Virus record (IMG/VR): IMGVR_UViG_3300009774_000126
Location: 1 to 40,318 of that record
Length of the DNA stretch: 40,318 nucleotides
From: a virus
Direction: 5' to 3' (one strand)
Shown here: one piece after another, positions 1-40,318 of the stretch
How positions within the stretch are numbered: the stretch's first letter is position 1
Layout: each line of letters starts with the position of its first letter
Made by a program: the position numbers and the translations under genes
Notes under the pieces: model-generated
What the model saw: only the letters and a program-made list of their open reading frames with translations
Told to the model about the DNA's origin: nothing
Databases searched by the model: none

Positions 1-2
1 CG

Positions 3-38
3 GGATTTATTACAATAGCAGTAGAGGCACAGAAGTAA
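3..38 (+). CDS. 3' end of a tail gene (last 11 codons)
   Basis: The first bases are open in this frame and read GFITIAVEAQK followed by TAA. The TAA overlaps the ATG of the phosphoesterase (TAATG), the stop-start overlap used repeatedly in this genome. The most economical reading is that this is the C-terminal tail of the gene that runs off the right end of the window at 39833-40318. Joining the two needs 1 extra base (or 1 plus a multiple of 3), giving for example ...EVVI-T-GFITIAVEAQK. This is inferred from frame and position only. Confidence 0.4.
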   Translation, partial: GFITIAVEAQK

Positions 39-901
39 TGGGATTGTTTAATAATTCCTCGCCAGGTGTAAGGAGAAGAAAACCATTAATCATTGATTGG
101 ATTACAGATGTGCATATAAAATCATCTTCTACAGATAACCCCGAATCGAACGGAGCAATAGTAACGGTCAAATATATATATACTGCGGAAGACAAAATGA
201 AAAACTTTGTAGACCTAGTAAATACAGATAAACCCAACATGGTACTATGTACAGGGGATTTAGTTGATGCCTATGTTGAGGATTTTCCTGTTTTTATGAA
301 TTATTGGAATAGTATTAATGTAGATAAAAAATATTTAACAGTAGGTAATCACGATATGTCATTTGTAACTACACCAGAAGCAGAATCTGCTTTGGGTGTA
401 TCTGCTAGAACATCAATAGCAGGAAGTAAATTTAATTATGCTTTTAGTATCACTGGTGGAGATGCATCGGTAAGAGTATTAATGTTAGATACAACAAATG
501 GTGTGCATGAATATGCAGGAAGGTGTACTGCTGAAATGCAATCGTGGATACAGACTGAACTTGCTAATTGTAGCGAAAAAATAGTGTTAATATGTATGCA
601 TCATCCAGTATATCAATATGCAGTAGTACCACCTCAATTTGATGAAACAGAAGCACTTCAATTAAAAGCAATTGTAGAGAATGCAGTTTTAACAAGAGGG
701 TTAACTGTATATGGGTTGTGCGGGCATCAACATGGCTTAACAACTCTTTGGAATACAGAATCATTGGGGGCTAGTTTTCTTGGTTTAGTAAACACTTGTG
801 CTGTTGACCTAGAGAGTAGTTATTATAATAGGCTTAAAATATTTAAAAATGGTGCGATAACTGTAACACCAGTAAAAATTAGTTATCCATATCCTGTTTA
901 A
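38..901 (+). CDS. calcineurin-like metallophosphoesterase
   Basis: A 287-residue protein with all the metal-binding blocks of the calcineurin-like phosphoesterase superfamily: D24-x-H26, GD 73-74 with D77, GNHD 103-106, HH 188-189 and GHQH 229-232. Such enzymes hydrolyse phosphomono- or phosphodiesters with two metal ions; the substrate cannot be told from sequence. No signal peptide or membrane segment is visible. The gene sits between the tail-fibre genes and the holin, so it may be a virion or baseplate enzyme acting on a phosphodiester polymer such as teichoic acid, or a late intracellular enzyme. The frame is also open upstream of the ATG to the window edge, so an N-terminal extension cannot be fully excluded, but the TAATG overlap favours this start. 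Confidence 0.85.
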   Translation: MGLFNNSSPGVRRRKPLIIDWITDVHIKSSSTDNPESNGAIVTVKYIYTAEDKMKNFVDLVNTDKPNMVLCTGDLVDAYVEDFPVFMNYWNSINVDKKYLTVGNHDMSFVTTPEAESALGVSARTSIAGSKFNYAFSITGGDASVRVLMLDTTNGVHEYAGRCTAEMQSWIQTELANCSEKIVLICMHHPVYQYAVVPPQFDETEALQLKAIVENAVLTRGLTVYGLCGHQHGLTTLWNTESLGASFLGLVNTCAVDLESSYYNRLKIFKNGAITVTPVKISYPYPV

Positions 902-902
902 T

Positions 903-925
903 GTCGCATAAGGTTTCTTATGTGC
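903..925. repeat. GTCGCATAA hairpin element after the phosphoesterase
   Basis: Directly after the stop codon, TGTCGCATAAG and CTTATGTGCAAC form a hairpin (CATAAG 907-912, loop GTTT, CTTATG 917-922). It has no T-run, so it is not an intrinsic terminator. Its GTCGCATAA core matches the cassette-flanking motifs at 7958-7976 and 15559-15577 (as reverse complement) and resembles those at 8633 and 15924. Confidence 0.4.
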
Positions 926-932
926 AACAAGA

Positions 933-958
933 GAGAGGGAGAAATCCTTCTCTTTTTT
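933..958 (+). terminator. intrinsic terminator between phosphoesterase and holin
   Basis: GAGAGGGA-GAAA-TCCTTCTC forms an 8-bp stem (one G-T pair) with a GAAA loop, followed by six T. It lies just upstream of the holin ribosome binding site, so it may reduce read-through from the tail operon into the lysis genes. It shares the GGGA-GAAA-TCC apex with the terminator after the endolysin. Confidence 0.8.
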
Positions 959-983
959 ATTTTAAAATTTACGGAGGTGTAAT

Positions 984-1457
984 ATGGATTATTTACCAAA
1001 CGTTAAAGCAGGTGTAGCAGGCATAATAGGAGTAGTTGGGGGAATAGCAATAGGACTACTCGGGGGGTGGGATATGGCTTTACAAACACTACTTATGCTC
1101 ATGGTCCTAGATTATGGTTCGGGATTGTTACTAGCAGGGGTATTTCACAAAAGCAAAAAAACTGAAACAGGTTCTTTAAGCAGCACTGTAGGATGGAAAG
1201 GGATTTCTAAAAAAGTAATGACCTTAGTATTCGTTTTAGTGGGAGCACAGATTGATAAATTAATGGGAATAGATACTGTTAGATATGGCATTATCATAGC
1301 TTATATAGTCATAGAGGGAGTAAGCCTAGTTGAAAATGCTGGACTAATGGGTATGCCAGTACCTAAGATATTACTAAATGCAATCGACATATTGAAAAAG
1401 AATGAGGATATGGTTGTGCCTAATCCTTTAAGCGAAATATATGAGGAAATAAAATAA
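984..1457 (+). CDS. holin, TcdE / phage_holin_4 family
   Basis: A 157-residue membrane protein of the toxin-secretion/phage-lysis holin family. It has hydrophobic segments near residues 8-28, 33-53, 78-92 and 100-118. The family pattern is visible: LDYGSGLL, the basic stretch KSKKTETG-SS, GWKGISKK, and E-SLVENAGLMGMPVP. Holins of this family permeabilise the cytoplasmic membrane so that the endolysin reaches the wall. The ribosome binding site GGAGGTG precedes ATG 984. The TAA stop shares a base with the ATG of the endolysin, so the two are translationally coupled as one lysis cassette. Confidence 0.92.
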   Translation: MDYLPNVKAGVAGIIGVVGGIAIGLLGGWDMALQTLLMLMVLDYGSGLLLAGVFHKSKKTETGSLSSTVGWKGISKKVMTLVFVLVGAQIDKLMGIDTVRYGIIIAYIVIEGVSLVENAGLMGMPVPKILLNAIDILKKNEDMVVPNPLSEIYEEIK

Positions 1458-2623
1458 TGGATTTATTAATTATTGATGCAGGACATGGAGGTAATGACCC
1501 AGGAGCAAGCAAGTTTGGATATGTTGAAAAGGACTTAACTCTAGTAATTGGTAAAAGGGTTCAAGAACTGCTTAGCATATATAATCCTCATATCACTAGA
1601 ACAATAGATAAGACTATAGAACCTAATGATAGAACAACTTTAATTAGAGATAAATATCAATACTGTTTATCAATTCACCTAAATGCAGGTAATGGCAATG
1701 GTGTCGAAGCTATACATTCAACATTTTCTACTAAGGGTAAAAGAATAGCCGAATTAATTACAAATGAATTAAAGGCTACTGGATTGCCTTTAAGAAATAC
1801 CCCGGTATTCTCTAAGACTAGAAGTGACGGAAAAGATTATTATTATATGCACAGAGATACAGGCAATACAGTTACGGTTATCGTTGAATGTTTATTCTTA
1901 GATAATGCAGATAATATAAAATTATTGAATGTAGAAGCAATAGCTCAATCTATTGCTAAAGGATTTAAAACTTTTATAGAGGGAATTGTAAAAGTAGATA
2001 ATCCAACTAACAGATCTAAATATTATAAAAATGGGGATTCGCATATAATTGAAACTACTCCTGGTAATATAGATATTAAAATAATAGGCGATACTTTAAA
2101 TGTAGTAGGATTAAATGGAATCAATGGTACCTTCTTTGATACTCCAAAGCCTGAGTTAGCAAATTCATGTTGGGCTATAGCTACTAATGAAGGTAAGGCA
2201 ATAGGCGGTAATGCAATGTTAGTATCTTATAACAAAGATATTAAAAGAGGTACTATTGTTTATGATGATGATGGTAGCATAGAAATAGTAAGAGTAAATA
2301 GCATTAATGAATTTAGCAAGCCTCATAGATGGTCCATAAGTGGATATTCCGTTTACCCTTATCTAAATTTTGAAGAAGAAAAAATGTCAGGTGGAATTAA
2401 TTATAAAACAGCTCATACCTACATTGGATTTAAGGGAAATAAAATATATCTAATAGTAAAACCAAATCATTTAATAAAAGAAATATTGCCTTTGATTAAA
2501 GATTTAGGACTAGAAGGTTGCATAGTTTTAGATGGTGGAGGTTCTAGTCAATTAAAGCATCCAAATGGGAACTACAATTCAAGTAGAAAAATAAATAGTG
2601 CGGTGATATTGAAACAAATTTAG
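1457..2623 (+). CDS. endolysin: amidase_3 fused to NAGPA-like phosphodiester glycosidase domain
   Basis: Residues 1-175 are a zinc N-acetylmuramoyl-L-alanine amidase (Amidase_3): DAGHGG with H10, E24 in GYVEKD, H74 in SIHLNAG, and catalytic E144 in VIVECLFLDN. It would cut the bond between the glycan strand and the peptide of peptidoglycan. After a short linker, residues 195-388 match the phosphodiester glycosidase (NAGPA, PF09992) family: GINGTFFD 221-228, THTYIGF-like TAHTYIGFKGNKIYLIV near 315-331, and CIVLDGGGSS 355-364. That family uncovers sugar phosphodiesters. Usual phage lysins carry SH3 or LysM binding domains here, so an enzyme-like second domain is unusual; it may act on wall teichoic acid linkages or simply bind the wall. 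No signal peptide, consistent with holin-dependent export. Confidence 0.88.
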   Translation: MDLLIIDAGHGGNDPGASKFGYVEKDLTLVIGKRVQELLSIYNPHITRTIDKTIEPNDRTTLIRDKYQYCLSIHLNAGNGNGVEAIHSTFSTKGKRIAELITNELKATGLPLRNTPVFSKTRSDGKDYYYMHRDTGNTVTVIVECLFLDNADNIKLLNVEAIAQSIAKGFKTFIEGIVKVDNPTNRSKYYKNGDSHIIETTPGNIDIKIIGDTLNVVGLNGINGTFFDTPKPELANSCWAIATNEGKAIGGNAMLVSYNKDIKRGTIVYDDDGSIEIVRVNSINEFSKPHRWSISGYSVYPYLNFEEEKMSGGINYKTAHTYIGFKGNKIYLIVKPNHLIKEILPLIKDLGLEGCIVLDGGGSSQLKHPNGNYNSSRKINSAVILKQI

Positions 2624-2651
2624 GCTAGGGAGAAATCCTTAGCCTTTTTTT
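2623..2651 (+). terminator. intrinsic terminator after the endolysin
   Basis: GGCTAGGGA-GAAA-TCCTTAGCC forms a 9-bp stem (one G-T pair) with a GAAA loop, followed by seven T. It starts at the last base of the endolysin stop codon and ends the late transcript before the plasmid-like module. Confidence 0.92.
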
Positions 2652-2838
2652 ATTTCTATTTGTTAGTTACCGTATAACTGACAACGTATAGTCTTTATAG
2701 TAAAGAGATTTATTATATACCAATACACTTGCTTACCTAACATAACAAAACCTCTTAAATAGCCTTTAAATGCCTTTAAAATAAATAAAGGATATTTATA
2801 AGTTGAAATAGAATAATCCTCTATACGGAGGGGATAAA
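2652..2838. other. non-coding leader of the XRE gene
   Basis: 187 bases without a gene. TGTTAGTTA at 2661-2669 is an exact reverse complement of the TAACTAACA repeats found beside the integrase at 5080-5259. The rest is AT-rich with no clear promoter; the ribosome binding site GGAGGGG lies just before ATG 2839. Confidence 0.4.
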
Positions 2839-3036
2839 ATGGTCAAAAATAGGTTACTAGAGATAAGATTAAGGTTAGGATATAAATTTCAAAAGGATTT
2901 TGCGGAGTTTTTAAGTTTGAGCCAATATCAATATAACAGATATGAACGAAATGAAAGACAACCAAGTTTAGAAGTAGCATTAAAAATATCAACTAAATTA
3001 AATACGGATCCTCGAGATATATTCTACCTAGATTAA
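2839..3036 (+). CDS. small XRE-family transcriptional regulator
   Basis: A 65-residue single-domain helix-turn-helix protein of the XRE/Cro-CI type. The recognition region reads QKDFAEFLSLSQYQYNRYERNERQPSLEVALKISTKLN. There is no oligomerisation or peptidase domain, so it is Cro-like in size. It is alone between two terminators (2623-2651 and 3025-3053) and just upstream of the FtsK/relaxation gene pair, so it may control that module rather than the main lysogeny switch, which has its own regulators at 6717-7455. The ATG is preceded by CGGAGGGG. Confidence 0.85.
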   Translation: MVKNRLLEIRLRLGYKFQKDFAEFLSLSQYQYNRYERNERQPSLEVALKISTKLNTDPRDIFYLD

Positions 3037-3053
3037 TTTCTAGGTATTTTTTT
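3025..3053 (+). terminator. intrinsic terminator after the XRE gene
   Basis: TACCTAGA-TTAATT-TCTAGGTA is a perfect 8-bp stem followed by seven T; it overlaps the stop codon of the XRE gene (3034-3036). Confidence 0.92.
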
Positions 3054-3084
3054 ATTTATTTTTATAGGACAGACAATATATAAT

Positions 3085-3139
3085 CCACTATGGCATATAA
3101 ATAAAGTAATCGTTAAGTTAATCGTTTAGTTAGTAGTGG
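3085..3139. repeat. candidate origin or oriT: inverted repeat enclosing two tandem 12-bp repeats
   Basis: CCACTA (3085-3090) and TAGTGG (3134-3139) form an inverted repeat. Between them lie two abutting direct repeats, TAATCGTTAAGT (3107-3118) and TAATCGTTTAGT (3119-3130). The arrangement resembles iterons or a relaxase/replication-initiator site, and it lies immediately upstream of the FtsK-like and replication-relaxation genes. The region from 3054 to 3271 is otherwise AT-rich non-coding DNA, including ATTAGATAATCATTAGATTATT near 3165-3186. Function is inferred from position only. Confidence 0.4.
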
Positions 3140-3271
3140 TCAACGAACATAGTACACCTGATAGATTAGATAATCATTAGATTATTAAATTGGTATAGGG
3201 CGAGAAATAGAAGGTTAAAAAAGAAAGGGAGAGGGAGAGGTAATAATAAAAAAATAAAAGGGGTGTTGTCC

Positions 3272-4528
3272 ATGTCCAGCATGTTACCAGGAGGAGACAA
3301 ACTACCTAAGACAAAAGGGAAACAATATGATATTGATGCAACATTGACCGCAGTAATAGGAGGCATAGCCATAGCCAAGCTAGGAGGCATGGAGACATTA
3401 GGATATATGGTTGCTAGTGTTGGGTGTCTATCTACTATGATGGAGGTTAGGAGACTATTTAATCCTTATAAGGCATTGTTCGAGAATTGCAATCTTAAAG
3501 TAGGTAATCAAGTACCAAGATATATTAATAAAAAGGCAACTAATTATGGCTACTGTTTAACATTTGCTTTACCTTACGGAATGAGTACAGATGATATAGA
3601 GAAAAAGAAACTTGCAATAGAACAATATCTTAATAAAAGAATAGAGATTACTTACAACAACTACAAGGTATTTATGAAAGTATACGAAACCGAACTTGAA
3701 AAGTCTCCTGAGTTTAGAATAGTACAGACAAAGAATATATTAGAATTCGCCATAGGAGTAGCCTTTGGATACAAGATTATAACAGTAGATTTAGCAGAGG
3801 CGGTACATCTATTAATAGCATCCGAAACAGGCGGAGGGAAAAGCACATTACTAAGAGGGATAATTACACAGTTAATTTTATCAAAGAAGAATATTTCTCT
3901 TTACCTGATAGATTTAAAAGGTGGAATTGAATTTAGTGTATTTAGGAAATCGAAGGTTGTTAAAAAGTTTGCTAGAAATATCAAAGATGCAGAAGAAGTT
4001 TTATCTTTTCTACTTTTAGAAATTGATAGAAGGTATGATTTATTTTATGAAAATGATGTAGTTGACATTAAAGAATACAATAGACTAAAGAATGTAAGGA
4101 AATTAGACTATAAAATTCTAGTAATTGATGAATTTGCAGATTTACAGAATGAAAAAGGAAGTATATCAATAGTTGAAACTTTAGCTGCTAAGGCGAGAGC
4201 TTGTGGAGTGCATATGATACTGGCAACTCAAAGACCAGATGCTAAGATTCTAAACGGAAGAATTAAGGCTAATGTTCCATGTGTTATAGGACTAAAGACT
4301 AAAAATGGATTAAATTCAAGAATTATAATTGACGAAGAAGGACTAGAGGATTTACGAGGATTTGGTCATGGATTATTATGTGATAGAGGGATAACTGAAT
4401 TTCAATCATTTTACATAACAAATGAAGAAGCAAGAGACTTAATTAAACATACATACGAAGAAAAGAAAATCGAAGTAAAAAAAGTAGAAGAAGTTAAAGA
4501 TTTTGGATTCTTGAAGGTGATAAAATGA
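3272..4528 (+). CDS. FtsK/SpoIIIE-type DNA translocase / coupling-protein-like ATPase
   Basis: A 418-residue P-loop ATPase. Residues about 22-57 are hydrophobic and could span or touch the membrane. The FtsK_SpoIIIE domain follows, with Walker A SETGGGKST at 184-192, Walker B ILVIDEFADL near 282-291, and the sensor-like ATQRPDAKILNGRIKANVP. It is far shorter than cellular FtsK and lacks the gamma DNA-reading domain; in size it matches the coupling-type ATPases of Gram-positive plasmids and conjugative elements (Tn916 orf21, ICEBs1 ConQ). I chose ATG 3272 because AAGGGG lies 8-9 bases upstream; GTG 3263 and TTG 3266 are in frame. The stop overlaps the next start as ATGA, so both genes form one operon. 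Confidence 0.85.
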   Translation: MSSMLPGGDKLPKTKGKQYDIDATLTAVIGGIAIAKLGGMETLGYMVASVGCLSTMMEVRRLFNPYKALFENCNLKVGNQVPRYINKKATNYGYCLTFALPYGMSTDDIEKKKLAIEQYLNKRIEITYNNYKVFMKVYETELEKSPEFRIVQTKNILEFAIGVAFGYKIITVDLAEAVHLLIASETGGGKSTLLRGIITQLILSKKNISLYLIDLKGGIEFSVFRKSKVVKKFARNIKDAEEVLSFLLLEIDRRYDLFYENDVVDIKEYNRLKNVRKLDYKILVIDEFADLQNEKGSISIVETLAAKARACGVHMILATQRPDAKILNGRIKANVPCVIGLKTKNGLNSRIIIDEEGLEDLRGFGHGLLCDRGITEFQSFYITNEEARDLIKHTYEEKKIEVKKVEEVKDFGFLKVIK

Positions 4529-5079
4529 TAGTCACTGATAGAGATAAGAGAGCGATCCAATTTATAGCTGATTATAAAATAGCAACAACTCAAACTATAT
4601 CTGATTTATTCTATCCATGTTTACGAGTAGCACAAATTAGATTAAAGTTGCTTTCAGAGAATAAACATTTAAAAAGAGATAGAGATGATTATACAAGCCA
4701 ATTTTATTATTATCTAAATAAGCCTAAACAGATTAGACATAGTTTATTGATAACGGATTTTTATAGAGAGTTTAGCAAGGTTGCAATAATAGAAATGTTT
4801 AAGATTGAATTTGTAATAGAGGATATTAGAGCTGATGCTTTCATAGCTTACGAAATTAACGGTAAAAAGGATATTGCTTTCCTAGAGGTACAGGTTTCCA
4901 ATACTCCACTGGATGTAGATAAGTATGAGAAACTAAATAAGTCAGGTAAATTAAAGAAATATAACTTTCCAAAATTTCCTACATTGTTCGCTTTAACGAA
5001 TAAAACCATACCTAAGACTAATCTGAAAGTAATAAAAATCAATGAAGATACCTCTAACCTATTATCTATAACAACCTAG
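4525..5079 (+). CDS. replication-relaxation family protein
   Basis: A 184-residue protein resembling the Replic_Relax family (PF13814), whose members are needed for replication and DNA relaxation of some Firmicutes plasmids. Residues 1-60 look like a winged helix (DRDKRAIQFIADYKIATTQTISDLF). Residues 100-125 contain IRADAFIAYEI and IAFLEVQVS, a D...E-x-Q arrangement like that of restriction-endonuclease-fold proteins. It is coupled by a 4-base ATGA overlap to the FtsK-like gene, the same pairing seen on plasmids and integrative conjugative elements. A role in replicating, nicking or segregating this genome in a plasmid state is inference. Confidence 0.75.
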   Translation: MIVTDRDKRAIQFIADYKIATTQTISDLFYPCLRVAQIRLKLLSENKHLKRDRDDYTSQFYYYLNKPKQIRHSLLITDFYREFSKVAIIEMFKIEFVIEDIRADAFIAYEINGKKDIAFLEVQVSNTPLDVDKYEKLNKSGKLKKYNFPKFPTLFALTNKTIPKTNLKVIKINEDTSNLLSITT

Positions 5080-5259
5080 TAACTAACAAATGCCTTTGAG
5101 TATATTACAGTTACTAACGCCACAGTTATCCACAATATAAAAATATGCAAAAACAAATCCCTTAGACACTGATGTTTAGGGGATTTTATTATCTAACATA
5201 CCTATGAAATTGTACCAATTCTTATATATAACTAACATGAAACTATCACATAACTAACA
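5080..5259. repeat. candidate attP arm repeats (TAACTAACA x3 plus two variants)
   Basis: The 9-mer TAACTAACA occurs exactly at 5080-5088, 5229-5237 and 5251-5259. Variants TTACTAACG (5111-5119) and TATCTAACA (5190-5198) lie between. All are in the same orientation and flank the 3' end of the integrase gene, as expected for arm-type sites bound by the N-terminal domain of a tyrosine integrase. A short dyad AATTG-TAC-CAATT (5208-5220) is a possible core-type site. The crossover core itself cannot be fixed without the host attB. Confidence 0.5.
5155..5187. terminator. bidirectional terminator between relaxation gene and integrase
   Basis: AATCCC-T-TAGACA, loop CTGA, TGTTTA-G-GGGATT pair over 13 positions with two G-T pairs, flanked by AAA on the left and TTTT on the right. 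It can serve both the + strand module ending at 5079 and the - strand integrase ending at 5265. Confidence 0.8.
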
Positions 5260-5264
5260 AATAA

Positions 5265-6362
5265 TTATTCTAATAAATCTATTGCTTGCTTTAATTGTTC
5301 TATATCTTTATGAGTATATATATCGGCAGTAGTAGCATAACTTGAATGGCCTATTATCTTTTGTATTGATTTATGATTAGCTCCTACTTGGTCCATAAGA
5401 CTAGCAAATGTATGTCTACAATCATGGGGATTATGTTCCATACTTAATTTATTCATTAATGGTTCCCAATGTTCCCTTTTGTAATTGTCATACTTATAAG
5501 GCTTACCATTTGCCCTACTTATTAAGTGCTCGTGTCCTTGATTAAATCTAGCCTCTACAAATGATAATATCTTTTTGCTAATAGGTATTACTCTATCCTT
5601 TCCAGCCTCAGTTTTAATACCACCGATAATAGTTCTATTAGCTATATCTACATCAACATTTTTAATAGTCATTAGTTCTCCTATCCTCATTCCAGTGTAG
5701 ATCATAATTAATATAGTATCAACCATATTAAAATCTTCTTCATTTACAACTTTAAATAGTCTAGCAATTTCTTTACTGGTGAATATCTTTCTATTACTTT
5801 CATCTTTCTTCTTAGGCAAAGTTACATAGTCACTATAATCCTTACTTACAATATCATTAGCCATAGCATAAGAGAATAGCTGATTAAATAGACTTCTAAT
5901 ACTTTTTAATGTTGAATGACCTCTAGGGTTATTGTTAATTATATCTTGTAAGTCCTTAGTTCTTATATCCACAAATCTTACATCATACAAAGGCACACAA
6001 GAGCCATAGGAGACATTATAACTATTGATTGATGACTTGCTTACCTCTTTATACTTCTGTTCACTCCATTGCTTAAAGACTTCACTAAATGTAATCTTAG
6101 ATTGTTCAATAGAAAAAGGACTTTTATTATATTCAGCTAAAGCTAATATAGCATCTTCTCTTTTTGCATAATATCCTATAGTTTCATATAGTTGTTTACC
6201 TTTTTTAGAAGCAATGTCTTGTAATCCTTTTTCATCATAGTTTATATTTTCATCAAAGTTTATATCTTTTTTATCCCATCCAATAGTCTTTCTTACTATC
6301 CATGGTTTCCTCCTATTGCCACTTAATTTATAAACAGAACCATATCCATTTGCATTTCTCAT
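5265..6362 (-). CDS. int: tyrosine recombinase, phage integrase
   Basis: A 365-residue integrase. The N-terminal part (about 1-80) is an arm-binding domain, residues 88-170 the SAM-like core-binding domain, and residues 190-365 the catalytic domain. All catalytic residues are present: R226 in TGMRIGE, K250 in GGIKTEAGKDR, H313 and R316 in HDCRHTFA, H339 in IGHSS, and nucleophile Y349 in ADIYTH. It would catalyse site-specific integration and excision at attP/attB. The start is preceded on the - strand by GAAGGAG. It is transcribed against the early genes, and candidate arm sites lie just beyond its 3' end. Confidence 0.95.
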   Translation of the reverse strand: MRNANGYGSVYKLSGNRRKPWIVRKTIGWDKKDINFDENINYDEKGLQDIASKKGKQLYETIGYYAKREDAILALAEYNKSPFSIEQSKITFSEVFKQWSEQKYKEVSKSSINSYNVSYGSCVPLYDVRFVDIRTKDLQDIINNNPRGHSTLKSIRSLFNQLFSYAMANDIVSKDYSDYVTLPKKKDESNRKIFTSKEIARLFKVVNEEDFNMVDTILIMIYTGMRIGELMTIKNVDVDIANRTIIGGIKTEAGKDRVIPISKKILSFVEARFNQGHEHLISRANGKPYKYDNYKREHWEPLMNKLSMEHNPHDCRHTFASLMDQVGANHKSIQKIIGHSSYATTADIYTHKDIEQLKQAIDLLE

Positions 6363-6387
6363 TAGTTATTCTCCTTCTTTATATTAC

Positions 6388-6476
6388 ATTTGTGTTACAT
6401 TGTTAATATTCGACAATAAATGTCATAATATTCTTATAAATTATTAGACGCGCTAAATATATTTGTGTTATATTGT
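6388..6476. repeat. 16-bp direct repeat and GC-centred dyad upstream of the integrase
   Basis: ATTTGTGTTACATTGT (6388-6403) recurs with one change as ATTTGTGTTATATTGT (6461-6476). Between them is the imperfect palindrome TTAGACGCGCTAA (6442-6454), one of the few GC-rich dyads in this region. The sites lie in the 208-base non-coding stretch before the integrase start, so they may be regulator (CI, Cro or excisionase) or integrase binding sites. Confidence 0.35.
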
Positions 6477-6495
6477 AATTAGTTAATATATTTGC

Positions 6496-6564
6496 TTGAT
6501 TTATCCTATTCAAAAATGGTAATCTAATTAAGAACATGAACAGATGTTCTTGTGACAACGGAGG
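6496..6564 (+). promoter_or_regulatory. LexA (SOS) box and promoter of the 43-residue gene
   Basis: GAACAGATGTTC at 6538-6549 fits the Gram-positive LexA/DinR box GAAC-RNRY-GTTC at every position. A wider inverted repeat, AAGAACAT...ATGTTCTT, surrounds it. A weak promoter-like pair, TTGATT (6496-6501) and TAATCT (6520-6525) with 18 bases between, would place the box at the transcription start. GGAGG (6560-6564) follows, 6 bases before ATG 6571. Confidence 0.6.
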
Positions 6565-6570
6565 CGGCTT

Positions 6571-6702
6571 ATGGATGAAGAGAGGTTACGATTAGTAAAT
6601 GAATTTGTTGCAAAACTTTCCAAAGGGGAAAGGAAAACAAAATTAGCTGAAACAATTAGGTACATAACTAAAAATCTAGAAAAAGAAAAGCAGTTAACTT
6701 AA
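6571..6702 (+). CDS. 43-residue protein under a LexA-type box
   Basis: A short gene (MDEERLRLVNEFVAKLS... to ...EKEKQLT) with a strong GGAGG site and a perfect LexA-type box 21 bases upstream. The product is highly charged, predicted helical, without membrane segment. It converges on the CI-like repressor and shares its terminator. Since that repressor lacks a self-cleaving peptidase domain, an SOS-induced small antirepressor would be a natural way to induce this prophage; this is inference. I do not recognise a family. It could instead be an excision or repair-related peptide. Confidence 0.65.
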   Translation: MDEERLRLVNEFVAKLSKGERKTKLAETIRYITKNLEKEKQLT

Positions 6703-6717
6703 TAGTTAATTGCTTTT
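6686..6717. terminator. bidirectional terminator between the SOS gene and the repressor
   Basis: AAAAGCA-G-TTAACT, loop TAAT, AGTTAA-T-TGCTTTT pair throughout (one G-T), with A and T runs on both sides. It overlaps the stop codons of both convergent genes. Confidence 0.88.
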
Positions 6718-7082
6718 TATATATTGTTTATCTCATCTAGCTTTAAAGCTTTAACTATCATTTTGGCAATATCTTCGTTAGATTTGCCTTTTATATCGTA
6801 GCCATATTTTGCTACTTCCTCACGGATCTCTTTTATAAATTTATCCGCATCAGGATATTTTGTAGTTTCTTTTCTTGAATTAACATTCCCTATTAGATAG
6901 TCTGTACTAACATTAAAATATTTAGCAATCTTCTCTAGCACATCAATATTAGGGATTCTTTGACCGTTCTCATATTTAGATAGTGTTGATTGGGTAGTAT
7001 CTAAATGTTTAGCCAAATCTACCAAGACCACATCCTTTTCTCTTCTTAACTTTCTTAGTCTTTCACCAAATATATTATCCAC
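6717..7082 (-). CDS. CI-like repressor, XRE family, no peptidase domain
   Basis: A 121-residue protein. Residues about 5-60 are a typical XRE helix-turn-helix (FGERLRKLRREKDVVLVDLAKHLDTTQSTLSKYENGQRIPNIDVLEKIAKYFNVSTDYLIG). The C-terminal half is a short charged helical region (KYPDADKFIKEIREEVAKYGYDIKG...), not an S24/LexA peptidase domain, so RecA-stimulated self-cleavage is not expected. I chose GTG 7082 because AAGGGGAG lies 7 bases upstream; a longer TTG reading from 7109 lacks a good site. It is divergent from the Cro-like gene and convergent with the LexA-box gene, the layout of a lysogeny switch. Confidence 0.85.
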   Translation of the reverse strand: MDNIFGERLRKLRREKDVVLVDLAKHLDTTQSTLSKYENGQRIPNIDVLEKIAKYFNVSTDYLIGNVNSRKETTKYPDADKFIKEIREEVAKYGYDIKGKSNEDIAKMIVKALKLDEINNI

Positions 7083-7114
7083 TTTGCATCTCCCCTTAAA
7101 TCTTCCCAATACTT

Positions 7115-7144
7115 ATTATACCTCATTGGAATAAAATAATACAA
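7115..7144 (-). promoter_or_regulatory. promoter of the CI-like repressor
   Basis: On the - strand, TTGTAT (7144-7139) and TATAAT (7120-7115) are separated by 18 bases. The -10 is a perfect match. The resulting transcript would start about 25 bases before the GTG of the repressor. Confidence 0.55.
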
Positions 7145-7183
7145 ACTTTATGACAATATTAAAAATAAATATGAAAATAGGTG

Positions 7184-7212
7184 TTGACAATTATATTCAA
7201 ATGGAATTAAAT
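7184..7212 (+). promoter_or_regulatory. early rightward promoter
   Basis: A perfect TTGACA (7184-7189), a 17-base spacer and TTAAAT (7207-7212) lie upstream of the Cro-like gene and divergent from the repressor promoter. This is the likely lytic promoter for the early operon; operators for the CI-like and Cro-like proteins are expected in 7113-7250. Confidence 0.65.
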
Positions 7213-7260
7213 AGTCTTAAGAGGAATATATTAGAAGTTGAGGAAAAAGGAGGTGACAAT

Positions 7261-7455
7261 ATGGGAGTTAACTTTAAGTTAAGAGGTGCAAGAGCTGAGA
7301 AAGGTTTTACACAAGGAATGTTAGCCGAAGCCATTGGATTATCAAGGTTTGGTTATTTTCAAAAGGAGAAAGGTATCAATAGCTTTACCGAAATAGAGAT
7401 AAAAAGAATATGCCAAGTGTTAGAAAAGAATGTTACTGATATTTTTTTTAACTAG
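7261..7455 (+). CDS. Cro-like XRE regulator
   Basis: A 64-residue helix-turn-helix protein (LRGARAEKGFTQGMLAEAIGLSRFGYFQKEKGINSFTEIEIKRICQVLEKNVTDIF). An in-frame ATG at 7150 exists, but AAGGAGGTG at 7247-7255 fixes the start at 7261. It is the first gene of the rightward early operon and divergent from the CI-like repressor, so a Cro role is likely. Confidence 0.85.
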   Translation: MGVNFKLRGARAEKGFTQGMLAEAIGLSRFGYFQKEKGINSFTEIEIKRICQVLEKNVTDIFFN

Positions 7456-7489
7456 GAATATGCCAATAAGATATAAAGGGAGTGAAGTT

Positions 7490-7753
7490 ATGTCACATAT
7501 AGAAAAATTGACAGTTAAAGAGGCAGCAGAAACCATAGAGAGAATTTTAGAGGACAAGCCAATGACTACCAGGACTAGAATATCAGTTAAAGAAACAGCT
7601 CAATTAATGGGAATATCTGAACAGTTTATAAGAATAGGGTTGCAAGAGAAAATATTACCCTTTGGTACTGCGGTAAAACTATCTACTAGATGGACATACC
7701 ATATTAGCCCTAACCTAATAGAAAAATATACGGGGTGCAGAGTAAATGACTAA
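7490..7753 (+). CDS. excisionase-like helix-turn-helix protein
   Basis: An 87-residue protein. The N-terminal half is helical (HIEKLTVKEAAETIERILEDK). Residues about 30-80 form a MerR/excisionase-type winged helix (ISVKETAQLMGISEQFIRIGLQEKILPFGTAVKLSTRWTYHISPNLIEKYTG), a form common in Firmicutes phages just after cro. It may bend DNA for excision or act as an early regulator. GGGAGTGAAG precedes ATG 7490. Its last 8 bases overlap the next gene. Confidence 0.65.
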   Translation: MSHIEKLTVKEAAETIERILEDKPMTTRTRISVKETAQLMGISEQFIRIGLQEKILPFGTAVKLSTRWTYHISPNLIEKYTGCRVND

Positions 7754-7952
7754 CATACAACTTTACTTTAAAGGCTTAATAGGTATAGCAGACAACTTTT
7801 GGCCAGTATTTATCTATATCATAGCAGCACTAATTTTTTATGGAGGACTGAGAAAATTGAAAAAAAGAGAATGGAAGAAGCTTCTAAAAGGATTAACTCT
7901 AAAAGAATTTATAATGACTAGTTTATTAGGTGGTACTAAGACTTTAATTTAG
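7746..7952 (+). CDS. small membrane protein
   Basis: A 68-residue protein with one clear membrane segment near residues 17-35 (FWPVFIYIIAALIFYGGL) followed by a strongly basic stretch (RKLKKREWKKLLKG), so the C-terminus should be cytoplasmic. It overlaps the excisionase-like gene by 8 bases. Function not recognised; early phage membrane peptides can be exclusion or lysis-timing factors, but nothing specific supports this. Confidence 0.6.
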   Translation: MTNIQLYFKGLIGIADNFWPVFIYIIAALIFYGGLRKLKKREWKKLLKGLTLKEFIMTSLLGGTKTLI

Positions 7953-7957
7953 GACGT

Positions 7958-7976
7958 TAAATGTTTTTTATGCGAC
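7958..7976. repeat. cassette left flank, copy 1
   Basis: TAAATGTTTTTTATGCGAC, identical over 19 bases to 15559-15577. It lies just upstream of the methyltransferase gene. Read as reverse complement it begins GTCGCATAA and resembles the right flank (GTCGTATAA), so left and right flanks form imperfect inverted repeats around the gene. Confidence 0.75.
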
Positions 7977-7999
7977 GTAAAAGAAAGGGAGAGTGAATA

Positions 8000-8632
8000 A
8001 TGGAACTTGATAGAATTTATAATATGGATTGTTTAGAAGCTATGAAAACTATGCCTGATAAATACTTTGAATTGGCAATAGTAGACCCTCCTTATGGGAT
8101 AGGAATTAACCACAATATAGGTAGAAGAAAAGGTGATAAACCAAGTGATTATAAAAAGGTTACATGGGATAATGAGCCTCCAAGTAAAGAATATTTTGAT
8201 GAATTATTTAGGGTATCACAAAATCAAATTGTATGGGGCGCTAATCATTTCATAAGCCTATTACCCTATGATAGTCCTTGTTGGATATGTTGGGATAAGG
8301 GTTTTTCACCGGATGTAAGCTTTGCATCGTTTGAAATGGCTTATACAAGTTTTAAAAGTGTATCAAAGAGAATAGCTTTGACTTCAATACAAAATGATAG
8401 GATACATCCTACACAAAAACCTATTAAATTATATAAATGGTTACTGCAGCATTATGCAAAAGAAGGAGATAAAATATTAGACACTCACGTAGGTAGTGCA
8501 AGTAGTATCATAGCTTGTTATGAAATGAATTTTAACTATATGGGGTTTGAAATAGACAAAGAATACTTTGATAAAGCAATAGAAAGACTTGAAATAGTGA
8601 AGGCTCAAGTAAGTATGTTTGATTTAGGTTAG
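8000..8632 (+). CDS. DNA methyltransferase, DPPY type (N6-adenine or N4-cytosine)
   Basis: A 210-residue beta-class amino-methyltransferase: catalytic motif IV DPPY at 29-32, HPTQKP at 136-141 and the SAM-binding motif I as DTHVGSASS at 161-169, where DPFxGSGT is usual. The motif order IV-then-I defines the beta class. No restriction gene is nearby, so it is an orphan enzyme that probably shields phage DNA from host restriction or tunes expression. It is the only gene between two repeat flanks (7958-7976 and 8633-8657) also found around the unrelated gene at 15598, suggesting acquisition as a single-gene cassette. GGGAGAG precedes the ATG. Confidence 0.9.
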   Translation: MELDRIYNMDCLEAMKTMPDKYFELAIVDPPYGIGINHNIGRRKGDKPSDYKKVTWDNEPPSKEYFDELFRVSQNQIVWGANHFISLLPYDSPCWICWDKGFSPDVSFASFEMAYTSFKSVSKRIALTSIQNDRIHPTQKPIKLYKWLLQHYAKEGDKILDTHVGSASSIIACYEMNFNYMGFEIDKEYFDKAIERLEIVKAQVSMFDLG

Positions 8633-8657
8633 TGTCGTATAACAAGTATTAAACGAA
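8633..8657. repeat. cassette right flank, copy 1
   Basis: A 25-base sequence starting TGTCGTATAACAAGTATTAA, identical to 15924-15948. It contains a weak dyad, TCGT-a-TAA...TTA-a-ACGA. It begins directly after the methyltransferase stop codon and runs into the ribosome binding site of the next gene. Confidence 0.75.
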
Positions 8658-8670
8658 GGAGGACAAGCTA

Positions 8671-8850
8671 ATGGATAACAGAGCAAAGTATGAAGTAGTT
8701 TATGATGTCCACAGTGAAGATTATCAAAAGTATGCAGTAAGGTCATTTACTAGGACCGAAGCTGAAGCTATAGAGCTATCAGATATGCTAAGACAATGTG
8801 ATGTATATAGCAACGTTAATTACTATGAGATAGGAGGACAAGCAGAATGA
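8671..8850 (+). CDS. small hypothetical protein, 59 residues
   Basis: MDNRAKYEVVYDVHSEDYQK... is a compact acidic protein with mixed beta and helix content and a single C-terminal tail ending GGQAE. The site AGGAGG precedes ATG 8671, and its leader (8646-8673) is nearly the same as that of the gene at 10395. The TGA overlaps the next ATG as ATGA. Family not recognised. Confidence 0.65.
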   Translation: MDNRAKYEVVYDVHSEDYQKYAVRSFTRTEAEAIELSDMLRQCDVYSNVNYYEIGGQAE

Positions 8851-8993
8851 TAAGAAAATTTAGAAGAGATAGTTTAAGGAAACAAGTAGGTAACGATAAT
8901 TTAAAAAATGTTTGGGAGAGATTTCAACAAAAGAAATATGGTTGGAAATGGTTTAGAGTTTGCATGAAGACACAAGGGAGGGAAGCCAAATGA
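8847..8993 (+). CDS. small basic hypothetical protein, 48 residues
   Basis: MIRKFRRDSLRKQVGN... is strongly basic and aromatic (WERFQQKKYGWKWFRV). It overlaps both neighbours by ATGA, so it is translated in a tight chain. A similar short basic peptide in this position is common in clostridial phages; function unknown. Nucleic acid binding is possible from charge. Confidence 0.55.
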   Translation: MIRKFRRDSLRKQVGNDNLKNVWERFQQKKYGWKWFRVCMKTQGREAK

Positions 8994-10015
8994 ACGATTT
9001 AATAATAACAACCAATAGCTTTACACCAGCAAAGGTAGATTTTAATTATCAACAAATTTCAGACCAATTAGAAATAGTATTAGAAAAATATAAAGGTTTA
9101 ATATTTACCGAGGAAACAGTTTCAGATTGTAAGAAAACAATTACTGATTTAAGAAAGGGTCAAAAGTCTTTAGAAGATTTTAGAAAGGATACTAAAAAGA
9201 AATTAACAGAATCAGTAACAGAATTTGAGAATGATTGCAGATTACTATATAAAAAATTTGATGAAGTAATTAATCCTCTTATTGAACAATCAGACTTCTT
9301 TGAAACAAATCGGAAAGAAGAAAAGAGAGAAGCAATCCAATATTTAATAGATAGATTTAAAAAGGATTTACAGATAAATGATAAATTTAACAAACCTTTA
9401 CAAGTAATAGAATCTTACCTTAACAAAAGTAAATCAATGAAAAGTGTACAAGAAGAATTAGAGTTCATAGCTAACAACTGTAAGAAGGCTCAAGACCAAG
9501 AGGAACACGATATAGAGTTAATCACTAGCATAGTTACTAAAACTAACACAGATGATGAATTGATGCTATCAGACACATCATATACAAGATTACTAGATTT
9601 CCAAAGTGTAGGAACTGTAATATCAAAAATATATGAAGATGCTAGAAAAATGGTTGATGCTAGAGAAAAAGAAAAGCAAAGAATTGAAGATTTGAGAATA
9701 CAAAAAGAATTGGCTGAAGCTAAATTATTAGAAAAGCAAGCTCTAGAACAAGCTATGAAAGAACAAGCTTTAGAAGAAGAAGAAAATAAACTAAGAGCAA
9801 TTGAGTTAGAAGAGCTATTTGACTTAACAAAAGAAGAAGAAAGCGAAATATTTATTACAGTATACGAAGATGAAATTGAACTTCTACCAGTAGAAATTAT
9901 TGAAGAACCTAGAACTGAATTATATGAGATTAAAGGTACAAAGGCAGAGCTTGAAGCACTAGAAGAATATCTAAATAACAATGTAAATGATTGGACACTT
10001 ATATCTAAATTTTAA
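8990..10015 (+). CDS. DUF1351 family protein, recombination-associated
   Basis: A 341-residue, largely helical protein (PF07083-like). Residues 15-115 carry the family-typical N-terminal region (FNYQQISDQLEIVLEKYKGLIFTEETVSDCKKTITDLRKGQKSLEDFRKDTKKKLTE as separate helices). Residues about 225-290 are a long coiled coil rich in K, E, A and Q, followed by an acidic tail. In Firmicutes phages this family is encoded just before single-strand annealing proteins, as here (the annealing protein is at 11394), so it probably assists phage recombination. ATG 8990 follows GGGAGGG; an in-frame ATG at 8960 is less likely. Confidence 0.75.
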   Translation: MNDLIITTNSFTPAKVDFNYQQISDQLEIVLEKYKGLIFTEETVSDCKKTITDLRKGQKSLEDFRKDTKKKLTESVTEFENDCRLLYKKFDEVINPLIEQSDFFETNRKEEKREAIQYLIDRFKKDLQINDKFNKPLQVIESYLNKSKSMKSVQEELEFIANNCKKAQDQEEHDIELITSIVTKTNTDDELMLSDTSYTRLLDFQSVGTVISKIYEDARKMVDAREKEKQRIEDLRIQKELAEAKLLEKQALEQAMKEQALEEEENKLRAIELEELFDLTKEEESEIFITVYEDEIELLPVEIIEEPRTELYEIKGTKAELEALEEYLNNNVNDWTLISKF

Positions 10016-10051
10016 TAGGACAAGTTATGCGGGTTAAGGAGGGCTGATGTC

Positions 10052-10363
10052 TTGAAAAAACTAGTTGCCAAAAGAAGGTTAAAAAACGGATGTTGCCAAT
10101 GTAAGAAGCCAATATTGAAAGGTCATGTTTACTACAAGAAAAGGACTGTATGCACTGAAGAATGGGGAATATGGAGTTATGCAATCACCTATTGTCCTAA
10201 ATGTAAGCATAGAAATGAAAATAGAGATTTAAGGTTTAAAAAGTTTAAAGAAAAATGTAAACATCCAAAGGAGTTTATTGATGAAATCTGGACTAATATG
10301 CCAGGAGAAGCAGTAAAGGAACCTAGCCATTGTGAGTGTAGATTGTGTGGAAGTTATCTTTAA
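10052..10363 (+). CDS. cysteine-rich zinc-binding protein
   Basis: A 103-residue basic protein with three cysteine groups: CCQCKK (14-17), CPKC (48-51) and CECRLC near the C-terminus, suggesting one or two zinc ribbons. TTG 10052 is the start: AAGGAGGG lies 8 bases upstream and the nearby ATG at 10046 is closed after two codons. Function unknown; nucleic acid binding is plausible. Confidence 0.65.
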   Translation: MKKLVAKRRLKNGCCQCKKPILKGHVYYKKRTVCTEEWGIWSYAITYCPKCKHRNENRDLRFKKFKEKCKHPKEFIDEIWTNMPGEAVKEPSHCECRLCGSYL

Positions 10364-10394
10364 TATCAAGAGTTAATCGAAGGAGGACAAGCTG

Positions 10395-10658
10395 ATGGAT
10401 ATGACACAAGAGTTTGACAAAATAATACTACTCAATAAAGAGATTATAAAAAATGGTAGTCGTAGTGACCATATAACAGACTATACCTTCAAAAATACTT
10501 GTTTGGAATGTAAGGTTCTAATTTTAGAAGTACAAAGATTAGAAAGGGCACAAAGCGTACAGAAAGGAACTGAGAAGTGGCTTGAATGTACCCATGAAGT
10601 AAGAGTAATAGATGAAAATAAAATTGTTATAAGATTTGTATTTCCATATTGCGGATAG
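10395..10658 (+). CDS. hypothetical protein, 87 residues
   Basis: An early protein with an N-terminal helix (QEFDKIILLNKEIIKNG), a CLEC pair at 36-39 and a C-terminal beta region ending PYCG. The leader CGAAGGAGGACAAGCTGATG is almost the same as that of the gene at 8671, pointing to duplication of the translation start region. Family not recognised. Confidence 0.6.
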   Translation: MDMTQEFDKIILLNKEIIKNGSRSDHITDYTFKNTCLECKVLILEVQRLERAQSVQKGTEKWLECTHEVRVIDENKIVIRFVFPYCG

Positions 10659-10684
10659 TTAGGACAAGTATAGGAGGACTGAAT

Positions 10685-10984
10685 ATGAAAGGTAAAAAGT
10701 TTGATGCACATGAGAAACACTTTAAAGCAAAAGAAGATAAACTCAATAAGCGAATTAAGTTTTTAGAAAGACGATACCAAGAAGTTTGTAAAGAGAGCTT
10801 ATATTACAGTATGGAGAATGAAGAACTAATTAAAGAAAATACAGATATTAAAGTGAAGTATGAAAGGTTGTTGGAGTATTCTAAGTTGACTGATATAGAA
10901 ATAAAAGAAGCACTTAAAAGAGATAAGTCGGTTAATCAATTAGCAGTAGCATTAAACGTAATAAATACAATATCAAAGTATTAG
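10685..10984 (+). CDS. coiled-coil hypothetical protein
   Basis: 99 residues, mostly charged helix (HFKAKEDKLNKRIKFLERRYQEV ... NEELIKENTDIKVKYERLLEYSKL), ending with a region like a short helix-turn-helix (IKEALKRDKSVNQLAVALNVINTISKY). Start set at ATG 10685 by GGAGG 9 bases upstream; an earlier in-frame start at 10649 lacks one. Function unknown. Confidence 0.6.
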   Translation: MKGKKFDAHEKHFKAKEDKLNKRIKFLERRYQEVCKESLYYSMENEELIKENTDIKVKYERLLEYSKLTDIEIKEALKRDKSVNQLAVALNVINTISKY

Positions 10985-10999
10985 ATAGGAGGCTATCAA

Positions 11000-11113
11000 A
11001 TGGATTGTGAAAACTGCAAATACTATAAAAAAATCAATCAACATTGTGGCTATTGTACTGTGTGGGAAGAGCAGATGAAAGCAAGTGATAGTTGTAATGA
11101 TGGAGAAGAATAG
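11000..11113 (+). CDS. 37-residue cysteine-rich peptide
   Basis: MDCENCKYYKKINQHCGYCT... has CENC, C-GYC and a final C, a pattern resembling the small zinc-binding peptides often scattered through clostridial phage early regions. AGGAGG lies 7 bases before the ATG. Function unknown. Confidence 0.6.
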   Translation: MDCENCKYYKKINQHCGYCTVWEEQMKASDSCNDGEE

Positions 11114-11122
11114 GAGGATAAG

Positions 11123-11401
11123 ATGAGTAAACCACTAACTGGAATGGGTGAAATAATTAAAATAAATGATAAACAATATCATATCCAATGTGTAACTTGC
11201 TATCAAGGGAAAGTACCTCACAAAGAATTTGAACTAGGATTAAAAGTTGGGATTGAAGTTAGAAGGATGTCAGACAATAAAGTCTTAGAGTGGAGCGATA
11301 TAAAAGGTAGTTATTTAGCAGAAAAAATAACAGATTTTGTTGAAAATTCTATAAATGGTCAAAGAACTTTTTATTGGGATTGGAGGAAAGAAAATGAATA
11401 A
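11123..11401 (+). CDS. hypothetical protein, 92 residues
   Basis: A small acidic protein with mixed beta content and a CVTC pair near residue 23. AGGAGGATAAG precedes the ATG; its last 8 bases overlap the annealing-protein gene, whose ribosome binding site lies within this gene. The position suggests a recombination accessory role, but nothing in the sequence shows it. Confidence 0.6.
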   Translation: MSKPLTGMGEIIKINDKQYHIQCVTCYQGKVPHKEFELGLKVGIEVRRMSDNKVLEWSDIKGSYLAEKITDFVENSINGQRTFYWDWRKENE

Positions 11402-12014
11402 CTTAGATATTTATAACAAAGTAAGAACTGTACCAAATGAAGCTAAGAAATCAATCGGTGGTGGAAGGCTAAAGGGTATGACAGACATTAACCCTATGTG
11501 GAGAATAAAAACCCTTACAGAGCAATTTGGACCTTGTGGATTAGGTTGGTACTATGACATAGAAAACGAGAGATTAGAAGAAGGTGCAAATGGTGAAAAG
11601 GTAGCATTTGTAAGAATTAATCTATATGTAAAGTTTGGAGATGTATGGAGTAAGCCAATACTTGGAACTGGTGGAAGTAGTTTTATAGCAGACGAAAAGA
11701 ACGGATTATATACCTCGGATGAATGTTTTAAGATGGCTCTTACAGATGCAATATCAGTAAGTTGCAAAGCATTAGGAGTAGGGGCAGATATATATTGGGA
11801 TAAAGATAGAAGCAAATTTGATGTAATCCCTGGTGAAACTCCTATTAAAAAGCCTTTAGAAGTACCAAAGGAGATACCCTTGGAAAGTTCCAAAACTAAC
11901 ACTGTAGAAGGTTTAAAATGCAGTGATTGTGGAATAGAAGTAACTCAAAAGATTTATGACTATAGTATGCAAAAGAAAGGTAAGGCTTTATGTTATTCAT
12001 GCCAGAAGAAATAA
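11394..12014 (+). CDS. Rad52/Sak-like single-strand annealing protein
   Basis: A 206-residue protein. Residues about 15-140 resemble the phage annealing proteins of the Sak/DUF1071 group within the Rad52-like superfamily: INPMWRIKTLTEQFGPCGLGWYYDI, then the family-typical block CFKMALTDAISVSCKALGVGADIYW. After a proline-rich linker (VIPGETPIKKPLEVPKEIPLE) the C-terminus is a zinc ribbon (CSDCG...CYSCQKK). It would anneal complementary single strands during phage recombination and replication, together with the DUF1351 protein upstream. ATG 11394 has GGAGG 7 bases upstream. The assignment rests on pattern memory. Confidence 0.72.
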   Translation: MNNLDIYNKVRTVPNEAKKSIGGGRLKGMTDINPMWRIKTLTEQFGPCGLGWYYDIENERLEEGANGEKVAFVRINLYVKFGDVWSKPILGTGGSSFIADEKNGLYTSDECFKMALTDAISVSCKALGVGADIYWDKDRSKFDVIPGETPIKKPLEVPKEIPLESSKTNTVEGLKCSDCGIEVTQKIYDYSMQKKGKALCYSCQKK

Positions 12015-12026
12015 GGAGGATTAATT

Positions 12027-12173
12027 ATGTGGGAATTATCTATAGAACTTGAAAATTGTACTTCAAGTTTTTACTTTAAACAATATAAAGAATTAATGGA
12101 TTTTATACAACGACACCAGAAAGCATCAAATTGTACTAATTACAAATATACATTGTGGTTTGAAGAAAACTAA
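12027..12173 (+). CDS. small hypothetical protein, 48 residues
   Basis: MWELSIELENCTSSFYF... has a short beta-helix-beta look (CTNYKYTLWFEEN at the end). AAGGAGG lies 10 bases before ATG 12027. It sits between the annealing protein and the replisome organiser. Family not recognised. Confidence 0.6.
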   Translation: MWELSIELENCTSSFYFKQYKELMDFIQRHQKASNCTNYKYTLWFEEN

Positions 12174-12185
12174 AGAGGTGAATAA

Positions 12186-13028
12186 ATGGCTGATGTAAAA
12201 TGGATCAAAATATTAGTCGACATATTTGATGATGAAAAAATATTATTTATAGAGCAACTACCTGATGCAGATTCAGTTATTGTAATATGGTTCAAACTCT
12301 TAACTTTATCGGGAAAGATTAATAATGGTGGAGTAATGTTGTTTAGAGATAAGATTCCATACACAGATGAAATGTTGTCAACTATCTTTAGAAGACCAAT
12401 TAATACAGTAAGGTTAGCAATTAAAACCTTTGAAACCTTTGGAATGGTAGAGATAGTTAATAACACAATCACTATACCTAATTGGAGTAAACATCAATCA
12501 TTAGACCAATTACAGACTAAAAAAGAATACATGAGAACATATATGCAAGATTACAGGGAGAAACAAAAGCAACTTGCAGAGGGTAAAGAAGCTTGTAAAA
12601 CTAACAGTAAAACTAACAGTAAAGCTAATGTTAGCTCGCTAGAAGTAGAAGTAGAAGTAGAAGAAGAAGGAGAATTAGAAGGAGATATAGATATTATTGT
12701 TAGTGAGTGGAACAATTTAGGATTAACTCAAATTAAATCAATTAAATCTAATAGATTGAAAATGGTACAAGTAAGAATAAATGAATATTCATTAGCTGGA
12801 GTGGTACAAGCTATTAGAAATATTAGTACAAGTAGTTTTTTGAAAGGACAAAACGATAGAAGTTGGATTATAACCTTTGATTGGTTTGTAAAACCTAACA
12901 ACTTTATAAAAGTATTAGAAGGAAATTACTTTGATAAGGAAAAAACTAATAAACTTAAAAAATCAAGTAATCCATTTTTAGAAATGATGCAAGACGAAAT
13001 AGACAAAGGAGGATATACAAATGAATAA
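12186..13028 (+). CDS. phage replisome organiser (DnaD-like)
   Basis: A 280-residue protein. Residues 1-115 match the phage replisome-organiser N-terminal domain (PF09681): VKWIKILVDIFDDEKILFIEQLPD, then a winged helix with IPYTDEMLSTIFRRPINTVRLAIKTFETFGMVEI and NWSKHQS. A low-complexity linker (KTNSKTNSKAN, then EVEVEVEEEGELEG) leads to a C-terminal DnaD/DnaB-like region (IVSEWNNLGLTQIKSI ... SSFLKGQNDRSWIITFDWFVKPNNFIKVLEGNY). Such proteins bind the phage origin and recruit helicase loader and host helicase. The phage origin may lie within or near this gene, as in related phages. It overlaps the helicase-loader gene by 8 bases. Confidence 0.88.
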   Translation: MADVKWIKILVDIFDDEKILFIEQLPDADSVIVIWFKLLTLSGKINNGGVMLFRDKIPYTDEMLSTIFRRPINTVRLAIKTFETFGMVEIVNNTITIPNWSKHQSLDQLQTKKEYMRTYMQDYREKQKQLAEGKEACKTNSKTNSKANVSSLEVEVEVEEEGELEGDIDIIVSEWNNLGLTQIKSIKSNRLKMVQVRINEYSLAGVVQAIRNISTSSFLKGQNDRSWIITFDWFVKPNNFIKVLEGNYFDKEKTNKLKKSSNPFLEMMQDEIDKGGYTNE

Positions 13029-13557
13029 ATTTGAAACTATAGGAATAATGGCAATATTAAAAGAGGCTTATCCAATGTATTACAGAGATAAATCAAAAGA
13101 AGATTTGAATGTAGCTGTTAGTCTATGGCTAGAAATGTTTGCTGATGATGATATAAATATTGTGAAAGCATCTATAAAAGCATATATAGCAAATGATGTA
13201 AAAGGATTTCCGCCAGTAATAGGACAAATTAAAAATAGTATGCATAAATTAACAGAGCCTGCTCAATTATCAGAGATTGAAGCTTGGGGATTAGTTAGTA
13301 AAGCTATAAGTAATAGTTGCTACAATGCTTTAGAAGAATTTAAAAAGTTACCTCCAATTATTCAAAAGACAATAGGTAGTTCCGACAGGCTTAGAGAGTG
13401 GAGCATGGTGGAGATAGATACTTTGCAATCGGTAATTTCATCAAATTTTATGAGAAGTTATAAAGTTAAATCACAAAATGAACAAGAATATCAAAAACTA
13501 CCTAATGATATTAAACAATTAATCAGTAGGACAACCTTGCAATTAGGAGGCGAATAG
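13021..13557 (+). CDS. replicative helicase loader/inhibitor, G39P-like
   Basis: 178 residues. The N-terminal region (TIGIMAILKEAYPMYYRDKSKEDLNVAVSLWLEMFADDD ... IKAYIANDVKGFPPVIGQIKNSM) matches the loader/inhibitor family typified by SPP1 G39P, which binds the replicative helicase and hands it to the organiser. No phage DnaB helicase is encoded in the window, so it probably loads the host helicase. The rest is helical. GGAGGATATACAA precedes ATG 13021. Confidence 0.82.
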   Translation: MNKFETIGIMAILKEAYPMYYRDKSKEDLNVAVSLWLEMFADDDINIVKASIKAYIANDVKGFPPVIGQIKNSMHKLTEPAQLSEIEAWGLVSKAISNSCYNALEEFKKLPPIIQKTIGSSDRLREWSMVEIDTLQSVISSNFMRSYKVKSQNEQEYQKLPNDIKQLISRTTLQLGGE

Positions 13558-13731
13558 ATGAATAGAAAACCTAAAGATTGTATAAATTGCAGATTTGAAC
13601 TCGGTAGATGTAAATTTAAAGGAATTGATAACAGGCAACTTAGAAAACTAAATAGAACGGCTGATAAATACGGAATATGGGATAGATTTTATTGTAAAAA
13701 TTATAAAAAAATAAGGAGGTCGAATTTATGA
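13558..13731 (+). CDS. 57-residue cysteine-rich basic protein
   Basis: MNRKPKDCINCRFELGRCKF... has CINC, a further Cys and a late C in RFYCKNYKK, a pattern like short zinc-binding peptides. Strongly basic. The TGA overlaps the next start as ATGA. Function unknown. Confidence 0.6.
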   Translation: MNRKPKDCINCRFELGRCKFKGIDNRQLRKLNRTADKYGIWDRFYCKNYKKIRRSNL

Positions 13732-13913
13732 AAGAGTATGCACTCTACAAAGGCGAAGAAATATTAAGTATAGGAACCATTAAAGAGATTGCCGAAGAAC
13801 TTAATATTCTTCCTGACACCGTTAGATTTTATAAAACTAATACTTATAAAAATAGATTATCTAAGAGAAAAGTTAAGAATGCCAGGGAATTAGTCGTATT
13901 AGATGAAGATTAG
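13728..13913 (+). CDS. small phage protein with helix-turn-helix-like region
   Basis: 61 residues: a beta pair (YALYKGEEILSIG), then TIKEIAEELNILPDTVRFYKTNTYKNRL, which reads like a helix-turn-helix, and a short beta end. This protein type is widespread in Firmicutes phages without known function; a DNA-binding role is inference. AGGAGGTCGAATTT precedes ATG 13728. Confidence 0.65.
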   Translation: MKEYALYKGEEILSIGTIKEIAEELNILPDTVRFYKTNTYKNRLSKRKVKNARELVVLDED

Positions 13914-13922
13914 GAGGCTAAT

Positions 13923-14072
13923 ATGGATGATGATAAATTAAACAAAATAGCAGCAGAGGCAGTAAAGATACACAAGGACTTTCCGGAAATGTCTTATCAT
14001 TGGTGCCTTACTAAAGCAAAGGAGGTTATAGCGTATGAAAATAATAATAAACGAAATACCTCCATCAAATAA
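13923..14072 (+). CDS. small hypothetical protein, 49 residues
   Basis: MDDDKLNKIAAEAVKIHKDF... is acidic and helical, with PEMSYHWCLTKAKEVIAY. GGAGG precedes the ATG. The end overlaps the rusA gene by 38 bases; the rusA ribosome binding site AAAGGAGG lies inside it. Function unknown. Confidence 0.5.
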   Translation: MDDDKLNKIAAEAVKIHKDFPEMSYHWCLTKAKEVIAYENNNKRNTSIK

Positions 14073-14385
14073 TAAATTTATGGGAAATTCAAACTCTTAT
14101 CATATTTACGGAAATATAAAAAAACAATGGACTATGTTGGTTAAACTTGCAGTAGGTAGGGACAAGCCAAAGGAACCTATAGAAAAAAGCATAGTAACCA
14201 TAACCTACTACTTTAAAAATAGAATAAGACATGATCCAGATAATTATTCTGGAAAAATGATACTAGATGGCTTAGTACAAAGTGGAGTAATAAAAGATGA
14301 TAGCTTTAAAAATATAAGCTTAAGACTTGAAGGAGATTATGACAAAGCAAACCCAAGAACGGAAATAGAAATCCAGGAGGTCTAA
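14035..14385 (+). CDS. rusA: RusA-type Holliday junction endonuclease
   Basis: A 116-residue RusA-family resolvase. Family marks: PPSNNKFMG near the N-terminus and RHDPDNYSGKMILDGLVQSGVIKDD, which carries the metal-binding aspartates (DPDN and DD). RusA dimers cut four-way junctions, here presumably clearing branches from replicating DNA before packaging. It follows the replication genes in the same operon, and its TAA overlaps the next ATG. Confidence 0.9.
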   Translation: MKIIINEIPPSNNKFMGNSNSYHIYGNIKKQWTMLVKLAVGRDKPKEPIEKSIVTITYYFKNRIRHDPDNYSGKMILDGLVQSGVIKDDSFKNISLRLEGDYDKANPRTEIEIQEV

Positions 14386-14795
14386 TGATGGCTGATAAAA
14401 CATGTCCTAGATGTAAAGAAACTAAAGATGCAACAATGATAAATTTTTCAAGGGATAAAAAATCATCTACTGGTTTAACAGCTTGGTGCAGAGTATGTAT
14501 AAACGATTACTATAAAAAAAGATATAAGCCTAAAAGTAAAATAAATAATGTCACAAAAGTAATAGAATTTATACCCGAAAAAGAAATACCAAAGGTTATT
14601 ATGCCAAAAGTGAATATGTTTAAAGGTCATAGCTACTCCATACAGGTGCCAAGACAAGGAAAGGGCACAGAAGGTAGGCTAGTAAGAGGACAAGTCATAC
14701 AAGAGACAGATAGCTTTATAACATTACAGACTAAAAACTATAAAGAGGGCTTTAGTAGATGGGAGCTAAGTAAATATAAAATAATGGAGGTATAA
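14385..14795 (+). CDS. zinc-finger protein sharing the N-terminal domain of the HNH genes
   Basis: 136 residues. Residues 6-44 form a C2-C2 zinc finger (CPRCKE ... SRDKKSSTGLTAWCRVCINDYYKKRY) closely like the N-terminal finger of the two HNH endonucleases at 19469 and 20802 (CSKCGEEK ... KDGFTGECKTC). There is no HNH core. The C-terminal part (EGRLVRGQVIQETDSFITLQTKNYKEGFSRWEL) is a small beta domain common in Firmicutes phage proteins. Likely DNA-binding; role unknown. Two adjacent ATGs (14385, 14388) are possible. Confidence 0.65.
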   Translation: MMADKTCPRCKETKDATMINFSRDKKSSTGLTAWCRVCINDYYKKRYKPKSKINNVTKVIEFIPEKEIPKVIMPKVNMFKGHSYSIQVPRQGKGTEGRLVRGQVIQETDSFITLQTKNYKEGFSRWELSKYKIMEV

Positions 14796-14797
14796 AA

Positions 14798-14983
14798 ATG
14801 GTTTGTAATAGTTGCTATGGCAAAATGGTCGAAGTAAAAATTATAAATAGAGTAAATCATGAACAGATCGTCAAAGTTTGTACCTTATGCGGTAAAACAG
14901 CAACAAAGGAAAGCCTATATTATAAATTTAAAAGTGAATATTTAGTAGATTTTATAGATGGTTATATGGAGGTGGCTAATTAA
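14798..14983 (+). CDS. zinc-ribbon protein, 61 residues
   Basis: MVCNSCYGKMVEVKI ... CTLCGKTATK shows two CxxC pairs in a beta context, a minimal zinc ribbon, followed by a C-terminal helix. TGGAGG precedes the ATG; the stop TAA shares a base with the next ATG. Confidence 0.65.
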   Translation: MVCNSCYGKMVEVKIINRVNHEQIVKVCTLCGKTATKESLYYKFKSEYLVDFIDGYMEVAN

Positions 14984-15258
14984 TGGGAAACTTAGAACAA
15001 GCTTTACAAGAAGATTTACCTTTTGATGAAGATTGCTCCTATAATTGCCACGAAATAGAAAACTGGAAGGAACTTGTTACCCAAAAGAATGAACTACTGA
15101 TTGAAAAGAATGTTACCATCTTAGAAAAAAATCTAATGATAGTCGAGTTAAGAGATTTGATAGAAGAATTAATGAATGAAAATCAAGCCTATAGAGCTAC
15201 AATCGACAGATATGATGAATACATAAGCAACTATGATACTGCTAATAAGACAATTTAA
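14983..15258 (+). CDS. coiled-coil hypothetical protein
   Basis: 91 acidic residues. From residue 27 onward it is one long predicted coiled coil (WKELVTQKNELLIEKNVTILEKNLMIVELRDLIEELMNE). No known domain. The ribosome binding site GGAGGTGG is inside the end of the preceding gene, so the two are coupled. Confidence 0.6.
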   Translation: MGNLEQALQEDLPFDEDCSYNCHEIENWKELVTQKNELLIEKNVTILEKNLMIVELRDLIEELMNENQAYRATIDRYDEYISNYDTANKTI

Positions 15259-15288
15259 TAATAAAAATGCTAATTAGGAGGGTTTAAA

Positions 15289-15552
15289 ATGGCAATAACA
15301 GAAGGTTTGTGTCCTTGTATGGAAATAGAAGAAGGGTTAATAAATGATTGTGATGATTGCCCTTATACTCCTGTAAATGGAGAGAATGAAACATTTGAAC
15401 GAAAAGAAGTTGTTATGAAAGACTTAATTAATTCAATAGAAATTACATTATGCCAGCTATTAACAGATATACCATATAAGGATTTAAGTAAGAAAGAGAT
15501 TAAAGAAGTATTAGTAGAACTGTTAGTAGTAATAAGAGAATTTGATAAGTAA
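15289..15552 (+). CDS. hypothetical protein with N-terminal cysteine cluster
   Basis: 87 acidic residues. The first 25 hold CPC and CDDC (LCPCMEIEEGLINDCDDCPY), a possible metal site; residues 40-87 are helical (DLINSIEITLCQLL ... IKEVLVELLVVIREFDK). GGAGGG precedes the ATG. A repeat flank of the next cassette begins 6 bases after its stop. Function unknown. Confidence 0.6.
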   Translation: MAITEGLCPCMEIEEGLINDCDDCPYTPVNGENETFERKEVVMKDLINSIEITLCQLLTDIPYKDLSKKEIKEVLVELLVVIREFDK

Positions 15553-15558
15553 TGACCA

Positions 15559-15577
15559 TAAATGTTTTTTATGCGAC
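15559..15577. repeat. cassette left flank, copy 2
   Basis: TAAATGTTTTTTATGCGAC, identical to 7958-7976, placed just before the gene at 15598 as the first copy is before the methyltransferase gene. Confidence 0.75.
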
Positions 15578-15597
15578 ACAGATAAGGGGAGGACGTT

Positions 15598-15933
15598 ATG
15601 TTAAAAATAGGAGATTCAGTTGGAGCAATTTACAAAAGAATCAAAGATGGTGTAGAAGAATGGTATTTACATGAAGATAAAATTAACAAGATTGTTGAAC
15701 TTAAAAGCGGTAAAAAATATTATACAAAATCTAAATTTTATCCATTAGATGCGGATGATGTTGATAGTAATACAGAAATTCAAGAGAAAAGCGAAGGATA
15801 TATTCTCACGAGAGAAGTATTCGGACTAAATGATATTACTAGACCAAAAGCTGAAAATTGGGTTGAGTGGACAAAAGAAAATATGGATAAAGCTGTTAGT
15901 GCTCTATCATCAATAAAGAGTAATGTCGTATAA
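15598..15933 (+). CDS. hypothetical protein in a repeat-bracketed cassette
   Basis: A 111-residue protein: an N-terminal beta region (MLKIGDSVGAIYKRIKDGVEEWYLHEDKINKIVELKSGKKYYT in several strands) and a C-terminal helix (WVEWTKENMDKAVSALSSI). No family recognised. Its stop codon TAA lies inside the 25-base right flank (15924-15948), so the last codons are supplied by the repeat; the left flank ends 20 bases before the ATG. The same flanks bracket the methyltransferase gene, so this is probably exchangeable cargo. GGGGAGGACGTT precedes the ATG. Confidence 0.65.
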   Translation: MLKIGDSVGAIYKRIKDGVEEWYLHEDKINKIVELKSGKKYYTKSKFYPLDADDVDSNTEIQEKSEGYILTREVFGLNDITRPKAENWVEWTKENMDKAVSALSSIKSNVV

Positions 15934-15948
15934 CAAGTATTAAACGAA
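15924..15948. repeat. cassette right flank, copy 2
   Basis: 25 bases starting TGTCGTATAACAAGTATTAA, identical to 8633-8657. Here the repeat begins 10 bases inside the coding region and contributes its stop codon. Confidence 0.75.
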
Positions 15949-15988
15949 CTAATCGAATTTATCGAGTAGTTGAAAAGGAGGATTACAA

Positions 15989-16510
15989 ATGATATTAGAT
16001 AGTGGTAATAGGAGAGAGTTTCCCTCCGGAAGTGTAAGGGATATAAGCGAGGGAAAGGGTCGCTGTGATTTACTTCCTCTTGGAATAATAGGGGCAAGAA
16101 TGGAAAGTAAAACATTAGAACATATAGAAATGTATATAAGATGTGGAAGTGTTAACGACCTTTGGGCGGCATTGGATTATTGTGTGGGTGGAGAAGAAGA
16201 AGATTTTATAACAGCTATGCTAGATGTATCAGTCCAATACGAAGAAGGGGCAAAAAAGTATAGTGATAGAAATTGGGAAAAAGGAATACCGTTACACTGT
16301 TACATTGATTCAGCAGTTAGACATTATTTAAAATTCAGTAGAGGTGATGTAGACGAAAATCATTCTAGGGCCTTTATTTGGAATATCATTTGTGCAATAT
16401 GGACCCATGAGAATAAGCCTGAAATGATAGATTTGCCTTTTAAAGATAATTGGAAGAAGGCTAATCCATTAATAGATGAATTTAATTTTATACAGGAACC
16501 TAATGAATAA
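15989..16510 (+). CDS. dATP/dGTP diphosphohydrolase-like protein (MazZ-type)
   Basis: 173 residues. The N-terminus SGNRREFPSGSVRDI-EGKGRCDLLPL and the block YEEGAKKYSDRNWEKGIPL ... DSAVRHYLKFSRGDVDENHSRAFIWNIICAIW match the phage dATP/dGTP diphosphohydrolase family (PF18909), which includes MazZ of phages that replace adenine by 2-aminoadenine. E, K and D/H residues of the MazG-type metal site are visible (EEGAKKY, DENH). No PurZ-like synthetase is present, so base replacement is unlikely; nucleotide pool adjustment is more probable. AAAAGGAGG precedes ATG 15989. Its end overlaps the HNH gene by 8 bases. Confidence 0.78.
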   Translation: MILDSGNRREFPSGSVRDISEGKGRCDLLPLGIIGARMESKTLEHIEMYIRCGSVNDLWAALDYCVGGEEEDFITAMLDVSVQYEEGAKKYSDRNWEKGIPLHCYIDSAVRHYLKFSRGDVDENHSRAFIWNIICAIWTHENKPEMIDLPFKDNWKKANPLIDEFNFIQEPNE

Positions 16511-16811
16511 GAAAATAGTACAAGCAGTGTTAGAAAGGTCAAGGGGAATTTGTGAATATTGCGGAGTATACAAGGGTGACAGCCTTGAACTCCATCATAT
16601 TATCGGTGGCAATGGTAAGAGAAAACAACATGAATCAATAGAATCAGTTATAGCCTTATGTTATGAACATCATAGAGGGACTAATGGAGTACATGGGAAG
16701 AATGGTAGAGAATTAGACTTAAAACTAAAAAGGAAATTACAACAGACATATATAGAGCAAGGATATACAGAGATAAAGGTTAGGAAATTAATGGGCGGAA
16801 AATTATATTAG
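16503..16811 (+). CDS. small HNH nuclease
   Basis: 102 residues with an HNH fold: CEYCG (metal or structural Cys pair), LELHHIIGG with the catalytic HH, and ALCYEHHRGTNGVHG. The C-terminal helix is basic (LKLKRKLQQTYIEQGY). It lies in the replication region rather than by the terminase, so it may act in recombination or be a homing-type nuclease. I take ATG 16503 because AGGAACCTA lies just upstream and the start overlaps the preceding stop by 8 bases; an in-frame ATG at 16476 also exists. Confidence 0.8.
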   Translation: MNKKIVQAVLERSRGICEYCGVYKGDSLELHHIIGGNGKRKQHESIESVIALCYEHHRGTNGVHGKNGRELDLKLKRKLQQTYIEQGYTEIKVRKLMGGKLY

Positions 16812-16821
16812 GAGGGTTAAA

Positions 16822-17028
16822 ATGAAATTATGCACGCTAAAGAACGGGGCTATTGTTTGGGAAATAGATGAAATGAGAGTTCAAATTGTAGATTATCACA
16901 TATGTAAATTTAAAGAAGTTGAAGATAAAATTGAGGTATTCGCACATGGTGGAAATGTAAAAATAACATTAGAAAAAGATAAATTCAAAGAAATGTTCAG
17001 AGAGGTTGCTTCATTTTCTAAAGAATAA
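16822..17028 (+). CDS. hypothetical protein, 68 residues
   Basis: A small beta-rich protein (LCTLKNGAIVWEIDEMRVQIVDYHICKF) with a charged C-terminal helix. TAGGAGGG precedes the ATG. Family not recognised. Confidence 0.6.
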   Translation: MKLCTLKNGAIVWEIDEMRVQIVDYHICKFKEVEDKIEVFAHGGNVKITLEKDKFKEMFREVASFSKE

Positions 17029-17041
17029 AGGGAGGATTAAT

Positions 17042-17350
17042 ATGTGGAATGAGGTTATAAGAATTGTAAATTTGGATGGAATGTACAGATGTATAAAATG
17101 TGGTACTGATTTAGAATATGGAATAGAGGGAGTAGATTTTGAATTTAGTAATGGTTATAGTAATAAAGTTTGCATAAGTTGTGGAGGAACAAAATTTAAA
17201 GAATTAGAAGAAGTTACTAATATTTATTATAAATTATATTGGTTTTTAGGAACAGGGATAAGAGCAAAAGCAGAACTAGATACCCAAAACTTATGGGACA
17301 AGATTAGAACTTTTATATGGTTAAAATTACCTAAACCAAATAATAAATAA
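17042..17350 (+). CDS. zinc-ribbon hypothetical protein
   Basis: 102 residues with CIKC near residue 17 and CISCGG near 46, a zinc ribbon, then a helical C-terminal half with aromatic residues (YYKLYWFLGTGIRAKAEL, IWLKLPKPNNK). GGGAGG precedes ATG 17042; a longer in-frame start at 17006 has no ribosome binding site. Function unknown. Confidence 0.62.
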   Translation: MWNEVIRIVNLDGMYRCIKCGTDLEYGIEGVDFEFSNGYSNKVCISCGGTKFKELEEVTNIYYKLYWFLGTGIRAKAELDTQNLWDKIRTFIWLKLPKPNNK

Positions 17351-17361
17351 AGGAGGATTAA

Positions 17362-17559
17362 ATGTCAATGGATAATAAGTTTGAACTTGGAGAGTTGCTT
17401 TTAATTTATGATGCATTGTTAAGATTACCAATAAGTATAGTTTTAAATGCTGGTGAGATGCCAAGTGGAGTAAAATATCAATCTGTTAGTAGAAGAGATT
17501 TATTAACTAAAGTAAAAGAATTAGGTAAACAGTTAGAAAATGCAGGAGGGTTAATATGA
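17362..17559 (+). CDS. hypothetical protein, 65 residues
   Basis: A small mainly helical protein (ELGELLLIYDALLRLPISIVLNAGE ... RDLLTKVKELGKQLENAGGLI). AGGAGG precedes the ATG, and the stop TGA overlaps the next start. Family not recognised. Confidence 0.6.
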   Translation: MSMDNKFELGELLLIYDALLRLPISIVLNAGEMPSGVKYQSVSRRDLLTKVKELGKQLENAGGLI

Positions 17560-17708
17560 GTGACTGGGTAATGTTAATTTATGTTGCTATAACAATAGTA
17601 TGGGGAATAGTAGGCTATGTTAAAGGATTTGATGATGGTAGAAAAAAACAAGATGAAGATATAGAAAACATCATAGTAAAGGCATTTAAAAAGTATAACG
17701 GGTGCTAA
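17556..17708 (+). CDS. single-pass membrane peptide, 50 residues
   Basis: MSDWVMLIYVAITIVWGIVGYV is one membrane segment, followed by a charged cytoplasmic-looking tail (KGFDDGRKKQDEDIENII). GCAGGAGGG precedes the ATG inside the upstream gene; the overlap is ATGA. Function unknown. Confidence 0.6.
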   Translation: MSDWVMLIYVAITIVWGIVGYVKGFDDGRKKQDEDIENIIVKAFKKYNGC

Positions 17709-17709
17709 T

Positions 17710-18261
17710 ATGAAAGCTAACTCCATAAAAATACAATACCCAGAGGACACTAAGCAGATGGAAATAGTCCTCACTACCTACAGAAGCAATCAGACCATAC
17801 AAGAGATATTAAAATTAAAAGAGATAGTAATAAATGGCAAAGAATTAACAGTTGATATAAAGCAATACAGAAAGAAACGTTCACTTGATGCGAATGCTTA
17901 TTGCTTTGTGTTGTGTCAGAAGATAGCCGAAGTCATAAAGAATACTAAAGAATATGTATATAAACAAGCTATAAAGCAAGTAGGACAATTTGAGATAGTA
18001 CCAATTAGAAATGATGCAGTTGAAAGATGGATGGTTGCTTGGAATAGTAAAGGATTAGGTTGGCAATCAGAAATATTAGAGGATAGCAAATTAGAAGGAT
18101 ATAAAAAGACTATAAATTATTATGGTAGTAGCGTATACGACACAAAAGAAATGTCTTTATTGCTTGAAGAAATAGTAGGACAAGCAAAGGAATTAGGCAT
18201 AGAAACTATATCACAAGCTGAGAAGGTTGCTTTATTAAATAGATGGGGAAAAGGGGTGTAA
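17710..18261 (+). CDS. NinB-like recombination protein (tentative)
   Basis: 183 residues. The block KKRSLDANAYCFVLCQKIAEVI followed by a helical region and YYGSSVYDTKEMSLLLEEIVGQAKELGIET is shared by many Firmicutes phage proteins of this size that are likened to NinB, a DNA-binding protein of the phage recombination pathway. It lies at the end of the early region just before the late regulator. The functional assignment is tentative. Confidence 0.55.
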   Translation: MKANSIKIQYPEDTKQMEIVLTTYRSNQTIQEILKLKEIVINGKELTVDIKQYRKKRSLDANAYCFVLCQKIAEVIKNTKEYVYKQAIKQVGQFEIVPIRNDAVERWMVAWNSKGLGWQSEILEDSKLEGYKKTINYYGSSVYDTKEMSLLLEEIVGQAKELGIETISQAEKVALLNRWGKGV

Positions 18262-18262
18262 T

Positions 18263-18679
18263 ATGAAGGGGAAAATAGAGAAAGCTAACTTTAAACTAAT
18301 AGAGGCTGAACTAAGGTCTTTTAAAAATAGTAAAGCAGAATTAGAAGCTTTAAGAAGAGACATAATTGAAGATGCTCAACTACAAGGGGAAAGAGTTCAA
18401 AGCTCAACTATAAGCGATACAACATCAAATAAAGCCATTAGGTTAGTTAGTAGTCCTGAGATATTAGAGATAAGCAAGAGAATTAATGCAATAGAAGATG
18501 GTTTGATGATAATAGCAAAGCATGACTTAAAAATAAGACTTCTTAAAATGAAGTATTTTGAGCATAAGTACACAGATAGAGGGATTATGGAAGAATTAAA
18601 CATAGGACAAAATTGCTTTTATAAATGGAGAAATGAAATTATTGCAGTAGTGGCAAATAAATTAGGGTGGAAGATATAG
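18263..18679 (+). CDS. ArpU/RinA-like late transcription regulator
   Basis: 138 residues, helical, ending in a sigma-70 region 4-like helix-turn-helix (LLKMKYFEHKYTDRGIMEELNIGQNCFYKWRNEIIAVVANKLG). The N-terminal helices and the SSTISDTTSNKAIRLVSS stretch fit the RinA/ArpU group of phage late activators, which switch on packaging and structural genes. Its place at the end of the early genes, upstream of packaging, agrees. The predicted late promoter at 22939-22967 is a possible target. Confidence 0.78.
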   Translation: MKGKIEKANFKLIEAELRSFKNSKAELEALRRDIIEDAQLQGERVQSSTISDTTSNKAIRLVSSPEILEISKRINAIEDGLMIIAKHDLKIRLLKMKYFEHKYTDRGIMEELNIGQNCFYKWRNEIIAVVANKLGWKI

Positions 18680-18690
18680 GAGGGGTTAGA

Positions 18691-18879
18691 GTGGATATAA
18701 AAATAGAAATAAAAATAAAATCTCCTAATATAGTAAATTTATGCCCTTATTGCTTAGGTTCGGGAAAACTCAAAGCAATGCAAATGGCAGCTGTTTATGG
18801 TGGGGGCTCTATTAGAGTAAATGACACTAAAGTTAAATGTAACCATTGTAATGGTACTGGAAGGAGATACAATGAATAA
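18691..18879 (+). CDS. DnaJ-type zinc-finger protein (half domain)
   Basis: 62 residues with CPYCLGSG and CNHCNGTG, two of the four CxxCxGxG motifs that make up the DnaJ central zinc domain, giving one zinc site. No J domain. Such half-domains are frequent as small phage proteins. GTG 18691 follows AGGAGGGG; an in-frame GTG at 18667 is the alternative. Function unknown. Confidence 0.62.
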   Translation: MDIKIEIKIKSPNIVNLCPYCLGSGKLKAMQMAAVYGGGSIRVNDTKVKCNHCNGTGRRYNE

Positions 18880-19018
18880 TGATAGATATTCAGAGTTGAT
18901 GAAAGAATTAGCAGATAAAAAGAAAGAATTTGATAAAATGTATGAAGAAAATCCTCTAATGGAATACAGTACAACACAATTAAAAGCTGAATTGAGAAGG
19001 AGAAAAAAGGAGTGTTAG
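18872..19018 (+). CDS. 48-residue charged helical protein
   Basis: MNNDRYSELMKELADKKKEF... is a single long charged helix ending in RRRKKEC. AAGGAG lies 6 bases before ATG 18872, and the start overlaps the previous gene by 8 bases. Function unknown. Confidence 0.55.
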   Translation: MNNDRYSELMKELADKKKEFDKMYEENPLMEYSTTQLKAELRRRKKEC

Positions 19019-19019
19019 A

Positions 19020-19280
19020 ATGGATAAAGAAAGTATATTAAAAATATTAGACTATATAACATATGCTAAAAGAAAAAATTCAGGTGTATTAATAATTGAT
19101 GATGAAAAGATGATAGACACAATTGAAAACTCATTAGAAAAACAGATAGCATATAAGCCTCAAGACATAGACAAAACATATAATATGGAAAAGATAGGTA
19201 CTTGTAAATGCGGTAACAATTCAGTATTAGAGTATGAAAAGTATTGTTCTAATTGCGGTCAACGTTTATATTGGGATTAA
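19020..19280 (+). CDS. hypothetical protein with C-terminal zinc ribbon
   Basis: 86 residues: a helical N-terminal half, then CKCGN ... CSNCGQRLYW, a rubredoxin-like zinc ribbon seen in many small phage proteins. It ends directly before the structured element that precedes the first HNH endonuclease gene, so that element plus HNH gene may be an insertion after this gene. Confidence 0.6.
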   Translation: MDKESILKILDYITYAKRKNSGVLIIDDEKMIDTIENSLEKQIAYKPQDIDKTYNMEKIGTCKCGNNSVLEYEKYCSNCGQRLYWD

Positions 19281-19299
19281 ACAGGTAAAAAATGGGTAG

Positions 19300-19463
19300 T
19301 TTTGGCATACCAAAAGGTGTTATTATTGTATTATGAGAGATGTGTGTAAAAGGATATAGAGATATGTATGGGATAGGTAAGGATTAATTACCCTTATCGA
19401 ACAGTGGTATTCCGAACCACCTTCCCATATTAATAATTATCGGACAAGCATTACGGAGGTGCT
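19300..19463 (+). ncRNA. structured pseudoknotted RNA element, copy 1
   Basis: Upstream of the HNH gene at 19469. Core, 19366-19463: outer stem GTATGGGA (19366-19373) with TCCCATAT (19423-19430); hairpin GGTAA/TTACC (19376-19380, 19388-19392); hairpin GTGGT/ACCAC (19404-19408, 19416-19420) with loop ATTCCGA; loop TCCGA (19411-19415) pairs with TCGGA (19440-19444), a pseudoknot. Finally AGCA/TGCT (19447-19450, 19460-19463) encloses the ribosome binding site CGGAGG. The second copy before the other HNH gene has the same architecture with different stem bases, i.e. covariation. A further perfect hairpin TTTTGG-CATA-CCAAAA (19300-19315) lies at its 5' side. Role unknown: translational control of the nuclease, a ribozyme remnant or a guide-like RNA are all possible. 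Confidence 0.6.
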
Positions 19464-19468
19464 ATTTT

Positions 19469-20131
19469 ATGGAAACAAAGATATGTAGTAAATGTGGAGA
19501 AGAAAAATCTTTAGAATGTTTTTATACTGAAAAACGAAATAAAGATGGGTTTACGGGTGAATGTAAAACTTGCTTAGCTATACGAATGAAGCAATACAAC
19601 AAAGATAATAAAGAAAAAATAGCTATAACAAAGAAGCAATATTGCGCAGATAATAAAGAAACAATATCTATAAAAATGAAGCAATATCAAAAAGATAATA
19701 AAGAAACAATTAAGCAATATTACGAAGATAATAAAGAAATAATATCTATAAAAAGTAAGCAATATAGAGAAGATAATCCTGAAAAGTTTCGCCTTTACAC
19801 CCAACGTCGCAGGGCACTTAAACAAGGGTTACCTAGTACATTAACAACTATCCAGTGGAATGGTGTAAAGGAATATTTTAATAACAAATGTGCTTATTGC
19901 GGCGAAGATAAGCCATTAGAACAGGAGCATCTAATAGCTTTAAGTAAAGGTGGAGAGTACACTCATAATAATATTATACCTTGTTGTAGGAATTGTAATA
20001 ATAGCAAACATGATAAAGACTTTTTTAAATGGTATCCAACACAAAAACAATATAACAAAGAAAGAGAAAGTAAAATATTAACACATTTGGGTTATACAAC
20101 TGAAGATACACAACAATTGAGCATCCTATAG
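19469..20131 (+). CDS. freestanding HNH homing endonuclease, repeat-linker type (copy 1)
   Basis: 220 residues. Residues 6-35 are a zinc finger (C6, C9, C32, C35). Residues 38-108 are about five tandem repeats of 11-15 residues on the theme KQY-x2-DNKE-x-I. Residues 137-190 are an HNH nuclease (C141/C144, EH 153-154, NN 167-168, C173/C176). The finger and repeats probably recognise a long DNA target while the HNH part cuts, as in homing endonucleases. The gene has its own 5' structured RNA and its own terminator, so it looks like an independent mobile unit between phage genes. Paralogue of 20802-21578. Confidence 0.82.
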   Translation: METKICSKCGEEKSLECFYTEKRNKDGFTGECKTCLAIRMKQYNKDNKEKIAITKKQYCADNKETISIKMKQYQKDNKETIKQYYEDNKEIISIKSKQYREDNPEKFRLYTQRRRALKQGLPSTLTTIQWNGVKEYFNNKCAYCGEDKPLEQEHLIALSKGGEYTHNNIIPCCRNCNNSKHDKDFFKWYPTQKQYNKERESKILTHLGYTTEDTQQLSIL

Positions 20132-20144
20132 AGGGTGCTTTTTT
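20121..20144 (+). terminator. intrinsic terminator after HNH copy 1
   Basis: GCATCCT-ATAG-AGGGTGC (7-bp stem with one T-G pair) followed by six or seven T; it overlaps the stop codon (20129-20131) of the HNH gene. Confidence 0.85.
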
Positions 20145-20167
20145 AATACCTATTTGGAGTGATAATA

Positions 20168-20416
20168 TTGCGAAAGTACATAAAGAAAATAGGTAAATAT
20201 AAAATTAAACGAACTAGATTTGATTGGATAGTAATTAATACAATAACACAAGCTCATGCACACTTTAAGTCTAAATGGGGTTGTGAATCAATTATACATA
20301 TGTTAAATGAAGAAATAGAGCCTGATAATCCTTATTTTATAGAGAGTAAAAGAAGATTAACCGAAGAAAAGAAAGAGAAGCAATATTATATTATAAATAG
20401 GGGTGTAAAAAGATGA
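20168..20416 (+). CDS. small basic hypothetical protein
   Basis: 82 residues, basic (RKYIKKIGKYKIKRTRFDWIV), with a central helix containing AHAHFKSKWGCESIIHML and a charged end. TTG 20168 lies 9 bases after TTGGAGTG; GTG 20159 is in frame but too close to that site. The stop overlaps the next ATG (ATGA). It lies between the two HNH units and may have been part of the original phage operon. Family not recognised. Confidence 0.55.
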   Translation: MRKYIKKIGKYKIKRTRFDWIVINTITQAHAHFKSKWGCESIIHMLNEEIEPDNPYFIESKRRLTEEKKEKQYYIINRGVKR

Positions 20417-20631
20417 AGGAATATATCGTATATAAATGTCTAGTATGTGGGTGTATCTTCATCTTACCTAGCGACCACGTTAAATATAACGAAAATGAAG
20501 GCAATTATATAACTTGTCCATTTAGAGGGCATAAGCAAATAGTAGTATCAGGAGCATATGACAGTTTAAAAGAGTGTATGGAGCATTCACATTACAAAAG
20601 AGATCATAGAGCAATAAAGCAAATAAAATAG
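20413..20631 (+). CDS. zinc-binding hypothetical protein, 72 residues
   Basis: MKEYIVYKCLVCGCIFILPSDH ... CPFRGHKQI: CLVCGC plus a later Cys and His suggest a small zinc ribbon, followed by a His-rich helical end. Proteins of this pattern are frequent in clostridial phages; function unknown. Its stop is directly before the second structured element. Confidence 0.6.
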   Translation: MKEYIVYKCLVCGCIFILPSDHVKYNENEGNYITCPFRGHKQIVVSGAYDSLKECMEHSHYKRDHRAIKQIK

Positions 20632-20796
20632 TTGTCTCCAGCGTGTGGGCAACCCTAACTAAACGTTTAAATTTAGCCATACTAAAAAAAGTAGATTTGT
20701 TTAGAAAAAAAGTGGGATAGGGTAGCTCCTGACAAGTAAAACCTTCCGAGTTTTATTTCCCATTATAGATATTATCGGATAGCACTTCGGAGGTGT
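20631..20796 (+). ncRNA. structured pseudoknotted RNA element, copy 2
   Basis: Upstream of the HNH gene at 20802. Core, 20712-20796: outer stem GTGGGA (20712-20717) with TCCCAT (20758-20763); small hairpin AGGG-TAGC-TCCT (20719-20730); hairpin TAAAAC/GTTTTA (20737-20742, 20750-20755) with the 7-base loop CTTCCGA; loop TCCGA (20745-20749) pairs with TCGGA (20775-20779). CAC/GTG (20783-20785, 20793-20795) encloses TTCGGAG of the ribosome binding site. The hairpin stem has different bases from copy 1 but the same loop, spacing and pseudoknot partner. A 5' stem-loop, GTTG...CAAC (20631-20653), has no sequence match in copy 1. Confidence 0.6.
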
Positions 20797-20801
20797 AGAC
20801 T

Positions 20802-21578
20802 ATGGGGAAAAAGTGTAATAAATGTGGAGAAGAAAAAGGTTTAGAATATTTTAGTGCAGATAAGAAAAATAAAGATGGGCTTAACGGTGTATGTAAGGGT
20901 TGTGTGGCTATAAGAAATAGACAATGGCGAGAAGATAATAAAGAAAAAATTATACAATGGCGAGCAGATAATAAAGAATGCAAGAAGCAATATGATGTAG
21001 ATAATAGGAAAATAATATCCGAAAGAAGAAAGGTGTATCGAGAAGAGAATAAAGATAAAATAGCTAAACAGATGAAACAATACAAGATAGATAATAAACA
21101 AATATTATTCACAAAATATAAGGAATATGGTATAAACAATAAAGAAAAAATGGTTAATCATAATAAACAATATTACATAAATAATAAAGAGCGAATATCT
21201 AAGCAAGTGAAACAATGGCAAAAAAATAACCCAGAAAAGAAACGTATCTATGAGCAACGTCGTGAAGCGATTAAAATAGGGTTGCCTCATACATTAACAG
21301 GCGACAAGTGGGAACGAATAAAGCAACATTTCGATAACAAATGTGCATATTGTGGAGAAGATAAGCCATTAACCCAAGAACATTTTATTCCAATATCAAA
21401 GGGTGGAGAATATACTCATAACAATATAATACCAGTTTGCCAATCTTGCAATAGCAGTAAACGAAACAAAGATTTCTTTGGTTGGTACCCAAAACATAAA
21501 TATTATAGCAAGAAAAGAGAAAGAAAAATATTAAAATATTTAGGCTATGAAAACCAATTGCAACAACTAAGTATGTAA
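20802..21578 (+). CDS. freestanding HNH homing endonuclease, repeat-linker type (copy 2)
   Basis: 258 residues, same plan as the copy at 19469: zinc finger (C5, C8, C31, C34), tandem basic-aromatic repeats at about 38-148, then HNH (C181/C184, EH 193-194, NN 207-208, C213/C216) and a near-identical C-terminal sequence. The repeat region has about eight units against five in copy 1, which accounts for most of the length difference, so repeats were probably gained or lost by slippage or unequal exchange. GGAGGTG precedes ATG 20802 and is partly paired in the structured leader. No terminator follows; the next gene starts 8 bases later. Confidence 0.82.
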   Translation: MGKKCNKCGEEKGLEYFSADKKNKDGLNGVCKGCVAIRNRQWREDNKEKIIQWRADNKECKKQYDVDNRKIISERRKVYREENKDKIAKQMKQYKIDNKQILFTKYKEYGINNKEKMVNHNKQYYINNKERISKQVKQWQKNNPEKKRIYEQRREAIKIGLPHTLTGDKWERIKQHFDNKCAYCGEDKPLTQEHFIPISKGGEYTHNNIIPVCQSCNSSKRNKDFFGWYPKHKYYSKKRERKILKYLGYENQLQQLSM

Positions 21579-21585
21579 AAACGAG

Positions 21586-22662
21586 GTGAGTAACGTTAAT
21601 ATTATATCTGTAAGTGTGAAGAAAAAGTGTGTAGAAATGGCAAATCAAGGCTTAACATCTTCACAGATTTATACCCAATATTACAGTTCGCTATACGATA
21701 CTCGTTATACAGGCTTTAGAAGTGCATTAAAACGTTGGAAGAAGAAATCATATAGTGATAATGAAATATTAGAGGTTGGCAATCTTAATTATGACTTTAT
21801 ACCTCATGCAACAACAGTTCAAGTCAATGCAGATGGCGAAATAGTACAAAGTTGGATTAAGTCTAGGACATCTGATAATTTATACTTAGAGATACTAGAA
21901 GCTATTAAACAAAATACTACTTATGAAAAGATAGAGATAATAAAAAAAGAAGAAGCTAAAGGAATGTTAGAGATACCTTTATTTGATATGCATTTTGGAG
22001 TATCAGATCTAAATCATTATAGAGATACATTACAAGAAATATTATTATTAATAGACAAGCAAGTCTATGAAGAAATAAACATAATAATTGGACAAGATAT
22101 GATGCACAACGATAACTTCAAAGGTACAACAACCAAAGGAACTGTAATAGAAAAGGTTGACATGATTAAGGCTTGGAATGATGCTAAAACATTTTGGTAT
22201 AACATAATAGATAAATCAATAGAAAAAGCCAATAAGGTACAAATAATATATTCCAAAGGAAATCATGATACTACAATATCATGGGCATTTATGCAGATGC
22301 TAAAAGAACGTTATGGAGATATAGTCGAAGATTCATTAAAAGAACGTAAATGTTTAACATATGGTACTAACTTTATAGGCATAACACATGGAGAGTTTAG
22401 AAAGAATAAGCCGAGTGATTTAAGGAGCCAATTTAGTGTAAGGTTTCCTATTGAATTTGCTAATGCTAATGTCAAAGAATTGCATTGTGGACACCTACAT
22501 AGTGAGCATGAGAAGGATGAATATGGAGTAATGTGTAGGAGATTAAGCACTGCAAATATAACTGATGAATGGTCAGATAGCGAAGGATATATAGGAGCTA
22601 ATAAGCGTTTTATGTTGTTTGAATGGTCACTAAATAAATTAATATCAATTCATTATGTATAA
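21586..22662 (+). CDS. phage calcineurin-like phosphoesterase (second copy type)
   Basis: 358 residues. Residues 1-115 are an N-terminal region with a helix-turn-helix-like stretch (KKCVEMANQGLTSSQIYTQYYSS...FRSALKRWKKK). The phosphoesterase domain follows: DMHFG, GQDMMHNDN, SKGNHD, ITHGE and CGHLHSEH supply the metal ligands. This form is common in Firmicutes phages next to the packaging genes and may act on DNA ends or nucleotides; the substrate is not known. It is not closely similar to the phosphoesterase at 38-901. Start GTG 21586 has a weak GAGG site. Confidence 0.82.
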   Translation: MSNVNIISVSVKKKCVEMANQGLTSSQIYTQYYSSLYDTRYTGFRSALKRWKKKSYSDNEILEVGNLNYDFIPHATTVQVNADGEIVQSWIKSRTSDNLYLEILEAIKQNTTYEKIEIIKKEEAKGMLEIPLFDMHFGVSDLNHYRDTLQEILLLIDKQVYEEINIIIGQDMMHNDNFKGTTTKGTVIEKVDMIKAWNDAKTFWYNIIDKSIEKANKVQIIYSKGNHDTTISWAFMQMLKERYGDIVEDSLKERKCLTYGTNFIGITHGEFRKNKPSDLRSQFSVRFPIEFANANVKELHCGHLHSEHEKDEYGVMCRRLSTANITDEWSDSEGYIGANKRFMLFEWSLNKLISIHYV

Positions 22663-22683
22663 GGAACTGTAAGGGGTGGTTAA

Positions 22684-22905
22684 ATGTTTGTTATAAAAAA
22701 AGGTTGTTTATCAATGGATAATTATGATTTAGACCATTTATCTGATGAAATTGAAGATGGATATAGTCCAAAAGGGATATTAGAAAGTGAATTATCAATG
22801 GTTGGCTTAGATATATCAAAGGTCTATAGCATTCAATTAAACGGAGAACAACTCAGGAATAAAAGATATTTAGAAACTTATTCCAAGATAGTATGTGATT
22901 TTTAA
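22684..22905 (+). CDS. hypothetical protein, 73 residues
   Basis: An acidic protein (NYDLDHLSDEIEDGYSPKGILESELSMVGLDISKVYSIQLNGEQL). AAGGGGTGG precedes ATG 22684; an internal ATG at 22714 is an alternative. It is the last gene before a likely late promoter. Family not recognised. Confidence 0.55.
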   Translation: MFVIKKGCLSMDNYDLDHLSDEIEDGYSPKGILESELSMVGLDISKVYSIQLNGEQLRNKRYLETYSKIVCDF

Positions 22906-22938
22906 ATGGTTAGTATTAAATAATTATTGAACGAATAG

Positions 22939-22967
22939 TTGTTAAATTCTTCCTGTTTGTATATACT
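22939..22967 (+). promoter_or_regulatory. candidate late promoter
   Basis: TTGTTA (22939-22944), a 17-base spacer and TATACT (22962-22967) lie in the 88-base gap before the gene at 22994. The position, ahead of the packaging and structural genes and downstream of the ArpU/RinA-like gene, suits a late promoter. Confidence 0.5.
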
Positions 22968-22993
22968 ATAAATAAATAGGGAGGTCGGTATAT

Positions 22994-23293
22994 ATGGCAT
23001 TATTTGGAGAGAAAAAATCTAAAGACGAAAAAGAGCAAGATAAGCTAGAACAATTCATGGAAAAGTATCAACTAGAGGACATTGACGAGAAAGATATGGT
23101 AGTGCTTAGAAGAATAGCAAATGATTTAATAGGTAATAGTTTAATGAAAACTGGCATGGCTTTATCAATGGCAAAAGCAGAAGAACAATTAAAGGTTACT
23201 TACTTATCAACATTAGTTGAACAGAATTGGCTAATAATTCGCTCGCTAAGCAGATTAAACAAAAATATAGAAAATATGAAAGTGCCTGAATAA
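22994..23293 (+). CDS. conserved hypothetical protein, 99 residues
   Basis: A charged helical protein (ALFGEKKSKDEKEQDKLEQFMEKYQLEDIDEKDMVVLRRIANDLIGNSLMKTGMALSM in several helices). GGGAGG precedes the ATG. It stands alone between a candidate promoter and a terminator-like hairpin, which is unusual in this densely coupled genome. It resembles small cytoplasmic proteins found both on clostridial chromosomes and prophages; function unknown. Confidence 0.6.
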   Translation: MALFGEKKSKDEKEQDKLEQFMEKYQLEDIDEKDMVVLRRIANDLIGNSLMKTGMALSMAKAEEQLKVTYLSTLVEQNWLIIRSLSRLNKNIENMKVPE

Positions 23294-23307
23294 GGGTGCT
23301 TTTTTTA
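23279..23307 (+). terminator. probable intrinsic terminator before terS
   Basis: AAAGTGCC and GGTGCTTT pair over 8 positions (two G-T pairs) around an 8-base loop, followed by a run of T to 23307. The stem is weaker than the others in the window. Confidence 0.5.
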
Positions 23308-23329
23308 TTGCGATTAATGGGGTGGTGAG

Positions 23330-23902
23330 GTGGATAAAGGGCTTACACAAAAGCAAGAGAAGTTTGTACAAGGATTAATAAAAGGTAAGTCACAAAGAGA
23401 AGCCTATAAAGCCGCTTATAATGCTTCAAAGATGGCAGATAAAACAATAGATGTTAAAGCATCAGAATTATTTAAAAATGGTAAGGTTAGGGTAAGGTTT
23501 GAACATCTTAATAATAAGGTCATAAAACGTTCAGAAGAAAAGGCTATTATAACAGCCGAAGAAATAATAAGAGAGATTGCAAATATAGCCAAAGATGATA
23601 TATCGAACTACTTAGACTTTGAAACTAAAAAAACTATTGTTGCATATGAAGATGGGGAACCTGTTATAGATTATAGATTAGTAGTAGATATGAAAGACAG
23701 TAAAAATATAGATACTAAGAACATAGCAGAAGTATCATTAGGTAAAGATGGCCAATTTAAATTTAAACTATATCAAAGAGATACAGCTCTATATAAGTTA
23801 GCTGAGATATTTGGATTAAATGAATTAAATAAGGCTAAACAAAAGTTGGCAGAGGATAGGTTAGATATGGATAAAGATATTAACTCTAAAAAGTATTGGT
23901 GA
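23330..23902 (+). CDS. terS: terminase small subunit, Terminase_2 family
   Basis: 190 residues. The N-terminal helix-turn-helix (LTQKQEKFVQGLIKGKSQREAYKAAYNASKMADKTIDVKASELFKNGKVRVRFEHL in helices) is the DNA-recognition domain of Terminase_2 small subunits, which choose the packaging site. The middle (TAEEIIREIANIAKDDISNYLDF) and a C-terminal helical tail fit the family. GTG 23330 is the start. A second, unrelated small-subunit-like gene lies at 24849, closer to terL, so which one serves the large subunit is open. Confidence 0.85.
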   Translation: MDKGLTQKQEKFVQGLIKGKSQREAYKAAYNASKMADKTIDVKASELFKNGKVRVRFEHLNNKVIKRSEEKAIITAEEIIREIANIAKDDISNYLDFETKKTIVAYEDGEPVIDYRLVVDMKDSKNIDTKNIAEVSLGKDGQFKFKLYQRDTALYKLAEIFGLNELNKAKQKLAEDRLDMDKDINSKKYW

Positions 23903-23906
23903 TAGA

Positions 23907-24560
23907 GTGGATAAATTACATCAATTTTATTGCAGCAAGAGTTGGAGAGACTTAGCATATAGCTTAAAAATAAAAGCTAATGGTAAGTGTAATAGATGCG
24001 GTAACGTTCAATTAGATTTCAGTAAGCTTATAGGGCATCATACAATAGAGCTTAACGAGGACAATATAAACAGCCCATCAATAGCGCTTAATCCTGATAA
24101 GATAGAGATAATATGTCATTCATGCCATGATAAGCAACATAGAAGGTTTGGCAATAAGCAGAATGTCTATATAGTATATGGAAGTCCTTTGTCAGGTAAG
24201 ACAACATTAGTTAGAGAGCTAATGCAGCATGGAGATATGGTATTGGATATGGATGCAATATGGCAGGCAATAACGCTACAAGATGAGTATGTAAAGCCTA
24301 GTAACGTACGCTTTAATATATTTGCATTAAGAGATAACCTATTAGATCAGGTTAAAAGAAGGTATGGTAATTGGTATGATTGTTATATTGTTGGTGGATA
24401 TCCTGACAAGTATGAGAGAGAGAGGTTAGCGCAGTCACTAGGCGCAGAGGTAATCTATTGTGAGAGTACCAAGGAAGAATGTATTGATAGGTTAGATAAG
24501 AGTAATAAGCCTGGTCAATGGCTTGAGTATATAAATGATTGGTGGGATAAGTATGAATGA
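23907..24560 (+). CDS. HNH nuclease fused to a P-loop kinase-like domain
   Basis: 217 residues in two parts. Residues 5-82 are an HNH nuclease: C28/C31, HH 44-45, N62, C70/C73 and H78. Residues 86-217 are a P-loop domain with Walker A GSPLSGKTT at 92-100, an acidic D-x-D at 114-116 (VLDMDAIW) and a lid-like basic stretch (YPDKYERERLAQSL), resembling polynucleotide kinases and zeta-type kinases. HNH proteins beside terminase genes help cut packaging DNA in cos phages; the kinase part could repair or modify DNA ends. The pairing in one chain is unusual. GTG 23907 begins 5 bases after the terS stop. The kinase assignment is by motif only. Confidence 0.78.
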   Translation: MDKLHQFYCSKSWRDLAYSLKIKANGKCNRCGNVQLDFSKLIGHHTIELNEDNINSPSIALNPDKIEIICHSCHDKQHRRFGNKQNVYIVYGSPLSGKTTLVRELMQHGDMVLDMDAIWQAITLQDEYVKPSNVRFNIFALRDNLLDQVKRRYGNWYDCYIVGGYPDKYERERLAQSLGAEVIYCESTKEECIDRLDKSNKPGQWLEYINDWWDKYE

Positions 24561-24723
24561 GGATGATAAGAAACTAATAGCTATTGAACTTACTAAAGAA
24601 CAATGGGAAGAAGTATACCAATGGTATCTATGTATTAAGGATGAATATAGAGTGGAAGATTTTGAAAAGGATGCAGCTAAAACAATATGTGAATCGTTAT
24701 ATGGTGAAGGAAGTTTTATATAA
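24553..24723 (+). CDS. small acidic hypothetical protein, 56 residues
   Basis: MNEDDKKLIAIELTKEQWEE... is acidic and helical with aromatic residues (EEVYQWYLCIKDEYRVEDF). It overlaps the end of the HNH-kinase gene by 8 bases (ATG 24553). Function unknown. Confidence 0.55.
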   Translation: MNEDDKKLIAIELTKEQWEEVYQWYLCIKDEYRVEDFEKDAAKTICESLYGEGSFI

Positions 24724-24848
24724 TAGCCCCCCTATCAACTGGAATATTACTTAGTTGATTTACTGGGAGTGCTTTTAATTGCAACACACGCTGAACTTTT
24801 GACTTTTCATTTCTGAAATTTTGATAACAAATAAAAGTAGGTGAGAAC
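24724..24848. other. non-coding gap before the P27-like terS; candidate cos region
   Basis: A 125-base gap within the packaging genes. It holds a run of six C (24727-24732), rare in this AT-rich genome, and a perfect 7-bp inverted repeat, ATCAACT (24734-24740) with AGTTGAT (24753-24759). In HK97-like cos phages the cohesive-end site lies next to terS near an HNH gene, as here. No direct evidence of cleavage can be seen. Confidence 0.3.
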
Positions 24849-25172
24849 ATGGGAACTCCAGAATTAACGAACGAGATTAACAGGCTTAAAGCACAATTCA
24901 CAGGAGCTGAAGATAATAAAATTAATGCCTTGGAATCATTAATAGAACAAGCGGCCTATGAAAAATTATATTTAAGGCAATTAAATGAACAAGCAATTAT
25001 AACTGGATTGGTTAAAATACACCCGGATAACCCATCTATCCAGCAGACATTACCTATCTCTGGTGAAATATCAAAGCATTTGGCAGCACTAACGAATATA
25101 ATGGACAAACTAATGAAGCATTTAGGAGTTACGTTAGAGGATGAAGATGATGAGTTGAGTGAATATGAATAG
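24849..25172 (+). CDS. P27-family-like terminase small subunit
   Basis: 107 residues. The helical region (EINRLKAQFTGAEDNKINALESLIEQAAYEKLYLRQLNEQAIITGLVKIHP in helices) and the C-terminal HLAALTNIMDKLMKHLGV with an acidic tail resemble the small P27/Terminase_4 subunits that are encoded just before Terminase_1 large subunits. It overlaps terL by 8-14 bases, so it is the natural partner of that gene. The match is by position and pattern. Confidence 0.6.
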   Translation: MGTPELTNEINRLKAQFTGAEDNKINALESLIEQAAYEKLYLRQLNEQAIITGLVKIHPDNPSIQQTLPISGEISKHLAALTNIMDKLMKHLGVTLEDEDDELSEYE

Positions 25173-26889
25173 GTTGCAAGAATTAAGGGAGAGTTACCCT
25201 GGTTCGTTCTTACTTGAGTATATTAAAAAGTGTAAAAGTAAAGAAATCATAATAGGGCATGAGTTAATGCAAATGCTCGATATATTACTTACTCACTTTG
25301 ATGATCTAAATATAAAGTTAGATTTTGAAGGGGCAAATAAGAGAATCAAGTTCATTGAAGAACAATGTAAACATGCTGAAGCTCCATTTGCCGGTAAACC
25401 TTTCTTATTAATGTTATTTCAAAAGGCATTCATTGAATCAATATATATATTTACTATCTATGATGATGAAGTACAAACTTGGGTTAGGTTATACAAGGAT
25501 GTGCTTTTTTTAGTTGCTAGAAAGAATGGTAAAACCCCTTTAATAAGTGCAATATGCTTAGCAGAATACTTTGTAGGTGAGATGGGAACTAAGATTCTAT
25601 GTAGTAGTAATGACTATACTCAAGCAGACCTGGCATTTAGTGCTATAAATGCTATGAGAGAACAAAGTCCAACACTTGAGAAGGTAACTAGAAAGAATAT
25701 AAAAGGGATCTTCTTTGGAAATCCTAAGAAGCCTAAGAAAAAAGGTAAATTTAGTTATGCTAACAAAGGGAACATATTAAAAATATCAGCTAAGACAGGA
25801 GCTAAAGAAGGAAAGAACATTAGAGTAGGAATGTTTGACGAAGTGCATGAACTAAAAGATTCAGCAGCAGTAATGCCAATCAGACAAGCTTTATCAACTC
25901 AAAACAATCCTTTATATTTTGAATTAACAACAGAGGGCTTTACACAAGATGGTTATTTAGACACTAGGCTAGTAGAGGCTAGACAAGTATTAAAAGGAGA
26001 ACTAGAAAGACCTAGGTGGTTAATATGGTTATTCACTCAGGACAAAGAAGAGGAGATATGGAGAGACGAGAAAGTATGGAGCAAAAGTAATCCGGGACTT
26101 GGTACTATAAAGAAATGGTCCTTTGTAAGAGAGTTAGTCGAGGAATCAAAAATCAATAGTGCAACAAGAGCTTTTGCAATGGCAAAGGATTTTAACTTTA
26201 AACAATCTAATGCTCAAGCATGGTTGCAACAAAGTGAAATATTAAATACTGAAACCTTCGATTTGAAAGACTTTATCGGAGGCTTTTATATATCTGGGAA
26301 TGACTTTGCAGAAACAACTGACCTTTGTGCATCAAGAATACTTCTTAAGAAACCTAATGATAAAAAAACATATCTTTATTCAAGATATTGGATACCTGAA
26401 AGTAAGTTAGTAAATGCTCCTGATGATGTGGACTATAAAGAGTGGGAAAGAATGGGCCTAATAACAATAGTACCAGGGAACACAGTAGAAAGTTCCATGA
26501 TTGCTGATTGGCACTTTCAATTATTAAAAGAATACGATTTAAAACCTTTTAAAAGTGGTTATGATAATAGATTTGCTAAGGACTTCCAGAACCGTTATAT
26601 AGAGATATTTGGAGATAAGATAACCGTCAATATACCTCAAGATTTTAAAGTCTTAAATAACCCTATGAGGACACTTGAAGCAGATTTTAGAGATAAACTA
26701 GTCATTTATAATAATAACCCTATAGATTATTGGTGTTTTTGCAATACTGGCATTAAGTTAGACCAAGTAGGAAGGATTATACCTACTAAGATGCACGCTA
26801 CTAAAAAGATAGATGGTACAGCAACAGCGGTTATAGCCTATGCAACCTTAGAGTGGTATAGGAGCGAATTTATGTCCTTAATTGGATAA
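25165..26889 (+). CDS. terL: terminase large subunit, Terminase_1 (HK97-like)
   Basis: 574 residues. The ATPase part carries FLVARKNGKTPL (Walker A, about residues 115-126), RVGMFDEVHE (Walker B with catalytic E, about 220-229) and the coupling motif FELTTEG. The nuclease part begins near 375 (ISGNDFAETTDLCASRI), with further acidic residues in SGYDNRFAKDF. It packages DNA into proheads and cuts it. The family (PF03354) is typical of cos phages with HK97-type heads, in agreement with the genes that follow. ATG 25165; a GTG two codons earlier is in frame. Confidence 0.93.
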   Translation: MNRLQELRESYPGSFLLEYIKKCKSKEIIIGHELMQMLDILLTHFDDLNIKLDFEGANKRIKFIEEQCKHAEAPFAGKPFLLMLFQKAFIESIYIFTIYDDEVQTWVRLYKDVLFLVARKNGKTPLISAICLAEYFVGEMGTKILCSSNDYTQADLAFSAINAMREQSPTLEKVTRKNIKGIFFGNPKKPKKKGKFSYANKGNILKISAKTGAKEGKNIRVGMFDEVHELKDSAAVMPIRQALSTQNNPLYFELTTEGFTQDGYLDTRLVEARQVLKGELERPRWLIWLFTQDKEEEIWRDEKVWSKSNPGLGTIKKWSFVRELVEESKINSATRAFAMAKDFNFKQSNAQAWLQQSEILNTETFDLKDFIGGFYISGNDFAETTDLCASRILLKKPNDKKTYLYSRYWIPESKLVNAPDDVDYKEWERMGLITIVPGNTVESSMIADWHFQLLKEYDLKPFKSGYDNRFAKDFQNRYIEIFGDKITVNIPQDFKVLNNPMRTLEADFRDKLVIYNNNPIDYWCFCNTGIKLDQVGRIIPTKMHATKKIDGTATAVIAYATLEWYRSEFMSLIG

Positions 26890-26904
26890 GGGAGAAGGTG
26901 AAAA

Positions 26905-28149
26905 ATGGGAATTTTAAATTATTTAAAAAGTGTTTTACCAAACAACCAAACAAAGTATCAATCGTGGTTAATGAACTCACAACCTATATTCACAAGCTTT
27001 GGTAAGAATATTTACTTAAGTGATTTTGTAAATAATGCGATTGATAGAGTAGCAAGTGAGATAGGAAAGATAGAATTAAAAAGCATTGTGCAAAATGACG
27101 ATATATTGCAAATACAAAATGATGATATAACAAGGTTATTCCGATTTAAGCCGAATCCTCTACAAACTACAAGTGATTTCTTTGCTAATGTAGAATGGTT
27201 AAGGCGTAAGAATTGTAATGCTTTCATATATCCTCAATATCAACTAATAACTCTTCCAGATGGTAGACAGTTTAGAAGATACACAGCTTTTTATCCTCTT
27301 AAACCTAGTGCGGTATACATTGGTGAGAATAATGGCCAAGCATGGGAAATAAAAATGGATTTTGAAGATGGAAGTAGTTATACATTGCCTTATGCAGACT
27401 TAATCCATATGAAATGGAGAAGGGGAGCAAACACTGTAGTAGGTGGCGGTGATGATTATGGACAAGTCAATGATTATGACATTATCAGGACCATAGATGC
27501 ATTAGATAAAACAATTCAAGGATTACCTAAGAGCATAGAAGCATCCTTGCAAATAAAAGGCGTGTATAATGCTAAAACATTAACAGATAGCTTTAAATTA
27601 GGAAAAATAAGAGAAGATTTTGAATCCCATATGAGTACAAGTAAAAGCGGAATCATTGCTACTGATTTAGGAGGCGAATTTACTCCGGTAAGAATAACGG
27701 CCCCCGAAATATCTGATACGGCATTAAAATTCTTGAAATCAGTTATACAGGAACGTTATGGAGTATCAGCTGCAATCCTATCAGGTGATTATGATGGTAA
27801 ACAACATGGTGCATTTTATCAAACTACAATTGAAGAGTTCATAGTTCAATTCGAACAAGCTATGTCAGCTTGTGTATATAGCCCTAGAGAACATGATGTA
27901 GGTCATAGAGTTAAATGTTATTACTCTAAAGTTAATTACATGGCTACTGAAGATAAAAAAGACCTCTCTAATTTAGCAAAAGAAACTGGAATAATGACAC
28001 TTAATCAGATTAATGAAATGTACGGCATTCCACCATTTACTGAAGGCAATAGGAGGCTTCAAAGTCTTAATTATGTAAATATCAAAGATATAGATGCTTA
28101 TCAGAAAGGGAAAGCAGGAGTAAAGGAGGTAGAAGATGAGCAAGACTAA
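26905..28149 (+). CDS. portal protein, HK97 family
   Basis: 414 residues of the HK97-type portal family (PF04860): VNNAIDRVASEIGKIELK, LFRFKPNPLQTTSDFF, the wing region with RRYTAFYPLKPSAVYIG, and ERYGVSAAILSGDYDGKQHGAFYQTTIEEFI near residues 288-318. It forms the dodecameric ring through which DNA enters and to which connectors bind. It ends by a 14-base overlap with the protease gene, as usual in this cluster. AAGGGAGAAGG precedes the ATG. Confidence 0.93.
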   Translation: MGILNYLKSVLPNNQTKYQSWLMNSQPIFTSFGKNIYLSDFVNNAIDRVASEIGKIELKSIVQNDDILQIQNDDITRLFRFKPNPLQTTSDFFANVEWLRRKNCNAFIYPQYQLITLPDGRQFRRYTAFYPLKPSAVYIGENNGQAWEIKMDFEDGSSYTLPYADLIHMKWRRGANTVVGGGDDYGQVNDYDIIRTIDALDKTIQGLPKSIEASLQIKGVYNAKTLTDSFKLGKIREDFESHMSTSKSGIIATDLGGEFTPVRITAPEISDTALKFLKSVIQERYGVSAAILSGDYDGKQHGAFYQTTIEEFIVQFEQAMSACVYSPREHDVGHRVKCYYSKVNYMATEDKKDLSNLAKETGIMTLNQINEMYGIPPFTEGNRRLQSLNYVNIKDIDAYQKGKAGVKEVEDEQD

Positions 28150-28807
28150 TAAAATACCAGATAAAGACAAGATACAGTATTCTAGATTTAGCGAAACGCA
28201 TGAATTAAGAGCAATAGAGCCTACTGATAAGACAGGTTACGTTATAGAAGGGTACGCAATTGTTTATGAGCAAGAAGTAAGTATAGGTGGTTGGTTTAAT
28301 GAAATTGTAAAACGAGGCGCTATAGATGGAGCTGATTTGACCGACGTTCCATTGTTTATACATCATAATGGCGATTATATTCCTTTGGCAAGGAGCAGAA
28401 GAAACAACGCTAATTCAACTTTACAACTAACTCCTGACGATAAAGGGTTACATTTCAGAGCAGAATTAGATGTTGAAAATAATGCAGAAGCTAAGTCTCT
28501 ATACTCAGCAATACAACGTGGAGACATATCAGGAATGTCATATTCATTCAGAGTAAAAGAAGAAAAGTGGTTAAACATGGATACTCCTACCCCTACAAGG
28601 GAGATATATAGATTTAAAAAGATAGGAGAAATATCAGCCTTATGGAGTCCCGCTTATGATGGGACTAGTATAGAAGCTCGTGCCAAAGAGTTGGATAACT
28701 CGGATAAAATTGCATTGGATAGTGCAAGGGCAGCGTTGGATAACGGTAAAAACGAGTTAGAAGTCGAGAAGCTAAAACTAAAAATAAAATTTGGAGGTAA
28801 TAATTAA
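28136..28807 (+). CDS. prohead protease, HK97 (U35) family
   Basis: 223 residues. The family pattern is plain: VIEGYAIVYEQ near the N-terminus, FNEIVKRGA, the catalytic-His region LFIHHNGD (H76/H77) and the catalytic-Ser region GDISGMSYSF (S132/S135). It cleaves the scaffold part of the capsid protein during maturation. The C-terminal 40 residues are a charged helix that may be removed. The stop TAA shares a base with the capsid ATG. Confidence 0.92.
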   Translation: MSKTNKIPDKDKIQYSRFSETHELRAIEPTDKTGYVIEGYAIVYEQEVSIGGWFNEIVKRGAIDGADLTDVPLFIHHNGDYIPLARSRRNNANSTLQLTPDDKGLHFRAELDVENNAEAKSLYSAIQRGDISGMSYSFRVKEEKWLNMDTPTPTREIYRFKKIGEISALWSPAYDGTSIEARAKELDNSDKIALDSARAALDNGKNELEVEKLKLKIKFGGNN

Positions 28808-30018
28808 TGAAAGAGAAATTATTAAAACTATTAAAGACTAAGCAAGAGGCAAGAGCAGCAAAAATGAAGGATGTTGATAAAGCTACAGAGGTTGCAGAAT
28901 TAAGAGGATACCAAACAGAGTTAGAATCCATAGACGAAGAAATCAGAAGTTTACAAGCAATGATTGATGGGTTAGAAGAAGCGCCTGCAAACGAAAGAAC
29001 AGCAGTAGTAAATGGAACAATTCCAGATGCTGTAGTATCAGGAGTAAAAGGACAAGAAAAACGTAAATCAGTAGATGAAAGTGAAATGGAGTATAGAAAA
29101 GCATTTCAACAATTGGCTACTAAAGGAACTCCAATACCGGCAGAATTAAGATCTGATGCAAACACTTTATTAAGTGACATTCCTGGAGCATTACCTACAA
29201 TTATGGTTAACAGAATTGTAGAGAAGTTAGAATCAACAGGTATGATCTTACCTTTAGTTAATAGAACAGCATTTGCAGCAGGTATTGCATATCCTACTTC
29301 AGCAGTAAAACCAGTAGCAACATTTGTGTTAGAAGGAGCAAGCTCAGACAGACAAAAGAAAACTACAGCAACATCAATTACTTTTACAAACTTTAAACTT
29401 AGATGTGAAATTTCAATGTCTATGGAAGCATCTACTATGGCCTTAGCAGCATTTGAAGCAGCATTTGAGAGACAAGTTGTTGAAGCTATGGTTAAGAAAC
29501 TTGAAGCTACTATTGTTTCCGATGCTGATGGAACAGCATCGCCAAAAGGTATATTAGCAGAAACTCCAGCAACAGGGCAAGCATTAACTGCTAAAACTTT
29601 ATCATATAAGCTTTTAGTAGATGCAGAAGCAGCGCTCCCACAAGCTTATGAGAATGGAGCTGTTTACTGTATGACTAAGAAAACATTTATGGCTTATGTT
29701 GGAATGGAAGATGCGGAAGGAAACCCAATAGCTAGAGTAAATTATGGAATTGGCGGCAAGCCAGAAAGAACTTTATTAGGTAGAACTGTAGTGTTATGTG
29801 GAGATTATATGGATTCATTTAGTGCAACACTAACAGTAGGAAAAATCTTTGCTTTCCTATTCAACTTTGCAGATTACACGTTAAACACTATTTACGATAT
29901 GGGAGTACAAAGAAAACAAGATTGGGATACAGAAGATATGCTTACTAAAGCAGTAATGTCCGTAGATGGAAAGGTAATTGATAAAAATTCCCTTGTAACT
30001 ATAGCTAAATCAGCGTAA
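28807..30018 (+). CDS. major capsid protein, HK97 fold
   Basis: 403 residues. Residues 1 to about 95 are a coiled coil (delta domain; scaffold) likely removed by the protease. The rest is the HK97-fold shell protein (PF05065): LSDIPGALPTIMVNRIVEKLESTGMILPLVNRT, FTNFKLRCEISMSMEAS, KILAETP-like GILAETPATG, and CMTKKTFMAYVGMED, GRTVVLCGDYMDSF. It follows the portal and protease in the standard order, and AGGTAATAA... precedes the ATG. Confidence 0.95.
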   Translation: MKEKLLKLLKTKQEARAAKMKDVDKATEVAELRGYQTELESIDEEIRSLQAMIDGLEEAPANERTAVVNGTIPDAVVSGVKGQEKRKSVDESEMEYRKAFQQLATKGTPIPAELRSDANTLLSDIPGALPTIMVNRIVEKLESTGMILPLVNRTAFAAGIAYPTSAVKPVATFVLEGASSDRQKKTTATSITFTNFKLRCEISMSMEASTMALAAFEAAFERQVVEAMVKKLEATIVSDADGTASPKGILAETPATGQALTAKTLSYKLLVDAEAALPQAYENGAVYCMTKKTFMAYVGMEDAEGNPIARVNYGIGGKPERTLLGRTVVLCGDYMDSFSATLTVGKIFAFLFNFADYTLNTIYDMGVQRKQDWDTEDMLTKAVMSVDGKVIDKNSLVTIAKSA

Positions 30019-30031
30019 GGAGGGGTAGAAA

Positions 30032-30625
30032 ATGTTATCAGCTTATAAACATGGATTTGGACAAATAATAACCACTGATGCTAATGAAGTGAGTGTAGAT
30101 CGTTCATTTCTGGCTCATTTTCAAGTAGCAGCCGCTAAGGCGACCGGGGCAAGTAATACTAGCGTACACGCTGCGGTGACTTTGGGGGAAACGGGAACCA
30201 ATGTGACCACAGCAATTACAAATCCAACAGTTCCTAGAAACATTATAATTAAGGGAAGCGCTGTTGGAATGCAGGGCGAAGTTGGGATTACCGGTACAAA
30301 CTACAACGATGAAGCAATAACGGAGGTATTAACAGTTGATGGAGCAAGTGCTGTTGCAGGAGCTAAAGCATTTAAAACTGTCAATTTAATTCAGCTTCCC
30401 GGTAAAACGAATGCTAGTGGTGACACTATTTCGGTCGGAACTGGGGAGATATTAGGATTGCCATACAAGTTGGCGCACAACACCTTATTAGTCTCATATC
30501 ACGACAACGCTTTGGAAAGCACAGTAGCAACCGTGACAGTAAGCGCAACGAACTTGGAAAGCAATACTGTAGATATCAACACAAGCTTAAACGGAAAAGC
30601 GTTAGATTTTTATCTAATTGTGTAA
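30032..30625 (+). CDS. putative head decoration/accessory protein, atypical composition
   Basis: 197 residues, beta-rich, full of A, T, G, N and V (NTSVHAAVTLGETGTNVTTAITNP, TVATVTVSATNLESNTVDIN), without cysteine or membrane segment. Located between capsid and first connector, where many phages encode a capsid cement or decoration protein. The DNA is visibly richer in G and C than its neighbours, with codons such as GCG, ACC, CCC and GGG that are rare elsewhere here, suggesting recent acquisition. AAGGAGGGG precedes the ATG. Role inferred from position and beta-rich make-up. Confidence 0.6.
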   Translation: MLSAYKHGFGQIITTDANEVSVDRSFLAHFQVAAAKATGASNTSVHAAVTLGETGTNVTTAITNPTVPRNIIIKGSAVGMQGEVGITGTNYNDEAITEVLTVDGASAVAGAKAFKTVNLIQLPGKTNASGDTISVGTGEILGLPYKLAHNTLLVSYHDNALESTVATVTVSATNLESNTVDINTSLNGKALDFYLIV

Positions 30626-30639
30626 GGAGGTAATGGAGT

Positions 30640-30912
30640 ATGGCATTACTAGAAGATGTAAGACCAAGGATAGGAGTGTTCTACTCCGACCCAAATAAAG
30701 ATCTAGAAGTACAACAAATGATAGATGGAGCAATAGCATATTTCAAAGGTGGGGGATGGGATGTTTCCATCCCTTCTCCTTTATCTACAGAAGCAGTAAT
30801 CTTATATTGTAAAATGGCACAAAGCACAGACCCTTCTCTATTAACTAATCATCCAGTATTAATCTCATTTATAGCACAAGGTAGGGCGGTGGTCCAAGAT
30901 GTTGAAATTTAA
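30640..30912 (+). CDS. head-tail connector, gp6-like
   Basis: 90 residues, small helical protein (LLEDVRPRIGVFYSDPNKDLEVQQMIDGAIAYFKGGGW ... EAVILYCKMAQSTDPSLLTNHPVLISFIAQGR). It matches the size, helical pattern and place of the HK97 gp6/SPP1 gp15-type adaptors that form a ring under the portal. AAGGAGG precedes the ATG. It overlaps the next gene by 14 bases. Confidence 0.8.
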   Translation: MALLEDVRPRIGVFYSDPNKDLEVQQMIDGAIAYFKGGGWDVSIPSPLSTEAVILYCKMAQSTDPSLLTNHPVLISFIAQGRAVVQDVEI

Positions 30913-31300
30913 TCCTACTACACCGATTAAATTTTATACAAAAGAAAGCTCTTATGTACCAGGACAAGGCACAGTAAACACTTGGTCATTACTTGCTAGT
31001 GGAGGGTTTAATACCTTCTACGGTGAATGGAGAGGCTCGTTTGGAGATAGAGCAATGTCAGCTGAGGCATTAGGCGTTAAGGATTCAGCTACTATTAGAA
31101 CGTTCTATAATCCTATTACTTGTGCAAAGCTTAAAACTGTAAAGGTAATAGTAGTAAAAAATGCAGATAGTACGGCTATTGTTAATGGTGAACCTAATTT
31201 GAATAATCCTAATGTTTATGAACTTTGGGGTGGAGTAGATAATGTACTAGAACAAAATCAATTTATGGAATTTAGGGTTAGGAGGTATGAAGGACTATGA
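30899..31300 (+). CDS. head-tail joining (stopper) protein
   Basis: 133 residues, beta-rich, with the family-like middle WRGSFGDRAMSAEALGVKDSATIRTFYNP and C-terminal ELWGGVDNVLEQNQFMEFRVRRYEG of phage head-tail joining proteins (PF05521 type). Such stoppers close the portal channel until the tail docks. The stop overlaps the next ATG. Confidence 0.75.
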   Translation: MLKFNPTTPIKFYTKESSYVPGQGTVNTWSLLASGGFNTFYGEWRGSFGDRAMSAEALGVKDSATIRTFYNPITCAKLKTVKVIVVKNADSTAIVNGEPNLNNPNVYELWGGVDNVLEQNQFMEFRVRRYEGL

Positions 31301-31674
31301 TAAAAGACTTAGTACAAACAACCCTTGATACTGTACTTTATACTAAAGGTATTTATGTACATGAGCAAAGGAAATCCGGAACAGATGCAAATGAATATGT
31401 TGTATATAGTTCAGGTGGAGATAGTGGAGAAGATTTTGCAGATGATGTAGTATTAACTAAAAATGCAAGTATAACGGTTAGGTATTATTACAGAGCAGAA
31501 AAGCTTGATAATTATACAAATAGGAAAAAGGTTAGAGAGATTGAGGATCTAATCGAAACATCTTTGAATGGAGCAGGTTTTGACATCCCAAATGGTCGTT
31601 TTGATGTTGGGGATATTGATGATATAGGATATATGGCTACGGTGTTTGAATGTGAATACTGGAGATTAGTATAA
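31297..31674 (+). CDS. tail terminator-like protein
   Basis: 125 residues: helix, then beta strands (YVVYSSGGDSGEDFADDVVLTKNASITVRYYYRAEKL), a helix (KKVREIEDLIETSLNGAGF) and beta strands, as in tail terminator (gpU/DUF3168-like) proteins that cap the tail tube. It sits between the stopper and the HK97 gp10-like gene; in many phages these two are in the reverse order. Assignment by position and secondary structure. Confidence 0.6.
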   Translation: MIKDLVQTTLDTVLYTKGIYVHEQRKSGTDANEYVVYSSGGDSGEDFADDVVLTKNASITVRYYYRAEKLDNYTNRKKVREIEDLIETSLNGAGFDIPNGRFDVGDIDDIGYMATVFECEYWRLV

Positions 31675-32105
31675 TGAGTAGGAAAGAGGCTTTAGAAAGA
31701 GGACGAGCAATAGGAAAGTATGAAGGGTTCACAAGTGTTGGAGTAGATGGTTTAGAAGATGCAATTTTAGGCATTTTGGAGGGATATGGCGATTTAATTT
31801 ATCAAGCTACAGAAGATGGATTAGATGCAGCTGAAAAAGTATTAATCAATAACCTAAAAGTAGCAAGCCCTAAAGCATCAGGTCATTTTGCTAAACAATG
31901 GAGAAGTAAAGGTAAAAAATATAAACTTGTTAGATATGTAGGAAACACTGAGACAGTAACAAGCAAGAGTGGGGAACTAGTTGCACTCGCTAATATATTT
32001 GAGTATTCAACTACAAGAGGAAAACCATTTATAAAAGAAACTTTTCAAAGAAGTATTAACGAAATGGCAGCAGCAATTGTTGCTGAAATAAAGAAGGAGG
32101 TTTAA
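31674..32105 (+). CDS. HK97 gp10-like tail completion protein
   Basis: 143 residues with the HK97 gp10 family pattern (PF04883): GVDGLEDAILGILEGYGDLIYQATEDGLDAAEKVLINNLK, then ASPKASGHFAKQWRSKGKKYKLVRYVGN and LANIFEYSTTRGKPFIKETFQRSINEM. It acts in head-tail joining or tail completion. Its ATG shares a base with the previous stop. Confidence 0.8.
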   Translation: MSRKEALERGRAIGKYEGFTSVGVDGLEDAILGILEGYGDLIYQATEDGLDAAEKVLINNLKVASPKASGHFAKQWRSKGKKYKLVRYVGNTETVTSKSGELVALANIFEYSTTRGKPFIKETFQRSINEMAAAIVAEIKKEV

Positions 32106-32106
32106 C

Positions 32107-32664
32107 ATGGCTAATAAAGTTAAATATGGTTTAAAAAATGTATATTATTCAGTAGTTACTGATACTGCCGGGGTAATAAGTTATGCAACGCCAGTTATTA
32201 TACCTGGCGCAGTAAATATAGCATTAAGTGCAAAGGGTGACAAAACAGAATTTTACGCGGATGATATACCGTATTTTGTTGCAAATTCAAATCAAGGGTA
32301 TGATGGTAGCTTGGAAATGGCATTGCTACCTGATGCTTTTAAGAAAGATGTATTAGGTGAGGTCGCAGATGCTAGCGGAGCATTGTTTGAAGATGCAGAT
32401 GCGTTACCTAAAACTATTGCATTAATGTTTGAATTTACAGGAGATGCAAACGCAATAAGACATTTACTATATAACGTATCTGTAGCAAGACCTAATATAG
32501 AAGGTAGTACAAAAGGCGCTTCCATAGATGTAAAAACAGAAACATTAAATATAACAGCAAGCCCAGCGTTAGATACAGGATATGTAAAAGCTAGAGCCGA
32601 AGTTGCTAATACATCATACGCTACTTGGTTTACTACTGTTTATAAATTCGTACCCGTAATTTAG
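32107..32664 (+). CDS. major tail protein (tail tube), phi13 type
   Basis: 185 residues with the pattern of the phi13-type major tail proteins: KVKYGLKNVYYSVVTDTAGVISYATPVIIPGAVNIALSAKGDKTEFYADDIPYF and YDGSLEMALLPDAFKKDVLGE. It polymerises around the tape measure to form the tail tube of a long non-contractile tail. AAGGAGG precedes the ATG. Confidence 0.9.
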   Translation: MANKVKYGLKNVYYSVVTDTAGVISYATPVIIPGAVNIALSAKGDKTEFYADDIPYFVANSNQGYDGSLEMALLPDAFKKDVLGEVADASGALFEDADALPKTIALMFEFTGDANAIRHLLYNVSVARPNIEGSTKGASIDVKTETLNITASPALDTGYVKARAEVANTSYATWFTTVYKFVPVI

Positions 32665-32675
32665 GAGTGAGATAA

Positions 32676-33026
32676 ATGGAAAGAATAATAACTATTGATG
32701 GGCGCCAAGTGAAATTTAAAAGCACTGGCGCTTTTTTATTAAGGTATAAATCACAATTTCATAGGGATGCGCTGCAAGATATTTTTAAATTACAAGATGC
32801 AATAGATTTAGATACTAATGCGATAAAAAATATAGAAGCATTGAATCTTGAGATATTTTATGATTTAGTTTGGACACTGGCAAAGACAGCGGACACAACA
32901 ATAGACCCGCCTTTGGAATGGTTAGATACATTCAATGAGTTTCCATTGATGGATATAGTTCCACAAGTAATGGATTTAATATTTAGTTGCTTAAGTTCTT
33001 CAACAGCTAGTAAAAAAAAAGTATAA
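32676..33026 (+). CDS. tail assembly chaperone, G part
   Basis: 116 residues (VKFKSTGAFLLRYKSQFHRDALQDIFKLQDAID ... FYDLVWTLAKTADTTIDPPLEWLDTF), typical of the upstream chaperone that precedes the tape measure gene. It ends KKKV-stop directly after nine A (33012-33020), a slippery site through which a minority of ribosomes would continue in the -1 frame to make the G-T fusion. AGGAGTGAG precedes the ATG. Confidence 0.85.
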   Translation: MERIITIDGRQVKFKSTGAFLLRYKSQFHRDALQDIFKLQDAIDLDTNAIKNIEALNLEIFYDLVWTLAKTADTTIDPPLEWLDTFNEFPLMDIVPQVMDLIFSCLSSSTASKKKV

Positions 33027-33241
33027 ATAACACAGAATCAGGTGAAGCCTCTTTTGAACTAACAACAGAAAAATTAATGTTGAGAAGTATCGAAAGGGGT
33101 TTGCTTTTGTCCGAATGGGATAATGTAACTATTGGAATGATATTAGATTTTAAAATAACTTATGACAATGAACATTTAGATGATGAAGATAGAGAAGAAG
33201 AAATAATAGTAGCCGACCAATTTGAATTTGATCGCTTTTAA
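32676..33241 (+). CDS. tail assembly chaperone G-T fusion by -1 frameshift
   Basis: At A AAA AAA (33014-33020) a -1 slip lets translation pass the stop at 33024. The next codons read S-I-N-N-T-E-S-G-E, then FELTTEKLMLRSIERGLLLSEWDN and a long acidic end, stopping with TAA 33239-33241. This adds 73 residues to the first 115, giving 188. The T frame has no start codon and no ribosome binding site of its own near its beginning, so the frameshift is the way to express it. The arrangement between tail tube and tape measure is the widespread gpG/gpGT system that loads the tape measure protein. Confidence 0.85.
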
Positions 33242-33255
33242 AGTGAGGTGAAAAT

Positions 33256-35241
33256 ATGGCAAATAAAATAGCTGGACTAACTATAGAAATTGGTGGAGAA
33301 ACATCCGGCTTAACAAAAGCTCTAACAGGTGTAAATAAACAATCTAAAGACCTACAAGCAGAATTAAAAAATGTTGATAGACTATTAAAATTAGACCCTA
33401 AAAACACAGAATTGCTGGCTCAAAAACAAAAGTTGTTAGCTGATTCTATTTGCGCTACTAAAAGTAAACTTGATACGTTAAAAGAAGCAGAAAAACAAGC
33501 ACAAGAACAATTTAAACAAGGCAAAATCGGGGAGGAACAATATAGAGCAATAGAGAGAGAAGTAATAGCAACAGAACAAAGTCTTAAAAAATTAGAAACT
33601 AGTTTAAAAGAGACAAATAAAAATTGGAAAGAAACTGCTGATAATTTGGACAAATTTGGAAAGAAATCTACCGAAATAGGTAAAGATTTATCAACTAAAG
33701 TAACATTGCCAATATTAGCAGCAGGAGTCGCATCTTTTAAGTTTGCGGCAGACTTGCAAGACGCATTTGGAGCAACTGAACAAATATTTAAGAGTGCTGG
33801 TGGGGATGTAAAAAAATGGGCAGATGAATTAGAAAGTTACTACGGAATAGCTGAAGGCGAAGCGTTAAATTATGCTAATATTATGGGAGCTATGCTACAA
33901 AATATTGGAGGATTAACAGAGGAAGAAGCTGCAAAACAATCTCAAACACTGGTAGAGTTGGCAGGGGATTTAACAGCTATGTTTGGTGGCACAACTGAAA
34001 GTGCAGTACAAGCATTAACTGGTGCATTAAAAGGTAATACATCAATGCTAGATAACTATGGTATGGGTGTTAATGATGCTACTATCAAAACAAAAGCATT
34101 AGAGATGGGGTTGTATGAAGGAACAGGCACAATGGATTTAGCATCTAAACAAGCAGCTACATTAGCTTTAATCATGGAACAGACCGCAGATGCACAAGGA
34201 CAGGCTAGCAAAGAGGCAGAAGGTGCATCGGGCAATATGAGAGGGTTAGTAACTGAGCTAAAAAATATGGCAACTGAAATCGGTGAAGTTTTGCTACCAA
34301 TTATTACTCCATTTATTGCAAAAGTAAAAGAAATCATTGAAGGATTTGGCACATTATCACCTGAAATGCAGAAAACAATAATAATCATAGCGGGCTTGGC
34401 AGCTGCATTAGGCCCTATACTATTAATAGTAGGTCAAATGTCTATAGGGATAGGAGCAATAATAGCAATATTGCCAGTCTTAGGAACTGCTTTTACATTC
34501 TTAACTGGTCCGATAGGTATAGCAATAGCAGCAATAGCAGCAGTAATAGCAATAGGTGTACTTTTATGGAAAAATTGGGACACAGTGAAAGCCAAAGCAA
34601 TAGAAATAGGTGGAATGGTTTCCGAAACATTCACTAATTTAGTTAATGGGGCCAAGGAATGGGGCACGAATCTAGTTGATGGTTTATGGAATGGAATGGT
34701 AGGCATGAAGGATTGGATAATTGGCAAAGTAACAGGTTTCGCAGCTGATATAGCAAACGGATTTAAAAACTTCTTTGGTATAGCTTCACCATCTAAATTG
34801 ATGGCTGAATATGGTAAAAATATAGATGAAGGACTTGCAGAAGGTATAAGTGCTAATGAAAATATTCCTATTAATGGTATTATTGCATTAGGAGAAAAAA
34901 TGTCAGAAGCGGCTAGAAAAGCTTACTTAGGTGCTTTGGAAATTATATCAGCTCCAATGGGTATGGGTGAAAAATCTAGCAGAGCAAGCAGCTTAAATGA
35001 TTTATTGAAAAATGGAACCATTACAGTACAATCAATGAAAAACTCAGGAACTAATATACTCGACTTGATTGACGGTGGTTATGAAAAAGCTAAAGATACT
35101 GTAAATAAATCAGCGGCTTCAGCTTCCGTGAATTTGAATATAGGAACTTTAGTTGCTGATGATTATAGCTTAAAACAACTTGAAAGAAAACTTGCTACTG
35201 TACGCATAGGTGAAAACGATAGAATGGGGGTAACGGTATGA
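33256..35241 (+). CDS. tape measure protein
   Basis: 661 residues. The N-terminal 130 are a coiled coil with the common phage start IAGLTIEIGGETSGLTKALTGVNKQSKDLQAELKNVDRLLKLDPKN. Residues about 150-340 resemble the phage tail tape-measure domain (AADLQDAFGATEQIFKSAGGDVKKWADELESYYG ... LVELAGDLTAMFGGTTESAVQALTGALKGNTSMLDNYG). Residues about 370-440 are hydrophobic (membrane segments in IIIAGLAAALGPILLIVG and IGIAIAAIAAVIAIGVLLW) and probably insert into the host membrane during DNA entry. It is short for the family, so a tail around 100 nm is expected. AGTGAGGTG precedes the ATG. Confidence 0.92.
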   Translation: MANKIAGLTIEIGGETSGLTKALTGVNKQSKDLQAELKNVDRLLKLDPKNTELLAQKQKLLADSICATKSKLDTLKEAEKQAQEQFKQGKIGEEQYRAIEREVIATEQSLKKLETSLKETNKNWKETADNLDKFGKKSTEIGKDLSTKVTLPILAAGVASFKFAADLQDAFGATEQIFKSAGGDVKKWADELESYYGIAEGEALNYANIMGAMLQNIGGLTEEEAAKQSQTLVELAGDLTAMFGGTTESAVQALTGALKGNTSMLDNYGMGVNDATIKTKALEMGLYEGTGTMDLASKQAATLALIMEQTADAQGQASKEAEGASGNMRGLVTELKNMATEIGEVLLPIITPFIAKVKEIIEGFGTLSPEMQKTIIIIAGLAAALGPILLIVGQMSIGIGAIIAILPVLGTAFTFLTGPIGIAIAAIAAVIAIGVLLWKNWDTVKAKAIEIGGMVSETFTNLVNGAKEWGTNLVDGLWNGMVGMKDWIIGKVTGFAADIANGFKNFFGIASPSKLMAEYGKNIDEGLAEGISANENIPINGIIALGEKMSEAARKAYLGALEIISAPMGMGEKSSRASSLNDLLKNGTITVQSMKNSGTNILDLIDGGYEKAKDTVNKSAASASVNLNIGTLVADDYSLKQLERKLATVRIGENDRMGVTV

Positions 35242-35570
35242 AACTAAATGGAATAGTAATACCTGAACCCCGGACTACGGATATTGTACCTTTTGAAATA
35301 TCTGTTAAAGATAGGACTGCAAGCGGGAGATTGGTTAAAGATATAAAAGCTTTTAAAAGATATATAAATCTTCCTTATCTTGGACTTAAACCAGCAACTA
35401 TTAAAGTATTTAAAGATGTTTTTTATTCGGGAGAAGCAGTACCTTTTGAGTATAATGATTCTGAAGGTACTCAAGTAGTAAATGTATATATAAATACTTT
35501 ACCCGAGAGTTTGCTAAAGGCAAACCCTACGCTTAGCCAAAATGTAACTATAACCTTGGAAGAGGTGTAG
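35238..35570 (+). CDS. short distal tail protein-like
   Basis: 110 residues, all beta (VPFEISVKDRTASGRLVKDIKAFKRYINLPYLGLKP ... VVNVYINTLPESLLKANPTLSQNVTITLEEV). It follows the tape measure with a 4-base overlap, the usual place of the distal tail protein, but it is much shorter than typical Dit proteins (about 200-250). Probably a baseplate hub component; assignment by position. Confidence 0.6.
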   Translation: MKLNGIVIPEPRTTDIVPFEISVKDRTASGRLVKDIKAFKRYINLPYLGLKPATIKVFKDVFYSGEAVPFEYNDSEGTQVVNVYINTLPESLLKANPTLSQNVTITLEEV

Positions 35571-35573
35571 ACT

Positions 35574-37421
35574 ATGTATACTGTAAGTACTGAATACACA
35601 AATAAAATAAAAGCACAAACTAGACGAGTATATGGAAAAATTCAAATAGATTATACAGATCCTTTTATGGACCAATCAATAGGAATAACATCAAATGAAG
35701 AAGCTAATATATCCTATGATGACCAAGTAGCTGACAACTTAGTAAATCCAATAGGTAAAATATTATCATTAGATGGTAGTTGTCCTTTAGATGGTAGTTA
35801 TGTATTAGCTCCTACAATCGAAGAAGCAGAAACTCGCCAAATGGGTTGGTGGGGTAGTCAGTTATCAGGTGTTGGTGGAGCTTTTATTGTACCTTATCCT
35901 ACATTGACCGCAAGCTTTTATAGTAGACCAATATTAAGTTTAAAGGTAATAGGAGATAGTGCAAGACTAGAATATCCAATAGACTTTACAATCAAATTAT
36001 ATGATGGAGCAGATACTTTATTACACACTGAAGCTGTAGCCTCTAATAGCCTCGTAGCGTGGAGTAAAACTTTAAGTAGTGCAATTACTCAAGTTACTAA
36101 AATGGTGCTTGAAGTAACTAAGTGGAGTCACGTGGGTAGACAAGTAAAGGTGTTAGAGTTTTTTACCTCTATTCAAGAAATTTATGAAGGTGATGATATT
36201 CTAATGATTAATCTCTTAGAAGAAAGAGAAGTATCACAAGGATCATTGCCAGTAGGGAATATTAGCAGCAATGAAATTGACATAAGATTAGTAAATGAAA
36301 ACAGAAAGTTTGATGCAGGCAATACATCAAGTCCTTTATATCAAATACTAAAACAGAATAGAAGAATAAAAGCCTGGTTAGGTGTAGATGTATTAGGAGT
36401 TAAGGAGTTTGTACCTTTAGGAACGTTTTGGACTGGTGACTGGATAGTACCTGAACAAGATGTTTACGCTCAAACTACAGGGAGAGATAGACTAGAATTA
36501 TTAAGGACATCAACTTATTCTACAAGTGAAGTTAAAATAAATGCAACCCTTTATGATTTAGCAATAGAGATATTAACAGATGGTGGACTAACAGTAGAAG
36601 AATACTTCGTAGATACTGAATTACAAGGCTATATTATCCCTTATGCATGGTTTGATAGTCAAAGTCATAGAGAAGCATTAAGGAAGATTGCAGAGGCTTG
36701 TCTAGGCCAAATTTATTGCGATAGAAGCGGAGTATTAAGAATTGAAGGACCATCTTATTTAGATGTTAATTTAACAGTTGATACCCTTACAAAAGATGAT
36801 TATTTTAACAAAGATAATCCGGTTAAATGGAGTGAAGTTGTTAATTATATTGAAGTAGAAACTCAACCATTAAGGCCAGACATACTACAAGAAGTTTATA
36901 AATCTAATAATCCAGTTGCAATAGGGATAGAAACTAAAACTATGACTATATTTTATAATGAATCTCCTTGCATAAATGCAGTAGCAAGTATTACGGGTAC
37001 TGGAACAATATCAAGCGCAACTTATTACTCATGGGGTGCAAGTGTAACAGTAACCAGTGGATCAGTGGGAACATTTGAAATAACAATCAATGCTCAACCT
37101 TTAAAAGTATTAAATAAAGATAGAGTAATAAGACAAGACGAATCATCAATTTTAGAGATGGGAAAATTAAAGTATTCATACGCAACTAATCCTTTAGTAC
37201 AGACTTTAGAAGTCGCAGAAATTATTGCAGACAAGCTATTAGCTTATTATAAAAACGCAAGACGAGATGTTGAAATAGATTGGAGAGGTAATCCATCTAT
37301 GCTATTAGGTGACAGAATAACAGTAACAGACGATAAAGAACAGAATGACTATTATATAGTAAAACAGGAATTAGAATTTGATGGTGGACTTAAAACTAAG
37401 CTATCAGGGAGGCGTGTATAA
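35574..37421 (+). CDS. tail hub / baseplate protein (Tal-like region)
   Basis: 615 residues. The N-terminal 200 are beta-rich with a jelly-roll-like look (SLKVIGDSARLEYPIDFTIKLYDGADTLLHTEAV). The middle 210-330 (NEIDIRLVNENRKFDAGNTSSPLYQILKQNRRIKAWLGV, then FWTGDWIVPEQDVYAQTTGRDRLELLRTSTY) and the rest (YDLAIEILTDGG, REALRKIAEACLGQIYCDRSG, WRGNPSMLLGDRITV) resemble the phage tail proteins that form the hub below the distal tail protein. No peptidoglycan hydrolase motif is seen. It shares its stop base with the next start. Confidence 0.7.
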   Translation: MYTVSTEYTNKIKAQTRRVYGKIQIDYTDPFMDQSIGITSNEEANISYDDQVADNLVNPIGKILSLDGSCPLDGSYVLAPTIEEAETRQMGWWGSQLSGVGGAFIVPYPTLTASFYSRPILSLKVIGDSARLEYPIDFTIKLYDGADTLLHTEAVASNSLVAWSKTLSSAITQVTKMVLEVTKWSHVGRQVKVLEFFTSIQEIYEGDDILMINLLEEREVSQGSLPVGNISSNEIDIRLVNENRKFDAGNTSSPLYQILKQNRRIKAWLGVDVLGVKEFVPLGTFWTGDWIVPEQDVYAQTTGRDRLELLRTSTYSTSEVKINATLYDLAIEILTDGGLTVEEYFVDTELQGYIIPYAWFDSQSHREALRKIAEACLGQIYCDRSGVLRIEGPSYLDVNLTVDTLTKDDYFNKDNPVKWSEVVNYIEVETQPLRPDILQEVYKSNNPVAIGIETKTMTIFYNESPCINAVASITGTGTISSATYYSWGASVTVTSGSVGTFEITINAQPLKVLNKDRVIRQDESSILEMGKLKYSYATNPLVQTLEVAEIIADKLLAYYKNARRDVEIDWRGNPSMLLGDRITVTDDKEQNDYYIVKQELEFDGGLKTKLSGRRV

Positions 37422-37525
37422 TGATAACTCCTATAACTGATTGGGAAAATAATGATGTATTAACAAAAATAGATTTTGACAGAATAGAAAAAAATATTGA
37501 GTATCTTAGAATACTTTTAGGATAG
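37421..37525 (+). CDS. 34-residue peptide resembling a tail-fibre anchor
   Basis: MITPITDWENNDVLTKIDFDR... then IEKNIEYLRILLG. Its TDW ... DFDRIEKNIEYL matches the start of the next gene (LDW ... DMNRIESNIDFI), so it looks like a free-standing copy of the N-terminal anchoring segment. The ATG shares a base with the preceding stop, and AGGGAGG lies upstream. It may be a true small protein or the relic of a truncated fibre gene. Confidence 0.55.
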   Translation: MITPITDWENNDVLTKIDFDRIEKNIEYLRILLG

Positions 37526-37533
37526 GTGATAGT

Positions 37534-38400
37534 ATGCCATGGATTAATCCCAAACTAGATTGGATTGCAAACCCAGTAAATCCCACAAGTGTGGACATGA
37601 ATAGAATTGAAAGTAATATTGATTTTATAAATACTGATATAGAAACTAAAAAAGGCTCAATAGTAGATGCCTTGATTAATGTAGGTATACCAACATTAAT
37701 TACTGATACTCATGCAGCAATAGCAGCTAAGATTGCAGCAGCAGAAAAAACAGGGGTAAGCATTACTCCAAGTGCAATAAATCAAGCTATACCAAAGGGA
37801 ATATTTAATACTGGTGGCGGCGTAGTTGTTGGGGATGCTGATTTAGTAGCTAGTAATATAGCAAATTTAAAAGATGTATTTGGAATAATTGGTACATTTA
37901 AAGGAATTAAGAGTATACAACAAGGGAGTTTGTATAATAGTGGAGTTGCTTCCGTTTCGGCTACTATTAATGCGGTTAATATAGATAACAGTATTATTCT
38001 AACCGATTGGAGAACTTTCCCTTCTACTTCTGACCATAATATGTTATATGATTGCTCTTTTGCAAGTACTACTTCTGTAGTTTTAAAAGCATCAGTTAAT
38101 TATTCTGGTGGCTATTTAGATTTTATAGTAATTGAGCTTGAACCAACAGTCATAAAATCACTCCAAAGGGGTGTTGCAACAGTTCAACCTGGAACTCCTG
38201 TAGTCATTGCACTAACATCAGTAAATTTGAGTAAGTCAATAGCATTTTGTGCAGGCGGATATGGAAGGTATAGAGGGACAGGTTCAGATACACAAGGTCA
38301 TATATATGTAAGTACAAAAACAACCACGTCTGTAACACTTACCAATCCACACAGTTCCGCTGGACTAAATACACATTGGCAAGTAATAGAATTTTATTAG
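37534..38400 (+). CDS. tail fibre-like protein
   Basis: 288 residues. Residues 1-35 hold the anchor-like NPKLDWIANPVNPTSVDMNRIESNIDFI. Residues 40-130 include repeats of A/I-rich helix (TDTHAAIAAKIAAAEK) and GVVVGDADLVASNIANLKDVFGIIGTFKG, which occurs in phage tail and fibre proteins. The C-terminal 160 are two related beta units: SIQQGSLYNSGVASVSATINAVNIDNSIILTDW and SLQRGVATVQPGTPVVIALTSVNLSKSIAFCAG start alike, so the domain is duplicated. Probably host contact; receptor unknown. AGGTGATAGT precedes the ATG. Confidence 0.75.
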   Translation: MPWINPKLDWIANPVNPTSVDMNRIESNIDFINTDIETKKGSIVDALINVGIPTLITDTHAAIAAKIAAAEKTGVSITPSAINQAIPKGIFNTGGGVVVGDADLVASNIANLKDVFGIIGTFKGIKSIQQGSLYNSGVASVSATINAVNIDNSIILTDWRTFPSTSDHNMLYDCSFASTTSVVLKASVNYSGGYLDFIVIELEPTVIKSLQRGVATVQPGTPVVIALTSVNLSKSIAFCAGGYGRYRGTGSDTQGHIYVSTKTTTSVTLTNPHSSAGLNTHWQVIEFY

Positions 38401-38410
38401 GAGGTATAGC

Positions 38411-38695
38411 ATGGCTTATTATGCACAATTAGGTAAAGACAATATAGTAGTAAGTGTATCCAATCTATCGGCTAAAGTTGTATCAAGTAGTTTAATAGAA
38501 TTAGCAACCAATGATACTTTATTACTTGGTATGACTTATAATAATGGAACATTTATAGATACACCAATCGTTGAACCATTACCAGAACAACCGGATAGGA
38601 TTGATGTATTAGAGCAAAAGGTAGCTGAACAAGATATGGTACTAGAAGAAATAATGTTCGTAATTATACCTGAAATGATGGGAGGAGGAATTTAA
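38411..38695 (+). CDS. tail-associated hypothetical protein
   Basis: 94 residues: a beta N-terminal half (AYYAQLGKDNIVVSVSNLSAKVVSSSLIEL) and a C-terminal coiled coil (PDRIDVLEQKVAEQDMVLEEIMFVIIPEMM), a plan seen in short phage fibre accessory and XkdW-type proteins. AGGAGG precedes the ATG; the stop shares a base with the next start. Confidence 0.65.
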   Translation: MAYYAQLGKDNIVVSVSNLSAKVVSSSLIELATNDTLLLGMTYNNGTFIDTPIVEPLPEQPDRIDVLEQKVAEQDMVLEEIMFVIIPEMMGGGI

Positions 38696-38838
38696 TGATG
38701 GCTATGTATATCGCAACAAAGATTTTAAGTGGTAGTCAAGATTATACCTATGTGTTTAGTATTAGTTTATATAAAAAGTATCAAGACGATGTGGATGCAA
38801 TTCTAATCGGTGAGGGTAGACAAGACTTAATTGTCTAG
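38695..38838 (+). CDS. 47-residue tail-region peptide
   Basis: MMAMYIATKILSGSQDYTYV... then FSISLYKKYQDDVDAILIGEGRQDLIV. GGAGGAGG lies upstream; starts at 38695 or 38698 are both possible. Short genes at this point of the tail operon are common (XkdX-like), but the XkdX pattern itself is not seen. Function unknown. Confidence 0.6.
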   Translation: MMAMYIATKILSGSQDYTYVFSISLYKKYQDDVDAILIGEGRQDLIV

Positions 38839-38850
38839 GGAGGTGATAGC

Positions 38851-39831
38851 TTGATTTTAAATATGGCAACAAAGGCAGGAATAAGAATAACTAACAAAGA
38901 ATATCACTTAGAAAATAATATATTAACACTAGAATTTGATGTAGGAGATTATGATCTAGTAGGTAAAACTGTAACTGCAGTATTTGCTCCTACACAGATA
39001 GAGACAGGAGCCCTAGAAGTAGATGGCAGCATTATAAAGTTATCTATAACAAGTGGGTTAATCGAGCATGGAATAAATTATATTCAACTTAATTTTAGAT
39101 GGAATACAGACAAGCTAGAACAATCAGGTAAGATGATGTGGGTAATAGATATGTCTTTACCTACTACGGAGGTAGCGCAAGAAACAGTAGATATAATAAG
39201 TTATCTTGTTAGCATAGCGACTACCGCTAAAACTGATGCAGATGATTTAGTTGAATTAGTAACATTAGCAGAAGGTATTAGGGTTAGTCAAGAAAACAAT
39301 CGGAAAGATTTAGAGACTATCAGAGTAGATAAAGAAGTAATTAGGGAATCAAACGAAGGTACTAGAAAATCTAATGAGATAACTAGAATAGCAAGTGAAG
39401 TTACCAGAGGTACTAATGAAACTAATAGAGGCGTAGCAGAAGGTAGCAGAGTAACTGTAGAAGGTAGTAGAGTTATTGCAGAGACTACTAGGGTAAACCA
39501 AGAAGCAGCTAGAGTAATAGCAGAAAATGGTAGACTAGCGTTAATAAATAGTAAGGCTAGTCAAGTGGACTTTGATGCACATAAGGCAGAAAATGCGTCA
39601 CATTTGTTAAATTATGCGACACAATCTAATATAAAAGGTACAATCCAATCTGTCGCATTTAATCCAGACAAGTCAATATTAAGAATTGAGCATAGCAGCG
39701 GAAGTAATATTTTAAGAAATGATTCTTTTACGTATGCCACTAATTTAATCACTGAAGTTAGAACTCTTTCTACAGGACAAGTATTAACATTAAAACATCA
39801 TTTAGATACTTTTGTAACGGAGGTAATATAA
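38851..39831 (+). CDS. BppU-like baseplate/receptor-binding scaffold with heptad repeats
   Basis: 326 residues. The N-terminal 115 (ITNKEYHLENNILTLEFDVGDYDLVGKTVTAVFAPTQIETGALEVDGSIIKLSI, FRWNTDKLEQSGKMMWVIDM) resemble the BppU N-terminal domain of Gram-positive phage baseplates. Residues about 145-225 contain at least nine tandem 7-residue units of the form xExxRxx (NEGTRKS, NEITRIA, SEVTRGT, ...), a trimeric coiled-coil stalk. The C-terminal 100 are a small beta head. TTG 38851 is preferred because GGGAGGTG lies 5 bases upstream; ATG 38863 is in frame. Confidence 0.75.
   Translation: MILNMATKAGIRITNKEYHLENNILTLEFDVGDYDLVGKTVTAVFAPTQIETGALEVDGSIIKLSITSGLIEHGINYIQLNFRWNTDKLEQSGKMMWVIDMSLPTTEVAQETVDIISYLVSIATTAKTDADDLVELVTLAEGIRVSQENNRKDLETIRVDKEVIRESNEGTRKSNEITRIASEVTRGTNETNRGVAEGSRVTVEGSRVIAETTRVNQEAARVIAENGRLALINSKASQVDFDAHKAENASHLLNYATQSNIKGTIQSVAFNPDKSILRIEHSSGSNILRNDSFTYATNLITEVRTLSTGQVLTLKHHLDTFVTEVI
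39614..39658. repeat. inverted repeat ATGCGACA / TGTCGCAT inside the BppU-like gene
   Basis: ATGCGACA (39614-39621) and TGTCGCAT (39651-39658) are perfect inverted repeats 29 bases apart, within codons of the C-terminal domain. TTATGCGACACA here matches 12 bases of the cassette flank at 15570-15581. It may be an unoccupied counterpart of the cassette flanks or a coincidence. Confidence 0.35.
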
Positions 39832-39832
39832 A

Positions 39833-40318
39833 ATGGATATGAGTTTAATTATAAATGACAAAGCTAAAGCTGTTCCAGTGCTTTCATTAGGTTCAACAGA
39901 TGGAGTTGCAACATACCCCTTAAAGGTAAAAGATACAACTGGATTATTGTTAGTAGATTTAGATACACCAATTATATTTATTGATTTAGCAAGTAACGTT
40001 TCTATCACAGATGCTATTTCACATTCTTATAAGTTTTCGGTAGCTACTGGCTTGGATTATAACAATATAGCACGATTTAGAAGATGGCAAATATCATTTT
40101 TTCACACTCACAATGCCCCAGTAACAGTAACACTTAACACATATTGCAGAGCATTAAGACAAACATCAGGAGCTGTAGTAATGTATACATCAGCAGGGTT
40201 TATGCCAGCAGGCAATACTAAAAAAATCATAACATCGATTGATGCAGGAGCAGGTTCAAGTGGGATTATATCTGTACCTTTACTTGATGGTATTCATGGG
40301 GATATAGAAGTAGTCATA
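39833..40318 (+). CDS. tail fibre or baseplate-associated protein, cut by the window end
   Basis: 162 codons are visible and the frame is still open at the last base. Beta-rich: MSLIINDKAKAVPVLSLGST, YPLKVKDTTGLLLVDLDTPIIFIDLASNVSI, WQISFFHTHNAPVTVTLNTYCRAL, SVPLLDGIHGDIEVVI. Likely a fibre head or accessory protein after the BppU-like gene. The 11-codon fragment at 3-38 at the start of the window is the probable C-terminal end if the genome is circular. GGAGGTAATATAAA precedes the ATG. Confidence 0.65.
   Translation, partial: MDMSLIINDKAKAVPVLSLGSTDGVATYPLKVKDTTGLLLVDLDTPIIFIDLASNVSITDAISHSYKFSVATGLDYNNIARFRRWQISFFHTHNAPVTVTLNTYCRALRQTSGAVVMYTSAGFMPAGNTKKIITSIDAGAGSSGIISVPLLDGIHGDIEVVI

Follow-up and report, generated by a model that had tools for sequence, protein, structure and literature searches.

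A covarying, pseudoknotted leader RNA with a two-target loop precedes phage HNH endonuclease genes and is probably a translational switch

Both freestanding HNH endonuclease genes of the IMG/VR virus record IMGVR_UViG_3300009774_000126 (40,318 bases, the whole stretch hereafter called the window) are preceded by a structured RNA leader which we read as a self-contained cis-acting translational switch, probably serving to limit the endonuclease dose within a homing-endonuclease cassette (estimated probability about 0.7). On comparative rather than thermodynamic evidence, the covarying pseudoknotted leader is real. A preliminary description of the two leaders is borne out in that the RNA covaries, is pseudoknotted and ends in a hairpin holding the ribosome-binding site; among the ideas raised there, a translational switch is the most likely.

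The features of the window are listed in Table 1. HNH protein 1 has an N-terminal zinc finger, basic repeats and a C-terminal HNH domain, and the two HNH genes show about 60% identity to each other. A terminator-like hairpin followed by a T run lies at the end of gene 1; a chance-level Rfam match at this position also aligns a hairpin and a U run. In both leaders the order of elements is P1, UA, P2, RACAA, P3 and P1', followed by a linker, site A and a P4 hairpin with the ribosome-binding site. All elements listed in the preliminary description were found where it had placed them, including the complementarity of the loop TCCGA to a downstream TCGGA in both copies and the ribosome-binding site inside the last hairpin (CGGAGG in copy 1). 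Its remark on differing stem bases applies to P2 and P3, where most have changed, but not to the inner part of P1, where GGGA/TCCC is common to both copies. Two features had been overlooked, namely the third helix, P2, and the option for the loop TCCGA to pair with the ribosome-binding site itself.

Table 1. Coordinates of the HNH genes and of the leader elements in the window.
Feature	Position	Strand	Description
Leader, copy 1	19366-19463		precedes gene 1
Possible -10 box TATAGA, copy 1	19355..19360	+	4/6 match; weak box; from sequence
P1 5' strand GTATGGGA, copy 1	19366..19373	+	6-bp core 19368-19373; covariation
J1/2, conserved UA, copy 1	19374-19375	+	directly after P1 5' strand
P2 hairpin, copy 1	19376..19398	+	apical loop AUUAAUUAC; P2 covariation
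P2-loop 6-nt palindrome UAAUUA, copy 1	19385-19390	+	proposed kissing loop
J2/3 GAACA, copy 1	19399..19403	+	family consensus RACAA/GAAAA
P3 hairpin GTGGT-ATTCCGA-ACCAC, copy 1	19404..19420	+	7-nt loop L3 AUUCCGA 19409-19415
P1 3' strand TCCCATAT, copy 1	19423..19430	+	covariation
Site A TCGGA, copy 1	19440..19444	+	nine bases 3' of P1'; first L3 target
P4 hairpin, copy 1	19447..19463	+	loop = site B / Shine-Dalgarno ACGGAGG 19453-19459, second L3 target
HNH endonuclease gene 1	19469..20131	+	220 aa; Pfam HNH_5 4e-9, HNH 2e-8; phrog_1035
Terminator-like hairpin and T run, gene 1 end	20119..20147	+	from sequence
Leader, copy 2	20712-20796		precedes gene 2
P1 5' strand, copy 2	20712..20717	+	followed by UA 20718-20719
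P2 hairpin, copy 2	20720..20730	+	loop UAGCU, 4-nt palindrome AGCU 20724-20727
J2/3 GACAA, copy 2	20731..20735	+	from sequence
P3 hairpin, copy 2	20736..20756	+	loop L3 CUUCCGA 20743-20749
P1 3' strand, copy 2	20758..20763	+	model match, sequence
Site A TATCGGATA, copy 2	20773..20781	+	core TCGGA 20775-20779, eleven bases 3' of P1'
P4 hairpin, copy 2	20781..20796	+	site B / Shine-Dalgarno TTCGGAGG 20786-20793
HNH endonuclease gene 2	20802..21578	+	258 aa; Pfam HNH_5 5e-10

Single-sequence folding with flanks included did no better than shuffled sequences (z = -0.22 and -0.07), and the minimum-free-energy structure of copy 2 is a different fold. Relatives of both HNH proteins were fetched from viral contigs and phages and their upstream regions were read, several of which show the same leader. 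MAFFT alignments of full leaders misplaced P2 and P3. An alignment of six cores was used to seed a first covariance model (R1), and a second (R2) was built from 59 sequences; with these models the family grew by about 100 copies. Copy 2, which was outside the R2 training set, was found by R2 at E = 2e-6. In the model-fitted alignment A6 (59 sequences, 57 distinct) 94.3% of pair cells hold standard pairs, compared to 63.5% after shuffling, and 17 of the 18 pairs show double-sided changes. The covariation score amounts to 0.739 against 0.207 in shuffles, and falls to at most 0.108 when the partner is moved by one to three columns. A second model-fitted alignment (A8), comprising 39 matches nearly all retrieved by a DNA pattern in which P2 and P3 are both left free, gave 92.0% standard pairs against 66.8% in the control, and 17 of 18 pairs again change on both sides; in both alignments the score drops to 0.11 or below once the partner is slid. 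The compensatory change with kept pairing that had been proposed from the two window copies is therefore borne out in the wider alignment, and a covariance-model search, as called for at that time, returned further copies whose stems covary.

This comparison gives good support to a three-way junction of P1, P2 and P3, the helices being joined by the conserved bases UA, RACAA and (C)UU. J2/3 is almost always RACA(A) or GAAA(A), while the conservation of UA in J1/2 is partly built in, since the search patterns partly fix it; many copies were collected with patterns fixing J1/2, J2/3 or the P2 loop. Regarding the start of the transcript, a TATAAT-like box ends 2-9 nt upstream of P1 in 37 of 72 copies versus 11.9 in shuffles (max 18), with a peak 6 nt before P1. 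With the box in this position a transcript would start at P1, and transcription therefore probably starts at or near P1. The weak TATAGA box of copy 1 would likewise let the transcript begin close to the first P1 base; no clear -10 box was seen in the window for copy 2. The idea of a ribozyme relative finds no support, as the window copies match no Rfam ribozyme up to E = 5 and the promoters are placed for a start at P1.

The central property of the leader is that the P3 loop, L3, has two possible targets, site A about 9 bases after P1' and site B about 24 bases after P1', at the ribosome-binding site or the start codon. Among 72 non-redundant copies the best L3 match has a mean length of 6.40 nt and the second, non-overlapping match one of 4.96 nt. 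A second match of at least 5 nt is present in 48 of 72 copies versus 7.7% after random exchange of the loops between copies (at most 18% in 1000 rounds), and site B fits its own loop better than the loops of other copies in 66 of 72 cases (Wilcoxon 9.5e-13), whereby the swapped-loop and shuffled-loop controls only partly remove the relatedness among copies. A repeat on 32 other copies, almost all of them retrieved by a different DNA pattern, gave 20/32 versus 11% (max 32%); L405 5290, among these, and L015 are one and the same RNA. No clear second site was seen in L303, L321 and L324. Complementarity of L3 to both A and B is thus well supported at the sequence level and, as far as could be found, such a two-target loop has not been described previously. 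About 95% of the L3 bases that the shorter site engages are common to both sites, so the two pairings would be mutually exclusive. L3:A is the more stable of the two in 54 of 69 copies, judged by duplex energies of the isolated loop outside any tertiary context, and a P4 stem of at least 4 bp encloses B in 53 of 69 copies versus 40% when the arms are swapped.

The conserved junction bases together with a two-state platform fit the pattern of a ligand riboswitch, in which the UA / RACAA / UU junction would bind a small molecule or ion and the choice between L3:A and L3:B would act as the expression platform. Such a reading is compatible with a translational switch; we nevertheless consider it rather unlikely, since the conserved bases are few, the downstream genes (nucleases, KilA-N, integrase, unknown) show no metabolic theme and there are no Rfam riboswitch matches. 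An improbable alternative is a static pseudoknot, with L3:A alone functional and B similar to A simply because both resemble a Shine-Dalgarno sequence. Some complementarity is indeed automatic between a C-rich L3 and a G-rich Shine-Dalgarno sequence (a second match of at least 4 nt arises in 46% of permuted cases), but the swapping of loops takes this background away, and the fit of B to its own loop persists. Moreover, the flanks of the Shine-Dalgarno sequence move with the loop (CGAGAGG in L255, AAGGCGG in L013, GGAGCG in L223), and where the promoter is of the Bacteroidetes type, TAnnTTTG (L283, L284, L296, L297, L309, L314), 5-7 bases of site A recur at the start codon. The duplicated sequences are here not of the Shine-Dalgarno type: CATCGAA in L283, GATTAGC in L284, GCAATGT in L309, ATAGAC in L314 and TGTTGG in L297 each occur twice. 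Co-variation of B with the loop even where B is no Shine-Dalgarno sequence implies mutually exclusive pseudoknots. Terminator/antiterminator control was rejected, as the P4 stems are short, often AU-rich and enclose the ribosome-binding site.

No Rfam family matched the whole window at the gathering threshold, or the window copies up to E = 5. Relatives of the leader do match int-alpA (RF02996), a bacterial RNA family which is the closest one catalogued and reportedly goes back to Weinberg et al. 2017. RF02996 scored above gathering in L221, L319, L320, L324, L326, L328, L331 and L342 (HEG-linked and other phage copies), and overall at gathering in 11 of 16 sources, made up of eight viral-contig sources and the E. 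coli and Klebsiella controls; L011 matches below the gathering score. Conversely, R2 finds the int-alpA RNAs of E. coli and Klebsiella (L276 34.8, L278 27.8 and L277 23.2 bits). L221 and L011 align to the RF02996 model with the architecture P1-UA-P2-GAAAA-P3-P1' and a 3' G-rich strand, and the int-alpA copies examined also show the double complementarity of L3. The common order P1 / UA / P2 / RACAA-GAAAA / P3 / P1' and the G-rich site A are shared between int-alpA and the leaders described here. In contrast, RF02996 covers the clade with a GACG-type P2 loop, includes neither P4 nor site B, as it ends upstream of them, and carries the type "Gene; sRNA"; the homing-endonuclease link and the two-target loop are absent from the Rfam family description consulted. 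The GACG-type loop is present in other copies of the family but not in the window copies (AUUAAUUAC, UAGCU), which do not belong to RF02996 by the Rfam gathering criterion and, like most other P2-loop classes, lie below its detection. From the reciprocal matches we infer a wider family in which RF02996 is the GACG-loop part and the window copies are outlying relatives. The earlier suggestion of an undescribed RNA accordingly holds for the window copies, which match no Rfam family, but not for the wider family, which is continuous with int-alpA. Full-text literature searches, with most subscription papers outside their reach, returned no description of such a leader and met int-alpA in one paper, as a list entry.

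The Rfam label would favor a trans-acting small RNA, and the self-complementary P2 loop could meet other RNAs as well. We regard this reading as decidedly improbable, because nearly all inspected copies, including those of E. coli and Klebsiella, are located 5' of an ORF whose ribosome-binding site or start is matched to the copy's own loop, and in the copies examined no intrinsic terminator was seen to separate the fold from the ORF. In E. coli, int-alpA is located between an integrase gene and a hypothetical ORF that starts about 24 bases past the RNA.

The RNA precedes HNH, GIY-YIG/NUMOD3, LAGLIDADG, Vsr-like, KilA-N, integrase and uncharacterised genes. The Pfam names found among 70 downstream proteins are HNH (20), HNH_3 (8), GIY-YIG (7), NUMOD3 (8), NUMOD4 (5), KilA-N (2), one LAGLIDADG (L282), one integrase and CapR/DUF723, the last of which we take to be the Vsr-like proteins; the remainder carry rare family names or none. 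A loose DNA pattern produced mostly chance matches and one true copy, L118, in front of a GIY-YIG gene, which led to the other gene families. Among close HNH relatives the RNA is present in 23 loci and absent from 25, some of these loci being duplicates or truncated. With presence in about half of these relatives, the leader behaves as a module that comes and goes, and its occurrence in front of unrelated genes marks it as portable and not as the partner of one nuclease. In the one annotated isolate, Sporosarcina phage Lietuvens (MT104122), the RNA lies at 3189-3250, upstream of ORF4, an HNH gene located between those for terminase and portal; blastn searches for named phages gave no further carrier. 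Protein scans of genome contigs yielded no useful relative, and R2 had zero matches over 296 Bacteroidota genomes, where few candidates per genome were scored.

This distribution makes autoregulation, with the nuclease acting as translational repressor by binding to its leader, very unlikely. I-TevI is known to repress itself, albeit at the DNA level (PMC2988022), but here the same fold is located before several unrelated nuclease folds and non-nucleases, and both variable loops, L3 and P2, vary inside one protein family; protein autoregulation was rejected on these grounds. Scarcely credible is a guide or partner RNA like that of IscB, as had also been considered in the preliminary description: HEARO/omega RNA is likewise a structured RNA adjoining an HNH gene, and the IscB HNH profile NF040563 matches the HNH part at E 4e-10, though far below its cut-off, but Pfam matched no RuvC domain in the window HNH proteins, HEARO had no Rfam match, about half of the close HNH relatives do without the RNA and unrelated genes possess it.

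A precedent is found in the T4-type genes I-TevI, segB and Aeh1 mobE, in which hairpins at the ribosome-binding site control translation (PMC2988022). Common to both is an RNA structure at the ribosome-binding site that governs, or here would govern, translation of a homing endonuclease, and in both window copies this site lies within the P4 hairpin as in the T4 type. The T4-type hairpins are however simple and form only on long read-through transcripts, whereas the leader described here is more elaborate: it apparently has its own promoter, and it combines a conserved three-way junction with a pseudoknot whose loop has two alternative partners.

In the translational switch that we propose, transcription would start at or near P1, and P1, P2 and P3 would build the three-way junction. 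L3 could then pair with site A, which follows shortly after P1, or with site B. The latter is made up of the ribosome-binding site in the loop of P4 or, where the promoter is of the Bacteroidetes type, of bases at the start codon. L3:A would form first during transcription and, to judge from its position, leave the ribosome-binding site open and translation on, while L3:B, a kissing interaction of the P3 and P4 loops, would close the ribosome-binding site and turn translation off. The arrangement corresponds to that of an anti-RBS switch, with L3 complementary to a decoy (A) and to the ribosome-binding site (B) through shared, covarying bases. The balance between A and B may be shifted by a dimer contact through P2 or by a junction ligand, which would limit the dose; dimerization, a ligand or folding kinetics may be the signal.

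The dimer contact is suggested by the apical loops of P2, which vary widely in sequence but are nearly always palindromic. Twelve different 6-nt palindromes were noted (UAAUUA, UCAUGA, UUGCAA, CUGCAG, GUGCAC, UAGCUA, CUCGAG, AUGCAU, UCGCGA, UGUACA, UGAUCA, AUUAAU), besides loops with AGCU, GGCC or a GACG tetraloop. Among 42 distinct central 10-mers, with two pattern sets of fixed P2 loop excluded, a palindrome of at least 4 nt is present in 40 versus 21.5 in shuffles (max 32 in 5000), and one of at least 6 nt in 29 versus 5.8 (max 14 in 5000), whereas the L3 loops of the same RNAs are palindromic in 0 of 22 cases. To the extent that literature could be found, these palindromic P2 loops are previously undescribed. 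Self-complementarity far beyond chance suggests that two leaders kiss via their P2 loops as a homodimer. AU-only palindromes would kiss weakly, and the GACG-type loops have a self-complement of only 2 nt. The HIV-1 DIS loop, with a 6-nt palindrome between purines, and the GACG loop of MoMuLV both kiss (PMC7357161, PMC5874298), and P2 resembles these retroviral dimer-initiation loops in its 6-nt palindrome with short flanks (often A on the 5' side) and in its GACG class; no evolutionary relation is claimed, and the dimers proposed here, in contrast to the retroviral ones, are read from sequence.

A translational switch of this kind works without any partner specific to one gene, and its presence in unrelated selfish nuclease genes would be explained by this. 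A possible though doubtful extension is an RNA-only dose sensor, in which nascent mRNAs would kiss via P2, L3 would shift from A to B and translation would fall as transcripts accumulate, providing a host-independent limiter for selfish nucleases of unrelated folds across bacterial phyla, with int-alpA in bacterial islands as the same device. If the P2 loop dimerizes, this would be a very unusual case of a natural mRNA leader that senses how abundant it is itself. If the translational switch is correct, freestanding homing endonucleases of several unrelated folds would be united under one regulatory RNA, the unexplained int-alpA family would gain a testable function as a cis-acting translational switch, and the leader would represent a compact RNA device with two states and with targets that can be read from the sequence of nearly every copy.

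The two HNH proteins encoded in the window carry their HNH domain at the C-terminus, where both resemble the HNH of IscB (NF040563, E 4e-10 and 2e-9, below the cut-off), and begin at the N-terminus with a zinc finger that is followed by basic repeats, variable in number. HNH gene 1 overlaps at its end with a terminator-like hairpin, which makes copy 1 of the leader RNA look, from its sequence, like a self-contained cassette of leader, gene and terminator.

Features of the window and of other leader-bearing sequences
Source	Position	Feature	Remark
Window	19469-20131	HNH gene 1
Window	20119-20147	Terminator-like hairpin AGCATCCTATAGAGGGTGCT + T6	Overlaps HNH gene 1 end
Window	20802-21578	HNH gene 2
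L221	1589-2218	210-aa protein led by the RNA	Cysteine pairs at C-terminus
L311	6305-6359, 7062-7116	Two leader copies on one contig
L342	3441-3499	Rfam GP20-b RNA	Shares its contig strand with a copy of int-alpA

At least two leader copies per contig were found on phage contigs L311, L287, L342, L405, L393 and L418, and in some the self-complementary apical loops of helix P2 and the downstream genes differ between copies. On L342, the copy of int-alpA (RF02996, the leader's nearest catalogued relative) sharing the GP20-b strand lies upstream of a GIY-YIG-like gene. ORFs downstream of int-alpA in E. coli and a Klebsiella phage (L276, L277, L278; 293-317 aa) gave no Pfam match above cut-off, none in NCBIfam and one PHROG match, of unknown function. 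The L221 protein, with no family match, is possibly an unrecognised mobile gene.
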